Under the pieces are notes generated by a model. That model ran no database searches. It had not been told where the DNA came from and saw only the letters and a list, made by a program, of their open reading frames with translations. This document shows, one piece after another, positions 1 to 64,000 of a stretch of 64,000 bases of DNA; within the stretch, counting starts at the first letter, position 1; every line of letters starts with the position of its first letter. The stretch comes from Leucobacter tenebrionis (GTDB lineage: Bacteria; Actinomycetota; Actinomycetes; Actinomycetales; Microbacteriaceae): NCBI RefSeq assembly GCF_019884725.1, contig NZ_CP082322.1:682001-746000 (forward strand), given 5' to 3'. The position numbers and the translations under genes are program-made.

Positions 1-49
1 GCATCCGACCGCCCCCGACGCGCCGCGCGCGACGGCGCCGACGTCGGGA

Positions 50-55
50 TAGGAT
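50..55 (+). promoter_or_regulatory. -10 hexamer candidate upstream of the first gene
   Basis: TAGGAT matches the -10 form used repeatedly in this window. A transcript starting about 7 nt downstream would have a leader of roughly 55 nt before the GTG at 116. No clear -35 box is visible. Confidence 0.35.
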
Positions 56-115
56 GGAGGCATCGCGTGCGCCGTGGGCGCCGCCCCAGCATCACGACAT
101 TCGCGAGGAGACACC

Positions 116-340
116 GTGAAGATCCGCACCCGCATCGCCGCCGCCGTGACCGCAGCTCTTGCCTCGGTCTTCGTCGCGGCCCCCGCCTTCGCCCACGACG
201 GCCACGAGCACGAGTCGATGTTCTCGAGCGCGGGCCAGCCCGTCGACGTCGTCGCGGTGTCGATCGTCGGCGTGGTGCTGCTCGCCGTGGTGCTCATCGG
301 TTCGACCCTCGTGGGAAACCTGTTCGAGAAGAAGAAGTAA
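116..340 (+). CDS. small secreted/membrane-anchored protein, unknown function
   Basis: This encodes a 74-residue protein that I do not recognise. I start it at GTG 116, which follows a GCGAGGAG ribosome binding site. Residues 1-26 look like a signal peptide (KIRTR, then an alanine-rich core ending AFA). A short histidine/acid segment (HDGHEHE) follows, then one hydrophobic helix (about residues 44-68) and a basic EKKK tail. The product should sit in the membrane with its His-rich segment outside. That segment could bind a metal, but this is only inference. The gene ends just before a strong hairpin and stands alone. Confidence 0.6.
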   Translation: MKIRTRIAAAVTAALASVFVAAPAFAHDGHEHESMFSSAGQPVDVVAVSIVGVVLLAVVLIGSTLVGNLFEKKK

Positions 341-350
341 GCGTCTTCGC

Positions 351-400
351 ACGGCAGAAGGCGGTGGGATCCCTCGGGACCCCACCGCCTTCTGCCGTTT
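351..400. terminator. bidirectional terminator between convergent genes
   Basis: An 18-bp perfect inverted repeat begins ACGGCAGAAGGCGGTGGG and its complement ends in TTT at 400. It lies between the small membrane gene on the plus strand and the decarboxylase gene on the minus strand, so it probably serves both. Confidence 0.85.
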
Positions 401-408
401 CCGGGCGG

Positions 409-2037
409 CTACTCCGCGACCACCCGGATGAGCGAGACCTCCGGGTCGACCGACCCGCGCACGTAACCCGTCGGCGAGGCCGCGACCGCGCGCAGGAAGT
501 CCACCGTCTCGACCGTGATCTCCTCCCCCGGGAGCATGTTCGGGATGCCGGGCGGGTACGCCGCGAGCGTGTCGGCTGAGATGCGACCGATCGCCTGCTC
601 GGCGGGCACCACCTCGCTCGCTCCGAAGTACGCGTCGCGCGGCAGGATGCGCAGCACGCCCGGCTCGGGCAGCTCGGGGAACTCGTGCATCGGTTCGGAG
701 CCCAGCCGCTCGGCCTCCCGCGCGACCTCGTCGAGGGCCGCCATGAAGCGGTCGACGTCGACCTCGCGAGTCGCACCGATGACCGCGACGATGCTCGTCG
801 CGGTCGACATCTCGAGATAGACGCCGTGGCGCTCCTTGAGCGCGGAGCGCACCCAGTGACCGCTGCGGCCCAGCCGCGACACGTCGATGGGCACCCGCAA
901 CGGGTCGGTCGAGGTGATGTCCGGAAAGGCGCCGAAACCGTCGCCGATGTCGGAGAACCGCGGATCCCGATCCAGCCGATCCCGGATCTCACGCGCCGCG
1001 CGCACCGCCCGCCCGATGCGCTCCTCCCCCGTCGCCATCGCGTGACGGGCGGTATCGAGCGACCCCATGAGCACGGCGCTCATGGAGGTCGAGGAGGTCA
1101 TGCTGTAGGCGCGTGCCACGAGCGGTTCGAGGCGCTCAGCGAATGGGCCGTGTCCCAGGTGCAGCATCGCCGACTGGGTCAGGGAGCCGGCGAGCTTGTG
1201 GGTGCTCGAGACGACCAGATCGGCGCCGAGCCTGGCCGGCGACTCCGGCAGATCGGGGTGGAAGCCGAAGTGCGCGCCCCACGCGTTGTCGACGATGATC
1301 GCGGCGTCGTGGCGGTGCGCCACCTCGACGAGGCCCGCCACATCGGCCACCGAGCCGAAGTAGCTGGGCGAGACGACGTAGACGCTCGACACCGCGCGAC
1401 CCGCCCGCTCCTCGCGGACGAGCGCCGCCTCGAGCGCCTCGGGCGTGAGCCCGTGCGCGATACCGTGCCGGGTGTCGACCGAGGGCGCGACGAAGGCGGG
1501 TGCAAGACCCGCGAGCAGCACCCCGTCGGTGAGGCTCGAGTGCATGGCGCGCTGGATCAGGATCCGTTCGCCGAGCCCCCGCACCGCGATCGCGGCCGTG
1601 CGGTTCGCCTGCGAGGCGCCGTTCGTGAGGAACCAGGTGCGGCGCGCGCCCCACGCATCCGCCGCCAGGCGCTGGGACTGCACCAGGGGACTGTTCTCTC
1701 CGGCGTCGATACCTTCGAGCAGGAGCGGCACGTCGCGCTGCGCGACGCGGGCGCCGAACAGCTCGGCGATGTGCTCGCCCCCCGCCCCGGGAGCGTTACC
1801 GTGACCGGGCACCATGAGCGACAGCGGATCGGAGTCGCCGAACCGGGCGATCGCGTCGGCGTAGGGGGTGCCGGTCTGATCCTCGGCGTAGCGCGGCGCA
1901 GCCGCCGACCTCGACCGCTGCTGCGGCGCGGGATCCGCGGCCGATCCGGCGTCGCCGATCGACGGTGCGATGGTCGCGGGTCCGGCCGCCCCGTCGTATG
2001 CGGAGGTGCCGTGTGTCGTGGTGTCCTGATGCAACAT
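409..2037 (-). CDS. Orn/Lys/Arg decarboxylase family PLP enzyme
   Basis: This 542-residue enzyme has fold-type I PLP decarboxylase architecture, resembling the shorter Gram-positive arginine/lysine decarboxylases (SpeA/YaaO-like) rather than the roughly 700-residue E. coli forms. Visible motifs are PGHGNAPG (about residues 78-85), FLTNGASQANRTA (136-148), VDNAWGAHF (249-257, PLP-binding Asp250) and SSTHKLAGSLTQ (278-289, Schiff-base Lys281 after His280). The expected reaction is decarboxylation of a basic amino acid, giving a polyamine precursor. I chose ATG 2037 because an earlier ATG at 2163 would overlap the divergent LysR start. The substrate cannot be read from the sequence. The divergent LysR protein is a likely regulator. 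Confidence 0.8.
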   Translation of the reverse strand: MLHQDTTTHGTSAYDGAAGPATIAPSIGDAGSAADPAPQQRSRSAAAPRYAEDQTGTPYADAIARFGDSDPLSLMVPGHGNAPGAGGEHIAELFGARVAQRDVPLLLEGIDAGENSPLVQSQRLAADAWGARRTWFLTNGASQANRTAAIAVRGLGERILIQRAMHSSLTDGVLLAGLAPAFVAPSVDTRHGIAHGLTPEALEAALVREERAGRAVSSVYVVSPSYFGSVADVAGLVEVAHRHDAAIIVDNAWGAHFGFHPDLPESPARLGADLVVSSTHKLAGSLTQSAMLHLGHGPFAERLEPLVARAYSMTSSTSMSAVLMGSLDTARHAMATGEERIGRAVRAAREIRDRLDRDPRFSDIGDGFGAFPDITSTDPLRVPIDVSRLGRSGHWVRSALKERHGVYLEMSTATSIVAVIGATREVDVDRFMAALDEVAREAERLGSEPMHEFPELPEPGVLRILPRDAYFGASEVVPAEQAIGRISADTLAAYPPGIPNMLPGEEITVETVDFLRAVAASPTGYVRGSVDPEVSLIRVVAE

Positions 2038-2161
2038 ACGGTAAGCATCCCGCGCGCGAGGCGCCGCGCGGAACCCCGCAAACCCCTCCCGGGAACCATA
2101 TACTGTTTTGAGCGAACGGGGGTGATCCGCCCGATTCGCTCCAGAGGAAACAGGGGTACTC
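2038..2161. promoter_or_regulatory. divergent promoter region, decarboxylase / LysR
   Basis: This 124-bp region lies between the two divergent starts. A TATACT hexamer at 2099-2104 is a plausible -10 for the plus-strand LysR gene. LysR proteins usually bind such shared regions and control the neighbouring gene. I could not identify a convincing T-N11-A operator by eye. Confidence 0.4.
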
Positions 2162-3076
2162 ATGATCGATCTGCGTCAGCTCCAGGCCCTCAGCGCGGTC
2201 TCAGCCGAGGGTTCCGTGGCGCGCGCGGCCATCAGGCTCGGCTGGAGCCAGCCCACGGTCGATTACCACCTCAGAAACCTCGACCGTCTCGTGGGCACCG
2301 ATCTCACGGAGCGCAGCACCCGGGGCAGCAAGCTCACCACCGCGGGCACGCTCATGCTCGAGCGCGGCGAGGAGATCCTCGGCCTCGCCGATCGCGCTCT
2401 CGCGGACGTGCGCGATCTGGCCCAGCTGGGCCGCACGCGGCTGCGCTTCGGAACTTTTCCCACGGCGGCGGCGCGGCTGCTGCCCGGCATCGTCAGCCGC
2501 GTCTCGGAGATCGGGATCGAGCTCGACGCCATCCTCGAGGAGGTCTCCCCGCTCGTCGCGCGGGTGAACCAGCACACCCTCGACGCCGCACTCGTCTACG
2601 CGGCCAGCGACTACCGGCTCCCGTTCCGCTCCGAGGTGCACACCACGCACCTGTTCACCGACCCGATGCTCATCGCGCTCCCCGAGGCACACTCCGCGGC
2701 GGCGACTCAGCGATTCGATCGGGCCGCGCTGCTCGCGCTGGCATCGGAGAGCTGGGTGGTCGGGTCGACGCCCGGAGACACGCTGGACGAGCTCGTGCGC
2801 GAGGTGTTCGAGGCCGAGGGGTACAAGCTCGACGTGGCGATCCGCACCGACGACTACTCCGTGGTGCTGGGACTGATCGCCGCGGGTATGGCCGTCGGCC
2901 TGGTGCCGAGCCTCGTCGCGGCGAACCCGCCCGACGGGGTGGTGCTGCGCCCCATCGAAGATCCACGTTTCGCGCGCGAGCTGCTGCTGGCCGCGCCCGC
3001 GGGGCCGGGCGGGCCGTCGACCGCGGTGCGGCAGCTCGCCGAGGCGGTGCGCCGCTCGATCACCGCGCTCGAGTGA
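2162..3076 (+). CDS. LysR-family transcriptional regulator
   Basis: This 304-residue protein has an N-terminal winged helix (residues 2-60: DLRQLQALSAV, GSVARAAIRLGWSQPTV) and a C-terminal periplasmic-binding-like effector domain (about 90-300), the normal LysR length and layout. AGGGG sits 5 nt before ATG 2162. The gene is transcribed away from the decarboxylase, so control of that gene in response to a substrate or product is the likely role; this is inferred from position. The recognition helix reads SQPTVDYHLRNL, slightly unusual but family-like. A hairpin follows the gene. Confidence 0.85.
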   Translation: MIDLRQLQALSAVSAEGSVARAAIRLGWSQPTVDYHLRNLDRLVGTDLTERSTRGSKLTTAGTLMLERGEEILGLADRALADVRDLAQLGRTRLRFGTFPTAAARLLPGIVSRVSEIGIELDAILEEVSPLVARVNQHTLDAALVYAASDYRLPFRSEVHTTHLFTDPMLIALPEAHSAAATQRFDRAALLALASESWVVGSTPGDTLDELVREVFEAEGYKLDVAIRTDDYSVVLGLIAAGMAVGLVPSLVAANPPDGVVLRPIEDPRFARELLLAAPAGPGGPSTAVRQLAEAVRRSITALE

Positions 3077-3108
3077 GAGCTCACCGCGGGTTTCCGGGCT
3101 CGTCTCGT

Positions 3109-3146
3109 CCCCTGAGCGCGCCGAGGCGGCGCAACCGGCTCAGGGG
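3109..3146. terminator. terminator between LysR and exporter genes
   Basis: CCCCTGAGC (3109-3117) pairs with GCTCAGGGG (3138-3146), and a GC-rich inner hairpin lies in the loop. It lies between convergent genes and has no strong T-run. Confidence 0.6.
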
Positions 3147-3155
3147 GCGAAACGC

Positions 3156-4628
3156 TCAGTGCCCGGCGGGGGCGCCCTCCTGGTCGGCCGGCTTCTTCAC
3201 GAAGTAGGCCAGCACGAGCGGCACGAGCGAGATGCAGGCGGCGACGAAGAAGGCGGCGTGGGTGCCCGGCTCCCCCGCTTCGGAGGTCGTCAGGCCGCGC
3301 GCCTCGCCCGAGTGCAGGAACGTCGAGTAGATCGAGATCAGCACCGCCGTGCCGGCCGCGCCGCCGACCTGCTGCAGCGTGTTCAGCACGGCCGAGCCGT
3401 GCGAGTACAGCGAACGGTCGAGGGACCCCAGCGACGCCGAGAACAGCGGCGTGAACGAGCTCGCGAGGCCGAGCGACATCGCGATCTGCACCGCGACGAG
3501 CAGCCAGACCGGCGTATGCGCGCCCACCGTGGAATACATGAACATCGCGGCTGAAATGAGGGTCGTGCCCGGCACGAGCAGCGTCTTGGGCCCGCGCGCG
3601 TCGTAGATCCGCCCCATCACCGGCCCAAGCAGGCCCATGAGGATCGAACCGGGCAGCAGCACGAGGCCGGCTGCCGTGGGCTCGAGACCCGCGACGTTCT
3701 GCAGGTAGAGCGGCAGCAGCGAGAACGTGCCGAACATCGACAGCGCGATCACGGCCATGATGATGACGGAGATCAGGTAGTTGCGCGATGCGAAGACACG
3801 CAGGTCGAGCAGCGCATCGTCCTTCTTCTGCAGCGCCAGCTGGCGCCACACGAAGACGGCGAGGAACACGACGCCCACCAGGATGATCACCCACGGGGGC
3901 ACTCCCCCGCCGCCCGTGCCGCCGTGCCCGCCGAGCTGGCTGAGCCCGAAGACGATCCCGCCGAAGGCGACGACCGACAGCAGGATCGACGGCACGTCGA
4001 TCGGAGCGTGCGTCGTCTCGCCGAGGTTGGTCATCCACTTCGCGCCGAGCAGCAGCGCGACGACCGCGATGGGCAGGATGATGCCGAAGAGCCAGCGCCA
4101 TCCGAGGTGGTCGAGCACCACGCCCGACAGCGTAGGTCCGAGGGCGGGAGCCAGGCTGATCACCAGACCGACTCGACCCATCATGCGGCCCCGCGAGTGG
4201 GGCGGCACGACGTTCATCATGGTCGTCATGAGCAGCGGCATCATGATGCCCGTACCCGCGGCCTGCACGATGCGGCCGACGAGCAGCATCGTGAACCCGG
4301 GCGCCACGAGGCAGATGGCGGTGCCCGCCACGAACGAGATGATCGCGGCGAGGAAGATCTGCCTGGTGGTGAAGCGCTGCAGCAGGAAGCCGGTGGTCGG
4401 GATCACGACCGCCATGGTCAGCATGAAGGCGCTCGTGAGCCACTGCCCGAGCTCGGGCGGGATCCCGAGCGACGCGTTCAGCGCGGGGATGGCGATCGCC
4501 ATGGTCGTCTCGTTGAGGATCGCGACGAAGGCCGCGACGAGCAGCAGCCAGATCACCCGCATGCCTGCGGGATCGATGCCGTCGTCGTTCGCGGGAGGCA
4601 CTCGCACGGAAGCGGTGTCTGAGGTCAC
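3156..4628 (-). CDS. MFS drug exporter, DHA2 (14-TM) family
   Basis: This 490-residue integral membrane protein has DHA2 (EmrB/QacA-type) features: about 14 hydrophobic helices, the motif A-like loop GRIVQAAGTGIMMPLL and the motif C-like segment APALGPTLSGVVLDHLGWRW. Such proteins use the proton gradient to export lipophilic or cationic drugs; the substrate here is unknown. The start is GTG 4628 with AAGGAG 8 nt upstream. The C-terminal tail is short and charged. It lies downstream of the amino-acid ABC genes on the same strand, but 126 bp and a hairpin separate them, so it is probably transcribed alone. Confidence 0.85.
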   Translation of the reverse strand: MTSDTASVRVPPANDDGIDPAGMRVIWLLLVAAFVAILNETTMAIAIPALNASLGIPPELGQWLTSAFMLTMAVVIPTTGFLLQRFTTRQIFLAAIISFVAGTAICLVAPGFTMLLVGRIVQAAGTGIMMPLLMTTMMNVVPPHSRGRMMGRVGLVISLAPALGPTLSGVVLDHLGWRWLFGIILPIAVVALLLGAKWMTNLGETTHAPIDVPSILLSVVAFGGIVFGLSQLGGHGGTGGGGVPPWVIILVGVVFLAVFVWRQLALQKKDDALLDLRVFASRNYLISVIIMAVIALSMFGTFSLLPLYLQNVAGLEPTAAGLVLLPGSILMGLLGPVMGRIYDARGPKTLLVPGTTLISAAMFMYSTVGAHTPVWLLVAVQIAMSLGLASSFTPLFSASLGSLDRSLYSHGSAVLNTLQQVGGAAGTAVLISIYSTFLHSGEARGLTTSEAGEPGTHAAFFVAACISLVPLVLAYFVKKPADQEGAPAGH

Positions 4629-4710
4629 GGAAGAAACTCCTTGCAGCAGAGAGCGGGCCTCGACCGAGGTCGCGCGGAGAACCCTTCGGAGGCAGACCTA
4701 GGAGCTTACT

Positions 4711-4736
4711 CCCGCTTCAGGGCTCGCGCAAGCGGG
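4711..4736. terminator. weak hairpin after the amino-acid ABC operon
   Basis: CCCGCTT (4711-4717) pairs with AAGCGGG (4730-4736) just beyond the ATPase stop on the minus strand. There is no T-run after it, so termination activity is uncertain. Confidence 0.35.
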
Positions 4737-4754
4737 TCCCCCGTCATCCTGCGT

Positions 4755-5561
4755 TCAGTCGCCGAATGGGTCGCGCACGCGGGACAGAAACTCCCGCGTC
4801 TCCTCCCGCTCGGGGCGGTCGAAGATCTGCTCGGGCGGCCCCGACTCGATGATCACGCCGTCCTTCAGATACACCACGCGATCCGCCACCCGCCTCGCGA
4901 ACGACATCTCGTGCGTCGCCATCACGATCGTCGACCCCGCGGTCTTGAGGTCGCCGACGAGATCGAGCACCTCACCCACCAGCTGCGGGTCGAGCGCGCT
5001 CGTGATCTCGTCGAGCAGCAGCAGCTCGGGATCGGTCGCGATGGCACGGACGATGGCGACGCGCTGCTGCTGCCCGCCCGAGAGCCGGTCGGGGTACTCC
5101 TTCGCCTTGTCGGCGAGGCCGATCCGGGTGAGCAGACCGAGGCCGATGCGCTCGGCCTCCGCGCGCGATGTGCCGAATACCTTGCGCGCGGCGAGCGTGA
5201 CGTTGTCGATGACGTTCATGTGCGGGAAGAGGTTGTAGTGCTGGAAGACGACGCCGATCCGCGCCCGCACCCGATCGGCGTCGGCGCGGGGATCGGTGAT
5301 GTCCTCCGTGGCGCCGTCGGCCCCGGTGAGCAGAATGCGCCCGTCGTCGACCTGCTCGAGCAGGTTGATCGTCTTCAGCAGCGTCGACTTCCCCGATCCG
5401 GAGGCGCCGATGAGCACGACCACCTCGTGCCGCGCGACGGTGAGATCGATGCCCCGCAGCACGGGGTGATCGCCGAACCGCTTGTGCACCCCGCGCACCT
5501 CGAGCACGGGGGCCGTCGGAGCGGCTGCGGCATCCCCCGCCCGCGTCGCCGACTCGTTCAT
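4755..5561 (-). CDS. polar amino-acid ABC transporter ATP-binding protein
   Basis: This 268-residue ABC ATPase should energise import by the permease and binding protein encoded just upstream. It has a Walker A GASGSGKSTL, Q-loop FQHYNLFPHMNV, signature LSGGQQQRVAI, Walker B ELLLLDEITSALD and H-loop ATHEMSFA. The PHMNV and EITSALDPQLVGEVL segments are typical of the GlnQ/GltL class. The first 16 residues are a non-conserved Ala-rich extension. The start ATG 5561 overlaps the permease stop by 4 bp (ATGA), indicating translational coupling. It is the last gene of the operon. Confidence 0.92.
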   Translation of the reverse strand: MNESATRAGDAAAAPTAPVLEVRGVHKRFGDHPVLRGIDLTVARHEVVVLIGASGSGKSTLLKTINLLEQVDDGRILLTGADGATEDITDPRADADRVRARIGVVFQHYNLFPHMNVIDNVTLAARKVFGTSRAEAERIGLGLLTRIGLADKAKEYPDRLSGGQQQRVAIVRAIATDPELLLLDEITSALDPQLVGEVLDLVGDLKTAGSTIVMATHEMSFARRVADRVVYLKDGVIIESGPPEQIFDRPEREETREFLSRVRDPFGD

Positions 5562-6427
5562 ACGGTGCCTCCCACCTGCTCGCGCTTCTGAGCCCGCGCC
5601 GTGACCCAGTCGGTGAGCCGGATGAACGGCCACGACAGCAGCACGAACAGCAGGCCCGCCAGTACATACGGCGTGAAATTGTAGGCCGAGGCTACTTCGA
5701 TCTGCGCCCCGCGGATCGCGTCGACCGCACCGAGCACCGAGATCAGGCCGACGTCCTTCTGCATCGAGACGAAGTCGTTCATGAGCGCGGGTGTGACCTT
5801 GCGCACGGCCTGCGGCATCACCACGAGGCGCAGCGTACGCCCGTGACTGAGGCCAAGGGAGCGGGCGGCGAGCCGCTGCGAGGGGTGCACGGCGTCGATG
5901 CCGGCGCGCAGCACCTCCGCGACGTAAGCCGAGTAGCAGAGGATCAGCGCGATCGTGCCCCAGAACGGGGCCGGCATCTTGGCCGTGAGTTCGAGACCCG
6001 GGATGCCGAAGCCCACCAGGTACAGCACCAGCAGCACCGGGATGCCGCGGAAGATGTCGGTGTAACCCGCGGCGATCAGACGGATCGGCGTGAACACCGC
6101 CCCCTTCAGCGTGCGCGCGATCGCGAGCAGGGTGCCGAGGATCGCCACTCCGATCGCCGAGACGAAGAGCACCTGGATGTTGAGCCAGAGCCCCTTGATG
6201 ACCCGCGGGAAGGCGTCGATGGCGACCTGCGGGTCGAAGAATGTCTCGCGCACGCGATCCCAACCGGGGCTGCTCACGAGCACGAGCGTGAGCACCGCCG
6301 CGAAGACGAGCGTGCTCACGATGCTGATGAGGATCGAGCGCCGCTTGCGCGCGCGACGGTACGCGCGCCGCTCGAGTTCGATGGACGAGGGCTCGAACGG
6401 CGCGGCGGCCGGGTTCGTCGTGGTCAC
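5558..6427 (-). CDS. polar amino-acid ABC transporter permease
   Basis: This 289-residue HisM/GlnP-type permease has a basic cytoplasmic N-terminus, one helix at residues 30-52, a predicted extracytoplasmic segment and a core of further helices. The coupling loop containing EVLRAGIDAVHPSQRLAARSLGLS (about residues 166-189) is the EAA-like motif that contacts the ATPase. It is the only permease in the operon, so it probably works as a homodimer. The start is GTG 6427, 16 bp after the binding-protein stop. The stop overlaps the ATPase ATG. Confidence 0.9.
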   Translation of the reverse strand: MTTTNPAAAPFEPSSIELERRAYRRARKRRSILISIVSTLVFAAVLTLVLVSSPGWDRVRETFFDPQVAIDAFPRVIKGLWLNIQVLFVSAIGVAILGTLLAIARTLKGAVFTPIRLIAAGYTDIFRGIPVLLVLYLVGFGIPGLELTAKMPAPFWGTIALILCYSAYVAEVLRAGIDAVHPSQRLAARSLGLSHGRTLRLVVMPQAVRKVTPALMNDFVSMQKDVGLISVLGAVDAIRGAQIEVASAYNFTPYVLAGLLFVLLSWPFIRLTDWVTARAQKREQVGGTV

Positions 6428-6443
6428 GGGTGCGGGCGTTGCG

Positions 6444-7280
6444 TTACTTCAGAACGGGAGCGCCCTGATCGGCGATCCACTCGGTGACGAGAGCGTCGAG
6501 CGTGCCGTCCTCGCGCAGCGCATCGACCGCCGCGGAGACGTCGGCGGTGAGCGAGGAGCCCTTGGGCAGCAGGAAGGCGAACTCGTCGCCGCCCTCGGAG
6601 GAATCGAGCTGACCGACGATCACGCCGTCGTCGAGCTGCGCGTCGCGTACGTAGAATGCGCCGGGCAGGTCGGTCACGAGCGCGTCGATCGTGCCGTTCT
6701 GCAGCGCGGCGACGGCGTCGTCGACGTTGTTGAATACCTGGAGATCGCTCGTCGGCGCGATCACGTCCTCGGCGACGGTGAGCGAGGTCGTGCCGGAGGC
6801 GACGCCGATGGCGGCGTCCTTGAGGTCGGCGATGCTCTTCGCCTCGGCGGCCTTCGTGCCGCCCGCGGCCACGACGGCCTGCGTCGTCTCGTAGTAGGGC
6901 GTGGAGAAGTCGACGGCCTTCTTGCGGTCCTCGGTCGCCGAGAACTGCTGGATGTTCAGGTCGAAGTCCTTGGGGCCGGGTGCGATGGCCGAGTCGAAGC
7001 TGGTGCGCACCCACTCCACGTCGCCCTCGGCATAGCCCATCTCCTCGGCGACCGCATAGGCCACTGCGGCTTCGAAGCCCTCGCCGCTCTCAGGGTCGTC
7101 GTTCATCACCCACGGGGCGTACGCAGGCTCGCCGGTGGCGATCGTGAGCTTGCCCTCGGTCACCGGGCCCACGCCCTCCGCGTTCTCATCCGAGGATCCG
7201 CCCGCCGTGCAGGCGGTGAGTGCGAGCAGTGCCGCGGCGCCGGCTGCGGCGGCCGCGACGAGACGGGAGGTGCGGGACAT
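6444..7280 (-). CDS. polar amino-acid ABC transporter substrate-binding lipoprotein
   Basis: This 278-residue family-3 solute-binding protein would capture an amino acid outside the membrane. Residues 1-27 form a lipoprotein signal ending in the lipobox LTAC, so it should be lipid-anchored at the Cys. The two-lobe body includes AYAPWVMND, FDLNIQQFSATEDRKKAVDF and the VASGTTSL ligand-binding loop. I start at ATG 7280, which has AAGGAG 5 nt upstream; longer in-frame versions lack a ribosome site and would bury the signal peptide. It is first in a three-gene operon. The exact amino acid cannot be assigned. Confidence 0.9.
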   Translation of the reverse strand: MSRTSRLVAAAAAGAAALLALTACTAGGSSDENAEGVGPVTEGKLTIATGEPAYAPWVMNDDPESGEGFEAAVAYAVAEEMGYAEGDVEWVRTSFDSAIAPGPKDFDLNIQQFSATEDRKKAVDFSTPYYETTQAVVAAGGTKAAEAKSIADLKDAAIGVASGTTSLTVAEDVIAPTSDLQVFNNVDDAVAALQNGTIDALVTDLPGAFYVRDAQLDDGVIVGQLDSSEGGDEFAFLLPKGSSLTADVSAAVDALREDGTLDALVTEWIADQGAPVLK

Positions 7281-7347
7281 GGGGGCTCCTTCGGGATGGT
7301 GGGGAGGCGCGGCGGCGAGGCCTGACGGATCGCGCGGACCGCAGTAC

Positions 7348-7353
7348 AGTCTA
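7348..7353 (-). promoter_or_regulatory. -10 hexamer candidate of the amino-acid ABC operon
   Basis: On the minus strand this reads TAGACT, about 68 nt upstream of the binding-protein ATG. The matching -35 position is not recognisable. Confidence 0.4.
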
Positions 7354-7452
7354 TGAGATTCTGCGCACCTCGCCCGCACTGCCCGTCACCGGGCGTCACG
7401 CGAGTAGCGCGCCGAGAGGCGGATATCGCAGGCCTGAGCGCAACTCGGCATG

Positions 7453-7468
7453 CGAGATCCGTATCTCG
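7453..7468. terminator. short hairpin after the amidohydrolase gene
   Basis: CGAGAT and ATCTCG form a 6-bp stem with a 4-nt loop, 13 bp beyond the amidohydrolase stop. It is weak as a terminator. The rest of 7354-7481 shows nothing I recognise. Confidence 0.3.
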
Positions 7469-7481
7469 ACGGGGCGGGCCG

Positions 7482-8792
7482 TCACGCCCGGAAGCGCTCC
7501 TCGCCCTCGATGATCGTGCGGCGGGCTCGGCCGGCGCCCTCCTCGACGAGCTCCGCGAGGGCCGCGTCGGGGTGGCGCGACGCCGTCTCGAAGAAGGCCA
7601 GGTCGGCCATCGCGCCGACGCCGAGCTGCCCGATGCGGCGCTTGCCCACGTGCAGCCCGAGGGCTGCGGCGCCGCCCAGCGTCGCGGCGGTGAAGAGCCG
7701 CTGGTGCAGGTCGTCCTCTCGGTACCCCTGTGATCGCGCGACCCGGTACAGCGCGGCGACGTCGGCGAGCAGGTCGAGCGACGGCGACGACGAGAGGGAG
7801 TCCGTGCCGACCGCGATGAGGTTCCCCTCGCGCAGGTACGCGGCGACGGGCGGCATGTCGAGGCCGATGACCTCGTTCGAGCGCGGGCACAAGGCCACGC
7901 TCGTGCCGCGGGCGCGCAGCAGCGCGCGATCCTCGGCGCTCACATACACGCCGTGGGCGATGTGGCAGTCGGGCCCGAGCACGCCGAGGTGATCCACGAA
8001 CTGCGTCGAAGAGACCCCGATGCCGTGCGAGCGCAGCGCGCGGAAGCTGTCGGCCGCCAGCTCCGGCCACTCGCCGTGGCCGCCCGGCCCCGCCCCGACG
8101 TAGCCGTCGATCCCGTCGAACTCGCGCTCCATGTGCGCCTCGGCGAGGTGGATGTGCAGCCGCAGCCCCTCCTCGCGCACGATGTCGGGCAGCTCGAGCA
8201 GGGGCTGCACCTCGAGCGAGTAGGGGGCGTGCGGCGACACGCCGGCACCGGGCGGGGTCGGGATCGCGCGGATCTGCTGGCGCACCTCCTCGCGCGCGGC
8301 GGCGTCCCAGTCGGCATTGCTCTTGCCGTACACCTCCCAGTAGGCGATGCCGTGCATGCCCGCGTCGTGGAGCGCGCTGAGCGCCTCGCGGTCGGTGACC
8401 ACGTCGGCGGCGGCGGTGACTCCGGCGGCAAGACTGCGCCTGGCACCGTCGGCTGCGGCCGCGGCCCAGTCGTGCCCGACCCGCTCGTAGACCGCGTCGA
8501 ACGCGTCGCCCCAGTGATCGAACCCGGTGTAGTTGCGCTCGGCGACCTCGGACATGCCGGTGTACTGCAGGTGAGTGTGGGCGTTCACGAGACCCGGGGC
8601 GATCACCCCGTCCCAGCGCTCCTCCCGGTGCGCCGCGCCGCGGGCGGCGAGCGCGTCGAGCACCCAGCGGCGGTCGCCGACGTGCAGGATCCGTCCGCTC
8701 TGCACCGCCACCGCACCGTCCTCGATGCGCGGACTGACGACGGGGAAGACGAGGGGCGCGCTGTAGACGACGATTTCGGGTGCTGTGGTCAC
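7482..8792 (-). CDS. amidohydrolase, deaminase type (MTA/SAH/guanine deaminase-like)
   Basis: This 436-residue metal-dependent hydrolase belongs to the TRZ/ATZ-SsnA deaminase branch of the amidohydrolase superfamily. Metal-site motifs are VNAHTHL (His72, His74), HIHLAEA, the HGVYV region and GTDSLSSSP. Members hydrolytically deaminate purines, methylthioadenosine, SAH or triazines, or aminodeoxyfutalosine in menaquinone synthesis. The gene directly follows the SAHH-like gene on the same strand (66 bp gap), which favours a purine-nucleoside substrate linked to homocysteine metabolism; this is inference. It starts at GTG 8792 with TAGAAT exactly 6 nt upstream, suggesting a leaderless transcript of its own. 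Confidence 0.75.
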   Translation of the reverse strand: MTTAPEIVVYSAPLVFPVVSPRIEDGAVAVQSGRILHVGDRRWVLDALAARGAAHREERWDGVIAPGLVNAHTHLQYTGMSEVAERNYTGFDHWGDAFDAVYERVGHDWAAAAADGARRSLAAGVTAAADVVTDREALSALHDAGMHGIAYWEVYGKSNADWDAAAREEVRQQIRAIPTPPGAGVSPHAPYSLEVQPLLELPDIVREEGLRLHIHLAEAHMEREFDGIDGYVGAGPGGHGEWPELAADSFRALRSHGIGVSSTQFVDHLGVLGPDCHIAHGVYVSAEDRALLRARGTSVALCPRSNEVIGLDMPPVAAYLREGNLIAVGTDSLSSSPSLDLLADVAALYRVARSQGYREDDLHQRLFTAATLGGAAALGLHVGKRRIGQLGVGAMADLAFFETASRHPDAALAELVEEGAGRARRTIIEGEERFRA

Positions 8793-8833
8793 CCGAAGAT
8801 TCTAGGGGGTGCGGCGGGCGGGGTTCGTCGGGT

Positions 8834-8883
8834 CGTCAGCCTGCGTGCGCGGAGCGGGTCAACCGTCAACCTGCGTGCGCGGA
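8834..8883. repeat. 20-bp direct repeat at the 3' end of the SAHH-like gene
   Basis: Copies at 8834-8853 and 8864-8883 differ at one base (CGTCARCCTGCGTGCGCGGA), with a period of 30 bp. The second overlaps the last codons of the SAHH-like gene and the first lies after its stop. Confidence 0.75.
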
Positions 8884-10616
8884 ATGCTTGAGAGAAACGC
8901 GGCACGGTAGCGGTGCACCGCCCAGGGCTGCGCGGCACCGCCCGGACGGCTGCGGAGCGGGGCGGGATCGGCGGATCCGCCCCGAGCCTCCAGTGCGGCG
9001 CGCGCCACGCGATCCTCGTCCTCCGCGGAGAGCGTGTGCACCCCGGGCGCGAGATCGCCCCCCATGAGGCGCATGAGCGCCGCAAGCTGGGTCGCGAACG
9101 AGAGGTCCATCACCTCGATCGGGTTGCCCTCGGCCGCGGTGTAATTGACGCCGCCGCCTTCGGCGAGCACGACCGGGCCCCGATCGCCGCCCGGTGGGAC
9201 CCACTCGGCCAGACCGTCGCCGACCTCGCGCGGGCACCACCCGTCGGCGAGCAGATCGTCAAGGGCGAGTTCGTCGTCGATCCCGCCTGCCACCGCGACC
9301 GCGGTGCCGGGGCGCAGCAGCGCGAAACCGTCCGCGTCGAGCGTGTGCCACACGCCCGTCGCGCTCACCACGACGTCGGCGGCGGGTAGCGCCTCCTCGG
9401 CGCGGCGGGCCTCGAAGCCGTCGTGCAGCGCGGAGAGCGCGCGCACCGGATCCCGCTCCACGACCGTGACCCGGGCGCCGAGCGCGGCCGCGAAACGGGC
9501 GGTGCCGACGCCGACGGGGCCGTAGCCGATCACCGCCCAGCGGGTGCCCGCGACCCCCCGGTAACCGTCGTGCCGCCGATCGCCGCCGGCACTGTCAGCG
9601 CCGTCGAGCAGATCGGCGATCGCCAGCACGCACGACTGGCCGGTGCCGACGAGGTTGTCGAAGTCGGTCTTGGTGCGCGCGTCGTTCACCGCGATCACCG
9701 GCACGCGCAGGGATCCCTCGGCCGCCATCTCGTGCAGCGGCCGCACGCCGCTCGTGGTCTCCTCGGCCGCCGCCCGCAGGTGCTCGAGCGCGGACGGGCG
9801 CTCGGTGTGGGCGAGGCGGATCAGGTGCGAACCATCGTCGATGAGGTACTCCGGCGCCCAGTCGAGGATCGCCGCCGCATGTTCGGCGTCGAGGCGCGCG
9901 GCGGCGTCGCGGCTGACCGCGCCGGTCGGGGCGAACACCGCGACCCGCCCGTCTGCGGCGAGCGCCGCGGCGACCTCGGGGTCGGTCTCCGAGACCGCGC
10001 TGAACAGCGCGACCTCGCATCCGGCGTCGGCGAGCGCGAGGGTGAGCGCCGCCGTCTTGGGTTCGAGCACGAGGCTCACGGCGATCCGCGGCGGACGGCG
10101 TGCCGATCCCAAGACCGACTCCGTTCCCGGCTCCGCTCCCGAGCGCGACCCCCGTGCCTCCGGCTCCCGTGCCGCCGAGTCAGCGAGCTGCTCGGCGAGG
10201 CGCGCCGTCGCGCGCATGCCGCGTCTCGCCCACGCGATCCGCGCCGCCGCGTCCGGGCTGCGGTCCGATGCGACTCCCCCGTCGAGACCGACCACCACCG
10301 GGGCGAGCGCGCCGGCGTCAACACGCCCGGTGTCAACGCGCCCGGGATCGGGCGAGCCTTTCGCATGCCCCGCCGATCCTGCGCTCACAGGGCCGTCGAC
10401 GAACACGAACTCCGCGGGCACTCCCGCATCCGGCTCGAGCCGCACCCCCATGCGTCCGAGCGCGGTCAGCAGGGCCTCTCTCTCCGCGTCGTCCGAGACC
10501 TCCACCCGCGCGACGCCGCCCGAGAGCAGCCGATTGCCCGAGCGGGCCGCGGTGCGGATCGCGCGCTCCACGCGAAGCCCCACTGATGATTCGCGCCCGT
10601 CGTCGAGATCGGTCAT
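8859..10616 (-). CDS. divergent S-adenosylhomocysteine-hydrolase-like protein
   Basis: This 585-residue protein aligns by eye with adenosylhomocysteinase after a roughly 120-residue non-conserved N-terminal part. Matching blocks are YLIDDG (258-262), AEETTSG (284-290), VNDARTKTDFDN (310-321), the NAD-binding GYGPVGVG (364-371) and LAEGGGVNYTAAEGNP near the C-terminus. Equivalents of the catalytic Asp131, Glu156, Lys186 and Asp190 of the human enzyme are present. Equivalents of His55, Cys195, His301 and His353 are not, and the C-terminal Lys-Tyr tail is missing. A Gly/Ser/Glu-rich insert occupies about 147-175. It probably binds NAD and a nucleoside, but may use a modified substrate. I chose ATG 10616 because GGGAG lies 4-5 nt upstream. 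Confidence 0.7.
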   Translation of the reverse strand: MTDLDDGRESSVGLRVERAIRTAARSGNRLLSGGVARVEVSDDAEREALLTALGRMGVRLEPDAGVPAEFVFVDGPVSAGSAGHAKGSPDPGRVDTGRVDAGALAPVVVGLDGGVASDRSPDAAARIAWARRGMRATARLAEQLADSAAREPEARGSRSGAEPGTESVLGSARRPPRIAVSLVLEPKTAALTLALADAGCEVALFSAVSETDPEVAAALAADGRVAVFAPTGAVSRDAAARLDAEHAAAILDWAPEYLIDDGSHLIRLAHTERPSALEHLRAAAEETTSGVRPLHEMAAEGSLRVPVIAVNDARTKTDFDNLVGTGQSCVLAIADLLDGADSAGGDRRHDGYRGVAGTRWAVIGYGPVGVGTARFAAALGARVTVVERDPVRALSALHDGFEARRAEEALPAADVVVSATGVWHTLDADGFALLRPGTAVAVAGGIDDELALDDLLADGWCPREVGDGLAEWVPPGGDRGPVVLAEGGGVNYTAAEGNPIEVMDLSFATQLAALMRLMGGDLAPGVHTLSAEDEDRVARAALEARGGSADPAPLRSRPGGAAQPWAVHRYRAAFLSSIPRTQVDG

Positions 10617-10749
10617 GCTGCTCCCTGCGTCTTCCCGGTCCGCTGATTCTGCCGACTCCCTCGAGGATAGTGCGCCGGCCCGGCCCACTGCGGGCCGCCT
10701 CCGGTGTCAACCCCTCGCAGCGGCCCCGAGCCGCAACTATGCTGGCCGC

Positions 10750-11094
10750 ATGGCGAGGTACGGGGATGAGCAGCAGGCGGCGGCCGACGGGATCCGCATC
10801 GAGCACGAGCCCGAGCGGCACCGCTATGCGGTCTATCAGAGCGCGCAGGAGCCGCAGAATGCGGAGGGCGCGTCGGATCGCCTCGTGGGCGAGGCCCACT
10901 ACTCCCTGCTCGGCGACGACGTCATCGATTTCGACCACACGGTCGTGCTGCCCGAGCTGCGCGGCACCGGGCTCGCGTCGCTGCTCGCGCACCGCGCGCT
11001 CACGGGCGAGGCCGTCGGCGAACGACGGGTGCACGCCTCGTGCTGGTTCATCGCGCGCTACCTCACCCGGCATCCGGAACTGCGCAGGCCCTGA
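10750..11094 (+). CDS. GNAT-like N-acetyltransferase (YjdJ/COG2388 type)
   Basis: This 114-residue protein has the short GNAT-fold pattern of the YjdJ family: HYSLLGDDVIDFDHTVVLPELRGTGLASLLAHRAL, with the acetyl-CoA loop reduced to RGTGLAS, followed by the conserved HASCWFIARYLTRHPE. Such proteins are small stand-alone acyltransferases with unknown targets. ATG 10750 lies exactly 6 nt after a TATGCT hexamer and has no Shine-Dalgarno site, so a leaderless mRNA is likely. It stands alone, divergent from the SAHH-like gene. Confidence 0.8.
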   Translation: MARYGDEQQAAADGIRIEHEPERHRYAVYQSAQEPQNAEGASDRLVGEAHYSLLGDDVIDFDHTVVLPELRGTGLASLLAHRALTGEAVGERRVHASCWFIARYLTRHPELRRP

Positions 11095-11130
11095 TCGCGC
11101 GGACGGTGCTCCCGTACCCTGCGGTAGCGA

Positions 11131-11781
11131 TCACTCCCCCTCGGTCTTGCGCTTCTTGCGCAGGCGACCGGGTTTGCTCTGAGTCTGCTGCTGCACGAGC
11201 GCCGTGAGGTCCTTCTCGATGAGCTGCTGGATGCGGCCCTCGCGCGCGGCCTGATACTCCTCGCTGGCACCGCCGCTGTAGTAGGGGTGCGTGGCCCGCT
11301 CCTTGAGCGAGTCGCCGATCTCGTGCCACGCCATCGAGCGCGCCCGCTCGGCGGTGTCGCTCAGGTACTCGATGTCGTTCGCCCGGGTCTGCAGTTCCTC
11401 GGCGACCTTCTCGTAGACCTCCTGGCGGTGCCGCAGCGTACGGTTGTCGTCGTTGCCGTAGTCGGATTCGCTCCAGGAGCTGTGACCCGTGTCTCGGATC
11501 TCGCTGCGCATACGGGCGATGTGCAGCGCGTCGCGCTCGCGCTCCTTCGCGAGATCCTCGGTGGCCTGACGCACCATCTCGCGGATCTGCGCCTCGTCGT
11601 AGTCGGCGTGCCGCTTCAGCGCGTTCATGATGATCTCGTTCTTGACACTCATCCGCACCGCGACATCGGCGACGAGCAGCCCCTGCTCGACGATCTCCTC
11701 GACGGGGGCGAGCACGCGTCGAGGCAGCCTGCGAGCAGGGCGCGCACTGCCGCGCTTGCGTTTCTTCGACCAGCCGAACAC
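11131..11781 (-). CDS. conserved hypothetical charged, helical protein
   Basis: This 216-residue, very hydrophilic protein is not one I recognise. It begins with a basic patch (FGWSKKRKRGSARPARR) and ends with another (KPGRLRKKRKTEGE). The middle is predicted to be almost all helix and rich in Glu, Arg and Gln, with likely coiled-coil stretches (EMVRQATEDLAKERERD, EVYEKVAEELQTRANDIEYL). There is no signal peptide or membrane helix. The basic ends could bind nucleic acid or acidic lipids, which is a guess. GTG 11781 has AGGAG 4 nt upstream. Confidence 0.6.
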   Translation of the reverse strand: MFGWSKKRKRGSARPARRLPRRVLAPVEEIVEQGLLVADVAVRMSVKNEIIMNALKRHADYDEAQIREMVRQATEDLAKERERDALHIARMRSEIRDTGHSSWSESDYGNDDNRTLRHRQEVYEKVAEELQTRANDIEYLSDTAERARSMAWHEIGDSLKERATHPYYSGGASEEYQAAREGRIQQLIEKDLTALVQQQTQSKPGRLRKKRKTEGE

Positions 11782-11931
11782 CGCGCTCCTTCCGAGAGCC
11801 CACTCGGGCCTCTCCCATTATCGCGCAAAACTGGCGCTCGGCCGGGTTCCGTCGCAAACTCGCCGTCGCTCCTCGGCAGGAAGAGGCGGTGCCGGGTGTG
11901 CAAAAATAGATGAGGCCCCTGCGACCCGGGG

Positions 11932-11970
11932 CGCGGACGAGGGAGCTGTACCCGCACACTGACGACGGCC
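11932..11970 (+). promoter_or_regulatory. guanidine-III (ykkC-III) riboswitch candidate
   Basis: The segment reads GCGGACGAGG, then GAGCTGTACCCGC, then GACGACGGC. GCGG (11933-11936) pairs with CCGC (11952-11955). GCTGT (11945-11949) pairs with ACGGC (11965-11969) across it, giving the compact H-type pseudoknot of guanidine-III RNAs. From memory, the Thermobifida element shares the GGACGAGG and GTACCCG blocks. The last pairing strand abuts the ribosome site GGAAGGAAG (11971-11979) of an SMR guanidinium-exporter gene, the standard arrangement for this class in Actinobacteria. Binding of guanidinium would be expected to alter ribosome access. Confidence 0.8.
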
Positions 11971-11986
11971 GGAAGGAAGCTGCGTC

Positions 11987-12307
11987 ATGTCACTCGCATG
12001 GGCACTGCTCATTCTGAGCGGAATGCTCGAGGCCGTCTGGGCGACCGCCCTCGACGCCTCGAAGGGATTCAAGCGGCTCTGGCCGAGCGTGATCTTCATC
12101 GTCGCCCTCGGCACGAGCATGGTGGGACTGTCGATCGCGATGCGGACCATCCCGGTCGGCACCGCCTACGCCGTGTGGGTCGGGATCGGGGCCGTGCTCA
12201 CCGCCGCGTGGGCCATGCTCACGCGCAAGGACCGTGCGACCGTGCTGCGTGTCGCGCTGCTCATCGGCCTCATCGGCTGCGTGGTCGGCCTGAAGGCGGT
12301 GAGCTGA
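11987..12307 (+). CDS. SMR guanidinium exporter subunit (Gdx/SugE-like)
   Basis: This 106-residue protein has four transmembrane helices and the small-multidrug-resistance fold. The essential glutamate is Glu15 in SGMLEAVWATALDASKGF; the W-A-x-x-S-x-GF pattern is typical of the Gdx (guanidinium) subtype rather than EmrE. It should exchange protons for guanidinium as an antiparallel dimer, probably with the partner encoded 1 bp downstream. ATG 11987 has GGAAGGAAG 7 nt upstream, directly after the riboswitch candidate, so induction by guanidine is expected. The pair resembles YkkC/YkkD-type two-gene exporters. Confidence 0.88.
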   Translation: MSLAWALLILSGMLEAVWATALDASKGFKRLWPSVIFIVALGTSMVGLSIAMRTIPVGTAYAVWVGIGAVLTAAWAMLTRKDRATVLRVALLIGLIGCVVGLKAVS

Positions 12308-12308
12308 G

Positions 12309-12728
12309 ATGGCGGTATCACGAAGCTCGAACGAACCCGCGAAGGTGGCCACGGGCGCGCACTGGCTCGCGCTGCTCGCGAGCGCCGGCCTCGAGGCGGT
12401 GTGGGCCATCGCGCTCGACGAGTCGCGCGGCTTCTCAGTACTGATGCCCACGATCGTCTTCTTCATCGCCAGCCCGCTGAGCATGGTCGGCCTCGGTTAC
12501 GCGATGCGCGGGATCCCGATCAGCGTCGCCTACGCGATCTGGACCGGGCTCGGCGCCGCACTCACCGTCGGCGTCTCGTTCGTGATGGGCACCGATGAGC
12601 CGTCCCCGCTCAAGGTGCTCTTCCTCGCCGGCATCGTCGGCTGCGTGATCGGCCTGAAGTTCGCGAAGGATCCGGACCCGCGCCCCGAGCCCTCGAACGA
12701 CTCCTCGATGGACGCTATGCGGCGGTGA
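12309..12728 (+). CDS. SMR guanidinium exporter, second subunit
   Basis: This 139-residue partner has an 18-residue hydrophilic N-terminal extension, four transmembrane helices and a charged C-terminal tail. The essential glutamate is Glu29 in SAGLEAVWAIALDESRGF, again Gdx-like. ATG 12309 begins 1 bp after the first subunit's stop, so the two are co-transcribed and probably form a heterodimer. The cytoplasmic ends differ from the first subunit, as in other paired SMR systems where each subunit has a fixed orientation. The last 14 bp overlap the convergent DtxR-family gene. Confidence 0.86.
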   Translation: MAVSRSSNEPAKVATGAHWLALLASAGLEAVWAIALDESRGFSVLMPTIVFFIASPLSMVGLGYAMRGIPISVAYAIWTGLGAALTVGVSFVMGTDEPSPLKVLFLAGIVGCVIGLKFAKDPDPRPEPSNDSSMDAMRR

Positions 12729-13395
12729 CCGACACCCACATCGACGAGGCTGCGGCGGGGCCCAGGCTGATGGGCGTGTCCGCACCGCCGACACGCACCG
12801 TGACGGTCTCGGAGTAGGGCTCCCCCGGCAGCACCTCGAGTTCGGCGTCGACGACGAGACTGCGGCTCGCGAAGTATTGCAGCATCTCGTTGTCGGCGTC
12901 GGAGATGCGCTCGATACGCGCGCGGCAGGGGGCGGGCGCTGCCGAGAGGATCACGGCATCGGGGCGGTGCACGCGTCCGTCCGCGCTCGGGATCGGATCG
13001 CCGTGCGGGTCCCTGGTCGGATATCCGAGCACCCGGTCGACGCGGTCGATCAGCCCGTCGGAGACCGCGTGCTCGAGGCGGTCGGCCTCCTCGTGCACCT
13101 CGTCCCACTCGTAGCCGAGCATCTGCACCAGGAAGGTCTCGAGCAGGCGGTGACGGCGGATCATCGAGATCGCGTGCTGCCGCCCGAGGTCGGTGAGGGT
13201 GACGCTGCCGTAGCGGGCATGGCCGATGAGCTCCTGGTCGGCGAGCTTGCGCAGCGCGTCCGACACGGTCGAGAGGCGCACGCCCGCGGCCTCCGCGATG
13301 GCGGAGTTCGAGACCGGCGCGTCCGACCACTCCTGCAGACCCCAGATCACCTTGAGGTAGTTCTGCATACCGGGAGAGATATCGTCGACGCTCAC
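12715..13395 (-). CDS. DtxR/MntR-family metal-dependent repressor
   Basis: This 226-residue regulator has the DtxR layout: winged helix (residues 1-65; PVSNSAIAEAAGVRLSTVSDALRKL), dimerisation/metal domain (66-140; RRHRLLETFLVQMLGYEWDEVHEEADRLEHAVSD) and a C-terminal SH3-like domain (about 150-226). The metal site has the expected Glu and His residues (HRLLE, EVHEEAD, LEH). Mn and Fe repressors are hard to separate by eye; MntR is my guess. GTG 13395 lies exactly 6 nt after TACCCT on the minus strand, pointing to a leaderless start. Its 3' end overlaps the second SMR gene by 14 bp, tail to tail. Confidence 0.85.
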   Translation of the reverse strand: MSVDDISPGMQNYLKVIWGLQEWSDAPVSNSAIAEAAGVRLSTVSDALRKLADQELIGHARYGSVTLTDLGRQHAISMIRRHRLLETFLVQMLGYEWDEVHEEADRLEHAVSDGLIDRVDRVLGYPTRDPHGDPIPSADGRVHRPDAVILSAAPAPCRARIERISDADNEMLQYFASRSLVVDAELEVLPGEPYSETVTVRVGGADTPISLGPAAASSMWVSVTAA

Positions 13396-13460
13396 CCCGC
13401 CAGGGTACCGGTCTCCGGGCATCCCTGGCACTCCACGACGCGCGGGCGCACACTGGAGGC

Positions 13461-13859
13461 ATGGATATCAGGATCAAACGCGTGTACGAACCCGCCGAAC
13501 CCGGAGACGGCTACCGGGTGCTGGTGGATCGGCTGTGGCCCCGCGGCGTATCGAAGGAGGAGGCGCGGCTCGACCTCTGGGAGAAGAGCGCGGCGCCCAG
13601 CGCGGAACTGCGACGCGACTGGCACGCGGATCCGCGAGGCCACGATCCCGAGCGCTTCGCCGCGTTCGCCGCTCACTACCGGGCCGAACTCGCAGAACCG
13701 CCGGCCTCCGACGCGGTCGATCGGCTGGCGCGGTTCGCGCGCGAGCACGACCCGCTCACCCTGCTCTACGGCGCCAAGGACGAGCACACGAACCACGCGG
13801 TCGTGCTGCGCGACGCCCTGCTGGAGCGGCTCGGCGCGTCGGGGTCTCCCCGCACCTGA
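13461..13859 (+). CDS. DUF488 (YeaO-like) family protein
   Basis: This 132-residue protein of the DUF488 family contains the hallmark RVYEPAEPGDGYRVLVDRLWPRGVSKE, ARLDLWEKSAAPSAELR and LTLLYGAKDEHTNHAVVL blocks at normal length. The biochemical role is not established. ATG 13461 is 6 nt after CACACT; GGAGG ends only 1 nt before the ATG, too close to act as a ribosome site, so the leaderless reading is preferred. It is divergent from the DtxR-family gene across 65 bp. Confidence 0.82.
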   Translation: MDIRIKRVYEPAEPGDGYRVLVDRLWPRGVSKEEARLDLWEKSAAPSAELRRDWHADPRGHDPERFAAFAAHYRAELAEPPASDAVDRLARFAREHDPLTLLYGAKDEHTNHAVVLRDALLERLGASGSPRT

Positions 13860-13876
13860 CCGGCCCGACCCAGCGA

Positions 13877-13930
13877 ATGCAGACCTGCCGCACCGAAGTA
13901 GACCGGAAACGCGGTGCGAGAGGTCTGCAT
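13877..13930. terminator. palindromic terminator between DUF488 and pdxR
   Basis: ATGCAGACCT (13877-13886) pairs with AGGTCTGCAT (13921-13930), and inside it CGCACC pairs with GGTGCG. It lies between convergent genes. Confidence 0.65.
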
Positions 13931-13968
13931 CCGTGCATGAGGTCTACACCGGCGACTCCGCCAGAGGC

Positions 13969-15528
13969 TCACACCGCGAGCAGGATCCTCCGCAGCCGCT
14001 CGATCGCCGCTGCGAACTCGTCGTCGTCCGGTCCGCCCATGCCCAGCACCACACCGGACGCGCGATCGGGGCTCCGGTGCTGCCAGTAGGCCCCCAGCTC
14101 CGCGATGCCGAGGCCGACCGGGAAGGCCGTCGTCTCACGAGCCGCAGCCTCGACCACTCGTGCCTCGCGCCGACGCGCGCCCTCCCCCGCGAACTCGAGC
14201 ACCGCGTGCAGGCCTCCGCTCATGGGACGCACCCGCACATCGCGCGACCCCGCGAAGCGCTCCGAGATCAGATCGCGGCGAGCGGCATGACGGCGGCGCA
14301 CGCGGGCGATGTTGCGGCGCAGCTCGCCCGTGGCGAGGTAGTCGGCGAGCGCGATCTGCACGACCGCCGAGACCGGGGACCCCAGGTCGTGCCGCACCGG
14401 TTCGAGCAGTGAGCGCAGGTTCCGGGGCGCGAGCAGGAAGCCCGCCGCGAGCGCCGGCGTCACCGTGCTCGAGAAGGTGCCGAGCGTGACGACGGATCCC
14501 GCCCGGGGATCGTCGAGCGCCGCGAGAGCGGGCAGCGGGCCGCCCACGTGCCGCAGCTCTGAGTCGTAGTCGTCCTCCACCACGACCACGCCCGTGCGCG
14601 AGGCCCAGTCGAGCAGTTCGCGCCGGCGCGGCAGCGGCAGGGAACCGCCGACCGGGTACTGGTGGCTCGGCGTCACGATGACGAGGTCGAGCAGGCCCTC
14701 CGGCAGGCCGTCGGTGCGCAGGCCCTCCGCGTCGACGGGCAGCGACACGATGCGGGCGCCGTGCCGGGCCGCGACCCCGCGCAGCGAGGGGTACCCGGGA
14801 TCTTCGACCCCCACCACGAGTCCGTGCCCGCGCGTGGTGCCGAGCGCGGTGAGCAGCAGCCCGAGCCCCTCGCGCGCGCCGGCGGTCACGATCACATCGT
14901 CCGCCGGGCGCGCCGTGCCGCGCACGAGCCTGAGGTGCTCGGCGATCTCGCGCCGGAGTGCCGGGTCCCCGAGAGCGGGCGGTCGGCGATCAGCGCGGGC
15001 GACGGCGGCCCGCCAAGCCGCGCGCCAGGCGGGGCGCTCGGTGGCATCGGTGAGCGGGGTGCCGGGGGCGAGCGGCGGCCTCGGAGCGGGATCGTCGCCG
15101 TCGAGCATGGGTGCGAGGGTGCCGGTCGTACCGGTGAGCCCGACGCGACCCGCGGCACCCGCGGATCCTGGCGCGCCCACGGCGCCCGGAACGCGGACAG
15201 CGCCCGATCCAGCCCGGTCCGCGTGACCGGAAGCCGGGACCGCCGCCGTTCCCAGATCGGGGTTCACGAGGGTGCCGCGGCCATGCTCGGCGCGCAGGTA
15301 CCCCTCGGCGATGAGCTGCTCGTAGGCGGCGACGATCACGCCCCGGGCGACGCCGAGGCGCGACGCGAGCGCACGGCTCGCGGGAACGCCCTCGCCCGGC
15401 CGTAGACGCCCGGCGTCGATGGACTCGCGCAGCGCGGCGGCGAGCTGGGCGGGGAGCGGAAGCGCTGCGGCTCGATCGAGCTCCACCACGAGCTCGGCCG
15501 GGCCCCGGCGGCGTGCGGGATCGGTCAC
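13969..15528 (-). CDS. pdxR: MocR-type regulator of PLP synthesis, PLP lysine missing
   Basis: This 519-residue protein fuses a GntR winged helix (residues about 10-90; LPAQLAAALRESIDAGRLRPGEGVPASRALASRLGVARG) to an aminotransferase-like domain (about 160-519). The linker is long and Gly/Ala/Pro-rich. It keeps GLLLTALG, VGVEDPGYPSLRGVAARHGA and VVVVEDDYDSELR. The segment that normally holds the PLP-binding lysine (GTFSKT) reads GTFSSTVTPAL, with Ser354 in the lysine position. It is divergent from pdxS, so PdxR is the likely identity. GTG 15528 lies 6 nt after CAGACT on the minus strand, suggesting a leaderless start. Confidence 0.85.
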   Translation of the reverse strand: MTDPARRRGPAELVVELDRAAALPLPAQLAAALRESIDAGRLRPGEGVPASRALASRLGVARGVIVAAYEQLIAEGYLRAEHGRGTLVNPDLGTAAVPASGHADRAGSGAVRVPGAVGAPGSAGAAGRVGLTGTTGTLAPMLDGDDPAPRPPLAPGTPLTDATERPAWRAAWRAAVARADRRPPALGDPALRREIAEHLRLVRGTARPADDVIVTAGAREGLGLLLTALGTTRGHGLVVGVEDPGYPSLRGVAARHGARIVSLPVDAEGLRTDGLPEGLLDLVIVTPSHQYPVGGSLPLPRRRELLDWASRTGVVVVEDDYDSELRHVGGPLPALAALDDPRAGSVVTLGTFSSTVTPALAAGFLLAPRNLRSLLEPVRHDLGSPVSAVVQIALADYLATGELRRNIARVRRRHAARRDLISERFAGSRDVRVRPMSGGLHAVLEFAGEGARRREARVVEAAARETTAFPVGLGIAELGAYWQHRSPDRASGVVLGMGGPDDDEFAAAIERLRRILLAV

Positions 15529-15604
15529 GTCTCCAGTCTGCCAGCGATCTGCCGGTCTCCGAGCACCCGGGCCTCCCTGATGGCTCGGCCGAGAGACACG
15601 ACCA

Positions 15605-15666
15605 AGTGGTCCACTGAAGAACATTGAAAATGGATCTTGTGTAGAACCACACCTCCCGGCCAGGCT
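15605..15666 (+). promoter_or_regulatory. pdxS promoter with PdxR-type operator motifs
   Basis: AGTGGTCCACT (15605-15615) is an imperfect palindrome resembling the AAAGTGGwCTA elements reported for PdxR. A related inverted copy, GTGTAGAACCAC (15639-15650), overlaps a possible -35 (TTGTGT, 15637-15642). CAGGCT (15661-15666), 7 nt before ATG 15674, is a candidate -10. The arrangement fits an activator binding upstream of and at the -35. Confidence 0.5.
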
Positions 15667-15673
15667 GAAGCGC

Positions 15674-16594
15674 ATGTCGATCAATACCGCATCCGAACCC
15701 ACCGCCTCCGCACCCCGCACGGGATCCCCGCTCGTCAAGCGCGGACTCGCCGAGATGCTCAAAGGAGGCGTCATCATGGACGTCGTCACTCCCGAGCAGG
15801 CCCGCATCGCCGAGGACGCCGGCGCCGTCGCCGTCATGGCGCTCGAGCGCGTGCCTGCCGATATCCGCGCACAAGGCGGGGTCGCCCGTATGAGCGATCC
15901 CGACCTCATCGACGGCATCAAGGCCGCCGTCTCGATCCCGGTCATGGCGAAGGCGCGCATCGGCCACTTCGTCGAGGCCCAGGTGCTCGAGGCGCTCGAG
16001 GTCGACTACATCGACGAGAGCGAGGTGCTCTCCCCCGCCGACTACGTCAACCACATCGACAAGCAGGGCTTCACCGTGCCCTTCGTCTGCGGCGCGACCA
16101 ACCTGGGCGAGGCCCTGCGCCGCATCGCGGAAGGCGCCTCGATGATCCGCTCGAAGGGCGAGGCCGGCACCGGCGATGTCTCGGAGGCGACCAGGCACAT
16201 CCGCACTATCAGGGGCGAGATCGCCCGCCTCGGCGCGCTCGGCACCAACGAGCTCTACGTCGCCGCAAAGGAACTGCAGGCGCCCTACGAGCTCGTGCGC
16301 GAGGTCGCCGAGACCGGCGCGCTGCCCGTGGTGCTCTTCACCGCGGGCGGTGTCGCGACCCCGGCCGACGCGGCCATGATGATGCAGCTCGGCGCCGATG
16401 GCGTGTTCGTCGGCTCGGGCATCTTCAAGTCGGGCGAGCCGGCGAAGCGCGCGGCCGCGATCGTCGCCGCCACCGCGCAGTACGACGATCCGCGCGCCGT
16501 GGCCGACGCCTCGCGCGGGCTCGGCGAGGCGATGGTCGGCATCAACGTCGCCGATCTGCCCGCTCCGCACCGCCTCGCCGAGCGCGGCTGGTGA
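15674..16594 (+). CDS. pdxS: pyridoxal 5'-phosphate synthase lyase subunit
   Basis: This 306-residue beta/alpha-barrel subunit makes PLP from ribose 5-phosphate, glyceraldehyde 3-phosphate and ammonia. It carries the conserved opening [31 protein letters not shown], Lys93 in MAKARIGHF (first imine) and Lys161 in [13 protein letters not shown] (second imine), plus the phosphate loop [29 protein letters not shown]. It forms a dodecamer with PdxT. ATG 15674 lies 7 nt after CAGGCT, so it may also be leaderless. It overlaps pdxT by 4 bp (GTGA). Confidence 0.97.
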
Positions 16595-17280
16595 GCAGGT
16601 CCCTCCGCTCCCGACCGACCGTCGGCGTGCTCGCGCTGCAGGGCGGCGTCGCCGAGCACACTCGCACCGTCGAGGCGCTCGGGGCTCGCGCCGTCGCGGT
16701 GCGGAGAGCCGAGCATCTCGCGGGACCCGACGGACCGCGGATCGACGCCCTGATCCTGCCGGGAGGCGAGTCGGGAGCGATCGATCGCCTCGCGCGCCGG
16801 TTCGGACTCTTCGAACCGCTGCGCGACGCGGTGCACGGCACGATCCCCGTGCTCGGCACCTGTGCGGGACTCATCCTCCTCGCTGCGCGCGTCGAGGATC
16901 CAGCCCCCGGGCAGCGCTCTCTCGGAGGCCTCGACATCACCGTGCGACGCAACGCGATCGGGCCGCAACTCGCCTCCGCGGAGCAAGAGTTCGACGTCAT
17001 GGCGGCGGGCTTCACCGGCCCCGTGCGCGGGGCGCTCATCCGAGCTCCCGAGGTGGTCGGACTCGGCCCGGGTGCCCGCGCGATCGCCCGTCGCGACGGC
17101 AGGCTGCTCGGCGCGACATCGGTAGAGCCCGGCGCGGTGGTGCCTGACGCAGTCGAACCCTTGGAACCGGATCCCGATCCCGCGGCCCTGCGAAAGCTCG
17201 GCCGCGTCACCGGCGTGTCGTTCCACCCGGAGCTCAGCAATGATCCGTCCCTCCACCGCGCACTGCTCGCGCTGGTGTAG
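16591..17280 (+). CDS. pdxT: pyridoxal 5'-phosphate synthase glutaminase subunit
   Basis: This 229-residue class-I glutaminase supplies ammonia to PdxS. It shows [32 protein letters not shown], the nucleophile Cys91 in [10 protein letters not shown] and the His-Glu pair in SFHPELSND. It is slightly longer than usual because of a loop (AGPDGPR, about 44-50) and an acidic [14 protein letters not shown] segment before the catalytic His. GTG 16591 overlaps the pdxS stop (GTGA), so translation is coupled. A large palindrome ends the operon. Confidence 0.95.
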
Positions 17281-17288
17281 CTGCACAG

Positions 17289-17366
17289 CGAGAGCGACGG
17301 TTGCAGCGAGACCGACTGTTCTAGGGGCTCTGTAATAGTCGGTCTCGCTGCAACCGTCACTCTCGG
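17289..17366. terminator. large palindromic element (repeat family copy 1), also terminator
   Basis: Arms 17289-17320 and 17334-17366 pair over about 30 bp with a few mismatches around an A/T-containing loop. The core motifs CAGCGAGACCGACTGTT and GTCGGTCTCGCTG recur in two elements near 62.5 and 62.8 kb. Here it separates the convergent pdxT and methyltransferase genes. Confidence 0.8.
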
Positions 17367-17383
17367 CGCCAGCAGCCCCGAGT

Positions 17384-18304
17384 TCAGGGGACGAATACGG
17401 GAGCCGCGGAGGCCAGCCGGGCCCGCATCACCTCGACCGCCTCGGGATTGTCGTCGATCAGCATGAAGCGGCGCCCCAGCCCGGCAGCCGCCTCGCCCGT
17501 CGTGCCGCTGCCCGCGAAGGGGTCGAGCACCCAGTCGCCCGGACGGGAAGAGGCCTGGATGATGCGCCGCAGCACGCCGAGCGGCTTCTGCGTCGGATAC
17601 CCGGTGCGCTCCTTGCCGGTCGGCGACACGATCGTGTGCCACCAGACATCCGTGGGCAGCTTGCCGCGGGCGGCCTTCTCCGCGGTCACGAGCCCCGGTG
17701 CCATGTAGGGCTCGCGGTCGACCGCGTCGGCGTCGAAGTAGTACCAGTCGGGGTGCTTCGCGTAGACGAGGATGTTGTCGTGCTTGGCCGGCCAGCGCCG
17801 CTTGGTGCGCGCGCCGTAGTCGTAGGCCCAGATGATCTCGTTGATGAAGCACTCGGGCCCGAAGAGCGCGTCGAGCAGCACCTTCGCGTAGTGCACCTCG
17901 CGGTAGTCGAGGTGCAGGTACAGCAGGCCGTCGGGCGAGAGCACCCGCCAGGCTTCCTCGAGCCGCGGCTCGAGGAAGTCCCAGTAGTCGCCGAAGCGGT
18001 CGTCGTAGGCGAGGGTGCGCTCGCGCGTCACCCGGTAGCCGTCGCCGCGGAAGCCGAGGCGCTCCTGCTGCGCGGGGCCAGCGGCGGGAACAGCTTCGAG
18101 GCCGGCGCCGGGGCCGGCACCGGCGCCCGCCGAGCCGTCGTCGCGGATCCGCGTGCCCCGTACTCGCTCCGCCTGCCGAGTGCGGCCCGTATTGAAGGGC
18201 GGGTCGAGGTACACGACCGCGAATGCGCTGCCCGGCAGCGCGCGGAGGATCGGCAGGTTGTCGCCCGCGGCCACGAGGTCGGGGCCGTCGGGAGTCCAGT
18301 GCAT
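17384..18304 (-). CDS. orphan DNA methyltransferase, beta class
   Basis: This 306-residue SAM-dependent DNA methyltransferase has catalytic motif IV DPPF (residues 34-37) before the SAM-binding motif FAGSGTT (263-269), with GYPTQKPLGVLRRII just before the latter; this order defines the beta class. It would methylate adenine N6 or cytosine N4; the target sequence is unknown. A Gly/Ala/Pro-rich insert (about 56-76) follows motif IV. No restriction enzyme or specificity gene is nearby. ATG 18304 lies 6 nt after TATCCT on the minus strand, a leaderless-type start. Confidence 0.85.
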   Translation of the reverse strand: MHWTPDGPDLVAAGDNLPILRALPGSAFAVVYLDPPFNTGRTRQAERVRGTRIRDDGSAGAGAGPGAGLEAVPAAGPAQQERLGFRGDGYRVTRERTLAYDDRFGDYWDFLEPRLEEAWRVLSPDGLLYLHLDYREVHYAKVLLDALFGPECFINEIIWAYDYGARTKRRWPAKHDNILVYAKHPDWYYFDADAVDREPYMAPGLVTAEKAARGKLPTDVWWHTIVSPTGKERTGYPTQKPLGVLRRIIQASSRPGDWVLDPFAGSGTTGEAAAGLGRRFMLIDDNPEAVEVMRARLASAAPVFVP

Positions 18305-18370
18305 CGGCCCAGGATATCGCGGGAATGCCGAGGAGCCGTGCTCCGGCGCGAGCGGCGGCGAGCGGCGGGC

Positions 18371-19444
18371 TCAGGGGGCGAGGATCGCCTCGAGCTCGGC
18401 GGGGTCGAGCTCCTCGATGCGGGACGGCGACCACCTCGGGTTGCGATCCTTGTCGATCACCTGCGCGCGCACGCCCTCCGCGAAGTCCGGGCGCACCGCG
18501 ATCCTGCCGAGCACGCGCAGATCGTCGGCCAGCACCTCGGCGAGACCTAGACCGAGACGGCGCGTGCGATCGATCTGCGCAAGGGTCACGGCCACTGACA
18601 CGGGGCACATGCCGCGCACCGTCTCCGCCGCCCACTCGGCCGCGATCCGCCCGTCGTCTCCCGCCGCCTCGAGCGCGCGGATCAACCGCGTCGCCGTTCC
18701 CGCAGCGTCCTCGAAGGTCGGCGGATGCTGCGTGCTGAAGACCTCCTCCGCGATCGGCCCCCACCACTCGCCCGCGGCCAGCACGGGCGAGTCGGGCGCC
18801 GGCTCGGCGAGTCGTGCGCACGCCGTCGCCGGATCCTCGCCGCCCGCCAGTGCCTCGCCCAGCGCGGCCAGCCGCTCCGACGGCACGAAGTGGTCCGCGA
18901 ACCCGAGCGCGATCGCGTCGCCCGGGCCCATCTCGCCGGCGGTCACCGCGAGCATCTCGCCCAGGCGACCGGGCGCGTGCGCCAGCAGCAGATGACCGCC
19001 GACGTCGGGAACGATCCCGATGCGCACCTCGGGCATCGCGAGCCTGCTGCGCTCCGTGACCACGCGGTGCTTCGCGTGCCCGGCGAGACCGATTCCGCCG
19101 CCCATCGTGATGCCGTCCATGACGCCGACCACGGGCACTCGAGACTCCGCCAGCGCCAGATCGAGCCGGTACTCGGTCGAGAGGATCAGCAGCGAGTCGC
19201 CGCTCGAGATCTCCTTGATGTCGCCGCCGCCGCAGAAGCCCCGCTCGCCCGCCCCGTCGAGCAGGATCGTGGAGGACCCGTCGCTCTGAGCGACCTCGAG
19301 CGCTCGGCCGATCAACTCGAACATCTCGAGGGTGAGCGCGTTGATCGCGCGCGGCCGGTTGAGCGTGATGCGGGTGATCGATCCCTCCCGGCGTGCGATC
19401 ACGAGCGGTTCGGCGTGGGCGGGCGTCGATGCGTCGGTGCTCAT
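18371..19444 (-). CDS. 3-hydroxyisobutyryl-CoA hydrolase (crotonase fold)
   Basis: This 357-residue crotonase-superfamily enzyme matches the HIBCH branch, which hydrolyses 3-hydroxyisobutyryl-CoA in valine breakdown. The oxyanion segment GERGFCGGGDIKEI and the block ITMGGGIGLAGHAKHRVVTERSRLAMPEVRIGIVPDVGGHLLL are diagnostic, and the C-terminal half (VTLAQIDRTRRLGLGLAEVLADDLRV, DFAEGVRAQVIDKDRNPRWSP) distinguishes it from plain enoyl-CoA hydratases. ATG 19444 is 6 nt after TAGCGT, a leaderless-type start. No other valine-degradation gene is adjacent. Confidence 0.88.
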   Translation of the reverse strand: MSTDASTPAHAEPLVIARREGSITRITLNRPRAINALTLEMFELIGRALEVAQSDGSSTILLDGAGERGFCGGGDIKEISSGDSLLILSTEYRLDLALAESRVPVVGVMDGITMGGGIGLAGHAKHRVVTERSRLAMPEVRIGIVPDVGGHLLLAHAPGRLGEMLAVTAGEMGPGDAIALGFADHFVPSERLAALGEALAGGEDPATACARLAEPAPDSPVLAAGEWWGPIAEEVFSTQHPPTFEDAAGTATRLIRALEAAGDDGRIAAEWAAETVRGMCPVSVAVTLAQIDRTRRLGLGLAEVLADDLRVLGRIAVRPDFAEGVRAQVIDKDRNPRWSPSRIEELDPAELEAILAP

Positions 19445-19533
19445 GCCAGCACGCTAGCAGGCCCGGGCACCGAACGGCGCGGCGACGCCACGGCGTCACC
19501 CCGCAGCGACGCCACGGGCCAGGGGCTGCTGCG

Positions 19534-20901
19534 CTACGGAGTCGGCCGGCGCGCGTCGTAGCTCTGGAAGCCGCGCGCCGTGCGCAGCAGCACGAGCATG
19601 ATGCCGCAGATGAGCAGGCCTCCGACGATCGGCGAGGCCCACAGCGCGAACAGGGTCGCCAGGCCGCCCGCCACGAGGTCGCCGACGCGAGGACCTCCCG
19701 CCACGACCACGTAGAAGAGGCCCTGCATGCGTCCCCGCACGTCATCCGGGGCCGCCGCCTGCAGGATCGTGGTGCGGAACACCGCGCTCACGTTGTCGGC
19801 CGCCCCGGCCCCCGCGAGCGCGATTCCTGCGAGGGCGATCGCGACGATGTTCGCGGGGATGAACGCGTCATCGTCTCCCGCGACCCCGGCCACGAGACGC
19901 TCGTCGACGCCGAGCGACGCCGCGAGCAGCACCGCCCCGAACAGGGCCGTGCAGATCCCGTACCCAGCCACCGCGAGCGTCACCGCTCGCCCCTGCCTGC
20001 GCACGCCTCCCAGCGGACCCGAGACGAGACCGCTCAGCAGCGCGCCCACAGCGAACGACGCGGTGAGGATGCCGACGGTGACCGGGCCTCCCCCGAGCAC
20101 GATCGCGCCGGCGGCGGGGAACACCACGCGCGGCTGCCCCAGGATCATCGCGATCAGATCCCATACGAAGGTCGCGCGCACGTTCGGGGCGCGGCGCAGG
20201 AACCGCATGCTGTCCACCACCGAGCCGAAGCCGATCCCCCGTTTGGCCCCGTCCGGGGCGATGGGCGGCAGGCTCATGATCCCGAGGAACGCGCCGGTGA
20301 ACAGCACGACGTCGACCAGATAGGTCCAGGCGAAACCGACGGTCGCCACCAGCACGCCGGCGATCGCGGGGCCGACCGTCACCGCGAGCCCCATCGTGAT
20401 GCCGCTGAGCGCCGCGGCTGCGGGCAGCAGCTGGGTGGGGAGCAGGCGGGGCAGGATCGCCCCCTGCGCCGCACCCTTGATCGTCGCCGAGGCGGCGTTC
20501 ACCGCGGCGAGCGCGTAGTAGGGCCAGGTGGTCTCGACACCGAGGAAGGCGATGAGCGCGAGTGTGCCGGTGCTGCACCAGGCTACGATCGCGGTGACGA
20601 GGGCGACCGTGCGCCGGTCGAATGCGTCCGCGAGCGCGCCGCCCACGAAACCGGCCAGGATCATCGGCCCGAGCGCCCACAGCGCCACGAACGACACCGC
20701 GAGGGTCGAGTGCGTGATCTCGTAGATGTGGAGGCTCACCGCGACGACCGTGACCTGCGCGCCGATCTGCGCGACCGAGGTGCCCGTCCAGAGCTTCGCG
20801 AAGGCGGGGCTCGCGGTGAGCGGGGTGGTATCGACGAGCAGACCGCGCAGGCCGCGACGCCCGCCCCGCTGTTCGTCGGGGTCGGCGGGCGCTTCGTTCA
20901 C
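19534..20901 (-). CDS. MFS exporter (EntS/MFS_3-like)
   Basis: This 455-residue, 12-helix major facilitator has the shape of the EntS/MFS_3 group: cytoplasmic N-terminus, LWTGTSVAQIGAQVTVVAVSLHIYEITHS in the first helices, and FVGGALADAFDRRTVAL as the inter-helix loop that replaces the classic motif A. Such proteins export siderophores, macrolides or other small molecules; the substrate here is unknown. GTG 20901 lies 6 nt after TAGGCT on the minus strand, suggesting a leaderless message. It is divergent from the DUF3097 gene across a repeat-bearing region. Confidence 0.82.
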   Translation of the reverse strand: MNEAPADPDEQRGGRRGLRGLLVDTTPLTASPAFAKLWTGTSVAQIGAQVTVVAVSLHIYEITHSTLAVSFVALWALGPMILAGFVGGALADAFDRRTVALVTAIVAWCSTGTLALIAFLGVETTWPYYALAAVNAASATIKGAAQGAILPRLLPTQLLPAAAALSGITMGLAVTVGPAIAGVLVATVGFAWTYLVDVVLFTGAFLGIMSLPPIAPDGAKRGIGFGSVVDSMRFLRRAPNVRATFVWDLIAMILGQPRVVFPAAGAIVLGGGPVTVGILTASFAVGALLSGLVSGPLGGVRRQGRAVTLAVAGYGICTALFGAVLLAASLGVDERLVAGVAGDDDAFIPANIVAIALAGIALAGAGAADNVSAVFRTTILQAAAPDDVRGRMQGLFYVVVAGGPRVGDLVAGGLATLFALWASPIVGGLLICGIMLVLLRTARGFQSYDARRPTP

Positions 20902-20928
20902 CGCATCAGCCTATCTCCCCCGCTCGGC

Positions 20929-20992
20929 GCTTCAACTCCTGCGGCCTCCCCTTCCCCCTCCCCTAACGCGGCTTCAACTCCTGCGGCCTCCC
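20929..20992. repeat. tandem 42-bp repeat between divergent genes
   Basis: A 22-bp unit starting GCTTCAACTCCTGCGGCC occurs at 20929-20950 and 20971-20992, separated by similar pyrimidine-rich, C-heavy tracts that end CTAAC. The pyrimidine strand is strikingly biased over about 90 bp. Confidence 0.8.
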
Positions 20993-21007
20993 TCCCCTCC
21001 CTTTCCT

Positions 21008-21069
21008 AACGCGGAGTCCCGAATTGCTGGTTCCTGCAGCGTCGAAGCCGCAGTTCGGCACTCCGCGTT
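21008..21069. repeat. palindromic element upstream of DUF3097
   Basis: AACGCGGAGT (21008-21017) pairs with ACTCCGCGTT (21060-21069), and an inner CCGAA/TTCGG pair extends the stem. It sits in a divergent promoter region rather than between convergent genes, so it is not an obvious terminator. Confidence 0.7.
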
Positions 21070-21112
21070 CGGAAGGCGAGAGGGCGGCACGGAGCGGGTA
21101 GGCTCGGATTCC

Positions 21113-21949
21113 GTGTTCGACCCGCGCTACGACGACGACCCCCTCGCCCGCATGAAGCCCCGCCGCGGCCCCGTGCAGCGGCGGGAGGTTCCGCTCGCGC
21201 GCGGGCTCGTGGTGGAGCACAGCGAGACGGAATGGTGCGGCGCCGTGGTCGGTGCCCGAGAGGGGCTCGTGCAGCTCGAGGATTTCGGCGGCAAGGTGCG
21301 CGCCTTCCCGCTGAGCGACGGCTTCCTCATCGACGGCGAGCCCGTGCGCCTCGTGCCGCCCAAGCGCAAGCCCGCCGGGCGTCAGCGCACGGCCTCCGGA
21401 TCGTTCGCCGCGCCGCAGCAGCGGGCGCGAGTCGCGATGCCGAGCCGCATCTTCGTCGAGGGCAAGCACGACGCCGAGCTCGTCGAGCAGGTGTGGGGCG
21501 ACGACCTGCGGGTCGAGGGTGTCGTGGTCGAGCTGCTGCAGGGCGCGGACAACCTCGAACAGGTGCTGGCGGAGTTCGGGCCGGGCCGGGAGCGGCGCGC
21601 CGGCGTGCTGCTCGATCACCTGGTGCGAGGCAGCAAGGAGACGCGGATCGCGGAGTCGATCGCGAAGGGGCCGCACGGCGCGCACGTGCTCATCGTCGGC
21701 CACCCGTTCGTCGACATCTGGCAGGCGGTGAAGCCGGCGAGGATGGGGCTCGAGGCGTGGCCGGAGATCCCGCGGTCCATCGAGTGGAAGCGCGGCATCT
21801 GCCGGGCGCTCGGCTGGCCCTCGGAGGAGCCCGCCGACATCGCCGACGCATGGTCGCGCATCCGCGGGCGCGTGCGCGACTTCCGGGATCTCGAGCCCGA
21901 GCTGGTCGGCCGGGTCGAGCACCTGATCGACTTCGTCACCGTGGGCTGA
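21113..21949 (+). CDS. DUF3097 family protein
   Basis: This 278-residue conserved actinobacterial protein of unknown function has an N-terminal beta-rich part (residues 1-90: LARGLVVEHSETEWCGAVVGAREGLVQLEDFGGKVRAF) and a C-terminal part opening MPSRIFVEGKHDAELVEQVWGDDLRVEGVVVELLQGADN. The IFVEGKHDAELVEQVWGDDLR block resembles a Toprim-like fold (Glu in FVEGKHD, then later acidic residues), seen by eye only. GTG 21113 lies 8 nt after TAGGCT, so the leader is very short or absent. It is probably single-gene. Confidence 0.85.
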   Translation: MFDPRYDDDPLARMKPRRGPVQRREVPLARGLVVEHSETEWCGAVVGAREGLVQLEDFGGKVRAFPLSDGFLIDGEPVRLVPPKRKPAGRQRTASGSFAAPQQRARVAMPSRIFVEGKHDAELVEQVWGDDLRVEGVVVELLQGADNLEQVLAEFGPGRERRAGVLLDHLVRGSKETRIAESIAKGPHGAHVLIVGHPFVDIWQAVKPARMGLEAWPEIPRSIEWKRGICRALGWPSEEPADIADAWSRIRGRVRDFRDLEPELVGRVEHLIDFVTVG

Positions 21950-22002
21950 GCGGATCTATCGGAGTATCCTGAGGAGGTCGCTAGTCGCTTCGAGGAGACG
22001 CC

Positions 22003-22890
22003 ATGCCGAAGCCCGTGTTCCTGATGATGCCGGAGTGGCAGGGTTCTGCCTCGTCGCGGGCCATGCAGATCGCCGAGGGCGCCGAGGTATTGCGCGAGGA
22101 CCTGCCCGCGAGCGCTACCCGAGAGGTGCCGGTGCCGCTCGAGGCCGGTGATGCCATGGGCACTCCCGTGGCCCGGCTGAGCAGCCTGTTGCAGGCGCGC
22201 GATGCCGCGCTTCGGGCGATCTCCGAGGCAGGAGATGCGCCTGCCGTGATTCTGGGCGGCGACTGCGCGTCTTCGCTGCCGGGGCTCGAGGCCGCGGTGC
22301 GGGCGCACGGCGCGGATCGCCTGGCCGTGCTGTGGTTCGACGCGCACCCGGATCTGCAGCACCCGAGCACCTCGCCGTCCGGTGCCGCATCGGGCATGAC
22401 CCTGCGTCATGCTCTCGGCGAGGGGTCTCCCGACCTCGCCTCCGCGACGCCCATCGACGCGGGCCTGCTGACCCTCGTCGGCGCGCGGGCGATCGACCCC
22501 GAGGAGGATGTGGAGATCGAGCGCCGAGGAGTGCACGTGCTCGACCCGGTGTCGATCGCCGGAGTGACGGATCCCGAGCAGCACCCGGATCCCGACGCGC
22601 TCGCCACCGCCGTGTCGGATCGCCTCGCAGCTTCGGACGCGGCGGCCGTGTACGTGCACGTCGATCTCGATGTGCTCGACCCCGCCGAGTTCTCGGCCGT
22701 GCACGACGCCGTGCCGTTCGGGATCACCGTGGCGCAGCTGACCGCCGCGATCCGGGCTGCCGTGACGACGCTGCCCCTCGCGGGCGCGGCCGTCTGCGAG
22801 TTCGCGCCGTCGAGCGCGACGGCCGCCGCGGAGGATCTGCCCACCGTGCTGCGCGTGCTCGCGGCCCTCACCTCCGGGGCGCGCCGGTGA
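22003..22890 (+). CDS. arginase/ureohydrolase-fold protein with altered metal ligand
   Basis: This 295-residue ureohydrolase-fold protein shows LGGDCASS, WFDAHPDLQHP and VHVDLDVLDPAEF, the three blocks that bind the two Mn ions in arginase and agmatinase. In the first block the usual histidine of GGDHS is a cysteine. The other ligands (Asp-x-His-x-Asp and Asp-x-Asp) are present. Function could be arginase, agmatinase, formiminoglutamase or guanidine-related hydrolase, none of which I can decide. ATG 22003 has GAGGAG 6 nt upstream. The stop overlaps the next gene (GTGA), so the two are coupled. Confidence 0.8.
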   Translation: MPKPVFLMMPEWQGSASSRAMQIAEGAEVLREDLPASATREVPVPLEAGDAMGTPVARLSSLLQARDAALRAISEAGDAPAVILGGDCASSLPGLEAAVRAHGADRLAVLWFDAHPDLQHPSTSPSGAASGMTLRHALGEGSPDLASATPIDAGLLTLVGARAIDPEEDVEIERRGVHVLDPVSIAGVTDPEQHPDPDALATAVSDRLAASDAAAVYVHVDLDVLDPAEFSAVHDAVPFGITVAQLTAAIRAAVTTLPLAGAAVCEFAPSSATAAAEDLPTVLRVLAALTSGARR

Positions 22891-23312
22891 GCCGCGATCC
22901 GCGGGACGCTCGGCTCACTCCCGAACCGCCCGTCGCCCCGGATGATCCGCGCCCCTGGCCCCTCGCGCGCCTCGGTTACCTCTACGCGACCGCGGTGGGG
23001 TTCGTGTGGGGGTGCATCTGGAGCACGGGGCGGATCGAGCGGCGCCAGGGGCTCTGGGTCTTCCGCGGCATGCCGAAGTGGACGTTCGGCCGGGGCGGCA
23101 GCTGCGTCGGTTCCTGCTATCTCACCGACCGCAACGCCGGCCGCGCGGTGCTGCGTCATGAGCGGGTGCACCGGGAGCAGTGGCGGCGGTACGGTCTGGC
23201 GATGCCGCTGCTCTACCTGCTCGCGGGCCGCGACCCGCTGCGCAACCGCTTCGAGATCGAGGCCGGGCTCGAAGACGGCGGCTACGTCAAGAAGCCCTCG
23301 TCGCCTCGCTGA
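22887..23312 (+). CDS. small HExxH-motif protein
   Basis: This 141-residue protein is of a conserved actinobacterial type with no known role. It has a hydrophobic stretch at about residues 32-46 (LYATAVGFVWGCIWS), then HERVH (91-95), a zinc-protease-like HExxH motif, and downstream acidic residues in NRFEIEAG (Glu123, Glu125) that could be a third metal ligand. Three cysteines (43, 73 and 77) are present. Some databases may label relatives as Fe-S oxidoreductases, for which I see no motif. GTG 22887 overlaps the arginase-fold gene stop by 4 bp. Confidence 0.7.
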   Translation: MSRDPRDARLTPEPPVAPDDPRPWPLARLGYLYATAVGFVWGCIWSTGRIERRQGLWVFRGMPKWTFGRGGSCVGSCYLTDRNAGRAVLRHERVHREQWRRYGLAMPLLYLLAGRDPLRNRFEIEAGLEDGGYVKKPSSPR

Positions 23313-23476
23313 CCGGCGTACCCCTCGAGCCGAATGGGTGCCGTGTACTTCGCTCACACTCGAGCGATTGCGAGCAATCCGGGCGAGATATCCACATCTT
23401 GCGGATCTGAGCGCTGCTCCTCCGCTCAGGCTGGCATCATCAGTGTCACATCGAGCAGAATGGAGGTGTGATCGAG

Positions 23477-23791
23477 ATGACAGAACCCCAGGTGTGGACG
23501 CTCATCGGAGTGTTCGCCGCCGCCCTCATCGGCATGGTCACATTCACGACCCAGGTGATGTGGCGGGCGATCACCTCGCAGTTCGTCTCGTTCAGAGCGG
23601 AGATGCGGGCCGAGTTCGCCACCTCGCGGGCAGAGACCTCGGCCCAGATCTCGGAGTTACGAGCCGAGACTTCCGCACAGATCTCAGAGCTGCGAGCCGA
23701 GACCTCCGCGCGGATCTCAGAACTGCGCCTGCAGATCAGCGACCTCGACGGCGATGTCCAGGCCATCGCGCGCCGGGTCTTCCCGGAGTGA
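23477..23791 (+). CDS. membrane-anchored coiled-coil protein with 11-residue repeats
   Basis: This 104-residue protein has one transmembrane helix (about residues 8-30: TLIGVFAAALIGMVTFTTQVM) followed by a long coiled coil. Residues about 52-84 contain three nearly identical 11-residue repeats (AETSAQISELR). ATG 23477 is preferred because GGAGG is 10 nt upstream; a GTG at 23468 is only 1 nt from it. Similar short proteins occur across bacteria with no assigned function. It is transcribed alone. Confidence 0.65.
   Translation: MTEPQVWTLIGVFAAALIGMVTFTTQVMWRAITSQFVSFRAEMRAEFATSRAETSAQISELRAETSAQISELRAETSARISELRLQISDLDGDVQAIARRVFPE
23630..23728 (+). repeat. three tandem 33-bp repeats inside the coiled-coil gene
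   Basis: Units begin at 23630, 23663 and 23696. Each encodes the same 11 residues, with mostly synonymous differences, so the copies are diverging under protein-level selection. Confidence 0.85.
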
Positions 23792-23821
23792 GCGGACGCT
23801 GAGATCTCGTACACTGGCGGG

Positions 23822-24745
23822 ATGAGCAGCGCAGCCGCATCCCCAACCGACGACGAGTTCCGGTTCCTCAGCGGAGACGCCGCACGCGTCGGCCGCACGG
23901 GCCCGTTGCCGCGGGTGGAGCGCGTGGCGGCGGAGGTCGGCGAGGGCCGGCGCATCAGCGGTCTGCGCTTCGACGCCCCCGCCGATCCCGCCCTCGTGCT
24001 GCTGCACGGCGCAGGTCTCAACGCGCACAGCTTCGATCCCACGCTGCTCTCCCTCGGCCTGCCCGCCCTCGCGCTCGACCTGCCGGGGCACGGGCGCAGC
24101 GACTGGCGAGCCGACGCCGACTATCGCCCCGACCGTCTCGCGAGCGACGTCTCGGCGGCCATCGAGCAGTTCGCGCCGACGCCCGTGACCCTCCTGGGAC
24201 ACTCGCTCGGGGGCCTCACCGCCGCCCTCGTGGCCGCGGCACGCCCCGAACTGGTTCGGCACCTCGTCGTGGTCGACATCACCCCCGGCATCGCACCGGG
24301 CGGCAACGCGGGGTCGGTCGCCGAGTTCATCACGGGTCAGCGCGACTACGGCTCGGTCGAAGAGATCGTCGACCGAGCCGTCCAATTTGGCATCGGCTCC
24401 GATCGCACCGCTCTCAGCCGCGGCGTCGCTCTCAACACCCGCCGACGCCCCGACGGCCGACTCGAGTGGACGCACCACCTGGCCCATCTCGACGCGCTGC
24501 CCGGATCGGGATCCGACGATCCCCGCCCCTACGCGCCCATCTGGGGCGCCCTGCGGTCGCTCGACCTGCCGATCACCCTCGTGCGCGCGGAGCGCGGGAT
24601 CCTGAACGAAGAACTCGTCGACGAGTGGCGGGATCGCCTGCCTGCGGCCGAGATCATCGCGCTCCCCGGCCCGCACAACCTGCACGAGGCCGAACCTGTC
24701 CTGCTCGCGTCCACGGTGCGCGGCATCGTTGAACGCGGCCTCTAG
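23822..24745 (+). CDS. alpha/beta-hydrolase
   Basis: This 307-residue alpha/beta-hydrolase has the oxyanion LLHGAG (60-65), the nucleophile elbow GHSLGG with Ser128, an acid residue region near VDITPG, and a final His in GPHNLHEAEP. The substrate is unknown; esterase or C-C hydrolase activity is possible. ATG 23822 lies 6 nt after TACACT (23810-23815) and has no Shine-Dalgarno site, so it is probably leaderless. Only 9 bp separate it from the phosphatase gene downstream. Confidence 0.83.
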   Translation: MSSAAASPTDDEFRFLSGDAARVGRTGPLPRVERVAAEVGEGRRISGLRFDAPADPALVLLHGAGLNAHSFDPTLLSLGLPALALDLPGHGRSDWRADADYRPDRLASDVSAAIEQFAPTPVTLLGHSLGGLTAALVAAARPELVRHLVVVDITPGIAPGGNAGSVAEFITGQRDYGSVEEIVDRAVQFGIGSDRTALSRGVALNTRRRPDGRLEWTHHLAHLDALPGSGSDDPRPYAPIWGALRSLDLPITLVRAERGILNEELVDEWRDRLPAAEIIALPGPHNLHEAEPVLLASTVRGIVERGL

Positions 24746-24748
24746 GAT
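24743..24748 (+). promoter_or_regulatory. -10 hexamer overlapping a stop codon
   Basis: TAGGAT begins with the TAG stop of the hydrolase gene and lies 6 nt before the GTG of the phosphatase gene. It fits the leaderless promoter pattern of this window. Confidence 0.5.
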
Positions 24749-24754
24749 GGCATC

Positions 24755-25471
24755 GTGATCTCCGCACTGCTGCCCATCGAAGGAACCTACAATTTCCGCG
24801 ACCTCGGCGGCTTCCGCGCCGACGGCGGCCGCACGAAGCCCGGGGTGCTCTTCAGATCCGACGCTCTCGCGGCACTCAGCGACCGCGGCCGACAGCAGCT
24901 CGCGGAACTCTCCGTGGCGCGCGTGATCGACCTGCGCGACGATGCCGAGCGCGGGCCGCTGCCCGACCTGGTGCCGGACAGCGCGACCGTGGTGCCGCAC
25001 CCGATCTTCCCCGACGTGAGCGAGCACATCTCGGCGCAGCTCGACATCTTCGCGCTCACCGAGATGCTCTATCTCGAGCACGGCGATACGCTCGCCTCGG
25101 CCGTGACGATGCTCGCCGAGCCGGGCGCCACCGTCTTCCACTGCACGGCGGGCAAAGACCGCACGGGCGCCGTCGCCGCGCTCACGCTGCTCGCCCTCGG
25201 CGTGGATCGGGACGACGTCATGCACGACTACGCGGCCTCCGAGCAGAATCTCACCGGCGAGTGGCGCGCGAAGAACCTCGAGCTGATCCGGCACCTCGGC
25301 ATCGAGGTCACCCCGTCGCTCGAGCAGCTGCTCGTCGCGACCCCGATCGAGGCGATCGACCGTGCACTCACCGCCGTCGAGAACCGCTTCGGGTCGGTGC
25401 GCGACTATCTGCGCGCGAACGGCGTCGACGACGCCACCGTGGAACGACTCCACGCGCAGGTCGTGGAGTAG
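24755..25471 (+). CDS. tyrosine-protein phosphatase (PTPLA/IphP type)
   Basis: This 238-residue phosphatase of the IphP/Y_phosphatase3 group has NFRDLGG (13-19), a hallmark N-terminal block, and the P-loop HCTAGKDRTG with catalytic Cys130 and Arg136. Such enzymes act on phosphotyrosine or phosphoinositides. Lys134 inside the P-loop (CTAGKDR) is typical of the bacterial dual-specificity group. It starts at GTG 24755. It may be co-transcribed with the preceding hydrolase and also have its own promoter. Confidence 0.87.
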   Translation: MISALLPIEGTYNFRDLGGFRADGGRTKPGVLFRSDALAALSDRGRQQLAELSVARVIDLRDDAERGPLPDLVPDSATVVPHPIFPDVSEHISAQLDIFALTEMLYLEHGDTLASAVTMLAEPGATVFHCTAGKDRTGAVAALTLLALGVDRDDVMHDYAASEQNLTGEWRAKNLELIRHLGIEVTPSLEQLLVATPIEAIDRALTAVENRFGSVRDYLRANGVDDATVERLHAQVVE

Positions 25472-25474
25472 AAC

Positions 25475-25720
25475 TCAGCCGCCGACGCGAAGGCCGCGCA
25501 GGATCGCGTCGCGGAGGTCGGCCGGTGCGCAGTTCTCGCGCTCTTCCTCGCAGGCGCGGCGCACCACCTCGGTGAGACGGATGCAGACGCTCTGCTCGTC
25601 CTGGCAGTCGGGGCAGTCCTCGAGGTGCTGTCGGATCGGCGCCGACTCCTCGGCGCAGAGTTCGCCGCGCAGCAGCTCGTAGAGGTTGGCCTTCGCCTTC
25701 TCACAGCCGCAATCGCTCAT
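25475..25720 (-). CDS. rsrA: mycothiol-system anti-sigma factor
   Basis: This 81-residue zinc-binding anti-sigma (ZAS) protein should bind and silence SigR and release it on disulfide stress. The ZAS signature is His32-x3-Cys36-x2-Cys39 (HLEDCPDC), with extra cysteines at 4, 6, 22, 47 and near the C-terminus. ATG 25720 shares one base with the sigR stop (TGATG), and GGGAG lies 7 nt upstream, so expression is coupled. Alternative GTG 25723 adds one residue. It ends 3 bp from the convergent phosphatase gene's stop. Confidence 0.9.
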   Translation of the reverse strand: MSDCGCEKAKANLYELLRGELCAEESAPIRQHLEDCPDCQDEQSVCIRLTEVVRRACEEERENCAPADLRDAILRGLRVGG

Positions 25721-26373
25721 CACGTCGCTCCCTCTTCCGTTTTCTTCGACTTCGTGCGGCCCGCGCGCTTCGTCGCCGCGCTTCCCGCATTCAGTCCAAC
25801 GCCCTGCTCGCGCGCGTATTCCCCGAGGGTCTTGCGCAGGCGCGAACGCCCCCGGTGCAACCGGCTCATGACGGTGCCGATCGGCACCTCCGCGATGTCG
25901 GCGATCTCTTGATAGCTGAAGCCCTCCACGTCGGCGAGGTACACGGCCATGCGGAAATCCTCGGGCAGCGCGTTCAATGCCTCGCTCACCACGGCATCAG
26001 GGGTGCGGTCGATCGCCTCGGCCTCGGCCGACCGCGCAGACATCGCGGTGGTCGACTCGGCCCCGCCCAGCTGCCAGTCCTCCAGCTCGTCGACGGCGCC
26101 CAGATACGGTTCGCGCTGTCTCTTGCGGTAGGTGTTGATATAGCTGTTCGTCATGATGCGGTACAGCCACGCCTTGAGATTGGTGCCCTCCTGGAACGAG
26201 GCGAACGCCGAGAAGGCCTTCAGGTAGGTCTCCTGCACCAGATCCTGAGCATCCTGAGGATTGCGCGTCATCTTCATCGCCGCGCCGTACAGCTGGTCGA
26301 GCAGCGGCAGCGCGTCACGCGTGAAGCGCTGCTCCAGTACCGCCTGGTCGTCATGCGCAGTGGTGTCACTCAC
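25720..26373 (-). CDS. sigR: ECF sigma factor of the SigR/SigH thiol-stress type
   Basis: This 217-residue group-4 sigma factor shows region 2 ([49 protein letters not shown]) and region 4 ([45 protein letters not shown]). The block and the adjacent rsrA identify it as SigR/SigH, which controls thioredoxin and mycothiol genes. A basic C-terminal tail (about 185-217) is variable. GTG 26373 lies 7 nt after TAGGAT on the minus strand. I saw no GGAAT/GTT autoregulatory promoter. It is divergent from aroA across 53 bp. Confidence 0.93.
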
Positions 26374-26426
26374 GACTACGATCCTACGCCCCCCGGCACG
26401 CCCGACCCCCGGTAGACTCGGGGACG

Positions 26427-27923
26427 ATGCTTGAAGCGAAGATGAACCGGGGCAAAGACGGCGACGAGGTGCGCGCGGGCGAAGTGCACGGGGAGTCGGC
26501 CGAGCTCTGGCCCGCTCCGCTCGCGGAGGGTCCGGTCGAGGCTCGGGTCGCGCTCCCCGGTTCGAAGTCGCTGACGGGTCGTGAGCTGATCCTCGCCGCC
26601 CTCGCGGAGGGACCCGGCACGCTGCGGGCGCCCCTGCACTCCCGGGACTCGGCGCTCATGATCGATGCCCTGCGGGCGCTCGGCACACGGATCGAGGAGA
26701 TCCCCACGAGCAGTCCGTTCGGTCCCGATCTCCGGATCACCCCCGCCGAGGAGCTGACCGGGTCCACCAGCATCGCCTGCGGCCTCGCCGGCACCGTGAT
26801 GCGGTTCGTCCCGCCGGTGGCTGCGCTCGCGCTCGGCCCGGTCGCCTTCGACGGCGACCTCTACGCCCGCAAGCGCCCCATGCGCCCGGTGCTCGACGCG
26901 CTGCGCGCGCTCGGCGCCGATATCGCCGATGAGGGGCGCGGCGCGCTCCCCTTCACCGTGCACGGCACCGGCTCGCTGCGAGGCGGCCGCGTCGAGATCG
27001 ACGCCTCGCTCTCGAGCCAGTTCGTATCGGCGCTGCTGCTCTCGGGCGCGCGCTTCGATCAGGGCGTGCACGTGGTGCACACGGGCGAGCGGCTGCCGAG
27101 CCTGCCGCACATCGAGATGACCATCGATACGCTGCGCTCACGCGGCGTCGAGGTCTCGTCCCCCGCCCCCGGCGAGTGGATCGTCGAGCCCGGTCCGATC
27201 CGAGCCCTCGACGCCCCCATCGAGCCGGACCTCTCGAACGCGGCGCCCTTCCTCGCGGCCGCCGTCGCGGTCGGCGGCCGCGTGACCGTGCCCGGCTGGC
27301 CCGCGGCCACGACGCAGGTCGGCGACCAGTTGCGCGCGCTGCTGCCCGAGTTCGGGGCCCGAGCCGAGCTCGCCGAGGACGGCGCCCTCACCGTCTCGGG
27401 CGACGGCCGCCTGAGGGGCGCACGGTTGCACGTGCCCGAGGCGGGCGAGCTCGCCCCCACGCTCGTCGGCCTCGCCGCTCTCGCAGCCCACGGCACGGAC
27501 GGCTCCGACGGCGAGGCGAGCGAGGTCACCGGCATCGGCCACATCCGACACCACGAGACCGACCGCATCGCGGCGCTGGTGAACGAGATCAACGCTCTCG
27601 GCGGCCGCGCCCGCGAACTCGAGGACGGCATCGCGATCGACCCGGCCCCTCTGCACGGCGGCGTCTGGCACAGCTACGCCGATCACCGCATGGCGACGAC
27701 CGGCGCGCTCATCGGGCTCGTCGTGGCGGGCGTCGAAGTCGAGGACATCGCGTCGACCTCGAAGACCCTGCCCCAGTTCTCCGAGCTGTGGCATCGCATG
27801 CTCGGCCTCGCGGGCACCGGTGAAGGGCCGACGGGCACCGCGGGTGCGGAGCTGCCGTCGAACGGCCCGCTGGGGCTCGGGGGGCTCTTCCCGGATCTCG
27901 CTCGCGGGGCCGACGGCGCATGA
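26427..27923 (+). CDS. aroA: 3-phosphoshikimate 1-carboxyvinyltransferase (EPSP synthase)
   Basis: This 498-residue EPSP synthase performs step six of the shikimate pathway. It has [68 protein letters not shown] and [18 protein letters not shown]. It is longer than usual because of a variable N-terminal 25 residues and a Gly-rich C-terminal tail beyond about residue 450. ATG 26427 is 8 nt after TAGACT. It overlaps rsgA by 4 bp (ATGA), a pairing common in Actinobacteria. Confidence 0.95.
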
Positions 27924-28984
27924 GCTGGCTCCCGCCCGACGAGGACGACGCGCTCGACGGCCCGTACGCCGAGTACGCCGACCACGCGGTGCGCCAGCGT
28001 CCCAACCCCAAGGCGAACCGGCCCCGCACCAAGCGCCGACCCGAGCACTCCGATGCGGTCGTCGGCATGGTGACCGCGGTGGATCGGGGCCGCTACACGA
28101 CCCTGGTCGAACGCGGCGCCGATCCTGCCGACTCCCAGGAGCGAACCGTGGTTGCGGCCCGAGCCCGCGAGCTGCGACGCACCCCGATCGTCATCGGCGA
28201 CCGCGTGCAGCTCGTCGGCGACACGAGCGGCGCGGAGGGCTCGCTCGCTCGCATCGTCGGCATCGAGGATCGCCGCACGCTGCTGCGCCGCAGCGCCGAC
28301 GACAGCGACACCGTCGAGCGCGTCATGGTGGCGAACGCCGACCAGATGCTGATCGTGGTCGCCGCCGCCAATCCCGAGCCGCGGGTGCGGCTCGTCGATC
28401 GTTATCTGGTGGCGGCGTACGACGCCGGGATCCGCCCGCTGCTGTGCATCACGAAGACGGATCTCGCCGATCCCGAGCCCTTCCTCGCCTATTTCTCGGC
28501 GCTCGAGGTGCCGGTCTTCCGATCGGCGCCCGACGCGTGGCCGCTCGCCGAGATCCGCGAGGCCCTCGCGGGCCGCACCACGGTGTTCGTGGGGCACTCG
28601 GGCGTCGGCAAGTCCACCCTCATCAACGAGATCGTGCCCGAGGCCGGCCGTGCGACCGGTCACGTCAACGAGGTGACCGGTCGCGGACGGCACACGTCGT
28701 CGTCGTCGGTCGCCTATCGCGCGGAGACGCCCGGCTGCGCGGGCGGCGACACCGGCTGGGTGATCGACACCCCGGGGGTGCGCTCGTTCGGCCTCGGCCA
28801 CGTGACGCCCGAGGGGATCCTGCGCGGCTTCACCGACCTCGCGGAGATCATCGACGGCTGCCCGCGCGGGTGCACGCACCTCGAGGACGCGCCGGATTGC
28901 GAACTCGACGCGGCCGTGGCCGACGGGCGGCTCGACGCCTCGGGCGCAGCACGCGTCGAGTCGCTGCGCCGCCTGCTGAAGTAG
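27920..28984 (+). CDS. rsgA: ribosome small subunit GTPase
   Basis: This 354-residue circularly permuted GTPase assists late 30S assembly. The OB domain occupies about 45-115. The G4 motif TKTDL precedes G1 [10 protein letters not shown], followed by G3 [10 protein letters not shown], the permuted order. The C-terminal zinc motif is [14 protein letters not shown], including the Cys-x4-Cys-x-His-type ligands. An N-terminal 40-residue basic extension is typical of actinobacterial copies. ATG 27920 overlaps the aroA stop, so expression is coupled. Confidence 0.94.
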
Positions 28985-29030
28985 CAGCCGATCGCGGGTC
29001 AGTGTCAGCGCGACCCGCTAGGCTGAAGAC

Positions 29031-29510
29031 ATGACGGAACGCGTGATCCTCGAGCCCGAACAGCCCGCCCCCGATTTCTCGCTCCCCGATCAAGACGGCG
29101 TGACCCGCTCGCTCTCCGACTTCCGCGGCGAGAAGGTCGTGCTGTTCTTCATCCCCGAGGCGATGACTCCTGCGTGCACGAAGGAGTCCTGCGAGTTCCA
29201 GGAGTCCTCGGCTTCGCTCGCGGCGGCCGGCTATCGCGTGCTGGGGATGTCCCGTGACTCAGTGGAGCGCCTGCGCCGGTTCGCCGATCGCGACGGCCTC
29301 GAATACCCGTTCCTCAGCGACCCGGAGGCCGAGGTGCACCGCGCATACGGAGCGTACGGCACGAAGAACAGCTACGGCCGCATCATCGAGGGTGTGATCC
29401 GCTCGACCTTCGTGATCGATGAGGAGGGGCGGATCGCCCACGCCCTCTACAACGTGAAGGCCACCGGGCACGTCGCCCGAGTGCGCAAGCTGCTCGGCCT
29501 CGAGGGCTGA
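29031..29510 (+). CDS. bcp: thiol peroxidase of the Bcp/PrxQ family
   Basis: This 159-residue peroxiredoxin reduces hydroperoxides with thioredoxin-like donors. The peroxidatic Cys49 is in TPACTKESC and the resolving Cys54 lies 5 residues on, the Bcp pattern. The APDFSLPDQDG and YGRIIEGVIRSTFVIDEEG blocks are family-typical. ATG 29031 is 6 nt after TAGGCT (29019-29024) with no ribosome site, indicating a leaderless message. It is a single gene. Confidence 0.94.
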   Translation: MTERVILEPEQPAPDFSLPDQDGVTRSLSDFRGEKVVLFFIPEAMTPACTKESCEFQESSASLAAAGYRVLGMSRDSVERLRRFADRDGLEYPFLSDPEAEVHRAYGAYGTKNSYGRIIEGVIRSTFVIDEEGRIAHALYNVKATGHVARVRKLLGLEG

Positions 29511-29584
29511 GCCGGGGCGTTTCGACGCCGTCACCCCGTGCTCATGCGCGGACCTCGCGGCGATCGCGATCGGTAAGACCAGCG

Positions 29585-29992
29585 CTACTGCTCAGCGGCG
29601 GGCGCGACCGCGGGGCGGGCGAGGATCGCGGCGGCGAACCCCGCGAGCGCGAGCGCCACGAGGGCGAAGCCGAGCCACCACGGTCCGATTCCGATCTGCA
29701 GGCACCCCGTCCCCGCCGCGAAGAGCAGCACGTGTATGGTGAGCGATGATCCTCGCACCCAGCTCGCCCGCGTTCTCACCGCCCCCGCGAAGGTGACCAC
29801 GACCCACACCAGCGACAGCGCCGCCATCACGATGAGGCTGAGATTCTGCAGCGGGTTGCCGTCTCCCGTCACGGTTCCGACCACAGTCACCCCCACCACC
29901 CACAGCAGCAGCGCCCCCTCCACTGCGAGCAGCGCGCCGAGGGCTTTCCATGCGGCTCGGGAGCGTGGGTGATCAGCGGGTGACGAGGGCAT
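29585..29992 (-). CDS. hypothetical four-helix membrane protein
   Basis: This 135-residue integral membrane protein has four hydrophobic helices and short loops, with an Arg/Ser/Pro-rich cytoplasmic N-terminus. I do not recognise a family. I place the start at ATG 29992, which has an AAAGAGA-like purine run upstream; an alternative ATG at 30019 adds nine residues. Its upstream region is unusually AT-rich for the window and is shared with the divergent whiB gene. Confidence 0.6.
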   Translation of the reverse strand: MPSSPADHPRSRAAWKALGALLAVEGALLLWVVGVTVVGTVTGDGNPLQNLSLIVMAALSLVWVVVTFAGAVRTRASWVRGSSLTIHVLLFAAGTGCLQIGIGPWWLGFALVALALAGFAAAILARPAVAPAAEQ

Positions 29993-30186
29993 TTCGGATC
30001 TCTTTCCATTCAATTGCAAACGAACTATTGATTTGCTTCTACATCCGTGAAACTATATATTCCGTCGAGTTTCGCGCACACCGACGTGAGCATTCTCAGC
30101 CACGTTTCAGGTAGTTACGGCGCGGGATCTCTGGCACTTGTCTCCAGTGTATTTTGCGCGCGTGCGTTTACAGATGGAGGACACAC
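29993..30186. promoter_or_regulatory. AT-rich divergent regulatory region before whiB
   Basis: This 194-bp region is much richer in A and T than its surroundings. It holds TGCAAA...TTTGC around 30016-30037 and GAAAC...GTTTC around 30048-30072, both inverted-repeat-like. Strong upstream control of whiB is plausible. I could not assign a specific regulator; no clear CRP-type TGTGA-N6-TCACA site is present. Confidence 0.4.
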
Positions 30187-30435
30187 ATGGATTGGCGCGA
30201 GAAGGCTGCTTGCCTCACCGTAGACCCCGAGCTCTTCTTCCCGGTCGGTAACACCGGCCCGGCGGTCGAGCAGATCGAGCGAGCGAAGTCGGTCTGCGCT
30301 CGCTGCACGGTGACCGAGATGTGCCTGCAGTACGCGATGGACACCGGTCAGGATTCGGGCGTGTGGGGCGGCCTCAGCGAGGACGAGCGCCGCGCGCTCA
30401 AGCGCCGCGCCGCCCGCGCCCGCCGCGCTTCCTGA
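30187..30435 (+). CDS. WhiB-family iron-sulfur transcription factor
   Basis: This 82-residue Wbl protein has cysteines 9, 37, 40 and 46 (AACL, VCARC, MCLQYA), which ligate a [4Fe-4S] cluster, then the GVWGG turn and a basic C-terminal tail ([12 protein letters not shown]) that contacts DNA. The opening MDWREKAACLTVDPELFFPVG resembles WhiB1. It would sense NO or redox state and act with the main sigma factor. ATG 30187 has GGAGG 6 nt upstream. Confidence 0.92.
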   Translation: MDWREKAACLTVDPELFFPVGNTGPAVEQIERAKSVCARCTVTEMCLQYAMDTGQDSGVWGGLSEDERRALKRRAARARRAS

Positions 30436-30447
30436 GCGCACCGCCGC

Positions 30448-30500
30448 TACGACGAACCCCCGTTCCCTGAACTCGTCGAAGGGAACGGGGGTTCGTCGTA
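30448..30500. terminator. 20-bp perfect palindrome after whiB
   Basis: Arms 30448-30467 (TACGACGAACCCCCGTTCCC) and 30481-30500 pair perfectly with a 13-nt loop. This is a strong terminator for whiB. Confidence 0.88.
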
Positions 30501-30533
30501 TCTCCGCGCGACCGCACCCGCGCGAGAGGCTGA

Positions 30534-30567
30534 GAACGCATGCCGGATCGGCGATCCGCATGCGTTC
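30534..30567. terminator. hairpin after argG
   Basis: GAACGCATG and CGGATC pair with GATCCG and CATGCGTTC around a 3-nt loop and one bulged C. It lies 43 bp beyond the argG stop on the minus strand. Confidence 0.75.
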
Positions 30568-30609
30568 CCAACCTTTCGAGGCAGCTCGAGGGTGCGAGCG
30601 GCCCCGTTC

Positions 30610-32106
<1,497 letters not shown>

Positions 32107-32150
32107 TCAGCGCACCGGTGATGCAGCGACACCACATCGCAGACGCAGCG

Positions 32151-33137
32151 TCAGTCGATCAGCCCGAGCTGCCGTACCGCCTCGCGCTCCGAGACCAGCT
32201 CGGCCACCGACTCGGCGATCCGCTGCCGCGAGAACTCATCGATCTCGAGCCCCTCGACGATCTGCCAGGCACCGCCGGAGGAACGCACGGGGAACGACGA
32301 GATGAGCCCCTCGGGCACCCCGTACTCCCCGCGAGAGACGACGGCCGCGCTGGTACGGCGCTCCCCCGTGCCGAGCACCCAGTCGCGCACGTGCTCGATG
32401 GCCGCGTTCGCGGCCGAAGCGACGGAAGACCCGCCTCTCACCTCGATGATCTCGGCACCGCGCTTCGCCACTCGATCGACATAGGGGCCTCGCGCCCACG
32501 CCGGGTCGACGACCTCCAGTGCCGCACGACCGCCGACGGTCGCGTGATTGAGGTCGGGGTACTGCGTGGCCGAGTGGTTGCCCCAGATCGTCACCCCGTC
32601 GACATCGGCGACCGGCGCCCCGGCTTCGGCCGCGAGCAGGCCGACCGCGCGATTGTGGTCGAGCCGGGTGAGCGCGGTGAACCGCTCGGCCGGCACGTCG
32701 GGGGCGTGCTGCTGGGCGATCAGGGCGTTCGTGTTGGCCGGGTTGCCGACCACGATCACGCGCACGTCGTCGGCCGCCCTAGCGCCGATCGCACGCCCCT
32801 GCGGGCCGAAGATGGCGCCGTTCGCCTCGAGCAGGTCGCCGCGCTCCATGCCCGCCGTGCGAGGGCGCGACCCGATGAGCATCGCCACGTTCGCGCCGTC
32901 GAAGGCGACGTCCGGGTCGTCGCTGATCTCGACCCCGGCGAGCAGAGGGAAGGCGCAGTCAGAGAGTTCGAGCGCCGCTCCCTCGGCCGCTCTCATCCCC
33001 TGCGGAATCTCGAGCAAGCGGAGCGCGACGGGCTGCTCGGGGCCGAGCATGTCGCCGGCCGCGATCCGGAACAGCGCCGCGTAGCCGATCTGCCCACCGG
33101 CGCCCGTGAGAGTGACAGTGATCGGAGTCTTCGTCAT
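32151..33137 (-). CDS. mdh: malate dehydrogenase
   Basis: This 328-residue NAD-dependent malate dehydrogenase is of the cytosolic-like actinobacterial type. It has [16 protein letters not shown] (NAD binding), [36 protein letters not shown] and the catalytic His in [11 protein letters not shown]. It interconverts malate and oxaloacetate in the TCA cycle. ATG 33137 has AAAGGA 6 nt upstream. It follows the aldo/keto reductase gene on the same strand after 31 bp, so the two may be co-transcribed. Confidence 0.95.
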
Positions 33138-33168
33138 ACTGCGTCCTTTCCGTCGCGCGGCCCGGCCT

Positions 33169-34026
33169 TCACCGGTTGTCGAAGGTGTACGGGTCGGGTC
33201 CGAAATTACGCTGCTCGTCGAGGGCGTCGATGGCGGCCATCTCGGCCTCGCTGAGCTCGAAATCGAAGATGTCGGCGTTCTCGATCATGCGCTCCCGGCG
33301 CATCGTCTTCGGGAACACGATCGTGCCGCGCTGCACGTGCCAGCGGAGCACCACCTGCGCACCGGACTTGCCGTGCGCCGAGGCCGCGTCGAGGATCGCG
33401 GAGCGCTCGAAGAGGTCGCTCTTGCCCTGCGCGAGCGGCCCCCAGGCCTCGATCGCGATGCCGTGCTCAGCGCAGAACGCCCGCAGCTCGCGGCGCTGGT
33501 GCAGGGGGTGCAGCTCGATCTGGTTCGCGGCCGGCACGACCCCGGTCTCGTCGATGATCTGCTGCAGGTGCTCGATCTCGAAGTTCGAGACGCCGATAGC
33601 GGAGGCCCGCCCCGACTCGGCGGTCTCGGCGACGCCGCGCCACGCGGCGAGCGCGGTGCCGTGCATGGGCACGGGCCAGTGCACGAGGTACAGATCGACC
33701 CGGTCGAGGCCGAGCGCATCGAGGCTGCGCTGGAAGGCGCCCGCCACGTCCTCATGATCGGAGTTCCAGAGCTTCGTCGTGATGAACAGCTCGTCTCGCG
33801 GAATGCCGCTCGAAGCGATCGCGCGGCCGACCTCGGCCTCGTTGAAGTACGCCGCGGCGGTGTCGATGTGCCGATAGCCCACCTCGAGCGCTTCGGAGAC
33901 GATGCGCTCGGTCTCGCCCGGTTCGACGAGGAAGACGCCGAGGCCGAGCTGCGGGATCTCGACGGGATCACCCCCGCTGCGGACTCCGTTCTTCAGGGTG
34001 ATGTTCGGGATCTGGAGGGCGCTCAT
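33169..34026 (-). CDS. aldo/keto reductase
   Basis: This 285-residue NADPH-dependent aldo/keto reductase is of the 2,5-diketo-gluconate reductase-like group. The catalytic tetrad is visible: Asp and Tyr in DTAAAYFNE, Lys in ITTKLWNSD and His in LVHWPVP. It contains the usual [14 protein letters not shown] and LPKT-like region ([12 protein letters not shown]). The physiological substrate is unknown. I start at ATG 34026; the upstream GAAAGCGAG is only a weak ribosome site. It lies upstream of mdh on the same strand. Confidence 0.87.
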
Positions 34027-34193
34027 TCGGGCTCGCTTTCGCCGAGGGTCGGGTGCGCGCCCCAGTCTATGCCCGGCCGCCGACATTCGCCGTGGGCGCC
34101 GTCTCCTCCCAGTCACAACGTGCTCCGATCGCGCCGACCTCCGCAATCGCGCAGCTCCCCTCCCCGTCGCAACCGCACAGATCTGCCCCCGAG

Positions 34194-34219
34194 CACATCG
34201 AAAGCGCGGATTCGATGTG
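34194..34219. repeat. inverted repeat upstream of hrpA
   Basis: CACATCGAA (34194-34202) and TTCGATGTG (34211-34219) form a 9-bp perfect dyad with an 8-bp centre, 55 bp before the hrpA start. It could be an operator. The rest of 34027-34193 shows nothing I recognise. Confidence 0.5.
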
Positions 34220-34273
34220 ATCCGAGGCGAATCCGTGCCGCCGGGCGACGCCGCACGGGATAATGGAAGCACC

Positions 34274-37200
34274 ATGCCTCAGCCCCCAGTGCGCGTCTCC
34301 TTTCCCGAAGAGCTTCCCGTCTCGCAGATGCGCGACGAGATCGAGGCGGCGATCCGCGACCACCAGGTGGTCATCGTCGCCGGCGAGACCGGGTCGGGCA
34401 AGACGACCCAGCTGCCGAAGATCGCCCTGGCCCTCGGCCGCGAGCGCATCGCCCACACGCAGCCCCGCCGCATCGCCGCGCGCACGATCGCCGAGCGCAT
34501 CGCCGAGGAGCTCGGCTCGGAGCTTGGCGGGCTCGTCGGCTACCAGGTGCGATTCACCGACAAGGTCTCGGAGGACACGCGGATCCGCCTCATGACCGAC
34601 GGCATCCTGCTCAACGCGATCCACCGCGATCGCGACCTTCGCGCCTACGACACCATCATCATCGACGAGGCGCACGAGCGCTCGCTCAACATCGACTTCC
34701 TGCTCGGCTACCTCAAGACGCTGCTCCCCCGGCGGCCCGACCTCAAGGTGATCATCACGTCGGCGACGATCGATCCCGAGTCGTTCGCCGAGCACTTCGC
34801 CGACGCGAGGACGAAGCAGCCGGCCCCCATCATCGAGGTCTCGGGCCGCACCTACCCGGTGGAGATCCGGTACCGCCCCCTCGTGGAGAGGATCGAGCAG
34901 CCCGATCCCAAGGGCGGGGCGCCGCGGGTGCGCACCGTCGAGCGCGATCTCTTCGACGCCATCGGCGAAGCGGTCGACGAGCTGTCTCGGGAGGAGCGCG
35001 GCGACGTGCTCGTGTTCCTCAGCGGCGAGGCCGAGATCCGCGACGCGGCCGATGCCCTGCGCGGGCGTCTCGGCTCGAATCGGGCGAAACCTGTCGAGAT
35101 CCTGCCCCTCTACGGCCGCCTCAGCGCGGCGGAGCAGCACCGGGTCTTCGAGCGCCCGAGCGGCGCGAACGCGGGCGCCCGTCGCATCGTTCTCGCCACC
35201 AACGTGGCCGAGACCTCGCTCACGGTGCCCGGCATCCGCTACGTGGTCGATGCCGGCACCGCCCGCATCTCGCGCTACTCGGCGCGCAGCAAGGTGCAGC
35301 GGCTGCCCATCGAGGCCGTCTCGCAGGCGAGCGCGAACCAGCGATCGGGCCGTTCGGGGCGCACGAGCCCCGGCATCGCGATCCGGCTCTACTCCGAGGA
35401 GGACTTCGAGAGCCGGCCCGAGTTCACCGAGCCCGAGATCCGGCGCACGGGCCTCGCCTCCGTGATCCTGCAGATGCTGTCGCTCGGCCTCGGCGATATC
35501 GCGCGCTTCCCGTTCCTCACGCCTCCCGACCAGCGGGGCATCGCCGACGGTCTCGGGCTGCTCGCCGAGCTGGGAGCGGTGCAGCTCGAGGGCAGGGGAA
35601 CCCGCGCCCGCCCGCGGATCACGAAGATCGGCCGCGAGCTCGCCCGGCTGCCCATCGAGCCGCGCTTCGCCCGCATGGTGGTGGAGGCCCACAAGCACGA
35701 CGTCGTCCCCGCAGTGCTGGCGATCGTCGCGGGCCTCACGATCCAGGACGTGCGCGAGCGGCCGCAGGAGAAGCGCGCCCAGGCCGACCAGCTGCACGCC
35801 CGCTTCGCCGACCCGCAGGGCGACCTCATGACGCTGCTGGGCCTCTGGGAATACCTGCAGGAGCAGCAGCGCGAGCTGTCGTCGAGCGCCTTCCGCCGTC
35901 TGTGCAAGGCCGAATACCTCAACTTCCTGCGCGTGCGCGAGTGGATGGACCTCTACCGCCAGCTCGCCCGGATCGCGGGGGTCCGCCGCGCGGATTCCGC
36001 GGACGGTTCGGGATCGGGCGAGGCGATCCACCGCTCCATGCTCGCCGGCCTGCTCTCCCAGCTCGGTGTGCGCGATGATCGCCAGGATCGCTCTGCGCCC
36101 GCCCGCGGACGGAGCGCTCCCGGCGCGGTCAAGCGGAAGCCCGCCCAGGAGTACGTGGGGTCCCGGGGCACGCGATTCGTGCTCTATCCCGGTTCCGTGC
36201 TCGCGAAGAAGCCGCCCGAGGTCGTGATGAGCGTCGAGCTCGTCGAGACCTCGCGGCTGTTCGCCCGGTCCAACGCCGTCGTCGACCCGGCCTGGGCCGA
36301 GGAGCTCGCGGGCCCCCTCGCGAAGCGGCAGATCAGCGAGCCCCACTGGGAGAAGAAGCAGGGCGCGGCCGTCGCCTACGAGCGGGTCACGCTCTACGGG
36401 GTGCCCATCGTCGACCGCCGCCGGGTGCAGCTCGCCCGCTTCGACCGCGAGCAGGCGCGAGAGCTGTTCATCCGTCACGCCCTGGTCGACGGCGAGTGGG
36501 AGATTCCGTCCGGCGGTTCCTTCTTCGCGTTCGACCGGGCGAACCGGCAGCTGCGCAGGGAACTCGAGCAGCTCGAGGAGCGCACCCGGCGCCGCGATCT
36601 GGTGAGCGACGACGAGGCCGTCTTCGACTTCTACGACGCCCGCATTCCCGCCGAGGTCGCGTCGACGCGCGACTTCGAGGGGTGGTGGAAGGAGGCGCAG
36701 CGCACGCAGCCGAAACTGCTCACCATGCGCCGCGAGGATCTCGTCGAGGGCGAGACGGCCGAGGTCGATGAGAGCGAGTTCCCGCGCCAGTGGCGGCACG
36801 GCGATCAGACACTGCGGCTCAAGTACCGCTTCGACCCCTCGGCCGACGACGACGGCGTCACCGTCAACGTGCCGCTGCCGCTGCTGCCGCGACTCGAGGG
36901 CTCCGACTTCGAGAAGCTCGTGCCGGGCCTGCGTCAGGAACTCGTGACGGCGCTCATCAAGACGCTGCCGAAGGCCATCCGCAAGCACGTCGTGCCCGCC
37001 GCGGATTGGGCGCGCACGCTCCTCGAGACCGTCGAGCCGAAGCTGGACGGCGCCGACTCCGACTCATCGCTGCTCCAACTGCTGGCCGACGAGATCCGCC
37101 GTCGCACGGGCGTGACCGTCTCCCCCGGCGATTTCGACCCGTCGCGTCTGCCGGCGCACCTCACGCCGACGTTCCGCGTGGTCGACGGGCGCGGGCGCAC

Positions 37201-38191
37201 TATCGGGTCGGGCAAGGATCTTGCCGCGCTGCAGGCGGCGCACAAGGATCGCGCGACGCAGGGCGTCGCCAAGGTCGCGGCGGCGGCGCTGCCGAAGAGC
37301 GATCTCGAGCGCAAGGGCTCGACCGCCTGGGACTTCGGCGAGCTGCCGAGGCACGTCGACACGGCCTACGCGAAGGGGCGGGGATCCGGGGCGGGCGTGG
37401 TGCGCGCCTATCCCGCGATCGTGGATCGCCGCACAGGCGTCGATCTGACGCTCGTAGCCGACGAGGCCGAGCAGGTCCGGCTGTCGCGACGCGGGACCCG
37501 CCGCCTCGTCGCCCTGAGCTCGCCGTCGCCGGCGAGCTACATCCGCGATCACCTCTCCAATCAGGAGAAGCTGCTGCTCGGCGCCGGGCCGTACCGGTCG
37601 CTCGACGCCGCGATCGCAGATGTCTCGCTCGCGGTCGCCGACGGCGTGATCCGCCGTCATTCCCCCGACGGGCTCGTGTGGTCGGAGTCCGCGTTCGAGC
37701 GGATCGCGAACGACTACGCGCGATCCCTCATCGACGACATCTACGGCGCGATCGCCCTCACCGCCCGCGTGCTCGACGCGGCGAGGCTCGCGCGCAAGGC
37801 GATCGACGGAGCGAAGTCGATCCAGGTGCTGGGTCAGGTGGCTGGGGCCGCGGCCCAGGTGGACGGACTCGTCTACGACGGCTTCGTCTCGCGCACCGGG
37901 CTCGCCCAGCTTGCGCGGCTGCCCGTCTATCTGGAGGCGGTGCAGCTGCGCATGCGGGGGCTCGTCGAGAACCCGGGGCGGGATCGGGCCTGGCAGAACG
38001 AGGTGGACCGCGCGCTCGCGCTCTTCGAGCAGGCGGGCGGCGCGATCCCGCTGCCCGAGCAGGCCCCCGATCACCTCGTGCGCGTGCGCTGGCTGATCGA
38101 GGAGCTGCGCGTGAGCCTGTTCGCGCAGCAGCTGCGCACCGCCGAGCCGGTCTCGCTGCAGCGGATCCAGAAGCTGCTGCGCGAGGGCTGA
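34274..38191 (+). CDS. hrpA: ATP-dependent RNA helicase HrpA
   Basis: This 1305-residue DEAH-box helicase has motif I GETGSGKTT, motif II DEAHERS, motif III SAT, and motif VI QRSGRSGR, followed by the helicase-associated and OB domains and a long C-terminal DUF3418-type region (about 600-1305), the full HrpA length. It remodels RNA or ribonucleoproteins; in E. coli it affects fimbrial mRNA processing and rescues stalled ribosomes. ATG 34274 follows GATAAT by 10 nt, so the leader is very short. It is a single gene. Confidence 0.93.
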   Translation: MPQPPVRVSFPEELPVSQMRDEIEAAIRDHQVVIVAGETGSGKTTQLPKIALALGRERIAHTQPRRIAARTIAERIAEELGSELGGLVGYQVRFTDKVSEDTRIRLMTDGILLNAIHRDRDLRAYDTIIIDEAHERSLNIDFLLGYLKTLLPRRPDLKVIITSATIDPESFAEHFADARTKQPAPIIEVSGRTYPVEIRYRPLVERIEQPDPKGGAPRVRTVERDLFDAIGEAVDELSREERGDVLVFLSGEAEIRDAADALRGRLGSNRAKPVEILPLYGRLSAAEQHRVFERPSGANAGARRIVLATNVAETSLTVPGIRYVVDAGTARISRYSARSKVQRLPIEAVSQASANQRSGRSGRTSPGIAIRLYSEEDFESRPEFTEPEIRRTGLASVILQMLSLGLGDIARFPFLTPPDQRGIADGLGLLAELGAVQLEGRGTRARPRITKIGRELARLPIEPRFARMVVEAHKHDVVPAVLAIVAGLTIQDVRERPQEKRAQADQLHARFADPQGDLMTLLGLWEYLQEQQRELSSSAFRRLCKAEYLNFLRVREWMDLYRQLARIAGVRRADSADGSGSGEAIHRSMLAGLLSQLGVRDDRQDRSAPARGRSAPGAVKRKPAQEYVGSRGTRFVLYPGSVLAKKPPEVVMSVELVETSRLFARSNAVVDPAWAEELAGPLAKRQISEPHWEKKQGAAVAYERVTLYGVPIVDRRRVQLARFDREQARELFIRHALVDGEWEIPSGGSFFAFDRANRQLRRELEQLEERTRRRDLVSDDEAVFDFYDARIPAEVASTRDFEGWWKEAQRTQPKLLTMRREDLVEGETAEVDESEFPRQWRHGDQTLRLKYRFDPSADDDGVTVNVPLPLLPRLEGSDFEKLVPGLRQELVTALIKTLPKAIRKHVVPAADWARTLLETVEPKLDGADSDSSLLQLLADEIRRRTGVTVSPGDFDPSRLPAHLTPTFRVVDGRGRTIGSGKDLAALQAAHKDRATQGVAKVAAAALPKSDLERKGSTAWDFGELPRHVDTAYAKGRGSGAGVVRAYPAIVDRRTGVDLTLVADEAEQVRLSRRGTRRLVALSSPSPASYIRDHLSNQEKLLLGAGPYRSLDAAIADVSLAVADGVIRRHSPDGLVWSESAFERIANDYARSLIDDIYGAIALTARVLDAARLARKAIDGAKSIQVLGQVAGAAAQVDGLVYDGFVSRTGLAQLARLPVYLEAVQLRMRGLVENPGRDRAWQNEVDRALALFEQAGGAIPLPEQAPDHLVRVRWLIEELRVSLFAQQLRTAEPVSLQRIQKLLREG

Positions 38192-38241
38192 CCCGGCGCC
38201 GCTCTCCGCCCCGCCGAGCCCCGCTCCCCACCCCGCCGATC

Positions 38242-38269
38242 GAGTCGGCCCGTTTGTATCGAGTCCGCC
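38242..38269 (+). repeat. left inverted repeat of the 38.2-39.5 kb islet
   Basis: The 28 bp starting GAGTCGGCCCGTTTGTATCG match the reverse complement of 39486-39513 at 25 positions. It also forms part of a possible hrpA terminator (GCCGA...TCGGC followed by CCGTTTGT) and contains the islet gene's stop codon. Confidence 0.75.
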
Positions 38270-39315
38270 TAGATTTCTTGCGAATTCCATACCGGGTCGA
38301 TACGAAGGGGACGGCTCGATGAACGGTGGGCGGCCGGAGGCGGTGGTAAACGGTAGGCGCGCGCGGCCGCGTAGAAGCTGTCGAGCGTGCGCAGATCCTC
38401 GTGCATCAGCCGGATGACCCGCTTCGGCGTGCTCCCTCGGGCCTTGTCCTCGCGTCTCTTCTCGGCGAGGACCACCTCAGCCGCGGTCTTTCCCCCGCGC
38501 AAGCCCTCATCGAGGTACTTCGATCGTCCGTCGATCTCGCATAGGATGTCGAGGTCGTCGAGCCCGAGGTCGAAGTAGCTCACGCTGCCATCGGGGTGAA
38601 CCACCGGCACCTGCGTACTCACCCGGTACCCCGCCTGCACGAACCGGAGTCGTCCGAGAGTTTCCAGCACCGATTCCGACCCGGCATCGGCGAGTTCGAC
38701 GATCCGCAGCGCTCTCCTCACACCGCGTCGGCGGGGCCCCGAGAGCAGGTCCCGGCGCAGCCCCTCCAACCATTCCACGACGTCGGGTGAGTTCGGTACG
38801 CCGCGGTGCTTGCCGAACTGCAGTTCCAACGCGTGGTCCAGCGCTCCGAGCGCCAGCTCCAGCGGAGCCAGCCGGGCGAGGTCCATCACCGTTCTCGAGA
38901 GGCTCGTGACGGGGATGCCGTGGAGCAGGCCGGCTTCTCCGTCTCGGACCCGGTCAGTGCTGCGCGCGATGAAGGTGCTGTGGCGGACGGTGGAAGCTCC
39001 GGGGAGCAGCAGCTGGGCGCGATCATAAGGTGGACGGTAGAGACGCAGCCCGTGCACGACGGCCGCAGACTCCCTCCAGAAGCAGCCTGCGAGGTCGGGA
39101 TTCCCGGAGACCGCGAGCACTCGCGCGAGCAGCTTCTGGTCCGGCCAGAGCTCGCGCCACATCCCGCCGTCGAGATACCGCCCGGCAGCGAGCCGTTCCA
39201 GCGTTCCCTTTGCGACGGCGTCGGCGATGCCCCGCGCGGACCAGTTCCGCTGCAACAGGTCGTCCCGCGAGCGCACCGCAGCTGAGATTGACGCGAGGCC
39301 GTACCGAGGTGTCAT
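38269..39315 (-). CDS. AbiEi-like HTH protein with C-terminal nuclease-like domain
   Basis: This 348-residue protein has an N-terminal winged-helix part (about 10-50: RSRDDLLQRNWSARGIADAVAKGTLERLAAGRYLD) like the AbiEi antitoxin group. Its C-terminal half (about 230-330: STQVPVVHPDGSVSYFDLGLDDLDILCEIDGRSKY, then KARGSTPKRVIRL) resembles the DUF559/Vsr PD-(D/E)xK fold. Such proteins are frequent, poorly understood accessory genes in Microbacteriaceae and may be remnants of defence modules. No AbiEii partner is adjacent. It starts 6 nt after CAGGCT. It is bracketed by inverted repeats between convergent host genes. Confidence 0.65.
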   Translation of the reverse strand: MTPRYGLASISAAVRSRDDLLQRNWSARGIADAVAKGTLERLAAGRYLDGGMWRELWPDQKLLARVLAVSGNPDLAGCFWRESAAVVHGLRLYRPPYDRAQLLLPGASTVRHSTFIARSTDRVRDGEAGLLHGIPVTSLSRTVMDLARLAPLELALGALDHALELQFGKHRGVPNSPDVVEWLEGLRRDLLSGPRRRGVRRALRIVELADAGSESVLETLGRLRFVQAGYRVSTQVPVVHPDGSVSYFDLGLDDLDILCEIDGRSKYLDEGLRGGKTAAEVVLAEKRREDKARGSTPKRVIRLMHEDLRTLDSFYAAARAYRLPPPPAAHRSSSRPLRIDPVWNSQEI

Positions 39316-39485
39316 GCTCGCAGCCTGGCAGATTCGCTCCGATCGCAGGGGCTCGGAACACGATCTGTGGATGAAACAGCACGCCCGGCCAGATGCGCTG
39401 CTTGTGAGCGAAGTACTGCGGGCGGTTTCTCCTCGCCGAGCCGGCCTACTTATATCGAAAGAGCCTGCAATTCACGCACATTACG

Positions 39486-39513
39486 GGCCGACTCGATAGA
39501 AACAGGCCGACTC
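39486..39513 (-). repeat. right inverted repeat of the islet
   Basis: This is the reverse-complement partner of 38242-38269, with three mismatches. It lies in an AT-richer stretch (39440-39510) beyond the 5' end of the islet gene. Confidence 0.75.
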
Positions 39514-39575
39514 GGCGGCGGGAGCCCGCCGGCCCGCCGCGCCGCTGCCCTGGGCCTACCGCTGCCCGCGCCGCG

Positions 39576-40073
39576 CTACCGCACCGACTCCGTGAGGATG
39601 CGCCGCGCCTCGTGCAGCAGCTCGGGTTCCACGATCAGATCGTATCGGGTGGCGACCATCTGCATGACCGACGAGAAGTCGCGGCGGTTACGGTTCATCG
39701 CGTAGGAGAGCACGCCGAAGAGCATGCCGAAACCGGCGCCGATCACCACGGCCGCGACGAACACGCCGAGGATGCCGGCGTTGTCGGGCTGGAAGATGAA
39801 GAGCAGGAGCCCGAGGAACAGGCCCAGGTAGGCGCCCGAGAGCGCTCCCATGAGGGCGACCCGCCCGTAGGTGAGCCGCCCGGTGACGCGCTCGACGCTG
39901 CGCACGTCGTTGCCGACGATGCTGATGCGCTGCACCGGGAAGCTGGCGCGCGCGAGCACGTCGACCGCGTGCTTGGCGTCTTCGTAGCGGTCGTAGGTGG
40001 AGACGATCTCGCCCTGCGGGATCTCGGGCATCAGGGGTGCGCGCGAGGAGGAGATGGGGCCGGGAGTACTCAT
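39576..40073 (-). CDS. general stress protein 17M-like membrane protein
   Basis: This 165-residue protein has an N-terminal GSP17M-like domain (about 20-62: GEIVSTYDRYEDAKHAVDVLARASFPVQRISIVGNDVRSVE), then two transmembrane helices (about 72-95 and 98-122) and a short charged C-terminal part. Many actinobacterial genomes carry one; the role is unknown but stress-linked in name. ATG 40073 lies 6 nt after GAGAAT on the minus strand, a leaderless-type start; ATG 40031 is an alternative. It is divergent from the PRC/CBS gene with 46 bp between starts. Confidence 0.78.
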   Translation of the reverse strand: MSTPGPISSSRAPLMPEIPQGEIVSTYDRYEDAKHAVDVLARASFPVQRISIVGNDVRSVERVTGRLTYGRVALMGALSGAYLGLFLGLLLFIFQPDNAGILGVFVAAVVIGAGFGMLFGVLSYAMNRNRRDFSSVMQMVATRYDLIVEPELLHEARRILTESVR

Positions 40074-40119
40074 GCGTCCATTCTCTCACTGCCGGGCTCG
40101 GCACCACTACGCTAGAGGT

Positions 40120-41406
40120 GTGAGTGTGATGCGGGTCTTCGTCGGGCGCCTCGCCGGGCGCGGAGTGTTCGATCCGGTCGGCGACCGGATCGGCAAGGTG
40201 CGCGATGTGCTGGTCGTCTTCCGGGCGGCGAGCGCGCCGCGCGTGGTCGGCCTGATCGTCGAGATCCCCGGCAAACGCCGAGTGTTTGTGCCGATCGGCC
40301 GTGTCACCTCGATCGGTTCAGGCCAGGTGATTACCACGGGCTTGATCAACGTGCGCCGTTTCGAGCAGCGCGGCGGCGAGACCCGCATGATCGCCGAGAT
40401 CATCGGCCGCGAGGTGCAGCTCGCTCCTGAGCACTCGGGCGGGCAGCCGCAGACGGCCCGCATCGAGGACGCCGCGATCGAGCGCACCCGCACGGGCGAG
40501 TGGGTGGTCTCCGAGGTCTTCGTGCGACTTCCGAAGCCCGCGGCGCCGTTCAGCCGCGGCGACTCGCGGATCGTGCGCTGGTCGGATCTGGTGCTGCCCA
40601 GCTCGAGCGGCTCGGCGCAGTCGGCCGAGCTGCTGATTCAGACGATGGTCGATCTCAAGCCCGCCGACCTCGCCGAGGCGCTGCTCGAGTTGCCGCAGCA
40701 CCGCATGCTCGAGGTGATCGGCGAGCTGGCCGACGAGCGCGTCGCGGACGCGCTCGAGGAGATGAGCGAGCAGGATCAGCTGGCGCTGCTGGCCCAGCTG
40801 CCGGCCGACCGCACCGCGGATGTGCTCGATCGCATGGAGCCGGACGACGCGGCCGACCTCATCTCCGCGCTGCCCACGGCGAAGGGCGAGGAGCTGCTCG
40901 ACCTCATGGAGCCGGAGGAGGCCGAGGACGTGCGCCGCCTGCTCGAGTACGACGCGGACACCGCGGGCGGCCTCATGAGCCCCGCGCCGATCGTGCTGTC
41001 GGGCGAGTCGAGCGTGGCCGAGGGGCTCGCGATGATCCGCCGCGCCGAGATCCCGCCGGCCATGGCCTCGGCCGTCTATGTGACGCACCCCCCGTACGAG
41101 ACGCCCACGGGCGAGTACATCGGCATGGCGCACTTCCAGCGTATGCTGCGCTTCCCGCCCCATGAGCGCATGGTGTCGCTCATCGACACCGAGATCGAAC
41201 CGGTCACGGTCGACGCGAGTGCCGCCGAGGTCTCGCGCCGCCTCGCGAGCTACGACCTCGTCGCGATGCCGGTCGTCGACGAGCAGCATCGCCTGGTGGG
41301 CGTGGTCACCGTCGACGACGTGCTCGATCACCTGCTCCCCGACGACTGGCGCCACGCCGACGACGAGCAGCCCCGTCCCTCCGCACCGCAGAGGAGCCGC
41401 CGATGA
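40120..41406 (+). CDS. PRC-barrel / MgtE N-domain / CBS protein
   Basis: This 428-residue cytoplasmic protein joins a PRC-barrel-like domain (residues about 5-90: FVGRLAGRGVFDPVGDRIGKVRDVLV), an MgtE N-domain of superhelical repeats (about 165-275: LKPADLAEALLELPQHRMLEVIGEL) and a CBS pair (about 280-410). It has the sensor half of the MgtE magnesium channel but no membrane domain. It may regulate or partner a transporter; the DUF1003 membrane protein is encoded next. GTG 40120 is 6 nt after TACGCT; ATG 40129 is an alternative. Confidence 0.85.
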   Translation: MSVMRVFVGRLAGRGVFDPVGDRIGKVRDVLVVFRAASAPRVVGLIVEIPGKRRVFVPIGRVTSIGSGQVITTGLINVRRFEQRGGETRMIAEIIGREVQLAPEHSGGQPQTARIEDAAIERTRTGEWVVSEVFVRLPKPAAPFSRGDSRIVRWSDLVLPSSSGSAQSAELLIQTMVDLKPADLAEALLELPQHRMLEVIGELADERVADALEEMSEQDQLALLAQLPADRTADVLDRMEPDDAADLISALPTAKGEELLDLMEPEEAEDVRRLLEYDADTAGGLMSPAPIVLSGESSVAEGLAMIRRAEIPPAMASAVYVTHPPYETPTGEYIGMAHFQRMLRFPPHERMVSLIDTEIEPVTVDASAAEVSRRLASYDLVAMPVVDEQHRLVGVVTVDDVLDHLLPDDWRHADDEQPRPSAPQRSRR

Positions 41407-41981
41407 GCCTGTTCAAGCGGCAGGATCCCGGACTCGACGCGCCCCTCGCGACCGGAGCGCGGGCGGGCCGCGTCTCGCTCGGCGGCAGCAAGAGCCAGGA
41501 GCGTTTCGGGCGCTGGACCGAGAGCATCGCGCGCGGCATGGGCACCCCGTGGTTCCTGCTGATCCTCACGCTCATCTGCGTGGCGTGGTTGGCGTGGAAC
41601 ACCTGGGGCCCCGAGTCGTGGCGCTTCGACTCGGCGGCGCTCGGCTTCACCGCGCTCACGCTGATCCTCTCGCTGCAGGCGTCGTATGCGGCGCCGATGA
41701 TCCTGCTCGCGCAGAACCGTCAGGACGACCGGGACCGCGTGCAGATGGAGCAGGATCGGCAGCGCGCCGAACGCAACCTCGCCGACACGGAGTTCCTGGC
41801 TCGCGAGGTCGTGGCACTGCGGCTCGCACTGAAGGATCTGCCCGACCGCGACTTCATCCGAGCCGAGCTGCGCTCGCTGCTGGCCGAGCTGGAGGAGGCG
41901 GAGTCGGAGGAGGACTCTGAGGCGTCTGCTGGGACGGACGAGGCCGCCGCAACCGAGGATCGCGATGCCGACGGACGCTGA
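41403..41981 (+). CDS. DUF1003 membrane protein
   Basis: This 192-residue protein has two transmembrane helices (about residues 48-66 and 77-98), the conserved PWFLL and AYAAPMILLAQNRQDDRDR blocks of DUF1003, and an acidic, probably coiled-coil cytoplasmic tail. The function is unknown. It overlaps the PRC/MgtE-N/CBS gene by 4 bp (ATGA) and the mrp gene by 17 bp, making a tightly coupled three-gene operon. A role in metal or ion handling fits the neighbour but is inferred. Confidence 0.85.
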   Translation: MSLFKRQDPGLDAPLATGARAGRVSLGGSKSQERFGRWTESIARGMGTPWFLLILTLICVAWLAWNTWGPESWRFDSAALGFTALTLILSLQASYAAPMILLAQNRQDDRDRVQMEQDRQRAERNLADTEFLAREVVALRLALKDLPDRDFIRAELRSLLAELEEAESEEDSEASAGTDEAAATEDRDADGR

Positions 41982-43128
41982 GGCCGCGGTCCTGGCCGCG
42001 CTCGAGCGGGTGCGGGATCCCGAGATCCTGCGCCCGATCACGGAGCTCGGCATGGTGCGCGACGTGCGCGTGGACGCCGAGGGGCACGCGACGGTCGCGA
42101 TCCTGCTCACCATCGCTGGATGCCCCGCCGCCCGCCGCATCGAGGCCGATACGCTCGCTGCAGCCGAGTCCGCGGCGGGGGTCGTGTCGGCCGAGGTCGA
42201 GGTGGGTGTGATGTCGCCCGCGGAGCGGAAGGCCTTCATCGAGCGGGTGCGCGGGGATCGCGGATCGCGGCCGCAGCAGTTCGGACCGGACTCGCTCACG
42301 CGGGTGATCACGGTGACGAGCGGCAAGGGCGGTGTCGGCAAGTCCTCGCTCACCGCCGGGCTCGCGGTCGCCCTGGCCCAGCAGGGCCTCGCGGTCGGCC
42401 TCGTCGACGCCGACGTGTTCGGGTTCTCGATCCCCGGCATTCTCGGGCTCAGCCGCGACGGCCGCACCGAGCAGCCGACGCGCGTCGACGACATGATCCT
42501 GCCGCCCGTCGCTCACGGGGTGAAGACCGTCTCGATCGGCATGTTCCTGGGCGAGGCCGACCCGCGCACCACCGCGGTATCGTGGCGCGGACCCATGCTG
42601 CACCGCACGATCGAGCAGTTCCTGCGCGATGTCTGGTTCGGCGATCTCGATGTGCTGCTGCTCGACCTGCCCCCGGGCACGGGCGACATCGCGATCAGCG
42701 TCGGTCAGCTGCTCCCCCAGGCCGAGGTGCTCGTCGTCACCACTCCGCAGGAGGCGGCGGCCGACGTGGCCGTGCGCAGCGCGCTCGTGGCGCGCCAGAC
42801 CGGTCAGCGGGTGATCGGGGTGGTCGAGAACATGGCGGGCCTGGTGCAGGCCGATGGCAGCGTGCTCGACGTGTTCGGCAGCGGCGGCGGGCAGCTGGTC
42901 GCCGATCGTCTCAGCACCGACGCCGCGGGCGGCGAATCCGAGGCGGTTCCGCTGCTCGGCAGTGTGCCGCTCAGTCCCGCGTTCAGGGAGGCGGGCGACC
43001 GCGGCGAGCCGGCCGTGCTGGTCGCGCCGGAGGATCCGGCCGCCGCGGAGGTGATCCGCATCGCGCGCACGATCGCTGCGCGGGGCCGCAGCCTGGCCGG
43101 CAGGTCGCTCGGGATCGCGCCCCGCTGA
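41965..43128 (+). CDS. mrp: Mrp/ApbC-type P-loop ATPase
   Basis: This 387-residue protein has an N-terminal MIP18/DUF59 domain (about 1-90: LERVRDPEILRPITELGMV) and a deviant Walker A SGKGGVGKSS in the NTPase domain. Mrp/NBP35 proteins carry Fe-S clusters to apoproteins. The usual CxxC after GVVENM is absent; the segment reads AGLVQADGSVLDVFGSGGG, as I recall for other actinobacterial homologues. DUF59 Cys53 (IAGCPAA) remains. The start at ATG 41965 lies inside the DUF1003 gene, so the genes are co-translated. Confidence 0.9.
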   Translation: MPTDAEAAVLAALERVRDPEILRPITELGMVRDVRVDAEGHATVAILLTIAGCPAARRIEADTLAAAESAAGVVSAEVEVGVMSPAERKAFIERVRGDRGSRPQQFGPDSLTRVITVTSGKGGVGKSSLTAGLAVALAQQGLAVGLVDADVFGFSIPGILGLSRDGRTEQPTRVDDMILPPVAHGVKTVSIGMFLGEADPRTTAVSWRGPMLHRTIEQFLRDVWFGDLDVLLLDLPPGTGDIAISVGQLLPQAEVLVVTTPQEAAADVAVRSALVARQTGQRVIGVVENMAGLVQADGSVLDVFGSGGGQLVADRLSTDAAGGESEAVPLLGSVPLSPAFREAGDRGEPAVLVAPEDPAAAEVIRIARTIAARGRSLAGRSLGIAPR

Positions 43129-43156
43129 GCCGCGGACTCCCGGTCGGCGCGGTCTC

Positions 43157-44950
43157 TCAGCCGATCGCGTCGATGGACTCGTCGACCGGGCGCGGACGCG
43201 CGAACAGGTACCCCTGGAAGGCGTCGACACCGAGCTCGAGCAGTTTCTCGAACTGCTGCCGGGTCTCGACGCCCTCGGCCACCACCTGCAGAGCGAAGGT
43301 GCGCCCGAGCTGCACGATCGTGCGCACGATCGACGCGCTGGCCTCGTCCTCGACCACGGAGAAAGTGAATGAGCGGTCGATCTTGAGCTGCTGGACGGGC
43401 AGCTGCCGCAGATAACTCAGCGAGGAGTATCCCGTGCCGAAGTCGTCGAGCGAGGCGAGCACCCCGTCGGCCCGCAGGAGGGACAGCAGCTTGACCGTGC
43501 GGTCGAGATCGGTGTGCAGCACGCTCTCGGTGAGCTCGAGCTTCAGGCGCCCCGGCGAGACGCCGTGCTTCGCGATGATCGCGCGCACGCGCTCCGCGAA
43601 GTCGTCGACCCGCAGCTGGCGCTCGCTGAGATTCACCGAGAAGGTGCGGTGTTCGCGCTCGGGATCCCGCTCCCAGGCTGCGAGCACCCCGCAGGCCTCC
43701 TCGAGCACCCACTCGCCGATCTCCACGATGAGGCCGGTCTGCTCCGCCAGAGGGATGAAGGCGCCGGGCTCGACGAGCCCGCGCTCGGGGCTGACCCACC
43801 GGATCAGCCCCTCCTCCCCGATCACGCGCTGCTCGCGGTCCACGATCGGCTGCGAGAAGAGGCGCAGTTCGCCGTTCTCGATACCGCGCCTCAGCTCCGA
43901 GATGAGACGGACCCGACGCTGCGCGTCGTCGAGCATGCTCTGGCGGAAGTGGCGGATGCGGCGCGGGCCGCCGGCGCGGCGCGCGTGCTTGCGCGCGATA
44001 TCGGCGCACTTGATGATCTCGTGAGCGTCGGTCGTCTTGATGTGGCTGTCGCAGGCGCCCGGGCCGCAATCGTCTCCGCGGCTCTCAGGAGCCGTCCACA
44101 GCACGTAACCGGCACTCGCGGTGGCATCGATCACCACCCCCGATTCGAGGTCGACCGTCCCCGTCAGCGTGTCGAGCACCTGATCGACGCACTCGGCCGC
44201 GCGCCGATCAGACGCCTCGAGGTCTCTGCCGAGGCGGGGCAGGAGGATCCCGAAGGTGTTGGCTCCGATCCGGCTCACGACCGAGTCGTGCAGATCGAGG
44301 CCGCGAAGCCTGCGCGCCGAGTCGACGAGCAGACGATCACCCGCCTGGTACCCGAACGCATCATTGACGACGGAGAGATCGTCGACGCTCACCGAAATGA
44401 ACCCGCTGAGCTCGCCCTCCGGTTTCCGATCGCCGTCGGCCTCGATCGCCTGCAGCATCGACGCGCGATTGGGAAGCCCGGTCACGCGGTCCCGGAAGGC
44501 GAGTTCGCGCACCCGCTCCTCGGCGAGGTGCCGCTGCGTCTCCTCCGTGCGGATCGCGACGTACCGCTCGGGCCGGCCCCGCTCGTCGAGCAGAGGGATG
44601 ATGGTGGTATCGACCCAGTACTCCGTGCCGTCCTTGGCGCGGTTGCAGATCTCGTTCTTCCAGACCCCGCCGCGGCCGATGACCCGCCACATCTCCTGGA
44701 AGAACTCTTTCGGATGGCGACCGGAGTTGATGATCCGATGGGTCTGCCCCACCAGCTCGTCGCGGGAGTACCGGGATATCTCGCAGAAGCGGTCGTTCAC
44801 GTGCAGGATCACACCGCGACGGTCGGTAATCGCGACGATGGAGAAGCTGTTGAGGGCCGAGAGGATCTCGTTGAACTCGCGCTCGGATGAACCGAACTGC
44901 TCGCGCAGTCTTATCTCAGCTGATCGGATGGGTAACCCCGACTCGCTCAC
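43157..44950 (-). CDS. PAS-GGDEF-EAL cyclic-di-GMP signalling protein
   Basis: This 597-residue soluble protein has a PAS-PAC sensor (about 25-145: [40 protein letters not shown]), a GGDEF-type domain (about 155-330) and an EAL domain (about 345-590). The GGDEF signature reads GANTF, so cyclase activity is doubtful. The EAL motif reads EGL but the other catalytic blocks ([44 protein letters not shown]) look intact, so it is probably a phosphodiesterase. GTG 44950 overlaps tatB's stop by 4 bp. Confidence 0.87.
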
Positions 44951-45318
44951 GTGGCTTCCTCGTCGAAATACAGCGGACCCTCGGCCCGGCCGTCTCCCGA
45001 CGCTGCGCGACGCTGCTCCGCGGCTTCGGCGATCCGGGCCCGTCGAGCCTCGGCGCGCGCCTCCCGTTCGTCCTCCACGAGCGCATCGCGGATGATGCGG
45101 CGCGGATCGTACTGTCTCGGATCGAGCTGCTTCCAGTCGACCTGATCGAACTCGGGGCCCATCTCATCGCGCAGGCGATCCTTCGCCCCGTCTGCCATGC
45201 GCTTGGCCCCGCGCACGAACTCGCCGAGCTTCTTCGCGTAGAGGGGCAGCCGCTCGGGACCCAGCACGAACATGGCGATCACCATGATCACCAGAATCTT
45301 ATCTATCGTGAGGCCCAT
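44947..45318 (-). CDS. tatB: Sec-independent protein translocase TatB
   Basis: This 123-residue protein has one N-terminal transmembrane helix (about 4-20: [21 protein letters not shown]) with the conserved Gly-Pro hinge, an amphipathic helix ([21 protein letters not shown]) and a charged tail. It is longer than TatA and begins with the TatB-type GPERL. It forms the twin-arginine signal receptor with TatC, which is not in this window. ATG 45318 lies 7 nt after TATGAT, a leaderless-type start. It is co-transcribed with the EAL gene. Confidence 0.88.
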
Positions 45319-45410
45319 CTAGACCATCATAGAGCTCTTCGAGGCGGTCTTCGGTAGCGCTACGCTAGGAGTTGTCGGCGTGACACCGCCGCAGGACACC
45401 GGAGGAGAAC

Positions 45411-46043
45411 GTGAGCAAGCTCGAACGCAACTGGCAATACGCCGAGCAGTACCCGGGCGAGACAGATGCGATCGTGCGTGCGCGCCGCCTGTCTCTCGAG
45501 CTCGGCGTCGAGCCCGTCAGCCGCTCCACCGCGGCGCAGCTCTCAGCGCTGACGGTGCTGACCCGCGCTCAGGCCATCTGCGAGGTGGGCACCGGCGTCG
45601 GCGTGAGCGGACTCGCACTGCTGCGCTACGCCCCCGAGGCCACGCTGACCTCGATCGAGATCGAGCCGGAGCATCTCCGCGAGGCCAGGGCCGTGTTCGC
45701 CGACGCCGGCGTCGCGTCGTCGCGGCTTCGGCTCATCGAGGGCGAAGCGCGCCACGTGCTGCCCCGCCTGAACCTCGGCGCCTACGACCTGGTGCTGCTC
45801 GACGCGGACCCGGCCCTGCTGCTGGAGCACTTCGAGTACGCGCTCGGCATCGTGCGCCCTGGAGGGTGCATCGTCGTGCCGGGCATCTTCGCCCACGGCA
45901 GGGTGCCGGATCCCGCAGCCCGCGACGAAGCGACCGTGGCGTGCCGGGACCTGCTCGCGCTCGTGGCGGAGTCGCCGGCGCTCGCCCCCATGCTCTCCCC
46001 CACCGGTGACGGAGTGCTGACCCTCGTGCGCCTCGACGGCTGA
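45411..46043 (+). CDS. O-methyltransferase family protein (CCoAOMT-like)
   Basis: This 210-residue SAM-dependent methyltransferase is of the family-3 O-methyltransferase type. It shows ICEVGTGVGVSGLALL (SAM glycine loop, about 56-71), LTSIEIEPEH, the catalytic acid LLDADP and GGCIVVPG. Family members methylate catechols or other small hydroxyls; a similar gene next to tatB or sigE occurs in many Actinobacteria. GTG 45411 has GGAGG 5 nt upstream. TACGCT near 45360 is a candidate -10. Confidence 0.87.
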   Translation: MSKLERNWQYAEQYPGETDAIVRARRLSLELGVEPVSRSTAAQLSALTVLTRAQAICEVGTGVGVSGLALLRYAPEATLTSIEIEPEHLREARAVFADAGVASSRLRLIEGEARHVLPRLNLGAYDLVLLDADPALLLEHFEYALGIVRPGGCIVVPGIFAHGRVPDPAARDEATVACRDLLALVAESPALAPMLSPTGDGVLTLVRLDG

Positions 46044-46044
46044 G

Positions 46045-46088
46045 CCCGTCGAAGGGCCGGGCCCGTCGACGGGCCGGGCCCGTCGACG
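46045..46088. repeat. 17-bp tandem repeat after the O-methyltransferase gene
   Basis: Two and a half copies of CCCGTCGAMGGGCCGGG begin one base after the stop codon. Each copy can fold on itself. Confidence 0.8.
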
Positions 46089-46109
46089 CCTGACTGACCA
46101 CGAACGACA

Positions 46110-46144
46110 GGAAGCCCCGGGAATCAGCGATTCCCGGGGCTTCC
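46110..46144. terminator. bidirectional terminator
   Basis: GGAAGCCCCGGGAATC (46110-46125) pairs perfectly with GATTCCCGGGGCTTCC (46129-46144) around a 3-nt loop, between convergent genes. Confidence 0.9.
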
Positions 46145-46174
46145 TCCGTTGCTGCGTTACTGCTCTGTGCGAGC

Positions 46175-46345
46175 CTAGCCGTCGAGCACGGCAGACAGCA
46201 CGTCGCGCAGTTCGGTGGCCTCCTGGTCGTTGACCGACACCACGAGGCGCCCGCCACCCTCGAGCGGCACTCGCACGACGATCAGCCGACTCTCACGAAC
46301 CGCCTCCATGGGTCCGTCCCCAGTCCTCGGTTTCATTGCAGCCAT
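46175..46345 (-). CDS. DUF3117 family small protein
   Basis: This 56-residue protein begins MAAMKPRTGDGPMEAVRE, the diagnostic start of DUF3117, and ends ATELRDVLSAVLDG. It is an actinobacterial protein of unknown function, predicted to be a small beta-rich fold with one helix. ATG 46345 has GAGGAGG 4-5 nt upstream, a strong site. A TAACTT/TAGATA region about 15-30 nt upstream of it holds the promoter. Confidence 0.9.
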   Translation of the reverse strand: MAAMKPRTGDGPMEAVRESRLIVVRVPLEGGGRLVVSVNDQEATELRDVLSAVLDG

Positions 46346-46422
46346 GACGCCTCCTCGAAAGTTATGGTTGCTATCTAGTTTATCGGGCTGCCGCACGGGA
46401 GGGCGAACCGGGAGTCGTCCCG

Positions 46423-47568
46423 TTACGCCTCATCCGTCTGCAGCCAGGCGCGGAGGGCCCGCTCCGTGAACTCGATCTGCGTCACGGGCACGCGCTCATC
46501 GTCGGCGTGGGCGAGCAGGGCGTCTCCCGGCCCGAAGTTCACGGCGGGGATCCCGAGGGCCGAGAAGCGGGCCACGTCAGTCCACCCGAACTTCGCCGTG
46601 GGTTCGGCCCCGACTGCCGCCACGAAGCGCTGCGCGAGCGGCGCGTCGAGCCCGGGCCTCGCGCCGGGGGCGCGATCCACGATCTCCACCTCGTCCGCGT
46701 CCGAGAAGAAGTCGCGCACCAGCTGCTCGGCTTCCTCGACGGAACGGCTGGGGGCGAAGCGGTAGTTCACCTCGAAACTGCAGCGATCCGGGATCACGTT
46801 GCCGGCGACGCCGCCCTCGATGCGCACCGCGTTCAAGCCCTCGCGATACTCGAGGCCGTCGACCACGATGCGCTGCGCCTCGTAGCGGGCGAGCCGGTCG
46901 AGCAGAGCACCGGCTCGCTGGATCGCGTTCACGCCCATCCAGCTGCGCGCGGAGTGCGCCCGCTTGCCGCGCACCGTGACTCGCGCCCGCATCGTCCCGT
47001 TGCAGCCGCCCTCGATCGTACCGTTCGACGGCTCACCGAGGATGGCGAAGTCCGCGGCGAAGAGCTGCGGATGGTTGCGCATGGCCCGGCCGAGCCCGCT
47101 GAGTTCCGACGCGACCTCCTCATGGTCGTACCAGATCCAGGTCAGATCGACGGCGGGGGCTGTGAGTTCGATCGCGAGGGCGAGCTGCACCGCGACCCCG
47201 GCCTTCATGTCGACCGTGCCGCGCCCCCGGATCACGGTCTCCCCCGTCGCCTCGTCGATCTCGTCGCGAACCGGGAGGTTGTCGTTGATGGGAACCGTGT
47301 CGAGGTGTCCGGCGATCGCGACCCGCCGGTCGCGACCGAGCTCGGTGCGGGCGATGAGCGTGTCGCCGTCGCGCGTCACGTGCAGGTGCGGAGCGTGCTC
47401 CCCGAGCGCTGCTTCGACCGCATCGGCGATGGCACGCTCATCACCCGACACCGAGGGGATGTCGCACAGCTGGCGGGTGAGCTCCACCGCGCCCAGAGTC
47501 GGGTCGAGAGCTCGCCCGCGGGCGGGTTCGAAAGGGGAGGCGGAATCGGGTGCAGGATCGGCATTCAT
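46423..47568 (-). CDS. dapE: succinyl-diaminopimelate desuccinylase
   Basis: This 381-residue M20-family metallohydrolase removes succinate in the lysine/DAP pathway. Zinc-site blocks are [26 protein letters not shown] and the C-terminal [16 protein letters not shown]. The NKR-type substrate segment [14 protein letters not shown] supports actinobacterial DapE. ATG 47568 lies 7 nt after TAGGCT on the minus strand. Its promoter lies almost back to back with that of dapD. Confidence 0.93.
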
Positions 47569-47598
47569 CCGTCCCAGCCTAACGGTAGCCTAGAAACC
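47569..47598. promoter_or_regulatory. 30-bp divergent leaderless promoter pair dapE/dapD
   Basis: Only 30 bp separate the two ATG codons. TAGGCT (47581-47576, minus) and TAGCCT (47586-47591, plus) each lie 7 nt from their start, with 4 bp between them. Any -35 elements must lie inside the opposite gene's coding sequence. Confidence 0.7.
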
Positions 47599-48555
47599 AT
47601 GACTGACTCCCGCTTCGCATGGTCCGCAGGTATCGCCACCACAGCCGCCGACGGCACGGTTCTCGACGCATGGTTCCCATCGCCCGCGCTGGGCAAGCGC
47701 CCGGCGACGCGCGACCCGTGGATCGCGCCGGCCGAGCTCGAACAGCTCGCGGGTGCCGACGAACTGCGCGGCGTCGAGATGCGCCCGGTCGACATCGAGA
47801 TCGACCTCGATGCGCCCCCGGCCTCCACCGAGGACGCCTACCTGCGCCTGCACCTGCTCTCGCACTGCCTCGTGCGCCCGAACAGCATCAATCTCGACGG
47901 CATCTTCGGCAAGCTGCCGAACATCGCCTGGACGACTGCGGGCCCCATGCTGCCCGACGTCTACGCGGCGCGCCTGCCGCAGTTGAAGCGCGCGGGCATC
48001 ACCGCGGTCGGCCTCGACAAGTTCCCCCGTCTCACCGACTACGTCGTGCCCCAGGGCGTGCGCATCGCCGACACGTCGCGCGTGCGCCTCGGCGCGCACC
48101 TCGCGCCGGGCACCACGGTGATGCACGAGGGCTTCGTCAACTTCAACGCGGGCACGCTGGGAGCCTCGATGGTGGAGGGCCGCATCTCGCAGGGCGTCGT
48201 CGTGGGCGACGGCTCGGACATCGGAGGCGGCGCCTCGATCATGGGCACGCTGTCGGGCGGAGGCACGCAGCGCATCACGATCGGCGAGCGCGCGCTGCTG
48301 GGCGCCAACTCCGGCATCGGGATCTCGCTGGGCGACGACAGCGTCGTGGAGGCGGGGCTCTACGTGACGGCGGGCACCAAGGTGGTGCTGCCGAAGGGCA
48401 CTGTCGAGTCGCAGGGTGCCCCCGTCGAGGTGAAGGCCGTCGAGCTGTCGGGCCTGCCGCAACTGCTGTTCCGTCGCAACTCGCGCACCGGCGGCGTCGA
48501 GGCCCTGCCGCGTGAGGGAGCCGGCATCGAGCTGAACTCGGAACTGCACGCCTGA
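47599..48555 (+). CDS. dapD: tetrahydrodipicolinate N-succinyltransferase
   Basis: This 318-residue acyltransferase succinylates tetrahydrodipicolinate. It is the actinobacterial DapD type, with an N-terminal alpha/beta part (1-150) and a left-handed beta-helix (about 155-280: [60 protein letters not shown]). Hexapeptide repeats are evident. ATG 47599 is 7 nt after TAGCCT. The 3' end is tandemly duplicated beyond the stop. Confidence 0.94.
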
Positions 48556-48613
48556 ACCCGGGGTTGCACACCTGAATCTAGTGCTGCACGCCTGAACCTG
48601 GGGTTGCATGCCC
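48545..48613. repeat. 20-bp tandem repeat spanning the dapD stop
   Basis: Units at 48545-48564, 48565-48584 and 48585-48604 plus a partial fourth follow TGCACGCCTGAACCYGGGGT. The first contains the last dapD codons (HA-stop), so the 3' end of the gene has been copied outward. Confidence 0.85.
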
Positions 48614-48626
48614 GAGCCGGCCTGAG

Positions 48627-48700
48627 TCAGGGAGGAGATCGGGGCTCAGGAGGACGGATTCCCGGAGAATTCTCCTCCTGAGCCCCGATCTCCTCCCTGA
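48627..48700. terminator. 28-bp perfect palindrome between dapD and gltA
   Basis: Arms 48627-48654 and 48673-48700 (starting TCAGGGAGGAGATCGGGGCT and its complement) pair perfectly with an 18-nt loop. It is probably a bidirectional terminator. Confidence 0.9.
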
Positions 48701-48772
48701 ACGGGCGCGCACGAGCACAGCATCGAGCCCTCGCCCCTTCTCGAAGAGGGGCGAGGGCTCAGCGCTGCGGGA

Positions 48773-50071
<1,299 letters not shown>

Positions 50072-50131
50072 GTCGTCTCCTCGTGAGGTCTTATGCGGAG
50101 AAGGCATCGGGTGGACGCCCTCGTTCTTATC

Positions 50132-50154
50132 ACCCTATCGGCTCCGATCGGAGC
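50132..50154 (-). promoter_or_regulatory. gltA promoter with palindromic operator
   Basis: TAGGGT (50137-50132 on the minus strand) is a -10 candidate. A perfect 14-bp palindrome, GCTCCGATCGGAGC, occupies 50141-50154, exactly the spacer and -35 border. Repressor binding there would block RNA polymerase. Confidence 0.55.
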
Positions 50155-50237
50155 GAATGCACGCACCGTCGAATCGCAGTGCCGCCACCTAGAATATCTC
50201 GACGTCGAGCAAAAGGCGATTCGGGTGCCGCGGTCCG

Positions 50238-51350
50238 TCATGCAGACGGCGCCGACTCCCGGATTCGCTGCACCGCCGCCGAGATCGCCTCATCGCCGGC
50301 GGTGAGCGCGAGGCGCACGTGCTGCGGCGAGTGGTCGCCGTAGAAATGCCCCGGGCCCACGACGATCCCGAGATCCGCGAACTCCGCGACACTCTCCCAC
50401 GCATCAGCGCCTCGGGTGACCCACAGGTAGAGCCCGGCCTCGCTGCCGTCGACCCGATACCCCGCGGCCTCCAGAGCCGGGAGCAGCACCTCGCGTCGCG
50501 CACGGTAACGATCGCGCTGCTCGGCGACGTGCGCCTCATCCTCGAGCGCGGCGATCATCGCGGCCTGCACCGGCGCGGGAGACATGAGGCCCGCGTGCTT
50601 GCGCACCGTGAGCAGCCGGTCGATGAGTTCGGCGTCACCGGCCACGAACGCGGCGCGGTAGCCCGCGAGGTTCGACTGCTTGCTGAGCGAGTAGGCCGCG
50701 AGCACCCCGGTGTGGTCGTCGCCGACGACGCGGGGATCGAGGATCGAGGGGATCCGCTCGACGTCCCACGGCGCGGCCCAGCCGAACTCGGCGTAGCACT
50801 CGTCGCCGACGATCACGGCCCCCAGTTCCCTGGCGCGCTCGACGGCCGCCCTCAGCGAAGCAGTGTCGAGCACCCGACCATCGGGGTTGGACGGGGAGTT
50901 GATCCACACGAGCCTCGTGTGCTCGGGCCACTCGGCCGGATCGTCGGAGGGGATCGCCTCTGCGCCCACGAGCGCTGCTCCCATGGCGTAACTCGGATAG
51001 GCCACGCGCGGGAAGACGACGGCCTCGCCCGCGCCGAGGCCGAGCAGGAAGGGCAGCAGCGCGACGAGCTCTTTGGAGCCCACCGTCGGCAGCACCGCGG
51101 AGGGCGCGACCGAGACACCCCGGCGGCGGGAGTACCACTCGGCGATCGCCTCGCGGAGCCGCGGAGTGCCGGCCGTCGCCGGGTAACCGTGCGCATCGGT
51201 CGCGGCGCAGAGCGCGTCGCGGACGCTCTGCGGGGCGGGATCCACCGGGGATCCGACCGAGAGGTTCAGCGCGCCGCCCGGGTGCTGCGCAGCCCGCTCG
51301 GCGTAGGGCGCCATGGCGTCCCAGGGGTAGTCGGGAAGCGGGCCGCGCAC
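50238..51350 (-). CDS. dapC: succinyldiaminopimelate transaminase
   Basis: This 370-residue fold-type I aminotransferase transfers the amino group to N-succinyl-2-amino-6-ketopimelate. Key residues are the Asn-Pro in NSPSNPDGRV, Asp and Tyr in VGDECYAEF and the PLP lysine in YSLSKQSNLAGYRA. The gene follows fdxA by 4 bp, the conserved actinobacterial fdxA-dapC arrangement, which supports DapC over other aminotransferases. The start is GTG 51350, using a weak AGGGCGAG site in the end of fdxA. Confidence 0.92.
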   Translation of the reverse strand: MRGPLPDYPWDAMAPYAERAAQHPGGALNLSVGSPVDPAPQSVRDALCAATDAHGYPATAGTPRLREAIAEWYSRRRGVSVAPSAVLPTVGSKELVALLPFLLGLGAGEAVVFPRVAYPSYAMGAALVGAEAIPSDDPAEWPEHTRLVWINSPSNPDGRVLDTASLRAAVERARELGAVIVGDECYAEFGWAAPWDVERIPSILDPRVVGDDHTGVLAAYSLSKQSNLAGYRAAFVAGDAELIDRLLTVRKHAGLMSPAPVQAAMIAALEDEAHVAEQRDRYRARREVLLPALEAAGYRVDGSEAGLYLWVTRGADAWESVAEFADLGIVVGPGHFYGDHSPQHVRLALTAGDEAISAAVQRIRESAPSA

Positions 51351-51354
51351 GCGA

Positions 51355-51675
51355 CTACTCGCCCTGGGGCGGCAGCGCCGCGATGATGGGGTGATCGAAG
51401 TCGTAGACGCCGACCTTCGCCGCGCCGCCCGGGGACCCGATCTCGTCGAAGAACTCGACGTTGGCCTTGTAGTAGTCAGCCCACTCCTCGGGGAGGTCGT
51501 CCTCGTAGTAGATGGCCTCCACCGGGCACACCGGCTCGCACGCGCCGCAGTCGACGCACTCGTCGGGATGGATGTAGAGCGAGCGCTCGCCCTCGTAGAT
51601 GCAGTCGACCGGGCATTCGTCGACGCACGCGCGATCCTTCACGTCGACGCACGGAAGAGCGATCACATAGGTCAC
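51355..51675 (-). CDS. fdxA: seven-iron ferredoxin
   Basis: This 106-residue ferredoxin carries a [3Fe-4S] and a [4Fe-4S] cluster. The cysteines are in [17 protein letters not shown] and [15 protein letters not shown]. The acidic C-terminal tail ([14 protein letters not shown]) is typical of FdxA. It delivers electrons to unidentified partners, often cytochromes P450. GTG 51675 is chosen because AAAGGTGG lies about 8 nt upstream; TAGGAT about 40 nt upstream is a candidate -10. It is first in an operon with dapC. Confidence 0.93.
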
Positions 51676-51757
51676 GATGCCCCCACCTTTCACTCGTCTC
51701 GGAACCCCTCCATCCTACTCCCCGGTCTCCCGCAGCCCTGCCCACGGCAGGGCGGTT

Positions 51758-54289
51758 TCACAGAGCGTGGGTGTCGCGCGTGGGAATCTCCGTCGTCACC
51801 GTGGGAACCTCGGGCGCGAAGACGGGTCCGGCGTCCCCCTCGCGCGGCAGCATGCCGGCCGACAGCCCTCGGAACGGACCGCGATCCGGGCCCTGATCCG
51901 CGAGAAGCACCTCCCGTCGCTCCCCCGCCGGGATCTCCAGCACTTCACCCCGCACGGTCACCGAGACGGGCGTGTCGCCCTCGACCATCTCGAAGCAGAT
52001 GCGATCCCGCAGCAGCTCGACCGCGATCCGACGCCCCCGCCAGACCAGCTTGAACCGAAGCGAATCCCAGTGGCCGGGGAGCCTCGGGTCGAAGCTCAGA
52101 TGCCGGCCCGCCGAATCGCGCAGCCCCGCGAAGCCCTGCACGAGCGTCATCCAGACGCCGCCCGCCGAGGCGATGTGCACGCCGTCGGCGGAGTTGCGGT
52201 GGAGGTTGCCGAGGTCGACGTGCAGGGCGTGCTCGAAGTACCGGTAGGCGAGCTCGGGGTACCCCACCTCGGCGGCCATGATCGACTGCACGACGGCCGA
52301 CAGCGTCGAGTCGCCCGTCGTGAGCGCATCGTAGTACTCGAAGTCCCGGCGCTTCTCGTCCCTGCTGAACTCGTCGCTCGCGAGCAGCAGCGCGAGCACG
52401 ACGTCGGCCTGCTTGAGCACCTGGAAGCGGTAGATCACGAGCGGGTGGAAGTGCAGCAGCAGCGGCTTCTGCTCGGGCGGCGTCGCGGCGAGATCCCACA
52501 CCTCCCGGTCGAGGAAGTGGGCGTCCTGCGGATGGATCCCCATCTCCTGCGAGTAGGGCACGCTCATCGCGTCGGCGGCCTCCTCCCACGCCACGACCTC
52601 GTCGGGATCGAGACGGAGACGCTCGAGCAGCCCGGCGTAGACCTCGGGCGCCTCCGCTTCGAGCCGCCGCACCATCTGGGCAGCGATGCGCAGATTGAAT
52701 CGAGCCATCACGTTGGTGAACAGGTTGTCGTTGACCACCGTCGTGTACTCGTCGGGGCCCGTCACCCCGTGGATGTGGAACTTGCGCTCTCCGTCGCGCT
52801 CCGTGCGCCAGAACCCGAGGCTGCGCCACAGCCTCGCCGTCTCCACCGGGATGTCGCACGCCCCCGAGAGCAGATACTCGAAATCGCCCGTCGCGAAGAC
52901 GTAGCGCGCCAGCGCGTAGGTGATGTCGGCGTTGATGTGGTACGCCGCGGTGCCGGCCGCGTAGTACGCGCTCGCCTCCTCGCCGTTGATCGTGCGCCAC
53001 GGGAACAGCGCGCCGTCCTCGTTCAGCATGACGGCGCGGCTGCGCGCCTGATCCAGCATCCGCTCCCGCGCTCGCAGCGCGTTGCGCGCCCACAGCGGCG
53101 TCGTGTAGCTGAGGAACGGCAGCACGTAGATCTCCGAGTCCCAGAAGTAGTGCCCGCTGTAGCCAGAGCCCGTGAGCCCCTTCGCCGGGATCCCGCGGCC
53201 GTCGGCGCGGGCCGCGGCCTGGGCGAGCTGGAACAGATTCCAGCGGATCGCCTGCTGCACCCCGGGCTCGGCCTCGACCTGCACGTCGCTGCGATCCCAG
53301 AACTCGTCGAGGAACTCCCGCTGGCGCTCCCAGCGCAGCTCAGCGGGCTCGGCCGCCGTCTTCTCGAGCGTGTGCACGCAGCGGTCGAGCAGTTCCTCGG
53401 GCCCCGCGGTCGCGGAGGAGTGATATGCGGCGGTCTTCACGAGCCGCACCGTGCGCCCCTGGCGCGCGGTGCCCTGGAAGAGGTGCCGCACCCGGTCGTC
53501 CGAGGCCTCGACCCGGGTCTGCCACTCCCCCTCGTGGCCGCCGTCGAACTCGTGGTCGACGCCGACGCCGAGGGTCATGCCCGAATCGTGCACCCGGTAG
53601 CTCAGCACACTGCGATGCCCGACATGGCGCGCCGGGCCCGGATCCAGGATCCGCTGCGTCAGCTGCTCGCTCTTGCGCGGATCGGCCAGCCCCGCGGTCG
53701 CGCCCTGCTCCGAGTGCACGCGATTCAGATCCTGCCGATTGATGATGAGGCTGGAGACGGAGAGATCGGCGTCGGCGTCGAGCACCGTGACCCGCATCTC
53801 GAGCGTCGCGAGGTGACGCGAGGCGAACGAGACCATCCGACGCGTCTCCACCCGCACCCGCTTGCCCGTCGGAGTGAGCCACAGCAGCGTGCGGGTGAGC
53901 GTTCCCGCGCGCAGATCGAGGATGCGCTGCGCGTCGAGGATCTCCGAGGACTCGAGGTTGAGGCGCTCGTCGTCGATGTAGATGCGGATCGTCTTCACAT
54001 CGGGAGCGTTGACGATGGTCTGGCCGTGCTCGGCGAAGCCGTAGGCGTTCTCGGCGTGACGGATCCGCCACGTCTCGTGCAGCCCGTTGACGAAGGTGCC
54101 GTGGCTGCCGAGCGGCAGCCCCTCCTCGTGGTTCCCGCGAAGCCCCAGGTAGCCGTTCGCGAGCGAGAACAGGGTCTCGTCCTCCCCGCACAGGGCGCGG
54201 TCGATGCCCCGAACCACGAGCCGCCACGGATCCGCCCCGAAGTCGCGCCGGAAACCCTCCACCGGGGTGTCGAACAGTTCGGGATTCAT
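51758..54289 (-). CDS. glycoside hydrolase family 65 phosphorylase
   Basis: This 843-residue GH65 enzyme phosphorolyses an alpha-glucosyl disaccharide to beta-glucose 1-phosphate plus glucose. An N-terminal super-sandwich (about 20-300), an alpha/alpha toroid (about 340-700) and a C-terminal beta part are present. The catalytic acid lies in HGVTGPDEYTTVVNDN. Substrate segments include YSGHYFWDSEIYVLPFL and QKPLLLHFHPLVIYRFQVLKQADV (phosphate and linkage region). Maltose, trehalose, kojibiose or nigerose are all possible. It overlaps pgmB by 4 bp and ends the operon. Confidence 0.9.
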   Translation of the reverse strand: MNPELFDTPVEGFRRDFGADPWRLVVRGIDRALCGEDETLFSLANGYLGLRGNHEEGLPLGSHGTFVNGLHETWRIRHAENAYGFAEHGQTIVNAPDVKTIRIYIDDERLNLESSEILDAQRILDLRAGTLTRTLLWLTPTGKRVRVETRRMVSFASRHLATLEMRVTVLDADADLSVSSLIINRQDLNRVHSEQGATAGLADPRKSEQLTQRILDPGPARHVGHRSVLSYRVHDSGMTLGVGVDHEFDGGHEGEWQTRVEASDDRVRHLFQGTARQGRTVRLVKTAAYHSSATAGPEELLDRCVHTLEKTAAEPAELRWERQREFLDEFWDRSDVQVEAEPGVQQAIRWNLFQLAQAAARADGRGIPAKGLTGSGYSGHYFWDSEIYVLPFLSYTTPLWARNALRARERMLDQARSRAVMLNEDGALFPWRTINGEEASAYYAAGTAAYHINADITYALARYVFATGDFEYLLSGACDIPVETARLWRSLGFWRTERDGERKFHIHGVTGPDEYTTVVNDNLFTNVMARFNLRIAAQMVRRLEAEAPEVYAGLLERLRLDPDEVVAWEEAADAMSVPYSQEMGIHPQDAHFLDREVWDLAATPPEQKPLLLHFHPLVIYRFQVLKQADVVLALLLASDEFSRDEKRRDFEYYDALTTGDSTLSAVVQSIMAAEVGYPELAYRYFEHALHVDLGNLHRNSADGVHIASAGGVWMTLVQGFAGLRDSAGRHLSFDPRLPGHWDSLRFKLVWRGRRIAVELLRDRICFEMVEGDTPVSVTVRGEVLEIPAGERREVLLADQGPDRGPFRGLSAGMLPREGDAGPVFAPEVPTVTTEIPTRDTHAL

Positions 54290-54990
54290 CGTGCAAGCTC
54301 CTCCAGATCCATCACTACCGTGTCTGCGCCGGCAGCCTCGAGGGCGGCCTTCCCCGCCCCCCGGTCCACGCCGACGACGAGGCCGAAGCGGCCGGCTTTC
54401 GCGGCCGCGATCCCCGAGGCCGCGTCCTCGAACACCACCGAGCGGGAAGGGTCGGCGCCCAGCAGCTCGGCGCCCCGCAGGAAGGTATCGGGCGCCGGCT
54501 TGCCGGGCAGTCCTTCGTACTCGGCGACCACGCCGTCGACCACGGCCGAGAAGCGATCCCTCAGGCCGGCGGCGTGCAGCACCGCCTCGGCGTTGCGCGA
54601 GCTCGAGACCACCGCGAGCGGGCGCCCGAGCGCCGCGAGCCGATCGAGCAGCAGCAGCGAGCCGGGGTACGGATCGATGCCGTCGCGCTGCAGCACCTCG
54701 GTGAACACCCGGTTCTTGCGGTTGCCGATGCCGATGACGCTCTCGAAGCCGTCGTTGCCCGGCTCGCCCATCGGCAGCGAGATGCCGCGCGCTCGCAGCA
54801 GGGCGGCCACGCCCTCGAAGCGCGGTCGCCCGTCGAGCGACTCGTAGTAGTCGCTCTCGCGATACGGCTCCTCGCCGCGGAGCGCGAACAGGCGGTCGAA
54901 GGTCTCCGCCCAGGCGCGCATGTGCAGGTCGACGGTGGGGGTGATCACCCCGTCGAGATCGAACAGATAGGCGTCGTAGCGGTCGATCAA
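54286..54990 (-). CDS. pgmB: beta-phosphoglucomutase
   Basis: This 234-residue HAD-family mutase converts beta-glucose 1-phosphate, the GH65 product, to glucose 6-phosphate. It has the motif I FDLDGVITPTVDLHMRAW (with the cap-domain Arg/Lys residues following), motif II SSSRN, motif III KPAPDTF and motif IV VFEDAASGI. The start appears to be TTG 54990, after AAGGG about 9 nt upstream; no ATG or GTG fits. It overlaps the GH65 start by 4 bp (ATGA), so the two enzymes of the pathway are made together. Confidence 0.9.
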   Translation of the reverse strand: MIDRYDAYLFDLDGVITPTVDLHMRAWAETFDRLFALRGEEPYRESDYYESLDGRPRFEGVAALLRARGISLPMGEPGNDGFESVIGIGNRKNRVFTEVLQRDGIDPYPGSLLLLDRLAALGRPLAVVSSSRNAEAVLHAAGLRDRFSAVVDGVVAEYEGLPGKPAPDTFLRGAELLGADPSRSVVFEDAASGIAAAKAGRFGLVVGVDRGAGKAALEAAGADTVVMDLEELAR

Positions 54991-55010
54991 ACGGTGCGCC
55001 CTTCCCGAAG

Positions 55011-55886
55011 CTACTTCTGCGACCCCGCCAGCAGTGCCTGTACGAAGTATCGCTGGAACGCGAAAAACACTACCAGCGGAACCAGCATCGAGAGGAAGGC
55101 CCCGGCTGAGAGAACGTCGATGTTCGCGCCGAACTGACGCAGTTGCGACTGGATCGCCACCGTGAGCGGCTGCGAGTCGGTATTCGTGAAGATCAGCGCG
55201 ACGAGCATGTCGTTCCAGGTCCACAGGAACTGGAAGATCGCGAGCGAGGCGATCGCCGGCAGTGCGAGCGGCAGCATGATCTGGAAGAAGATCCGCCAGT
55301 CCCTCGCGCCGTCGATCCGGGCCGCCTCGAGCATCTCCTCAGGGATCTGGATGAAGAAGTTGCGCAGCAGGAAGATCGCGAACGGCAGACCGAAGGCCGT
55401 GTGGAACAGGATCACACCGAGCACGCTGCCGAAGATCCCGAGCACCCCGAACAGCCTGGCGAGCGGGATCAGGGCGACCTGCAGCGGCACGGCGAGCAGC
55501 ACGATCACCGCGATGAACAGCCAGTCGCGACCGGGGAAGTGCAGCCAGGCGAACGCGTAGGCGGCGAGCGCGCCGATGACGACCACGAGCAGCGTGGTCG
55601 GCAGCGCGATCACGATCGTGTTCCAGAACGACCCCGTGATGACGGGGTTCGAGAGCAGGTTCGCGTAGTTCTCGATCGTGAGCTCGGCCGGCTTCGTGAG
55701 CACGGTCCACCAGCCGCTCGAGGCGTTGTCCCCCGCGCTGCGGAACGAGGTGAGCAGCAGGCCGAGAGTCGGCACGAGCCAGAAGATCGCCACGATCAGC
55801 AGGATCGCGTTGACGAGCCCGCGGCTGGCGATCCTCGCGATGCTGCGGCCTGCACGGGACTTCCGGGGAGCGGACACGGCGCTCAT
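55011..55886 (-). CDS. alpha-glucoside ABC transporter permease (MalG-like)
   Basis: This 291-residue permease has six transmembrane helices and the EAA coupling motif in IPEEMLEAARIDGARDWRIFFQIMLPL. The C-terminus QKYFVQ-like segment (FQRYFVQALLAGSQK) is typical of MalG/LacG proteins. It pairs with the MalF-like permease. ATG 55886 overlaps the MalF-like stop by 4 bp. No ATPase is in the operon, so a shared MsmK/MsiK-type ATPase encoded elsewhere is expected. Confidence 0.9.
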   Translation of the reverse strand: MSAVSAPRKSRAGRSIARIASRGLVNAILLIVAIFWLVPTLGLLLTSFRSAGDNASSGWWTVLTKPAELTIENYANLLSNPVITGSFWNTIVIALPTTLLVVVIGALAAYAFAWLHFPGRDWLFIAVIVLLAVPLQVALIPLARLFGVLGIFGSVLGVILFHTAFGLPFAIFLLRNFFIQIPEEMLEAARIDGARDWRIFFQIMLPLALPAIASLAIFQFLWTWNDMLVALIFTNTDSQPLTVAIQSQLRQFGANIDVLSAGAFLSMLVPLVVFFAFQRYFVQALLAGSQK

Positions 55887-57238
55887 CGGCTCCTCTCCTC
55901 TCTGAACCGGCGGACGTTGATGATCATCGACGGCAGCACGAGCACGAGCAGCAGGATCGCGAGGGCCGATCCGAGCCCCTGGTTGCTGCCCCCGCCGAAC
56001 GACACCGTCCACATCTCGACCGCGATGACGTTCGCGGCGGGTTTCGATGCGCCCGGCGGGATCACGTAGACGAGATCGAATATCTTCAGCACGTTGATGA
56101 TGAGCGTGACGAACACGACGACCAGCACGGGGGCCAGCAGGGGCGCCGTGATGCGGGTGAAGACCTGCCACTCATTCGCGCCGTCGGTGCGTGCCGCCTC
56201 CTGCAGCGAGCGATCCATCGCCGACAGCCCCGAGGCGATCATGACCATGGCGAAGCCGGCCCAGATCCAGACGTAGGCGAGGATCACCACGACGTTGATG
56301 AACGACGCGCTCAGCCACGAGACGCCCTGCGCTCCCGCGTCGAAGTTCGCCGCGGGCAGCGCGATCCGGTAGCTCTCTCCGGCTTCGAGGCCCTGGATCG
56401 TGTAGACGCCGCCCGCACCGGTCGTCGCGTAGCCCCGGATGGAGCCGTCCGCGCTCACCGCGTCGACGCGCACGCCCTCGAGGCCCTTCTTCCCCTTCTC
56501 GATCTCTCCGTCGGTACCCCCGCCGCCCCTGATGACGTCGAGGAACACGGTGCCCGATATCTCGGTGCTCCCCGGTCCAGCGGCCTCCTCGGCGTCGACG
56601 AGCGTCTCGGGCAGCTCGCTCTGCTTGACCCCCGTGAGGGGGAAGTTCTGCGTCGCGCCCGCCTCCACCGGCGCGCTCGTCGCGATGATCCCCTTCTCGG
56701 CCTCGATGCCGAAGCCGTCGCGCGGCTTCGCCCCCGGATAGCTCGACTGATCGCCGAACACGCTCTGCACTCCCACGATCGCGGCGTTCACCACGCCGAG
56801 CTGCGGGCTCTCCTGGAACATGCCGCGGAAGATGACGCCGGCCGCGAGCATCGAGATCGCCATCGGCATGAACACGATGAGTCTGAACGCCGTCTTCCAG
56901 CCGAGCTTGTCGACCAGCACCGCGAAGACGAGCCCGATGATCGTCACCGTCACCGGTGCCACGATCACCCACATCAGGTTGTTGCGGATCGCGGTGAACG
57001 TCGTGTCGTTCGTGAACATCGTGACGTAGTTCTGCCAGCCCACGAACGAGGCCCCGCTCTTGTCGAAGAACGAGCGCACCACCGTGTACACGATCGGATA
57101 CACGACGAGGGCTCCGAGCACGAGGAGGCCGGGCCCCAGAAACGAGGCGACGAGCAGCCAGCGCCGGGTGCGGCCGTGGCCGCGGGCTCCTCGCCCGCGG
57201 CCACGGATCTGCACCGGCACCGTCGCGGTGCGGCTCAT
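55883..57238 (-). CDS. alpha-glucoside ABC transporter permease (MalF-like) with inserted domain
   Basis: This 451-residue permease is about 140 residues longer than MalF-type relatives. Helices at about 28-54 and 87-135 and the C-terminal EAA motif (LQEAARTDGANEWQVF) are normal. Between helices, about residues 165-305, lies a periplasmic insert whose last part (about 225-296: TEISGTVFLDVIRG, LEGVRVDAV, YATTGAGGVYTI) resembles a carboxypeptidase-regulatory/Cna-B beta sandwich. It may contact the binding protein or the substrate. It lies 13 bp after the binding-protein gene. Confidence 0.88.
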   Translation of the reverse strand: MSRTATVPVQIRGRGRGARGHGRTRRWLLVASFLGPGLLVLGALVVYPIVYTVVRSFFDKSGASFVGWQNYVTMFTNDTTFTAIRNNLMWVIVAPVTVTIIGLVFAVLVDKLGWKTAFRLIVFMPMAISMLAAGVIFRGMFQESPQLGVVNAAIVGVQSVFGDQSSYPGAKPRDGFGIEAEKGIIATSAPVEAGATQNFPLTGVKQSELPETLVDAEEAAGPGSTEISGTVFLDVIRGGGGTDGEIEKGKKGLEGVRVDAVSADGSIRGYATTGAGGVYTIQGLEAGESYRIALPAANFDAGAQGVSWLSASFINVVVILAYVWIWAGFAMVMIASGLSAMDRSLQEAARTDGANEWQVFTRITAPLLAPVLVVVFVTLIINVLKIFDLVYVIPPGASKPAANVIAVEMWTVSFGGGSNQGLGSALAILLLVLVLPSMIINVRRFREERSR

Positions 57239-57251
57239 GGCGATCGCCGCC

Positions 57252-58553
57252 TTACTGGTAGGCCTTGGCGGCCGCGTCCTCGAGGCGCTGCGCCGTGCCG
57301 TCGATGTCGCTCGGATCCTGGTAGAACGAGATCATCTCCTGCCAGAAACCCTGCCCCGGGGTGCCGCCGAACGCGCTCGGCGTGAGGTCGGACATGTCGA
57401 ACCGCAGCTCCTCGGCTCCCGTCAGCGCCTCCGCGATCTGACGCGAGACGTCGTCCGGGTAGAGCGAGGTGTCGACCGCCCCGTTGGGCGAGGTCAGGCC
57501 GCCGTTCGGCACCCAGATCTCGGCCGCCTCGGGCGAGGCGAGGAACTCCATGAGCGCCGTCGTCGCTTCACCGTCGTCGAACTGCACGGCGACGTCACCG
57601 CCGCCCACCACCGAGGGCTTCGAACCGTTCACCGACGGGAAGTCGTAGAACAGCGCGTTCTCCCCGACGGTCGAGTTGCCGTCGGCCGCGATGTTGCCGG
57701 CCACGAAGTCGCCCTCGAAGACCGTGCCCGCCTGCGGATCGGAGCCGAAGACCTCGGTCACGCTCGTCGGGAAGTCACGCTGATCGCCGCCGGGTTGCAC
57801 GAGGTCGCTCCCCCACAGCTCGCCCAGCACGCCGAGCGCCTCCTTCACCGATTCGTCGGTCCAGGGGATCTCGTGCTTGGTCAGCTGGTCGTACTTCTCT
57901 GGCCCCGCCGTCCGCAGGTACACGTTCTCGAACCAGTCGGTCAGCGGCCACCCCACGTCGGCTCCGACCGAGATGCCCGCGTAGCCGGCGTCGCTCACCA
58001 GTCCGAGCTGTGTCATGAAGTCGTCCCAGTCCTCCGGCTCCGTCGCACCCGCCTCGTCGTAGATATCGGCGTTGTACCAGACGGTCGACTTGTTCGCGCC
58101 CTTGAACCACACACCGTACAGGTCGCCGTCGACGCTGCCGAGGTCGATCCAATCCTGCGCGTAGTTCTCCTCGACCGCCGACCGCACTCCGTCGGCCACC
58201 GGCACGATGTCGCCGTTCTGCGCCAGCGACTGCATGAGCGCAGGTTGCCCGAGCACCGCCACGTTCGGGGGCGTTCCGCCCTCGAGCTGCCCCTGGATAT
58301 AGGTGGGGCCGTTGTCGCCGAAGCTCGTGTAGGTCACCTTCGCGCCCGTGCGCTTGCTGAACTCGTCGAGCACGGCCTCGAAGTTCTCCTGCTCGGCGCC
58401 CGACCACGCGGCGACCACGTTGAGGGACTCGCCCTCGAAATCGCCCGTGGCCGTGTCATCCCCGCCGCCTCCGCCACTGCCGCCGGAGCCGCACCCCGTC
58501 AGGGCGAGAGCCGCGATCGCCGCGCCGGCGATCCAGATACGTCGAATAGTCAT
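57252..58553 (-). CDS. alpha-glucoside ABC transporter substrate-binding lipoprotein
   Basis: This 433-residue family-1 extracellular binding protein starts with a lipoprotein signal ending LALTGC, then a Gly/Ser linker. It has a two-lobe sugar-binding body (VVAAWSGAEQENFEAVLDEFSKRTGAKV near the start). Context (two permeases, pgmB and GH65) implies an alpha-linked glucose disaccharide as ligand. ATG 58553 is chosen because it follows GGAG by 7 nt and gives a proper signal peptide. It is the first gene of the operon; no local regulator is seen. Confidence 0.9.
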   Translation of the reverse strand: MTIRRIWIAGAAIAALALTGCGSGGSGGGGGDDTATGDFEGESLNVVAAWSGAEQENFEAVLDEFSKRTGAKVTYTSFGDNGPTYIQGQLEGGTPPNVAVLGQPALMQSLAQNGDIVPVADGVRSAVEENYAQDWIDLGSVDGDLYGVWFKGANKSTVWYNADIYDEAGATEPEDWDDFMTQLGLVSDAGYAGISVGADVGWPLTDWFENVYLRTAGPEKYDQLTKHEIPWTDESVKEALGVLGELWGSDLVQPGGDQRDFPTSVTEVFGSDPQAGTVFEGDFVAGNIAADGNSTVGENALFYDFPSVNGSKPSVVGGGDVAVQFDDGEATTALMEFLASPEAAEIWVPNGGLTSPNGAVDTSLYPDDVSRQIAEALTGAEELRFDMSDLTPSAFGGTPGQGFWQEMISFYQDPSDIDGTAQRLEDAAAKAYQ

Positions 58554-58587
58554 GACACACTCCATCTCCGCAGTTCTGTCATCGCTC

Positions 58588-58593
58588 ACTCTA
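58588..58593 (-). promoter_or_regulatory. -10 candidate of the alpha-glucoside operon
   Basis: TAGAGT on the minus strand, about 35 nt before the binding-protein ATG, with a weak -35 (TTTCCG) 17 bp upstream. No obvious LacI-type palindrome is nearby. Confidence 0.4.
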
Positions 58594-58691
58594 CGCATCG
58601 ACAGGGACGACGGAAAGGCCTTGTGGGCGGGTGCACCGGGTGATAAGCGACAACCGGTGCCGGTCGCCTCACCGGGTGCTTCCGGCGAGCG

Positions 58692-59306
58692 CTACAGCAC
58701 CCACTCGGCTGGGAAGGCGATCGCCAGCCACGCCGCGATGAGCAGCGACGGCCCGTAGGCCAGCTGCCGTTCGCGGTTGCGGAGGGCGGACACCAGCCCG
58801 GGAAGCGTCGCCACCGCCACCGCGAACGGGAAGATCAGCACCGCCCCGAGGCCGATCCAGGCGACCGCGAACCCGCAGATCGGCGCGAGCTTCGCGTCAC
58901 CGCCTCCGAAGAAGGCCGGCCCCCAGCACAGCCAGAGCCCTGCGAAGAGCACGAAGAACAGCAGCGCCGCCAGCGCCGCCCACCCGAGCCTCGCGGGTTC
59001 GCCGAGGGCCAGGGCCGCGGGCACCAGCCATACCGTCAGCCAGATCCCCGCAGCGAGTAGCAGACGGTTCGGCAGGCGCAGCGTGCGGGCGTCGATCATC
59101 GCGAGCGCGACCGACAGCGCTCCGAATCCCGCGTAGCCGACCGCCCCGAGCGCCCATGACCACTGCCACGACCACTGCCACGACCACGAGGCCGCCCCCG
59201 TCGCCCGCCACGCGAACAGGGCGATCGCCGCCGCGGTGCCGGCGGCGATCCACCACGCATCGCGCGGGCGCAGCGCCCGCTGTTCGGCCACCGCGCCCTC
59301 GTTCAC
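58692..59306 (-). CDS. A24-family prepilin peptidase domain protein
   Basis: This 204-residue integral membrane protein of the type IV prepilin peptidase family carries the two catalytic aspartates in MIDARTLRLPN and GGGDAKLAP, within about six helices. It lacks the N-terminal methylase domain and cysteines, like archaeal and Tad-type enzymes. An odd WSWQWSWQWSW segment (about 41-51) comes from a 12-bp DNA repeat. It starts 9 bp after argB at GTG 59306, in the place where argD often lies. No pilin genes are visible. Confidence 0.83.
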   Translation of the reverse strand: MNEGAVAEQRALRPRDAWWIAAGTAAAIALFAWRATGAASWSWQWSWQWSWALGAVGYAGFGALSVALAMIDARTLRLPNRLLLAAGIWLTVWLVPAALALGEPARLGWAALAALLFFVLFAGLWLCWGPAFFGGGDAKLAPICGFAVAWIGLGAVLIFPFAVAVATLPGLVSALRNRERQLAYGPSLLIAAWLAIAFPAEWVL

Positions 59307-59315
59307 CCCGCGCCC

Positions 59316-60218
59316 TCAGGGCGTGACCTCGGTGCCGATCCCCCGCTCCGTGAATATCTCGAGCAGCACCGAGTGCGGCTCGCGACCGTCGATGATCGCG
59401 GCCTTCGGCACCCCGCCCCGCACCGCGTCGAGGCAGGCTCGCATCTTCGGGATCATGCCCGACTCGAGGCTCGGCAGCAGCTGCTCGAGCTCGGTCGCCG
59501 AGATGCTCGACACGAGGGAGTCGCGGTCGGGCCAGTTGGCGTAGAGACCCGCGACATCGGTGAGGATCACCAGCTTCTCGGCGCCCAGGGCGGCGGCGAG
59601 CGCGGAGGCCGCCGCGTCGGCGTTGACGTTGAGCGAGTCCCCCGGGCGGTCCATGTCGGGCGCGATCGAGGAGACGACCGGGATCAGCCCGGCCTCGAGC
59701 AGCGCCAGCACCGGCTCGGGGCGCACGTCGGCCACGTCGCCGACGAGGCCCAGGTCGACCAGTTCCCCGTCGACCTCGACGGGCGGGCGGCGACGGCCGA
59801 TGAACAGGCCCGCGTCCTCCCCCGTCGTCCCGGCCGCGAGCGGACCGTGCGCGTTGATCTCGTCGACCAGCTCCGGGTTCACCTTGCCCGTGAGCACCAT
59901 GCGCACCACGTCCATCGTCTCCGGGGTGGTCACCCGGTAGCCGCCCTTGAACTCGCTCTCGATGCCCAGACGCGCGAGCATCGCGTTGATCTGCGGCCCG
60001 CCGCCGTGCACGACCACGGGCAGGATGCCCGTGTGCCGCAGGTACACGACGTCCTCGGCGAATGCCGCGAGCAGCGAATCGTCGACCATCGCGTTGCCGC
60101 CGAACTTGATCACCATGATCTTGCCGCGGAACTTCTTGAGCCACTGCAGCGACTCGATGAGCACCTGCGCCTTCGCGGACGCCTGCTCGTGGTCGACGGT
60201 TCTCGTGGTCGTGGTCAT
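59316..60218 (-). CDS. argB: acetylglutamate kinase
   Basis: This 300-residue amino-acid kinase phosphorylates N-acetylglutamate. It has [41 protein letters not shown] and [29 protein letters not shown]. The N-terminal helix ([10 protein letters not shown]-like: [11 protein letters not shown]) suggests the arginine-inhibited hexameric type. ATG 60218 follows argJ by 13 bp. It belongs to the argCJB operon. Confidence 0.95.
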
Positions 60219-60231
60219 CGGGTTCCGTTCT

Positions 60232-61389
60232 TCAGCTGGAGTACGCGCTGTTCTCGTGGACGTAGTCGTGCGTGAGATCGTTGGTGCGGATCGTGGCGGT
60301 GTGCTCGCCCGCGAACAGGTCGATCTCGACGCGTGTGCGACGCGGCGTCAGGTCGCACTCCTCGACCGGTCGGTCGGGGGCGCCGGCGTGGCAGAGGCGC
60401 ACGCCGTTGAAGCTGACGTCGACGACGTAGGGGTCGAATGCGGCCTCCGTGGTGCCGATCGCGGCGAGCACGCGACCCCAGTTCGGGTCGTTGCCGAAGA
60501 TCGCGGCTTTGAAGAGGTTGTTGCGCGCGACGGATCGGCCGACCTCGATCGCGTCGTCGACGCTCGCCGCGCCCCGCACCTCGATGTCGATGTCGTGGCT
60601 CGCCCCCTCGGCGTCCGCCTGCAGCTGCGCGGCGAGGCTGTCGCAGACGGCGGCGAGCGCGTCGCCGAACGCGCCCTCGTCGGGGGTGACGCCCGATGCG
60701 CCGCTCGCGAGCAGTGTCACCTGATCGTTCGTCGACATGCAGCCGTCGCTGTCGAGGCGGTCGAAGCTCGCACCCGTGGCCCGGCGCAGCGCTCGATCCA
60801 GCGTCTCGTCGTCGAGCAGCGCGTCCGTGGTGATCACGACGAGCATCGTCGCGAGGCCGGGTGCCAGCATGCCCGCGCCCTTCGCCATCGCACCGATCGT
60901 CCAGCCGTCCCCCGCGTGCACCGCGGTCTTCTCGACGGAGTCGGTGGTGAGGATCGCGGCGGGCGCGGTCGTGTCGTCGTCGGCGAGCGCGTCGGCGAGC
61001 GCCGGCACGTTGTTCACGATCTTGTCGCGGAAGGTCTGGTCGCCGGTGCCGATGAGGCCGGTGGAGCAGACGAGGATCCGCTCCGCGTCAGGCTCCCCGA
61101 GCGCCTCGGCGACGGCCTCCGCGGTGAGGCGGACGGTCTCGTAGCCGAAGTCGCCGGTGAAGCAGTTCGCGCCGCCCGAGTTGAGGATGACGGCGCGGGC
61201 GGGGCCGTTCAGGGCGACCTTGCGGCTCCACAGGATGGGGTTCGCCTGCGCGCGGTTGCTGGTGAAGACGACCGCGCTCGCCGATGCGGGGCCGTCGTTG
61301 ACGACGAGCGCGAGGTCGGGCTTGCCCGTGCTCTTGAGGCCGACGGCGATGCCCGCCGACCTGAATCCTGCTGGGGTGGTGACGGTCAC
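60232..61389 (-). CDS. argJ: bifunctional ornithine acetyltransferase/N-acetylglutamate synthase
   Basis: This 385-residue self-processing Ntn enzyme moves the acetyl group from N-acetylornithine to glutamate. The autocleavage and nucleophile motif [16 protein letters not shown] is present, with cleavage before the Thr of ATML expected. Other blocks are [29 protein letters not shown] and [11 protein letters not shown] 61389 overlaps the argC stop (GTGA). Presence of argJ implies the cyclic acetyl route and no need for argE. Confidence 0.95.
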
Positions 61390-62459
61390 GGTGCGACTCC
61401 ATTCACTGACAGTCCGGTGGTCTCGGGGATACCGAGGGCGATGTTGGCCGACTGGATCGCGGCCCCCGCGGTGCCCTTGGCCAGATTGTCGAGCGCCGCG
61501 ACGACGACGACGCGTCCGGCCGCCTCGTCCACGGTGACGCCCATCAGGCACGTGTTCGCGCCGAGGGTGTCGGCGGTGCGCGGGAAGACGCCCTCGGGCA
61601 GCAGCTGCACGAACGGCTCGGCGGTGTACGCGTCGGCCCAGGCATCGCGCACCTGCTGCGCGGAGACGCCGGGTGCGATGCGCGCCGTCGAGGTCGCGAG
61701 GATCCCTCGGCTCATCGGGACCAGCACGGGGGTGAAGCTGATCGTCGGTTCCTCCGCGGCTCCGGCGCCGCGCAGCGCCTGGCGGATCTCGGGGATGTGC
61801 CGGTGCGTGCCGCCGACGGCGTAGGGGTTCGCCGTGCCCATGAGTTCGGCTCCGAGCAGGTGCGTCTTCGCGGCCTTGCCCGCGCCGCTCGGCCCCACGG
61901 CGAGCACGCTCACGATGTCCCGCGGCTCGATCACGCCCGCGGCGATGCCCGGGGCGAGCGACAGCGCCACGGTCGACGCGTTGCAGCCCGGAGCCGCGAT
62001 CCGCGTCGCGCCGGCCAGATGCTCCCGCTGCCTCGTCCAGATGGGCGTGCCGTCCGCCGCGAGCTCGGTCACGATCAGCTCGGGGACGCCGTAGGTCCAG
62101 GCGCTGTGGTGCTCGCCTCCGTAGAACGCGGCCCAGTCCGCGGGGTCGGTGAGCCGGTGGTCTGCGCCGCAGTCGACGGCGAGCCGGACGTCCTTCAACT
62201 GCGCGGTGAGCTCGCCGGAGGCGCCGTGCGGCAGCGCGAAGAACACGACGTCGTGGCCGTCGAGCACCCAGGGCTCGGTCGGCTGCAGCACGAGTTCGGC
62301 GAGCGAGCGCAGATGGGGCTGCGATTCGATGAGCGGCCGGCCCGCGCTGGAGTGCCCGGTCACGGTGCGGATCTCGAACTCCGGGTGGGCCGCGAGCAGG
62401 CGCAGCAGCTCGCCTCCCGCGTATCCGCTGGCACCGGCTACCGCCACTGAATAGGTCAT
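61386..62459 (-). CDS. argC: N-acetyl-gamma-glutamyl-phosphate reductase
   Basis: This 357-residue NADPH-dependent reductase is of the long ArgC type. It has [19 protein letters not shown] (NADP loop), FALPHGAS, the catalytic Cys in [10 protein letters not shown], and [12 protein letters not shown] 62459 has GGAGG 7 nt upstream. It is first in the argCJB operon. I saw no clear ARG box for ArgR in the 50 bp upstream before the palindromic repeat. Confidence 0.95.
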
Positions 62460-62510
62460 CGCACGCCCTCCGTCGTCACCCGTCTATTCTGGCACCTCGC
62501 GAGGGGCCTC

Positions 62511-62600
62511 CTCGCCGAGCGCGACGCTTTCAGCGAGTCCGACTGTTTCAGAGGCGCTGAACGCGTCGGTCTCGCTGAAACAGTCGCGCTCGGCGGCGGG
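62511..62600. repeat. palindromic repeat family copy 2
   Basis: This element folds into a long imperfect hairpin (about 29-bp arms around a TGTTTCAGAGGCGCTGAACGC centre). The first 70 bp are identical to copy 3 at 62834-62903. Core motifs are shared with the element at 17289-17366. Confidence 0.88.
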
Positions 62601-62629
62601 CCCCCGGTGCGCCCGGCTAGCCTGGAAGC

Positions 62630-62833
62630 ATGGACACCCTCAACGACTACGTTCCCACGGGCCTGTTCTGGGTTTCGCTGGCCCTCATCAACGCCGGCCT
62701 GGCCGAGCAGAAGGGGCGATCCCGCCTGAGGTGGTTCCTCGGGAGCCTGCTGATCGGGCCGCTCGCCACGGCGCTGATCGTGATCTGGGCCCCGGTCGAG
62801 ACGGGCCCCGCCTTTCCTCCGCCGCGCGGGTGA
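62630..62833 (+). CDS. small two-helix membrane protein
   Basis: This 67-residue protein has two hydrophobic segments (about 11-26 and 37-55) joined by a basic loop (AEQKGRSRLRW), then a Pro-rich tail. I do not recognise it. ATG 62630 lies 6 nt after TAGCCT (62618-62623), the leaderless pattern, which supports it as a real gene. It lies exactly between two direct copies of the palindromic repeat; copy 3 begins at the base after its stop codon. Confidence 0.65.
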   Translation: MDTLNDYVPTGLFWVSLALINAGLAEQKGRSRLRWFLGSLLIGPLATALIVIWAPVETGPAFPPPRG

Positions 62834-62923
62834 CTCGCCGAGCGCGACGCTTTCAGCGAGTCCGACTGTTTCAGAGGCGCTGAACGCGTCGGTCTCGCTG
62901 AAAGCGTCGTGCTCGGCGGCGGT
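62834..62923. repeat. palindromic repeat family copy 3
   Basis: A direct copy of 62511-62600, identical over its first 70 bp and slightly different in the final arm. It is a likely terminator for the small membrane protein gene and for the convergent enoyl-CoA hydratase gene. Confidence 0.88.
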
Positions 62924-62940
62924 GCCCCGGCGCAAGCCCC

Positions 62941-63717
62941 TCAACGGTGCTTGAACTCGGGTGCGCGCTTCTCGGCGAAGGCGCGCATGCCCTCCTTCTG
63001 GTCCTCGGTGGCGAACGCGGCGGCGAAGGCCTGCCGCTCGAATCGCAGTCCCTCCGCGAGCGGCGTCTCCTGAGCGGCCTGCAGCGCCTCCTTGGCGGCG
63101 TACACCGCGGGCAGCGACTTCGAGGCGATCGTCTCGGCCGTCTTCCCGGCTTCATCGAGCAGGTCCGCAGCCGGGACCACCCGCGAGACGAGCCCGCTCC
63201 GCTCGGCTTCCTCAGCGCCCATCATGCGCCCGGTGAGCACCATCTCGGCGGCCTTGTACTTGCCGATCGCGCGAGGCAGGCGCTGCGACCCGCCGAAGCC
63301 AGGCAGGATCCCGAGGTTGATCTCGGGCTGCCCGAACTTCGCGGTGTCGGCCGCGATGATGATGTCGCACATCATCGCGAGCTCGCAGCCGCCGCCGAGC
63401 GCGAAGCCCGCCACCGCGGCGATGACGGGCGTGCGCATGCGCTCGAACCCGCCCCACCCCGGGAAGGGGCCGCCGAGGTACATCTCGGCGTAGCCGTGGT
63501 CGACCATCTCCTTGATGTCCGCGCCGGCGGCGAAGGCCTTCTCCGACCCCGTGATGACGATGGCGCCGATGCCGGGGTCGGCGTCGAAGCCGAGCGCAGC
63601 CTCGATGAGCTCGCGCACCAGCGTCGAGTTCAGGGCGTTCAGCGCCTCGGGCCGATTCAGGGTGATGGTCGCCACACGACCCCGCGTCTCGGTCAGGATG
63701 GTGGTGTACTCGGTCAT
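62941..63717 (-). CDS. enoyl-CoA hydratase
   Basis: This 258-residue crotonase hydrates 2-enoyl-CoA in beta-oxidation. The oxyanion segments are [12 protein letters not shown] and [11 protein letters not shown], and both catalytic glutamates are present (GGGCE and [18 protein letters not shown]). It has normal length and matches EchA-type short-chain hydratases. ATG 63717 has GAGGAG 5 nt upstream. It lies 71 bp from the partial citrate-synthase-family gene on the same strand. Confidence 0.92.
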
Positions 63718-63788
63718 TGCTGCTCCTCGATCGGCGGGTGCGGATCCGGATCCCGCATCGGATCCGCACCCCACGTTACCGCGGGCTC

Positions 63789-64000
63789 TCAGCCCGCCTC
63801 GGCCTCCCGCTCCGACGCCGCGATCTCCTCGGCGGTGGGGACGTAGCCCTCGATGTGACGCTCCTCCGCGCCGTTGTAGGCGGAGAGCGGGCGGATCAGC
63901 GCGTTCGAGGCGGCCTGCTCCATGATGTGCGCGGTCCAGCCCGTCACGCGCGACGCGATGAACAGCGGCGTGAAGGTGAGGGTATCGAAGCCGATGAGGT
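63789..64000 (-). CDS. prpC: 2-methylcitrate synthase/citrate synthase, C-terminal part
   Basis: Only the last 70 codons are in the window; the gene continues beyond 64000. The end reads [16 protein letters not shown], then [15 protein letters not shown], a C-terminal block of the citrate synthase family and closest to the 2-methylcitrate synthase (PrpC) subgroup. It would condense propionyl-CoA with oxaloacetate, or act as a second citrate synthase besides gltA. Specificity needs the missing part. Confidence 0.8.

Follow-up and report, generated by a model that had tools for sequence, protein, structure and literature searches.

Organization of the locus

The window, by which we mean the whole 64,000-nt stretch of Leucobacter tenebrionis DNA that was analysed, carries two adjacent SMR genes separated by a 1-bp gap and, just before the first of them, a leader that can be drawn as a 5' hairpin followed by an H-type pseudoknot (Table 1). 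The pseudoknot that an earlier note had drawn by hand, GCGG/CCGC with GCTGT/ACGGC, is present with all its elements, and the conserved blocks of that note, GTACCCG included, are there and were described correctly. The last pseudoknot strand, which the note has touching the ribosome site, is the 3' strand of P2; it stops one base 5' of the Shine-Dalgarno (SD)-like sequence of the first SMR gene. Downstream, on the opposite strand, a gene for an MntR/DtxR-type metalloregulator (12715-13431; Pfam Fe_dep_repr_C, 110.6 bits) is convergent with the second SMR gene, the two overlapping by 14 bp at their 3' ends.

Table 1 Features of the leader and the SMR genes in the window, with related features at other loci
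Feature	Position	Strand	Remarks
5' hairpin, P0 (GCCCC / GGGGC)	11915-11919 / 11928-11932	+	spans 11915-11932; aligns with the first hairpin of the Rfam model
H-type pseudoknot, whole	11933-11969	+	
P1 (GCGG / CCGC)	11933-11936 / 11952-11955	+	4 pairs
ACGA core	11937-11940	+	C and G are the equivalents of ligand-contact C6 and G7
P2 (GCTGT / ACGGC)	11945-11949 / 11965-11969	+	5 pairs, one G-U
GTACCCG block	11948-11954	+	G at 11948 is the equivalent of ligand-contact G17
Loop 3	11956-11964	+	9 nt; ends GACG, not GACAAG
Candidate OFF-state hairpin (ACA.TGACG.CGGC / GCTGCGTCATGT)	11956-11990	+	predicted fold of 11954-11997
Shine-Dalgarno-like GGAAGGAAG	11971-11979	+	7 nt 5' of ATG; read from sequence
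First Gdx-type SMR subunit, 106 aa	11987-12307	+	Pfam PF00893, 80.1 bits; charge bias -4
Second Gdx-type SMR subunit, 139 aa	12309-12728	+	Pfam PF00893, 60.3 bits; charge bias +7
TCGCACAGTCGTACGA-type palindromes (Curtobacterium)	about 1390-1490 of L062, L064, L065, L069, L072, L080, L083		
CBU_0592-linked leaders with a mismatch at the fourth P2 pair	L167-L171, L173, L175-L179, L181, L182		

A structural search (P1 of 4 bp, ACGA, P2 of 5 bp and loop rules), favourable to this site because its rules were written from the observed motif, matched the site once in the window; none of 60 random sequences of 64 kb (first-order Markov, both strands) gave a match. P0-like stems of at least 5 pairs occur near P1 in 96 of 106 relatives and in 31% of shuffles, the best stem being taken in each case.

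As for expression signals, a sigma-70 promoter scan of 11780-12760 found none, and the single terminator-like site in that interval lies on the - strand. A TGNGANANT pattern starts 32-34 nt 5' of P1 in 20 of the 39 genus leaders, and the window has TGTGCAAAAAT there; this pattern could be an extended -10 element, in which case transcription might start close to the 5' hairpin. At some loci of the genus (for example L045, L046 and L049), repeated TGCCCAGG-like boxes were seen by eye within ~75 nt 5' of P1. They are possibly a transcription-factor site and are not evident in the window.

Conservation and covariation of the pseudoknot

A relative of the first SMR protein is present in 46 of 54 genomes of the genus. 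The aptamer lies directly upstream of the best homologue in all 39 genomes in which identity is 55-100%, and before none of the more distant SMR genes at the seven genus loci fetched. Among named actinobacterial loci it precedes the SMR gene in 70 of 80, a count made up of 67 loci with both helices recognized by script and of L082, L118 and L121, with P2 recognized by eye; a looser regex gives 71, the additional locus (L098) being left out because its match is without the P2 3' strand. The two sets overlap, in that named Leucobacter loci L057-L059 are genus loci L027, L032 and L034.

The ten named loci without the aptamer are L067, L095, L098 and seven loci of Curtobacterium. In each of these seven, an imperfect 16-bp palindrome of the TCGCACAGTCGTACGA type occurs twice, at a spacing of 38-44 bp. 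All three of the loci examined for neighbouring genes have a TetR-like gene in divergent orientation (L062 from Pfam, L064 and L083 from open reading frames). Judging from these sequences, the riboswitch seems to have been replaced by a protein repressor in Curtobacterium.

Covariation was scored on an alignment (A1) of 21 of the 39 genus sequences, hand-picked for diversity and giving 20 distinct rows, in which 99.4% of helix cells form standard pairs. P1 is 100% paired with double changes (both sides) at two pairs, and P2 is 99% paired with double changes at three, so that five of the nine pseudoknot pairs have changed on both sides. The covariation score was 0.523. Shuffles gave 0.123, none of 500 reaching the real score, and sliding the helix partners by 1-3 columns left no more than 0.072; we regard the slid-partner control as the fairer one because shuffles leave relatedness uncorrected. 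The bare number of pairs with double changes did not stand out in A1, since 319 of 500 shuffles did as well. The wider set comprised 103 loci (39 genus and 64 named), after dropping L057-L059 together with L082, L118 and L121, in which the automatic choice of P2 failed and the P2 3' strand is visible by eye. At the outermost position of P1 and at that of P2, pairing is standard in 29 of its 32 distinct rows; the remaining seven pairs are standard in every row. Retention of both pairings in related genomes had been set beforehand as a test of the riboswitch, and this is what we found: both helices covary, at a fixed position before the SMR genes of the genus. In Gordonia effusa (L109), loop 3 measures 37 nt, the usual length being 7-12, with an apparent inserted hairpin, and still ends in GACAAG.

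Rfam scores and assignment to the guanidine-III class

At gathering thresholds, Rfam returned 0 matches in the whole window. A lax scan of 11780-12050 placed RF01763 (Guanidine-III) at 11912-11973 with 23.3 bits (E 0.0048), below the gathering score of 36 bits, which is an annotation cut-off rather than a biological feature. The covariance-model check proposed in the earlier note (ykkC-III) thus failed at the default threshold and succeeded below it, the locus being the top RF01763 match of its own genome with a runner-up at 16.4 bits. RF01763 exceeds the cut-off in 10 of 54 genus genomes, in leaders of the same gene family, with up to 47 bits. Because the window itself stands at 23.3 bits while in G040, G033, G016 and G049 the leaders of this gene pair exceed 36, its membership in the class rests on these relatives. 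The score alone is not decisive, since matches away from SMR genes in the genus reach 29.4 bits (G003) and 26.6 bits (G005) and so outscore the window site. At six such sites (G003, G005, G034, G035, G026 and G051), tblastn found no SMR gene within the few kb fetched, and by eye none combines ACGA, GTACC and both helices. The RF01763 alignment suggests that the low score of the window is mainly due to a two-base deletion in loop 3. Default annotation would miss most such leaders, given 10 genomes above the cut-off against 39 genus loci with the plain motif.

Ligand-contact bases and the shortened loop 3

In the crystal structure of the Thermobifida fusca aptamer, G7 and G17 form bonds with guanidinium, which stacks on C6 (PMC5696562). 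The equivalents of these three bases are identical in the window, as are those of A5 and A8, and the ACGA and GUAC contexts are invariant in A1. Missing from the window are the loop-3 adenines A32 and A33 (T. fusca numbering), where it reads GAC-G in place of the usual ACAAG ending, which is not a ligand contact. Of the 39 genus loci, 23 have the short loop, as do 3 of the 64 named loci counted, two of these from Agromyces; the loop ends in AAG in 16 and 61, respectively. Since both forms precede related Gdx genes within Leucobacter, the ending appears to be a variable structural feature and not a defining one, and we read the short loop as structural variation and not as a new class. The AA-less loop pattern matches 42 of 398 Microbacteriaceae genomes, a number that we do not use as an occurrence because most of the listed matches looked like chance by eye.

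Two Gdx-type subunits with opposite charge bias

Both proteins score well above the PF00893 cut-off of 23.7 bits, and they are the only two SMR genes of the genome; a guanidine-I riboswitch gave no match in that genome at E ≤ 1. The top solved relative of the first subunit is 6wk5 (E 6e-21, 44% identity), which is Gdx-Clo (PMC7695847). The second, which has N- and C-terminal extensions, is 37% identical to Gdx-Clo and matches only 6wk5 and its close variant 8vxu in the PDB at E ≤ 1e-3. Aligned to Gdx-Clo numbering, both subunits keep the equivalents of E13, W16, S42, Y59, W62, GxG and K101. W16 is described as conserved in Gdx and as Gly or Ala in Qac proteins (PMC7695847); this Qac mark is absent here, with Trp in both subunits, which bears out the Gdx-type motifs that had been noticed in the two proteins. 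At the Gly10 position, all 47 readable second subunits (48 in all) have Ala, and Gly is present in each of the 116 subunits that are first or single.

The two subunits differ in charge bias (-4 and +7), as do all 29 genus pairs, which are negative in the first and positive in the second member, while all ten genus singletons have a bias of 0. Loop limits were set by eye for these values. They are distorted in L029 (second gene), L067, L099, L106, L114 and L115, where the start codon was probably placed too far 5', and in L083, whose second gene was unreadable. Opposite Arg/Lys bias is reported as the mark of fixed heterodimers, and ~20% of Gdx transporters as paired (PMC9574504). Because both window subunits carry the Gdx residues, Trp16 among them, and their charge biases are opposite, the pair is likely a fixed heterodimer, in line with the heterodimeric exporter that the earlier note had proposed. 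That note's further point, that RNA and protein evidence both lead to guanidinium, likewise stands for the predicted ligand and substrate, with the contact bases kept on one side and the Gdx residues on the other.

Proposed function and alternative explanations

Given these data, we consider it very probable that the leader forms a guanidine-III (ykkC-III) riboswitch in which loop 3 is shortened, and that this switch governs an operon of two genes whose products make up a heterodimeric guanidinium/proton antiporter of the SMR family, Gdx type. The covarying pseudoknot, the kept ligand contacts, the fixed position before Gdx genes, the Gdx residues and the opposite bias were observed in the sequences; what we infer is ligand binding, translational switching, opposite insertion and export, as follows. 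Binding of guanidinium would fold the pseudoknot. The P2 3' strand and loop 3 would thereby be withdrawn from a competing hairpin in which the start codon is paired and the SD sits in the loop, and translation of both subunits would increase. The subunits would insert in opposite orientations and export guanidinium.

Guanidine-III is regarded in the literature as an ON switch whose presumed target is translation (PMC5696562; review PMC12186494). A candidate for the competing OFF state can be predicted in the window, in which 11956-11969 (loop 3 and the P2 3' strand) pairs with 11979-11990, the whole start codon being paired and the SD lying in a 9-nt loop (-12.1 kcal/mol). This hairpin and the pseudoknot are mutually exclusive, which fits an ON switch; the stability of the hairpin does not exceed that of shuffles (z -0.26, 74 of 200 as good). 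Among relatives (102 sequences, 91 distinct), the P2b/loop 3 segment pairs with the start region at -8.06 kcal/mol, compared with -6.33 for shuffled regions (sd 0.26; 91 distinct relatives). Permuted partners did as well as the own one in 2 of 2000 permutations in the canonical-loop set, the only set in which the pairing was partner-specific, and in 80 of 2000 over all sequences; the own partner had no clear advantage in the genus (462 of 2000 as good) or among its short-loop members (349 of 2000). Imposing the pseudoknot did not raise the mean predicted SD accessibility, either in the genus (0.62 to 0.61, n = 36) or at the named loci (0.46 to 0.40, n = 57), 93 loci being scored; the sets for both analyses comprise loci with a recognized start and SD room, L109 excepted. 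Since SD accessibility shows no mean rise and the window hairpin is no better than shuffles, the translational ON mechanism is one that we infer, and consider likely, with weak support from the folding tests.

The same aptamer and ligand could instead act mainly on mRNA stability, with the bound pseudoknot as a compact barrier that RNase E would meet when scanning from the 5' end; exposure of the SD would then be secondary. Such an effect on RNase E scanning is described for guanidine-III as well (review PMC12186494, citing Richards and Belasco 2021), and the absence of clear SD exposure in the folding agrees with it. Nevertheless, the last strand of P2 abuts the SD, the alternative fold allows pairing of the start codon, and P2b/loop 3 pairs real start regions better than shuffled ones, so that we consider an output mainly through stability less likely than not. 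Another question is whether loss of A32 and A33 has changed the ligand preference of the aptamer, for example towards a substituted guanidine. The deletion is frequent in the genus and rare among the named loci counted, guanidine-III is reported to tolerate methyl- and aminoguanidine (PMC5696562), and ligand-switched variants are known in the ykkC class (PMC7266159). Against this, no change is seen at the equivalents of A5, C6, G7, A8 and G17, and within one genus related Gdx pairs are preceded by either loop form, which makes a changed ligand improbable.

That the pump might be a Qac-type multidrug or polyamine SMR, with guanidine not a substrate, is suggested by NCBIfam, whose top name for the two proteins is SugE, below cut-off (82.5 and 71.8 versus 126), followed by many Qac names. 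We judge it very improbable in view of Trp16 in both subunits where Qac proteins have Gly or Ala, of Gdx-Clo as the closest solved protein and of the guanidine riboswitch upstream. As for a chance resemblance in GC-rich sequence, the RF01763 score under the cut-off and the higher scores of unrelated genus sites would leave room for it, but covariation, conserved position and the absence of the full motif from all 60 random windows reduce its probability to next to nothing, and we take the comparative data (covariation and conservation) to rule it out.

The same aptamer class before CBU_0592 genes

The short-loop aptamer pattern, searched in the 398 Microbacteriaceae genomes, also led to leaders of genus g5 in which a guanidine-III aptamer precedes not an SMR gene but a gene for a ~80-aa membrane protein. 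This protein is matched by NCBIfam NF047864, CBU_0592 (38.1 and 40.5 bits, cut-off 25), and by no Pfam family at E ≤ 0.1. The 398 genomes hold 20 homologues (loci including L164-L182), 18 of which have the aptamer core upstream by regex (for example L164, ~1430-1750). Rfam, run on the loci of all 20 genomes, matches 17 at E ≤ 1, nine of them above the cut-off and with up to 57.9 bits. The two methods disagree on L166 and L176, where the core is present without an Rfam match, and on L180, the 19th homologue, where Rfam gives 29.5 bits and the core is degenerate; L183, a partial match to the protein, has neither.

No Gdx-type SMR was found in the 20 CBU_0592 genomes. Seven have no PF00893 match. 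Of the remaining 13, 12 have readable SMRs, all of them with Ala or Gly at the W16 position and thus Qac-type. Two matches were unreadable, a partial one that is the only match in G276 and one out of three in G189, and spurious second regex matches in L188, L191 and L192 were left out of this reading. By regex, none of the SMR genes of these genomes is preceded by the aptamer; one near-match, in L189, overlaps the SMR gene start and is without GTACC, and a search for the canonical aptamer matched only G275 and G429 of the 20, in sequences without the GTACCCG block. Outside Microbacteriaceae, guanidine-III was found upstream of CBU_0592 at none of 30 phylum-wide loci by regex and at none of the 20 of these covered by Rfam at E ≤ 0.5, for which reason the association looks lineage-specific. 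In three genomes of the phylum-wide set (G688, G636 and G718), CBU_0592 genes form tandem pairs (L201/L229, L203/L225 and L206/L227), an arrangement resembling that of paired SMR genes.

Thirteen of 19 CBU_0592-linked leaders have a single mismatch (C-A, G-G or A-A) at the fourth P2 pair (Table 1), a layer that corresponds to the C15-G38-G10 triple of the crystal structure (PMC5696562). Whether or not they have the mismatch, all 19 leaders carry a base other than G at position 10, so that no covariation between the two can be claimed. The last helix of CBU_0592 has an E-x-x-W motif (LLEGVWA), as does TM1 of Gdx (LEAVWA); the motif also occurs in readable members without a riboswitch and by itself proves nothing.

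With the aptamer before it in genomes that gave no Gdx-type SMR, CBU_0592 appears to have taken the place of Gdx in some Microbacteriaceae. More broadly, and tentatively, guanidine-III aptamers of this family, the short-loop form included, may control two unrelated export solutions, a Gdx-type SMR in many genera and CBU_0592 in others, the latter being a second, independently evolved guanidinium exporter (or other guanidinium-handling protein); we regard this as a real possibility that falls somewhat short of an even chance. Text searches of the papers available for searching returned no mention of CBU_0592 and did not find 'guanidine riboswitch' together with 'membrane protein of unknown'. 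If true, the proposal would supply a function that can be tested for a family whose NCBIfam name says no more than membrane protein, and this lead is of more interest than the window locus itself.

Comparison with known systems

The locus is best described as a divergent example of a known riboswitch class, which adds a riboswitch-controlled predicted guanidinium pump to Leucobacter; together, pump and switch would be an ordinary detoxification unit. With guanidine-III (RF01763; T. fusca structure, PDB 5NWQ) the leader shares the H-type pseudoknot, the ACGA core, the equivalents of G17 and of the C20-G29 pair, the 5' hairpin of the Rfam model, an SMR gene downstream and an SD close by. It differs in that loop 3 is without A32 and A33, in the shorter P2, with 5 pairs (one a G-U) against 7, and in its score (23.3 versus the 36-bit cut-off).

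The proteins share with Gdx-Clo (PDB 6WK5) the SMR family and the equivalents of E13, W16, S42, Y59, W62, GxG and K101. Unlike that single dual-topology protein, the window pair is encoded by two genes with opposite charge bias, and its second subunit has Ala in place of Gly10 and longer termini.

Paired SMR heterodimers include YkkCD and EbrAB, and ykkCD is under guanidine-I control. The window pair resembles them in its adjacent genes and opposite Arg/Lys bias, and a paired Gdx with such a bias is already known in kind; what differs is its predicted control by guanidine-III.
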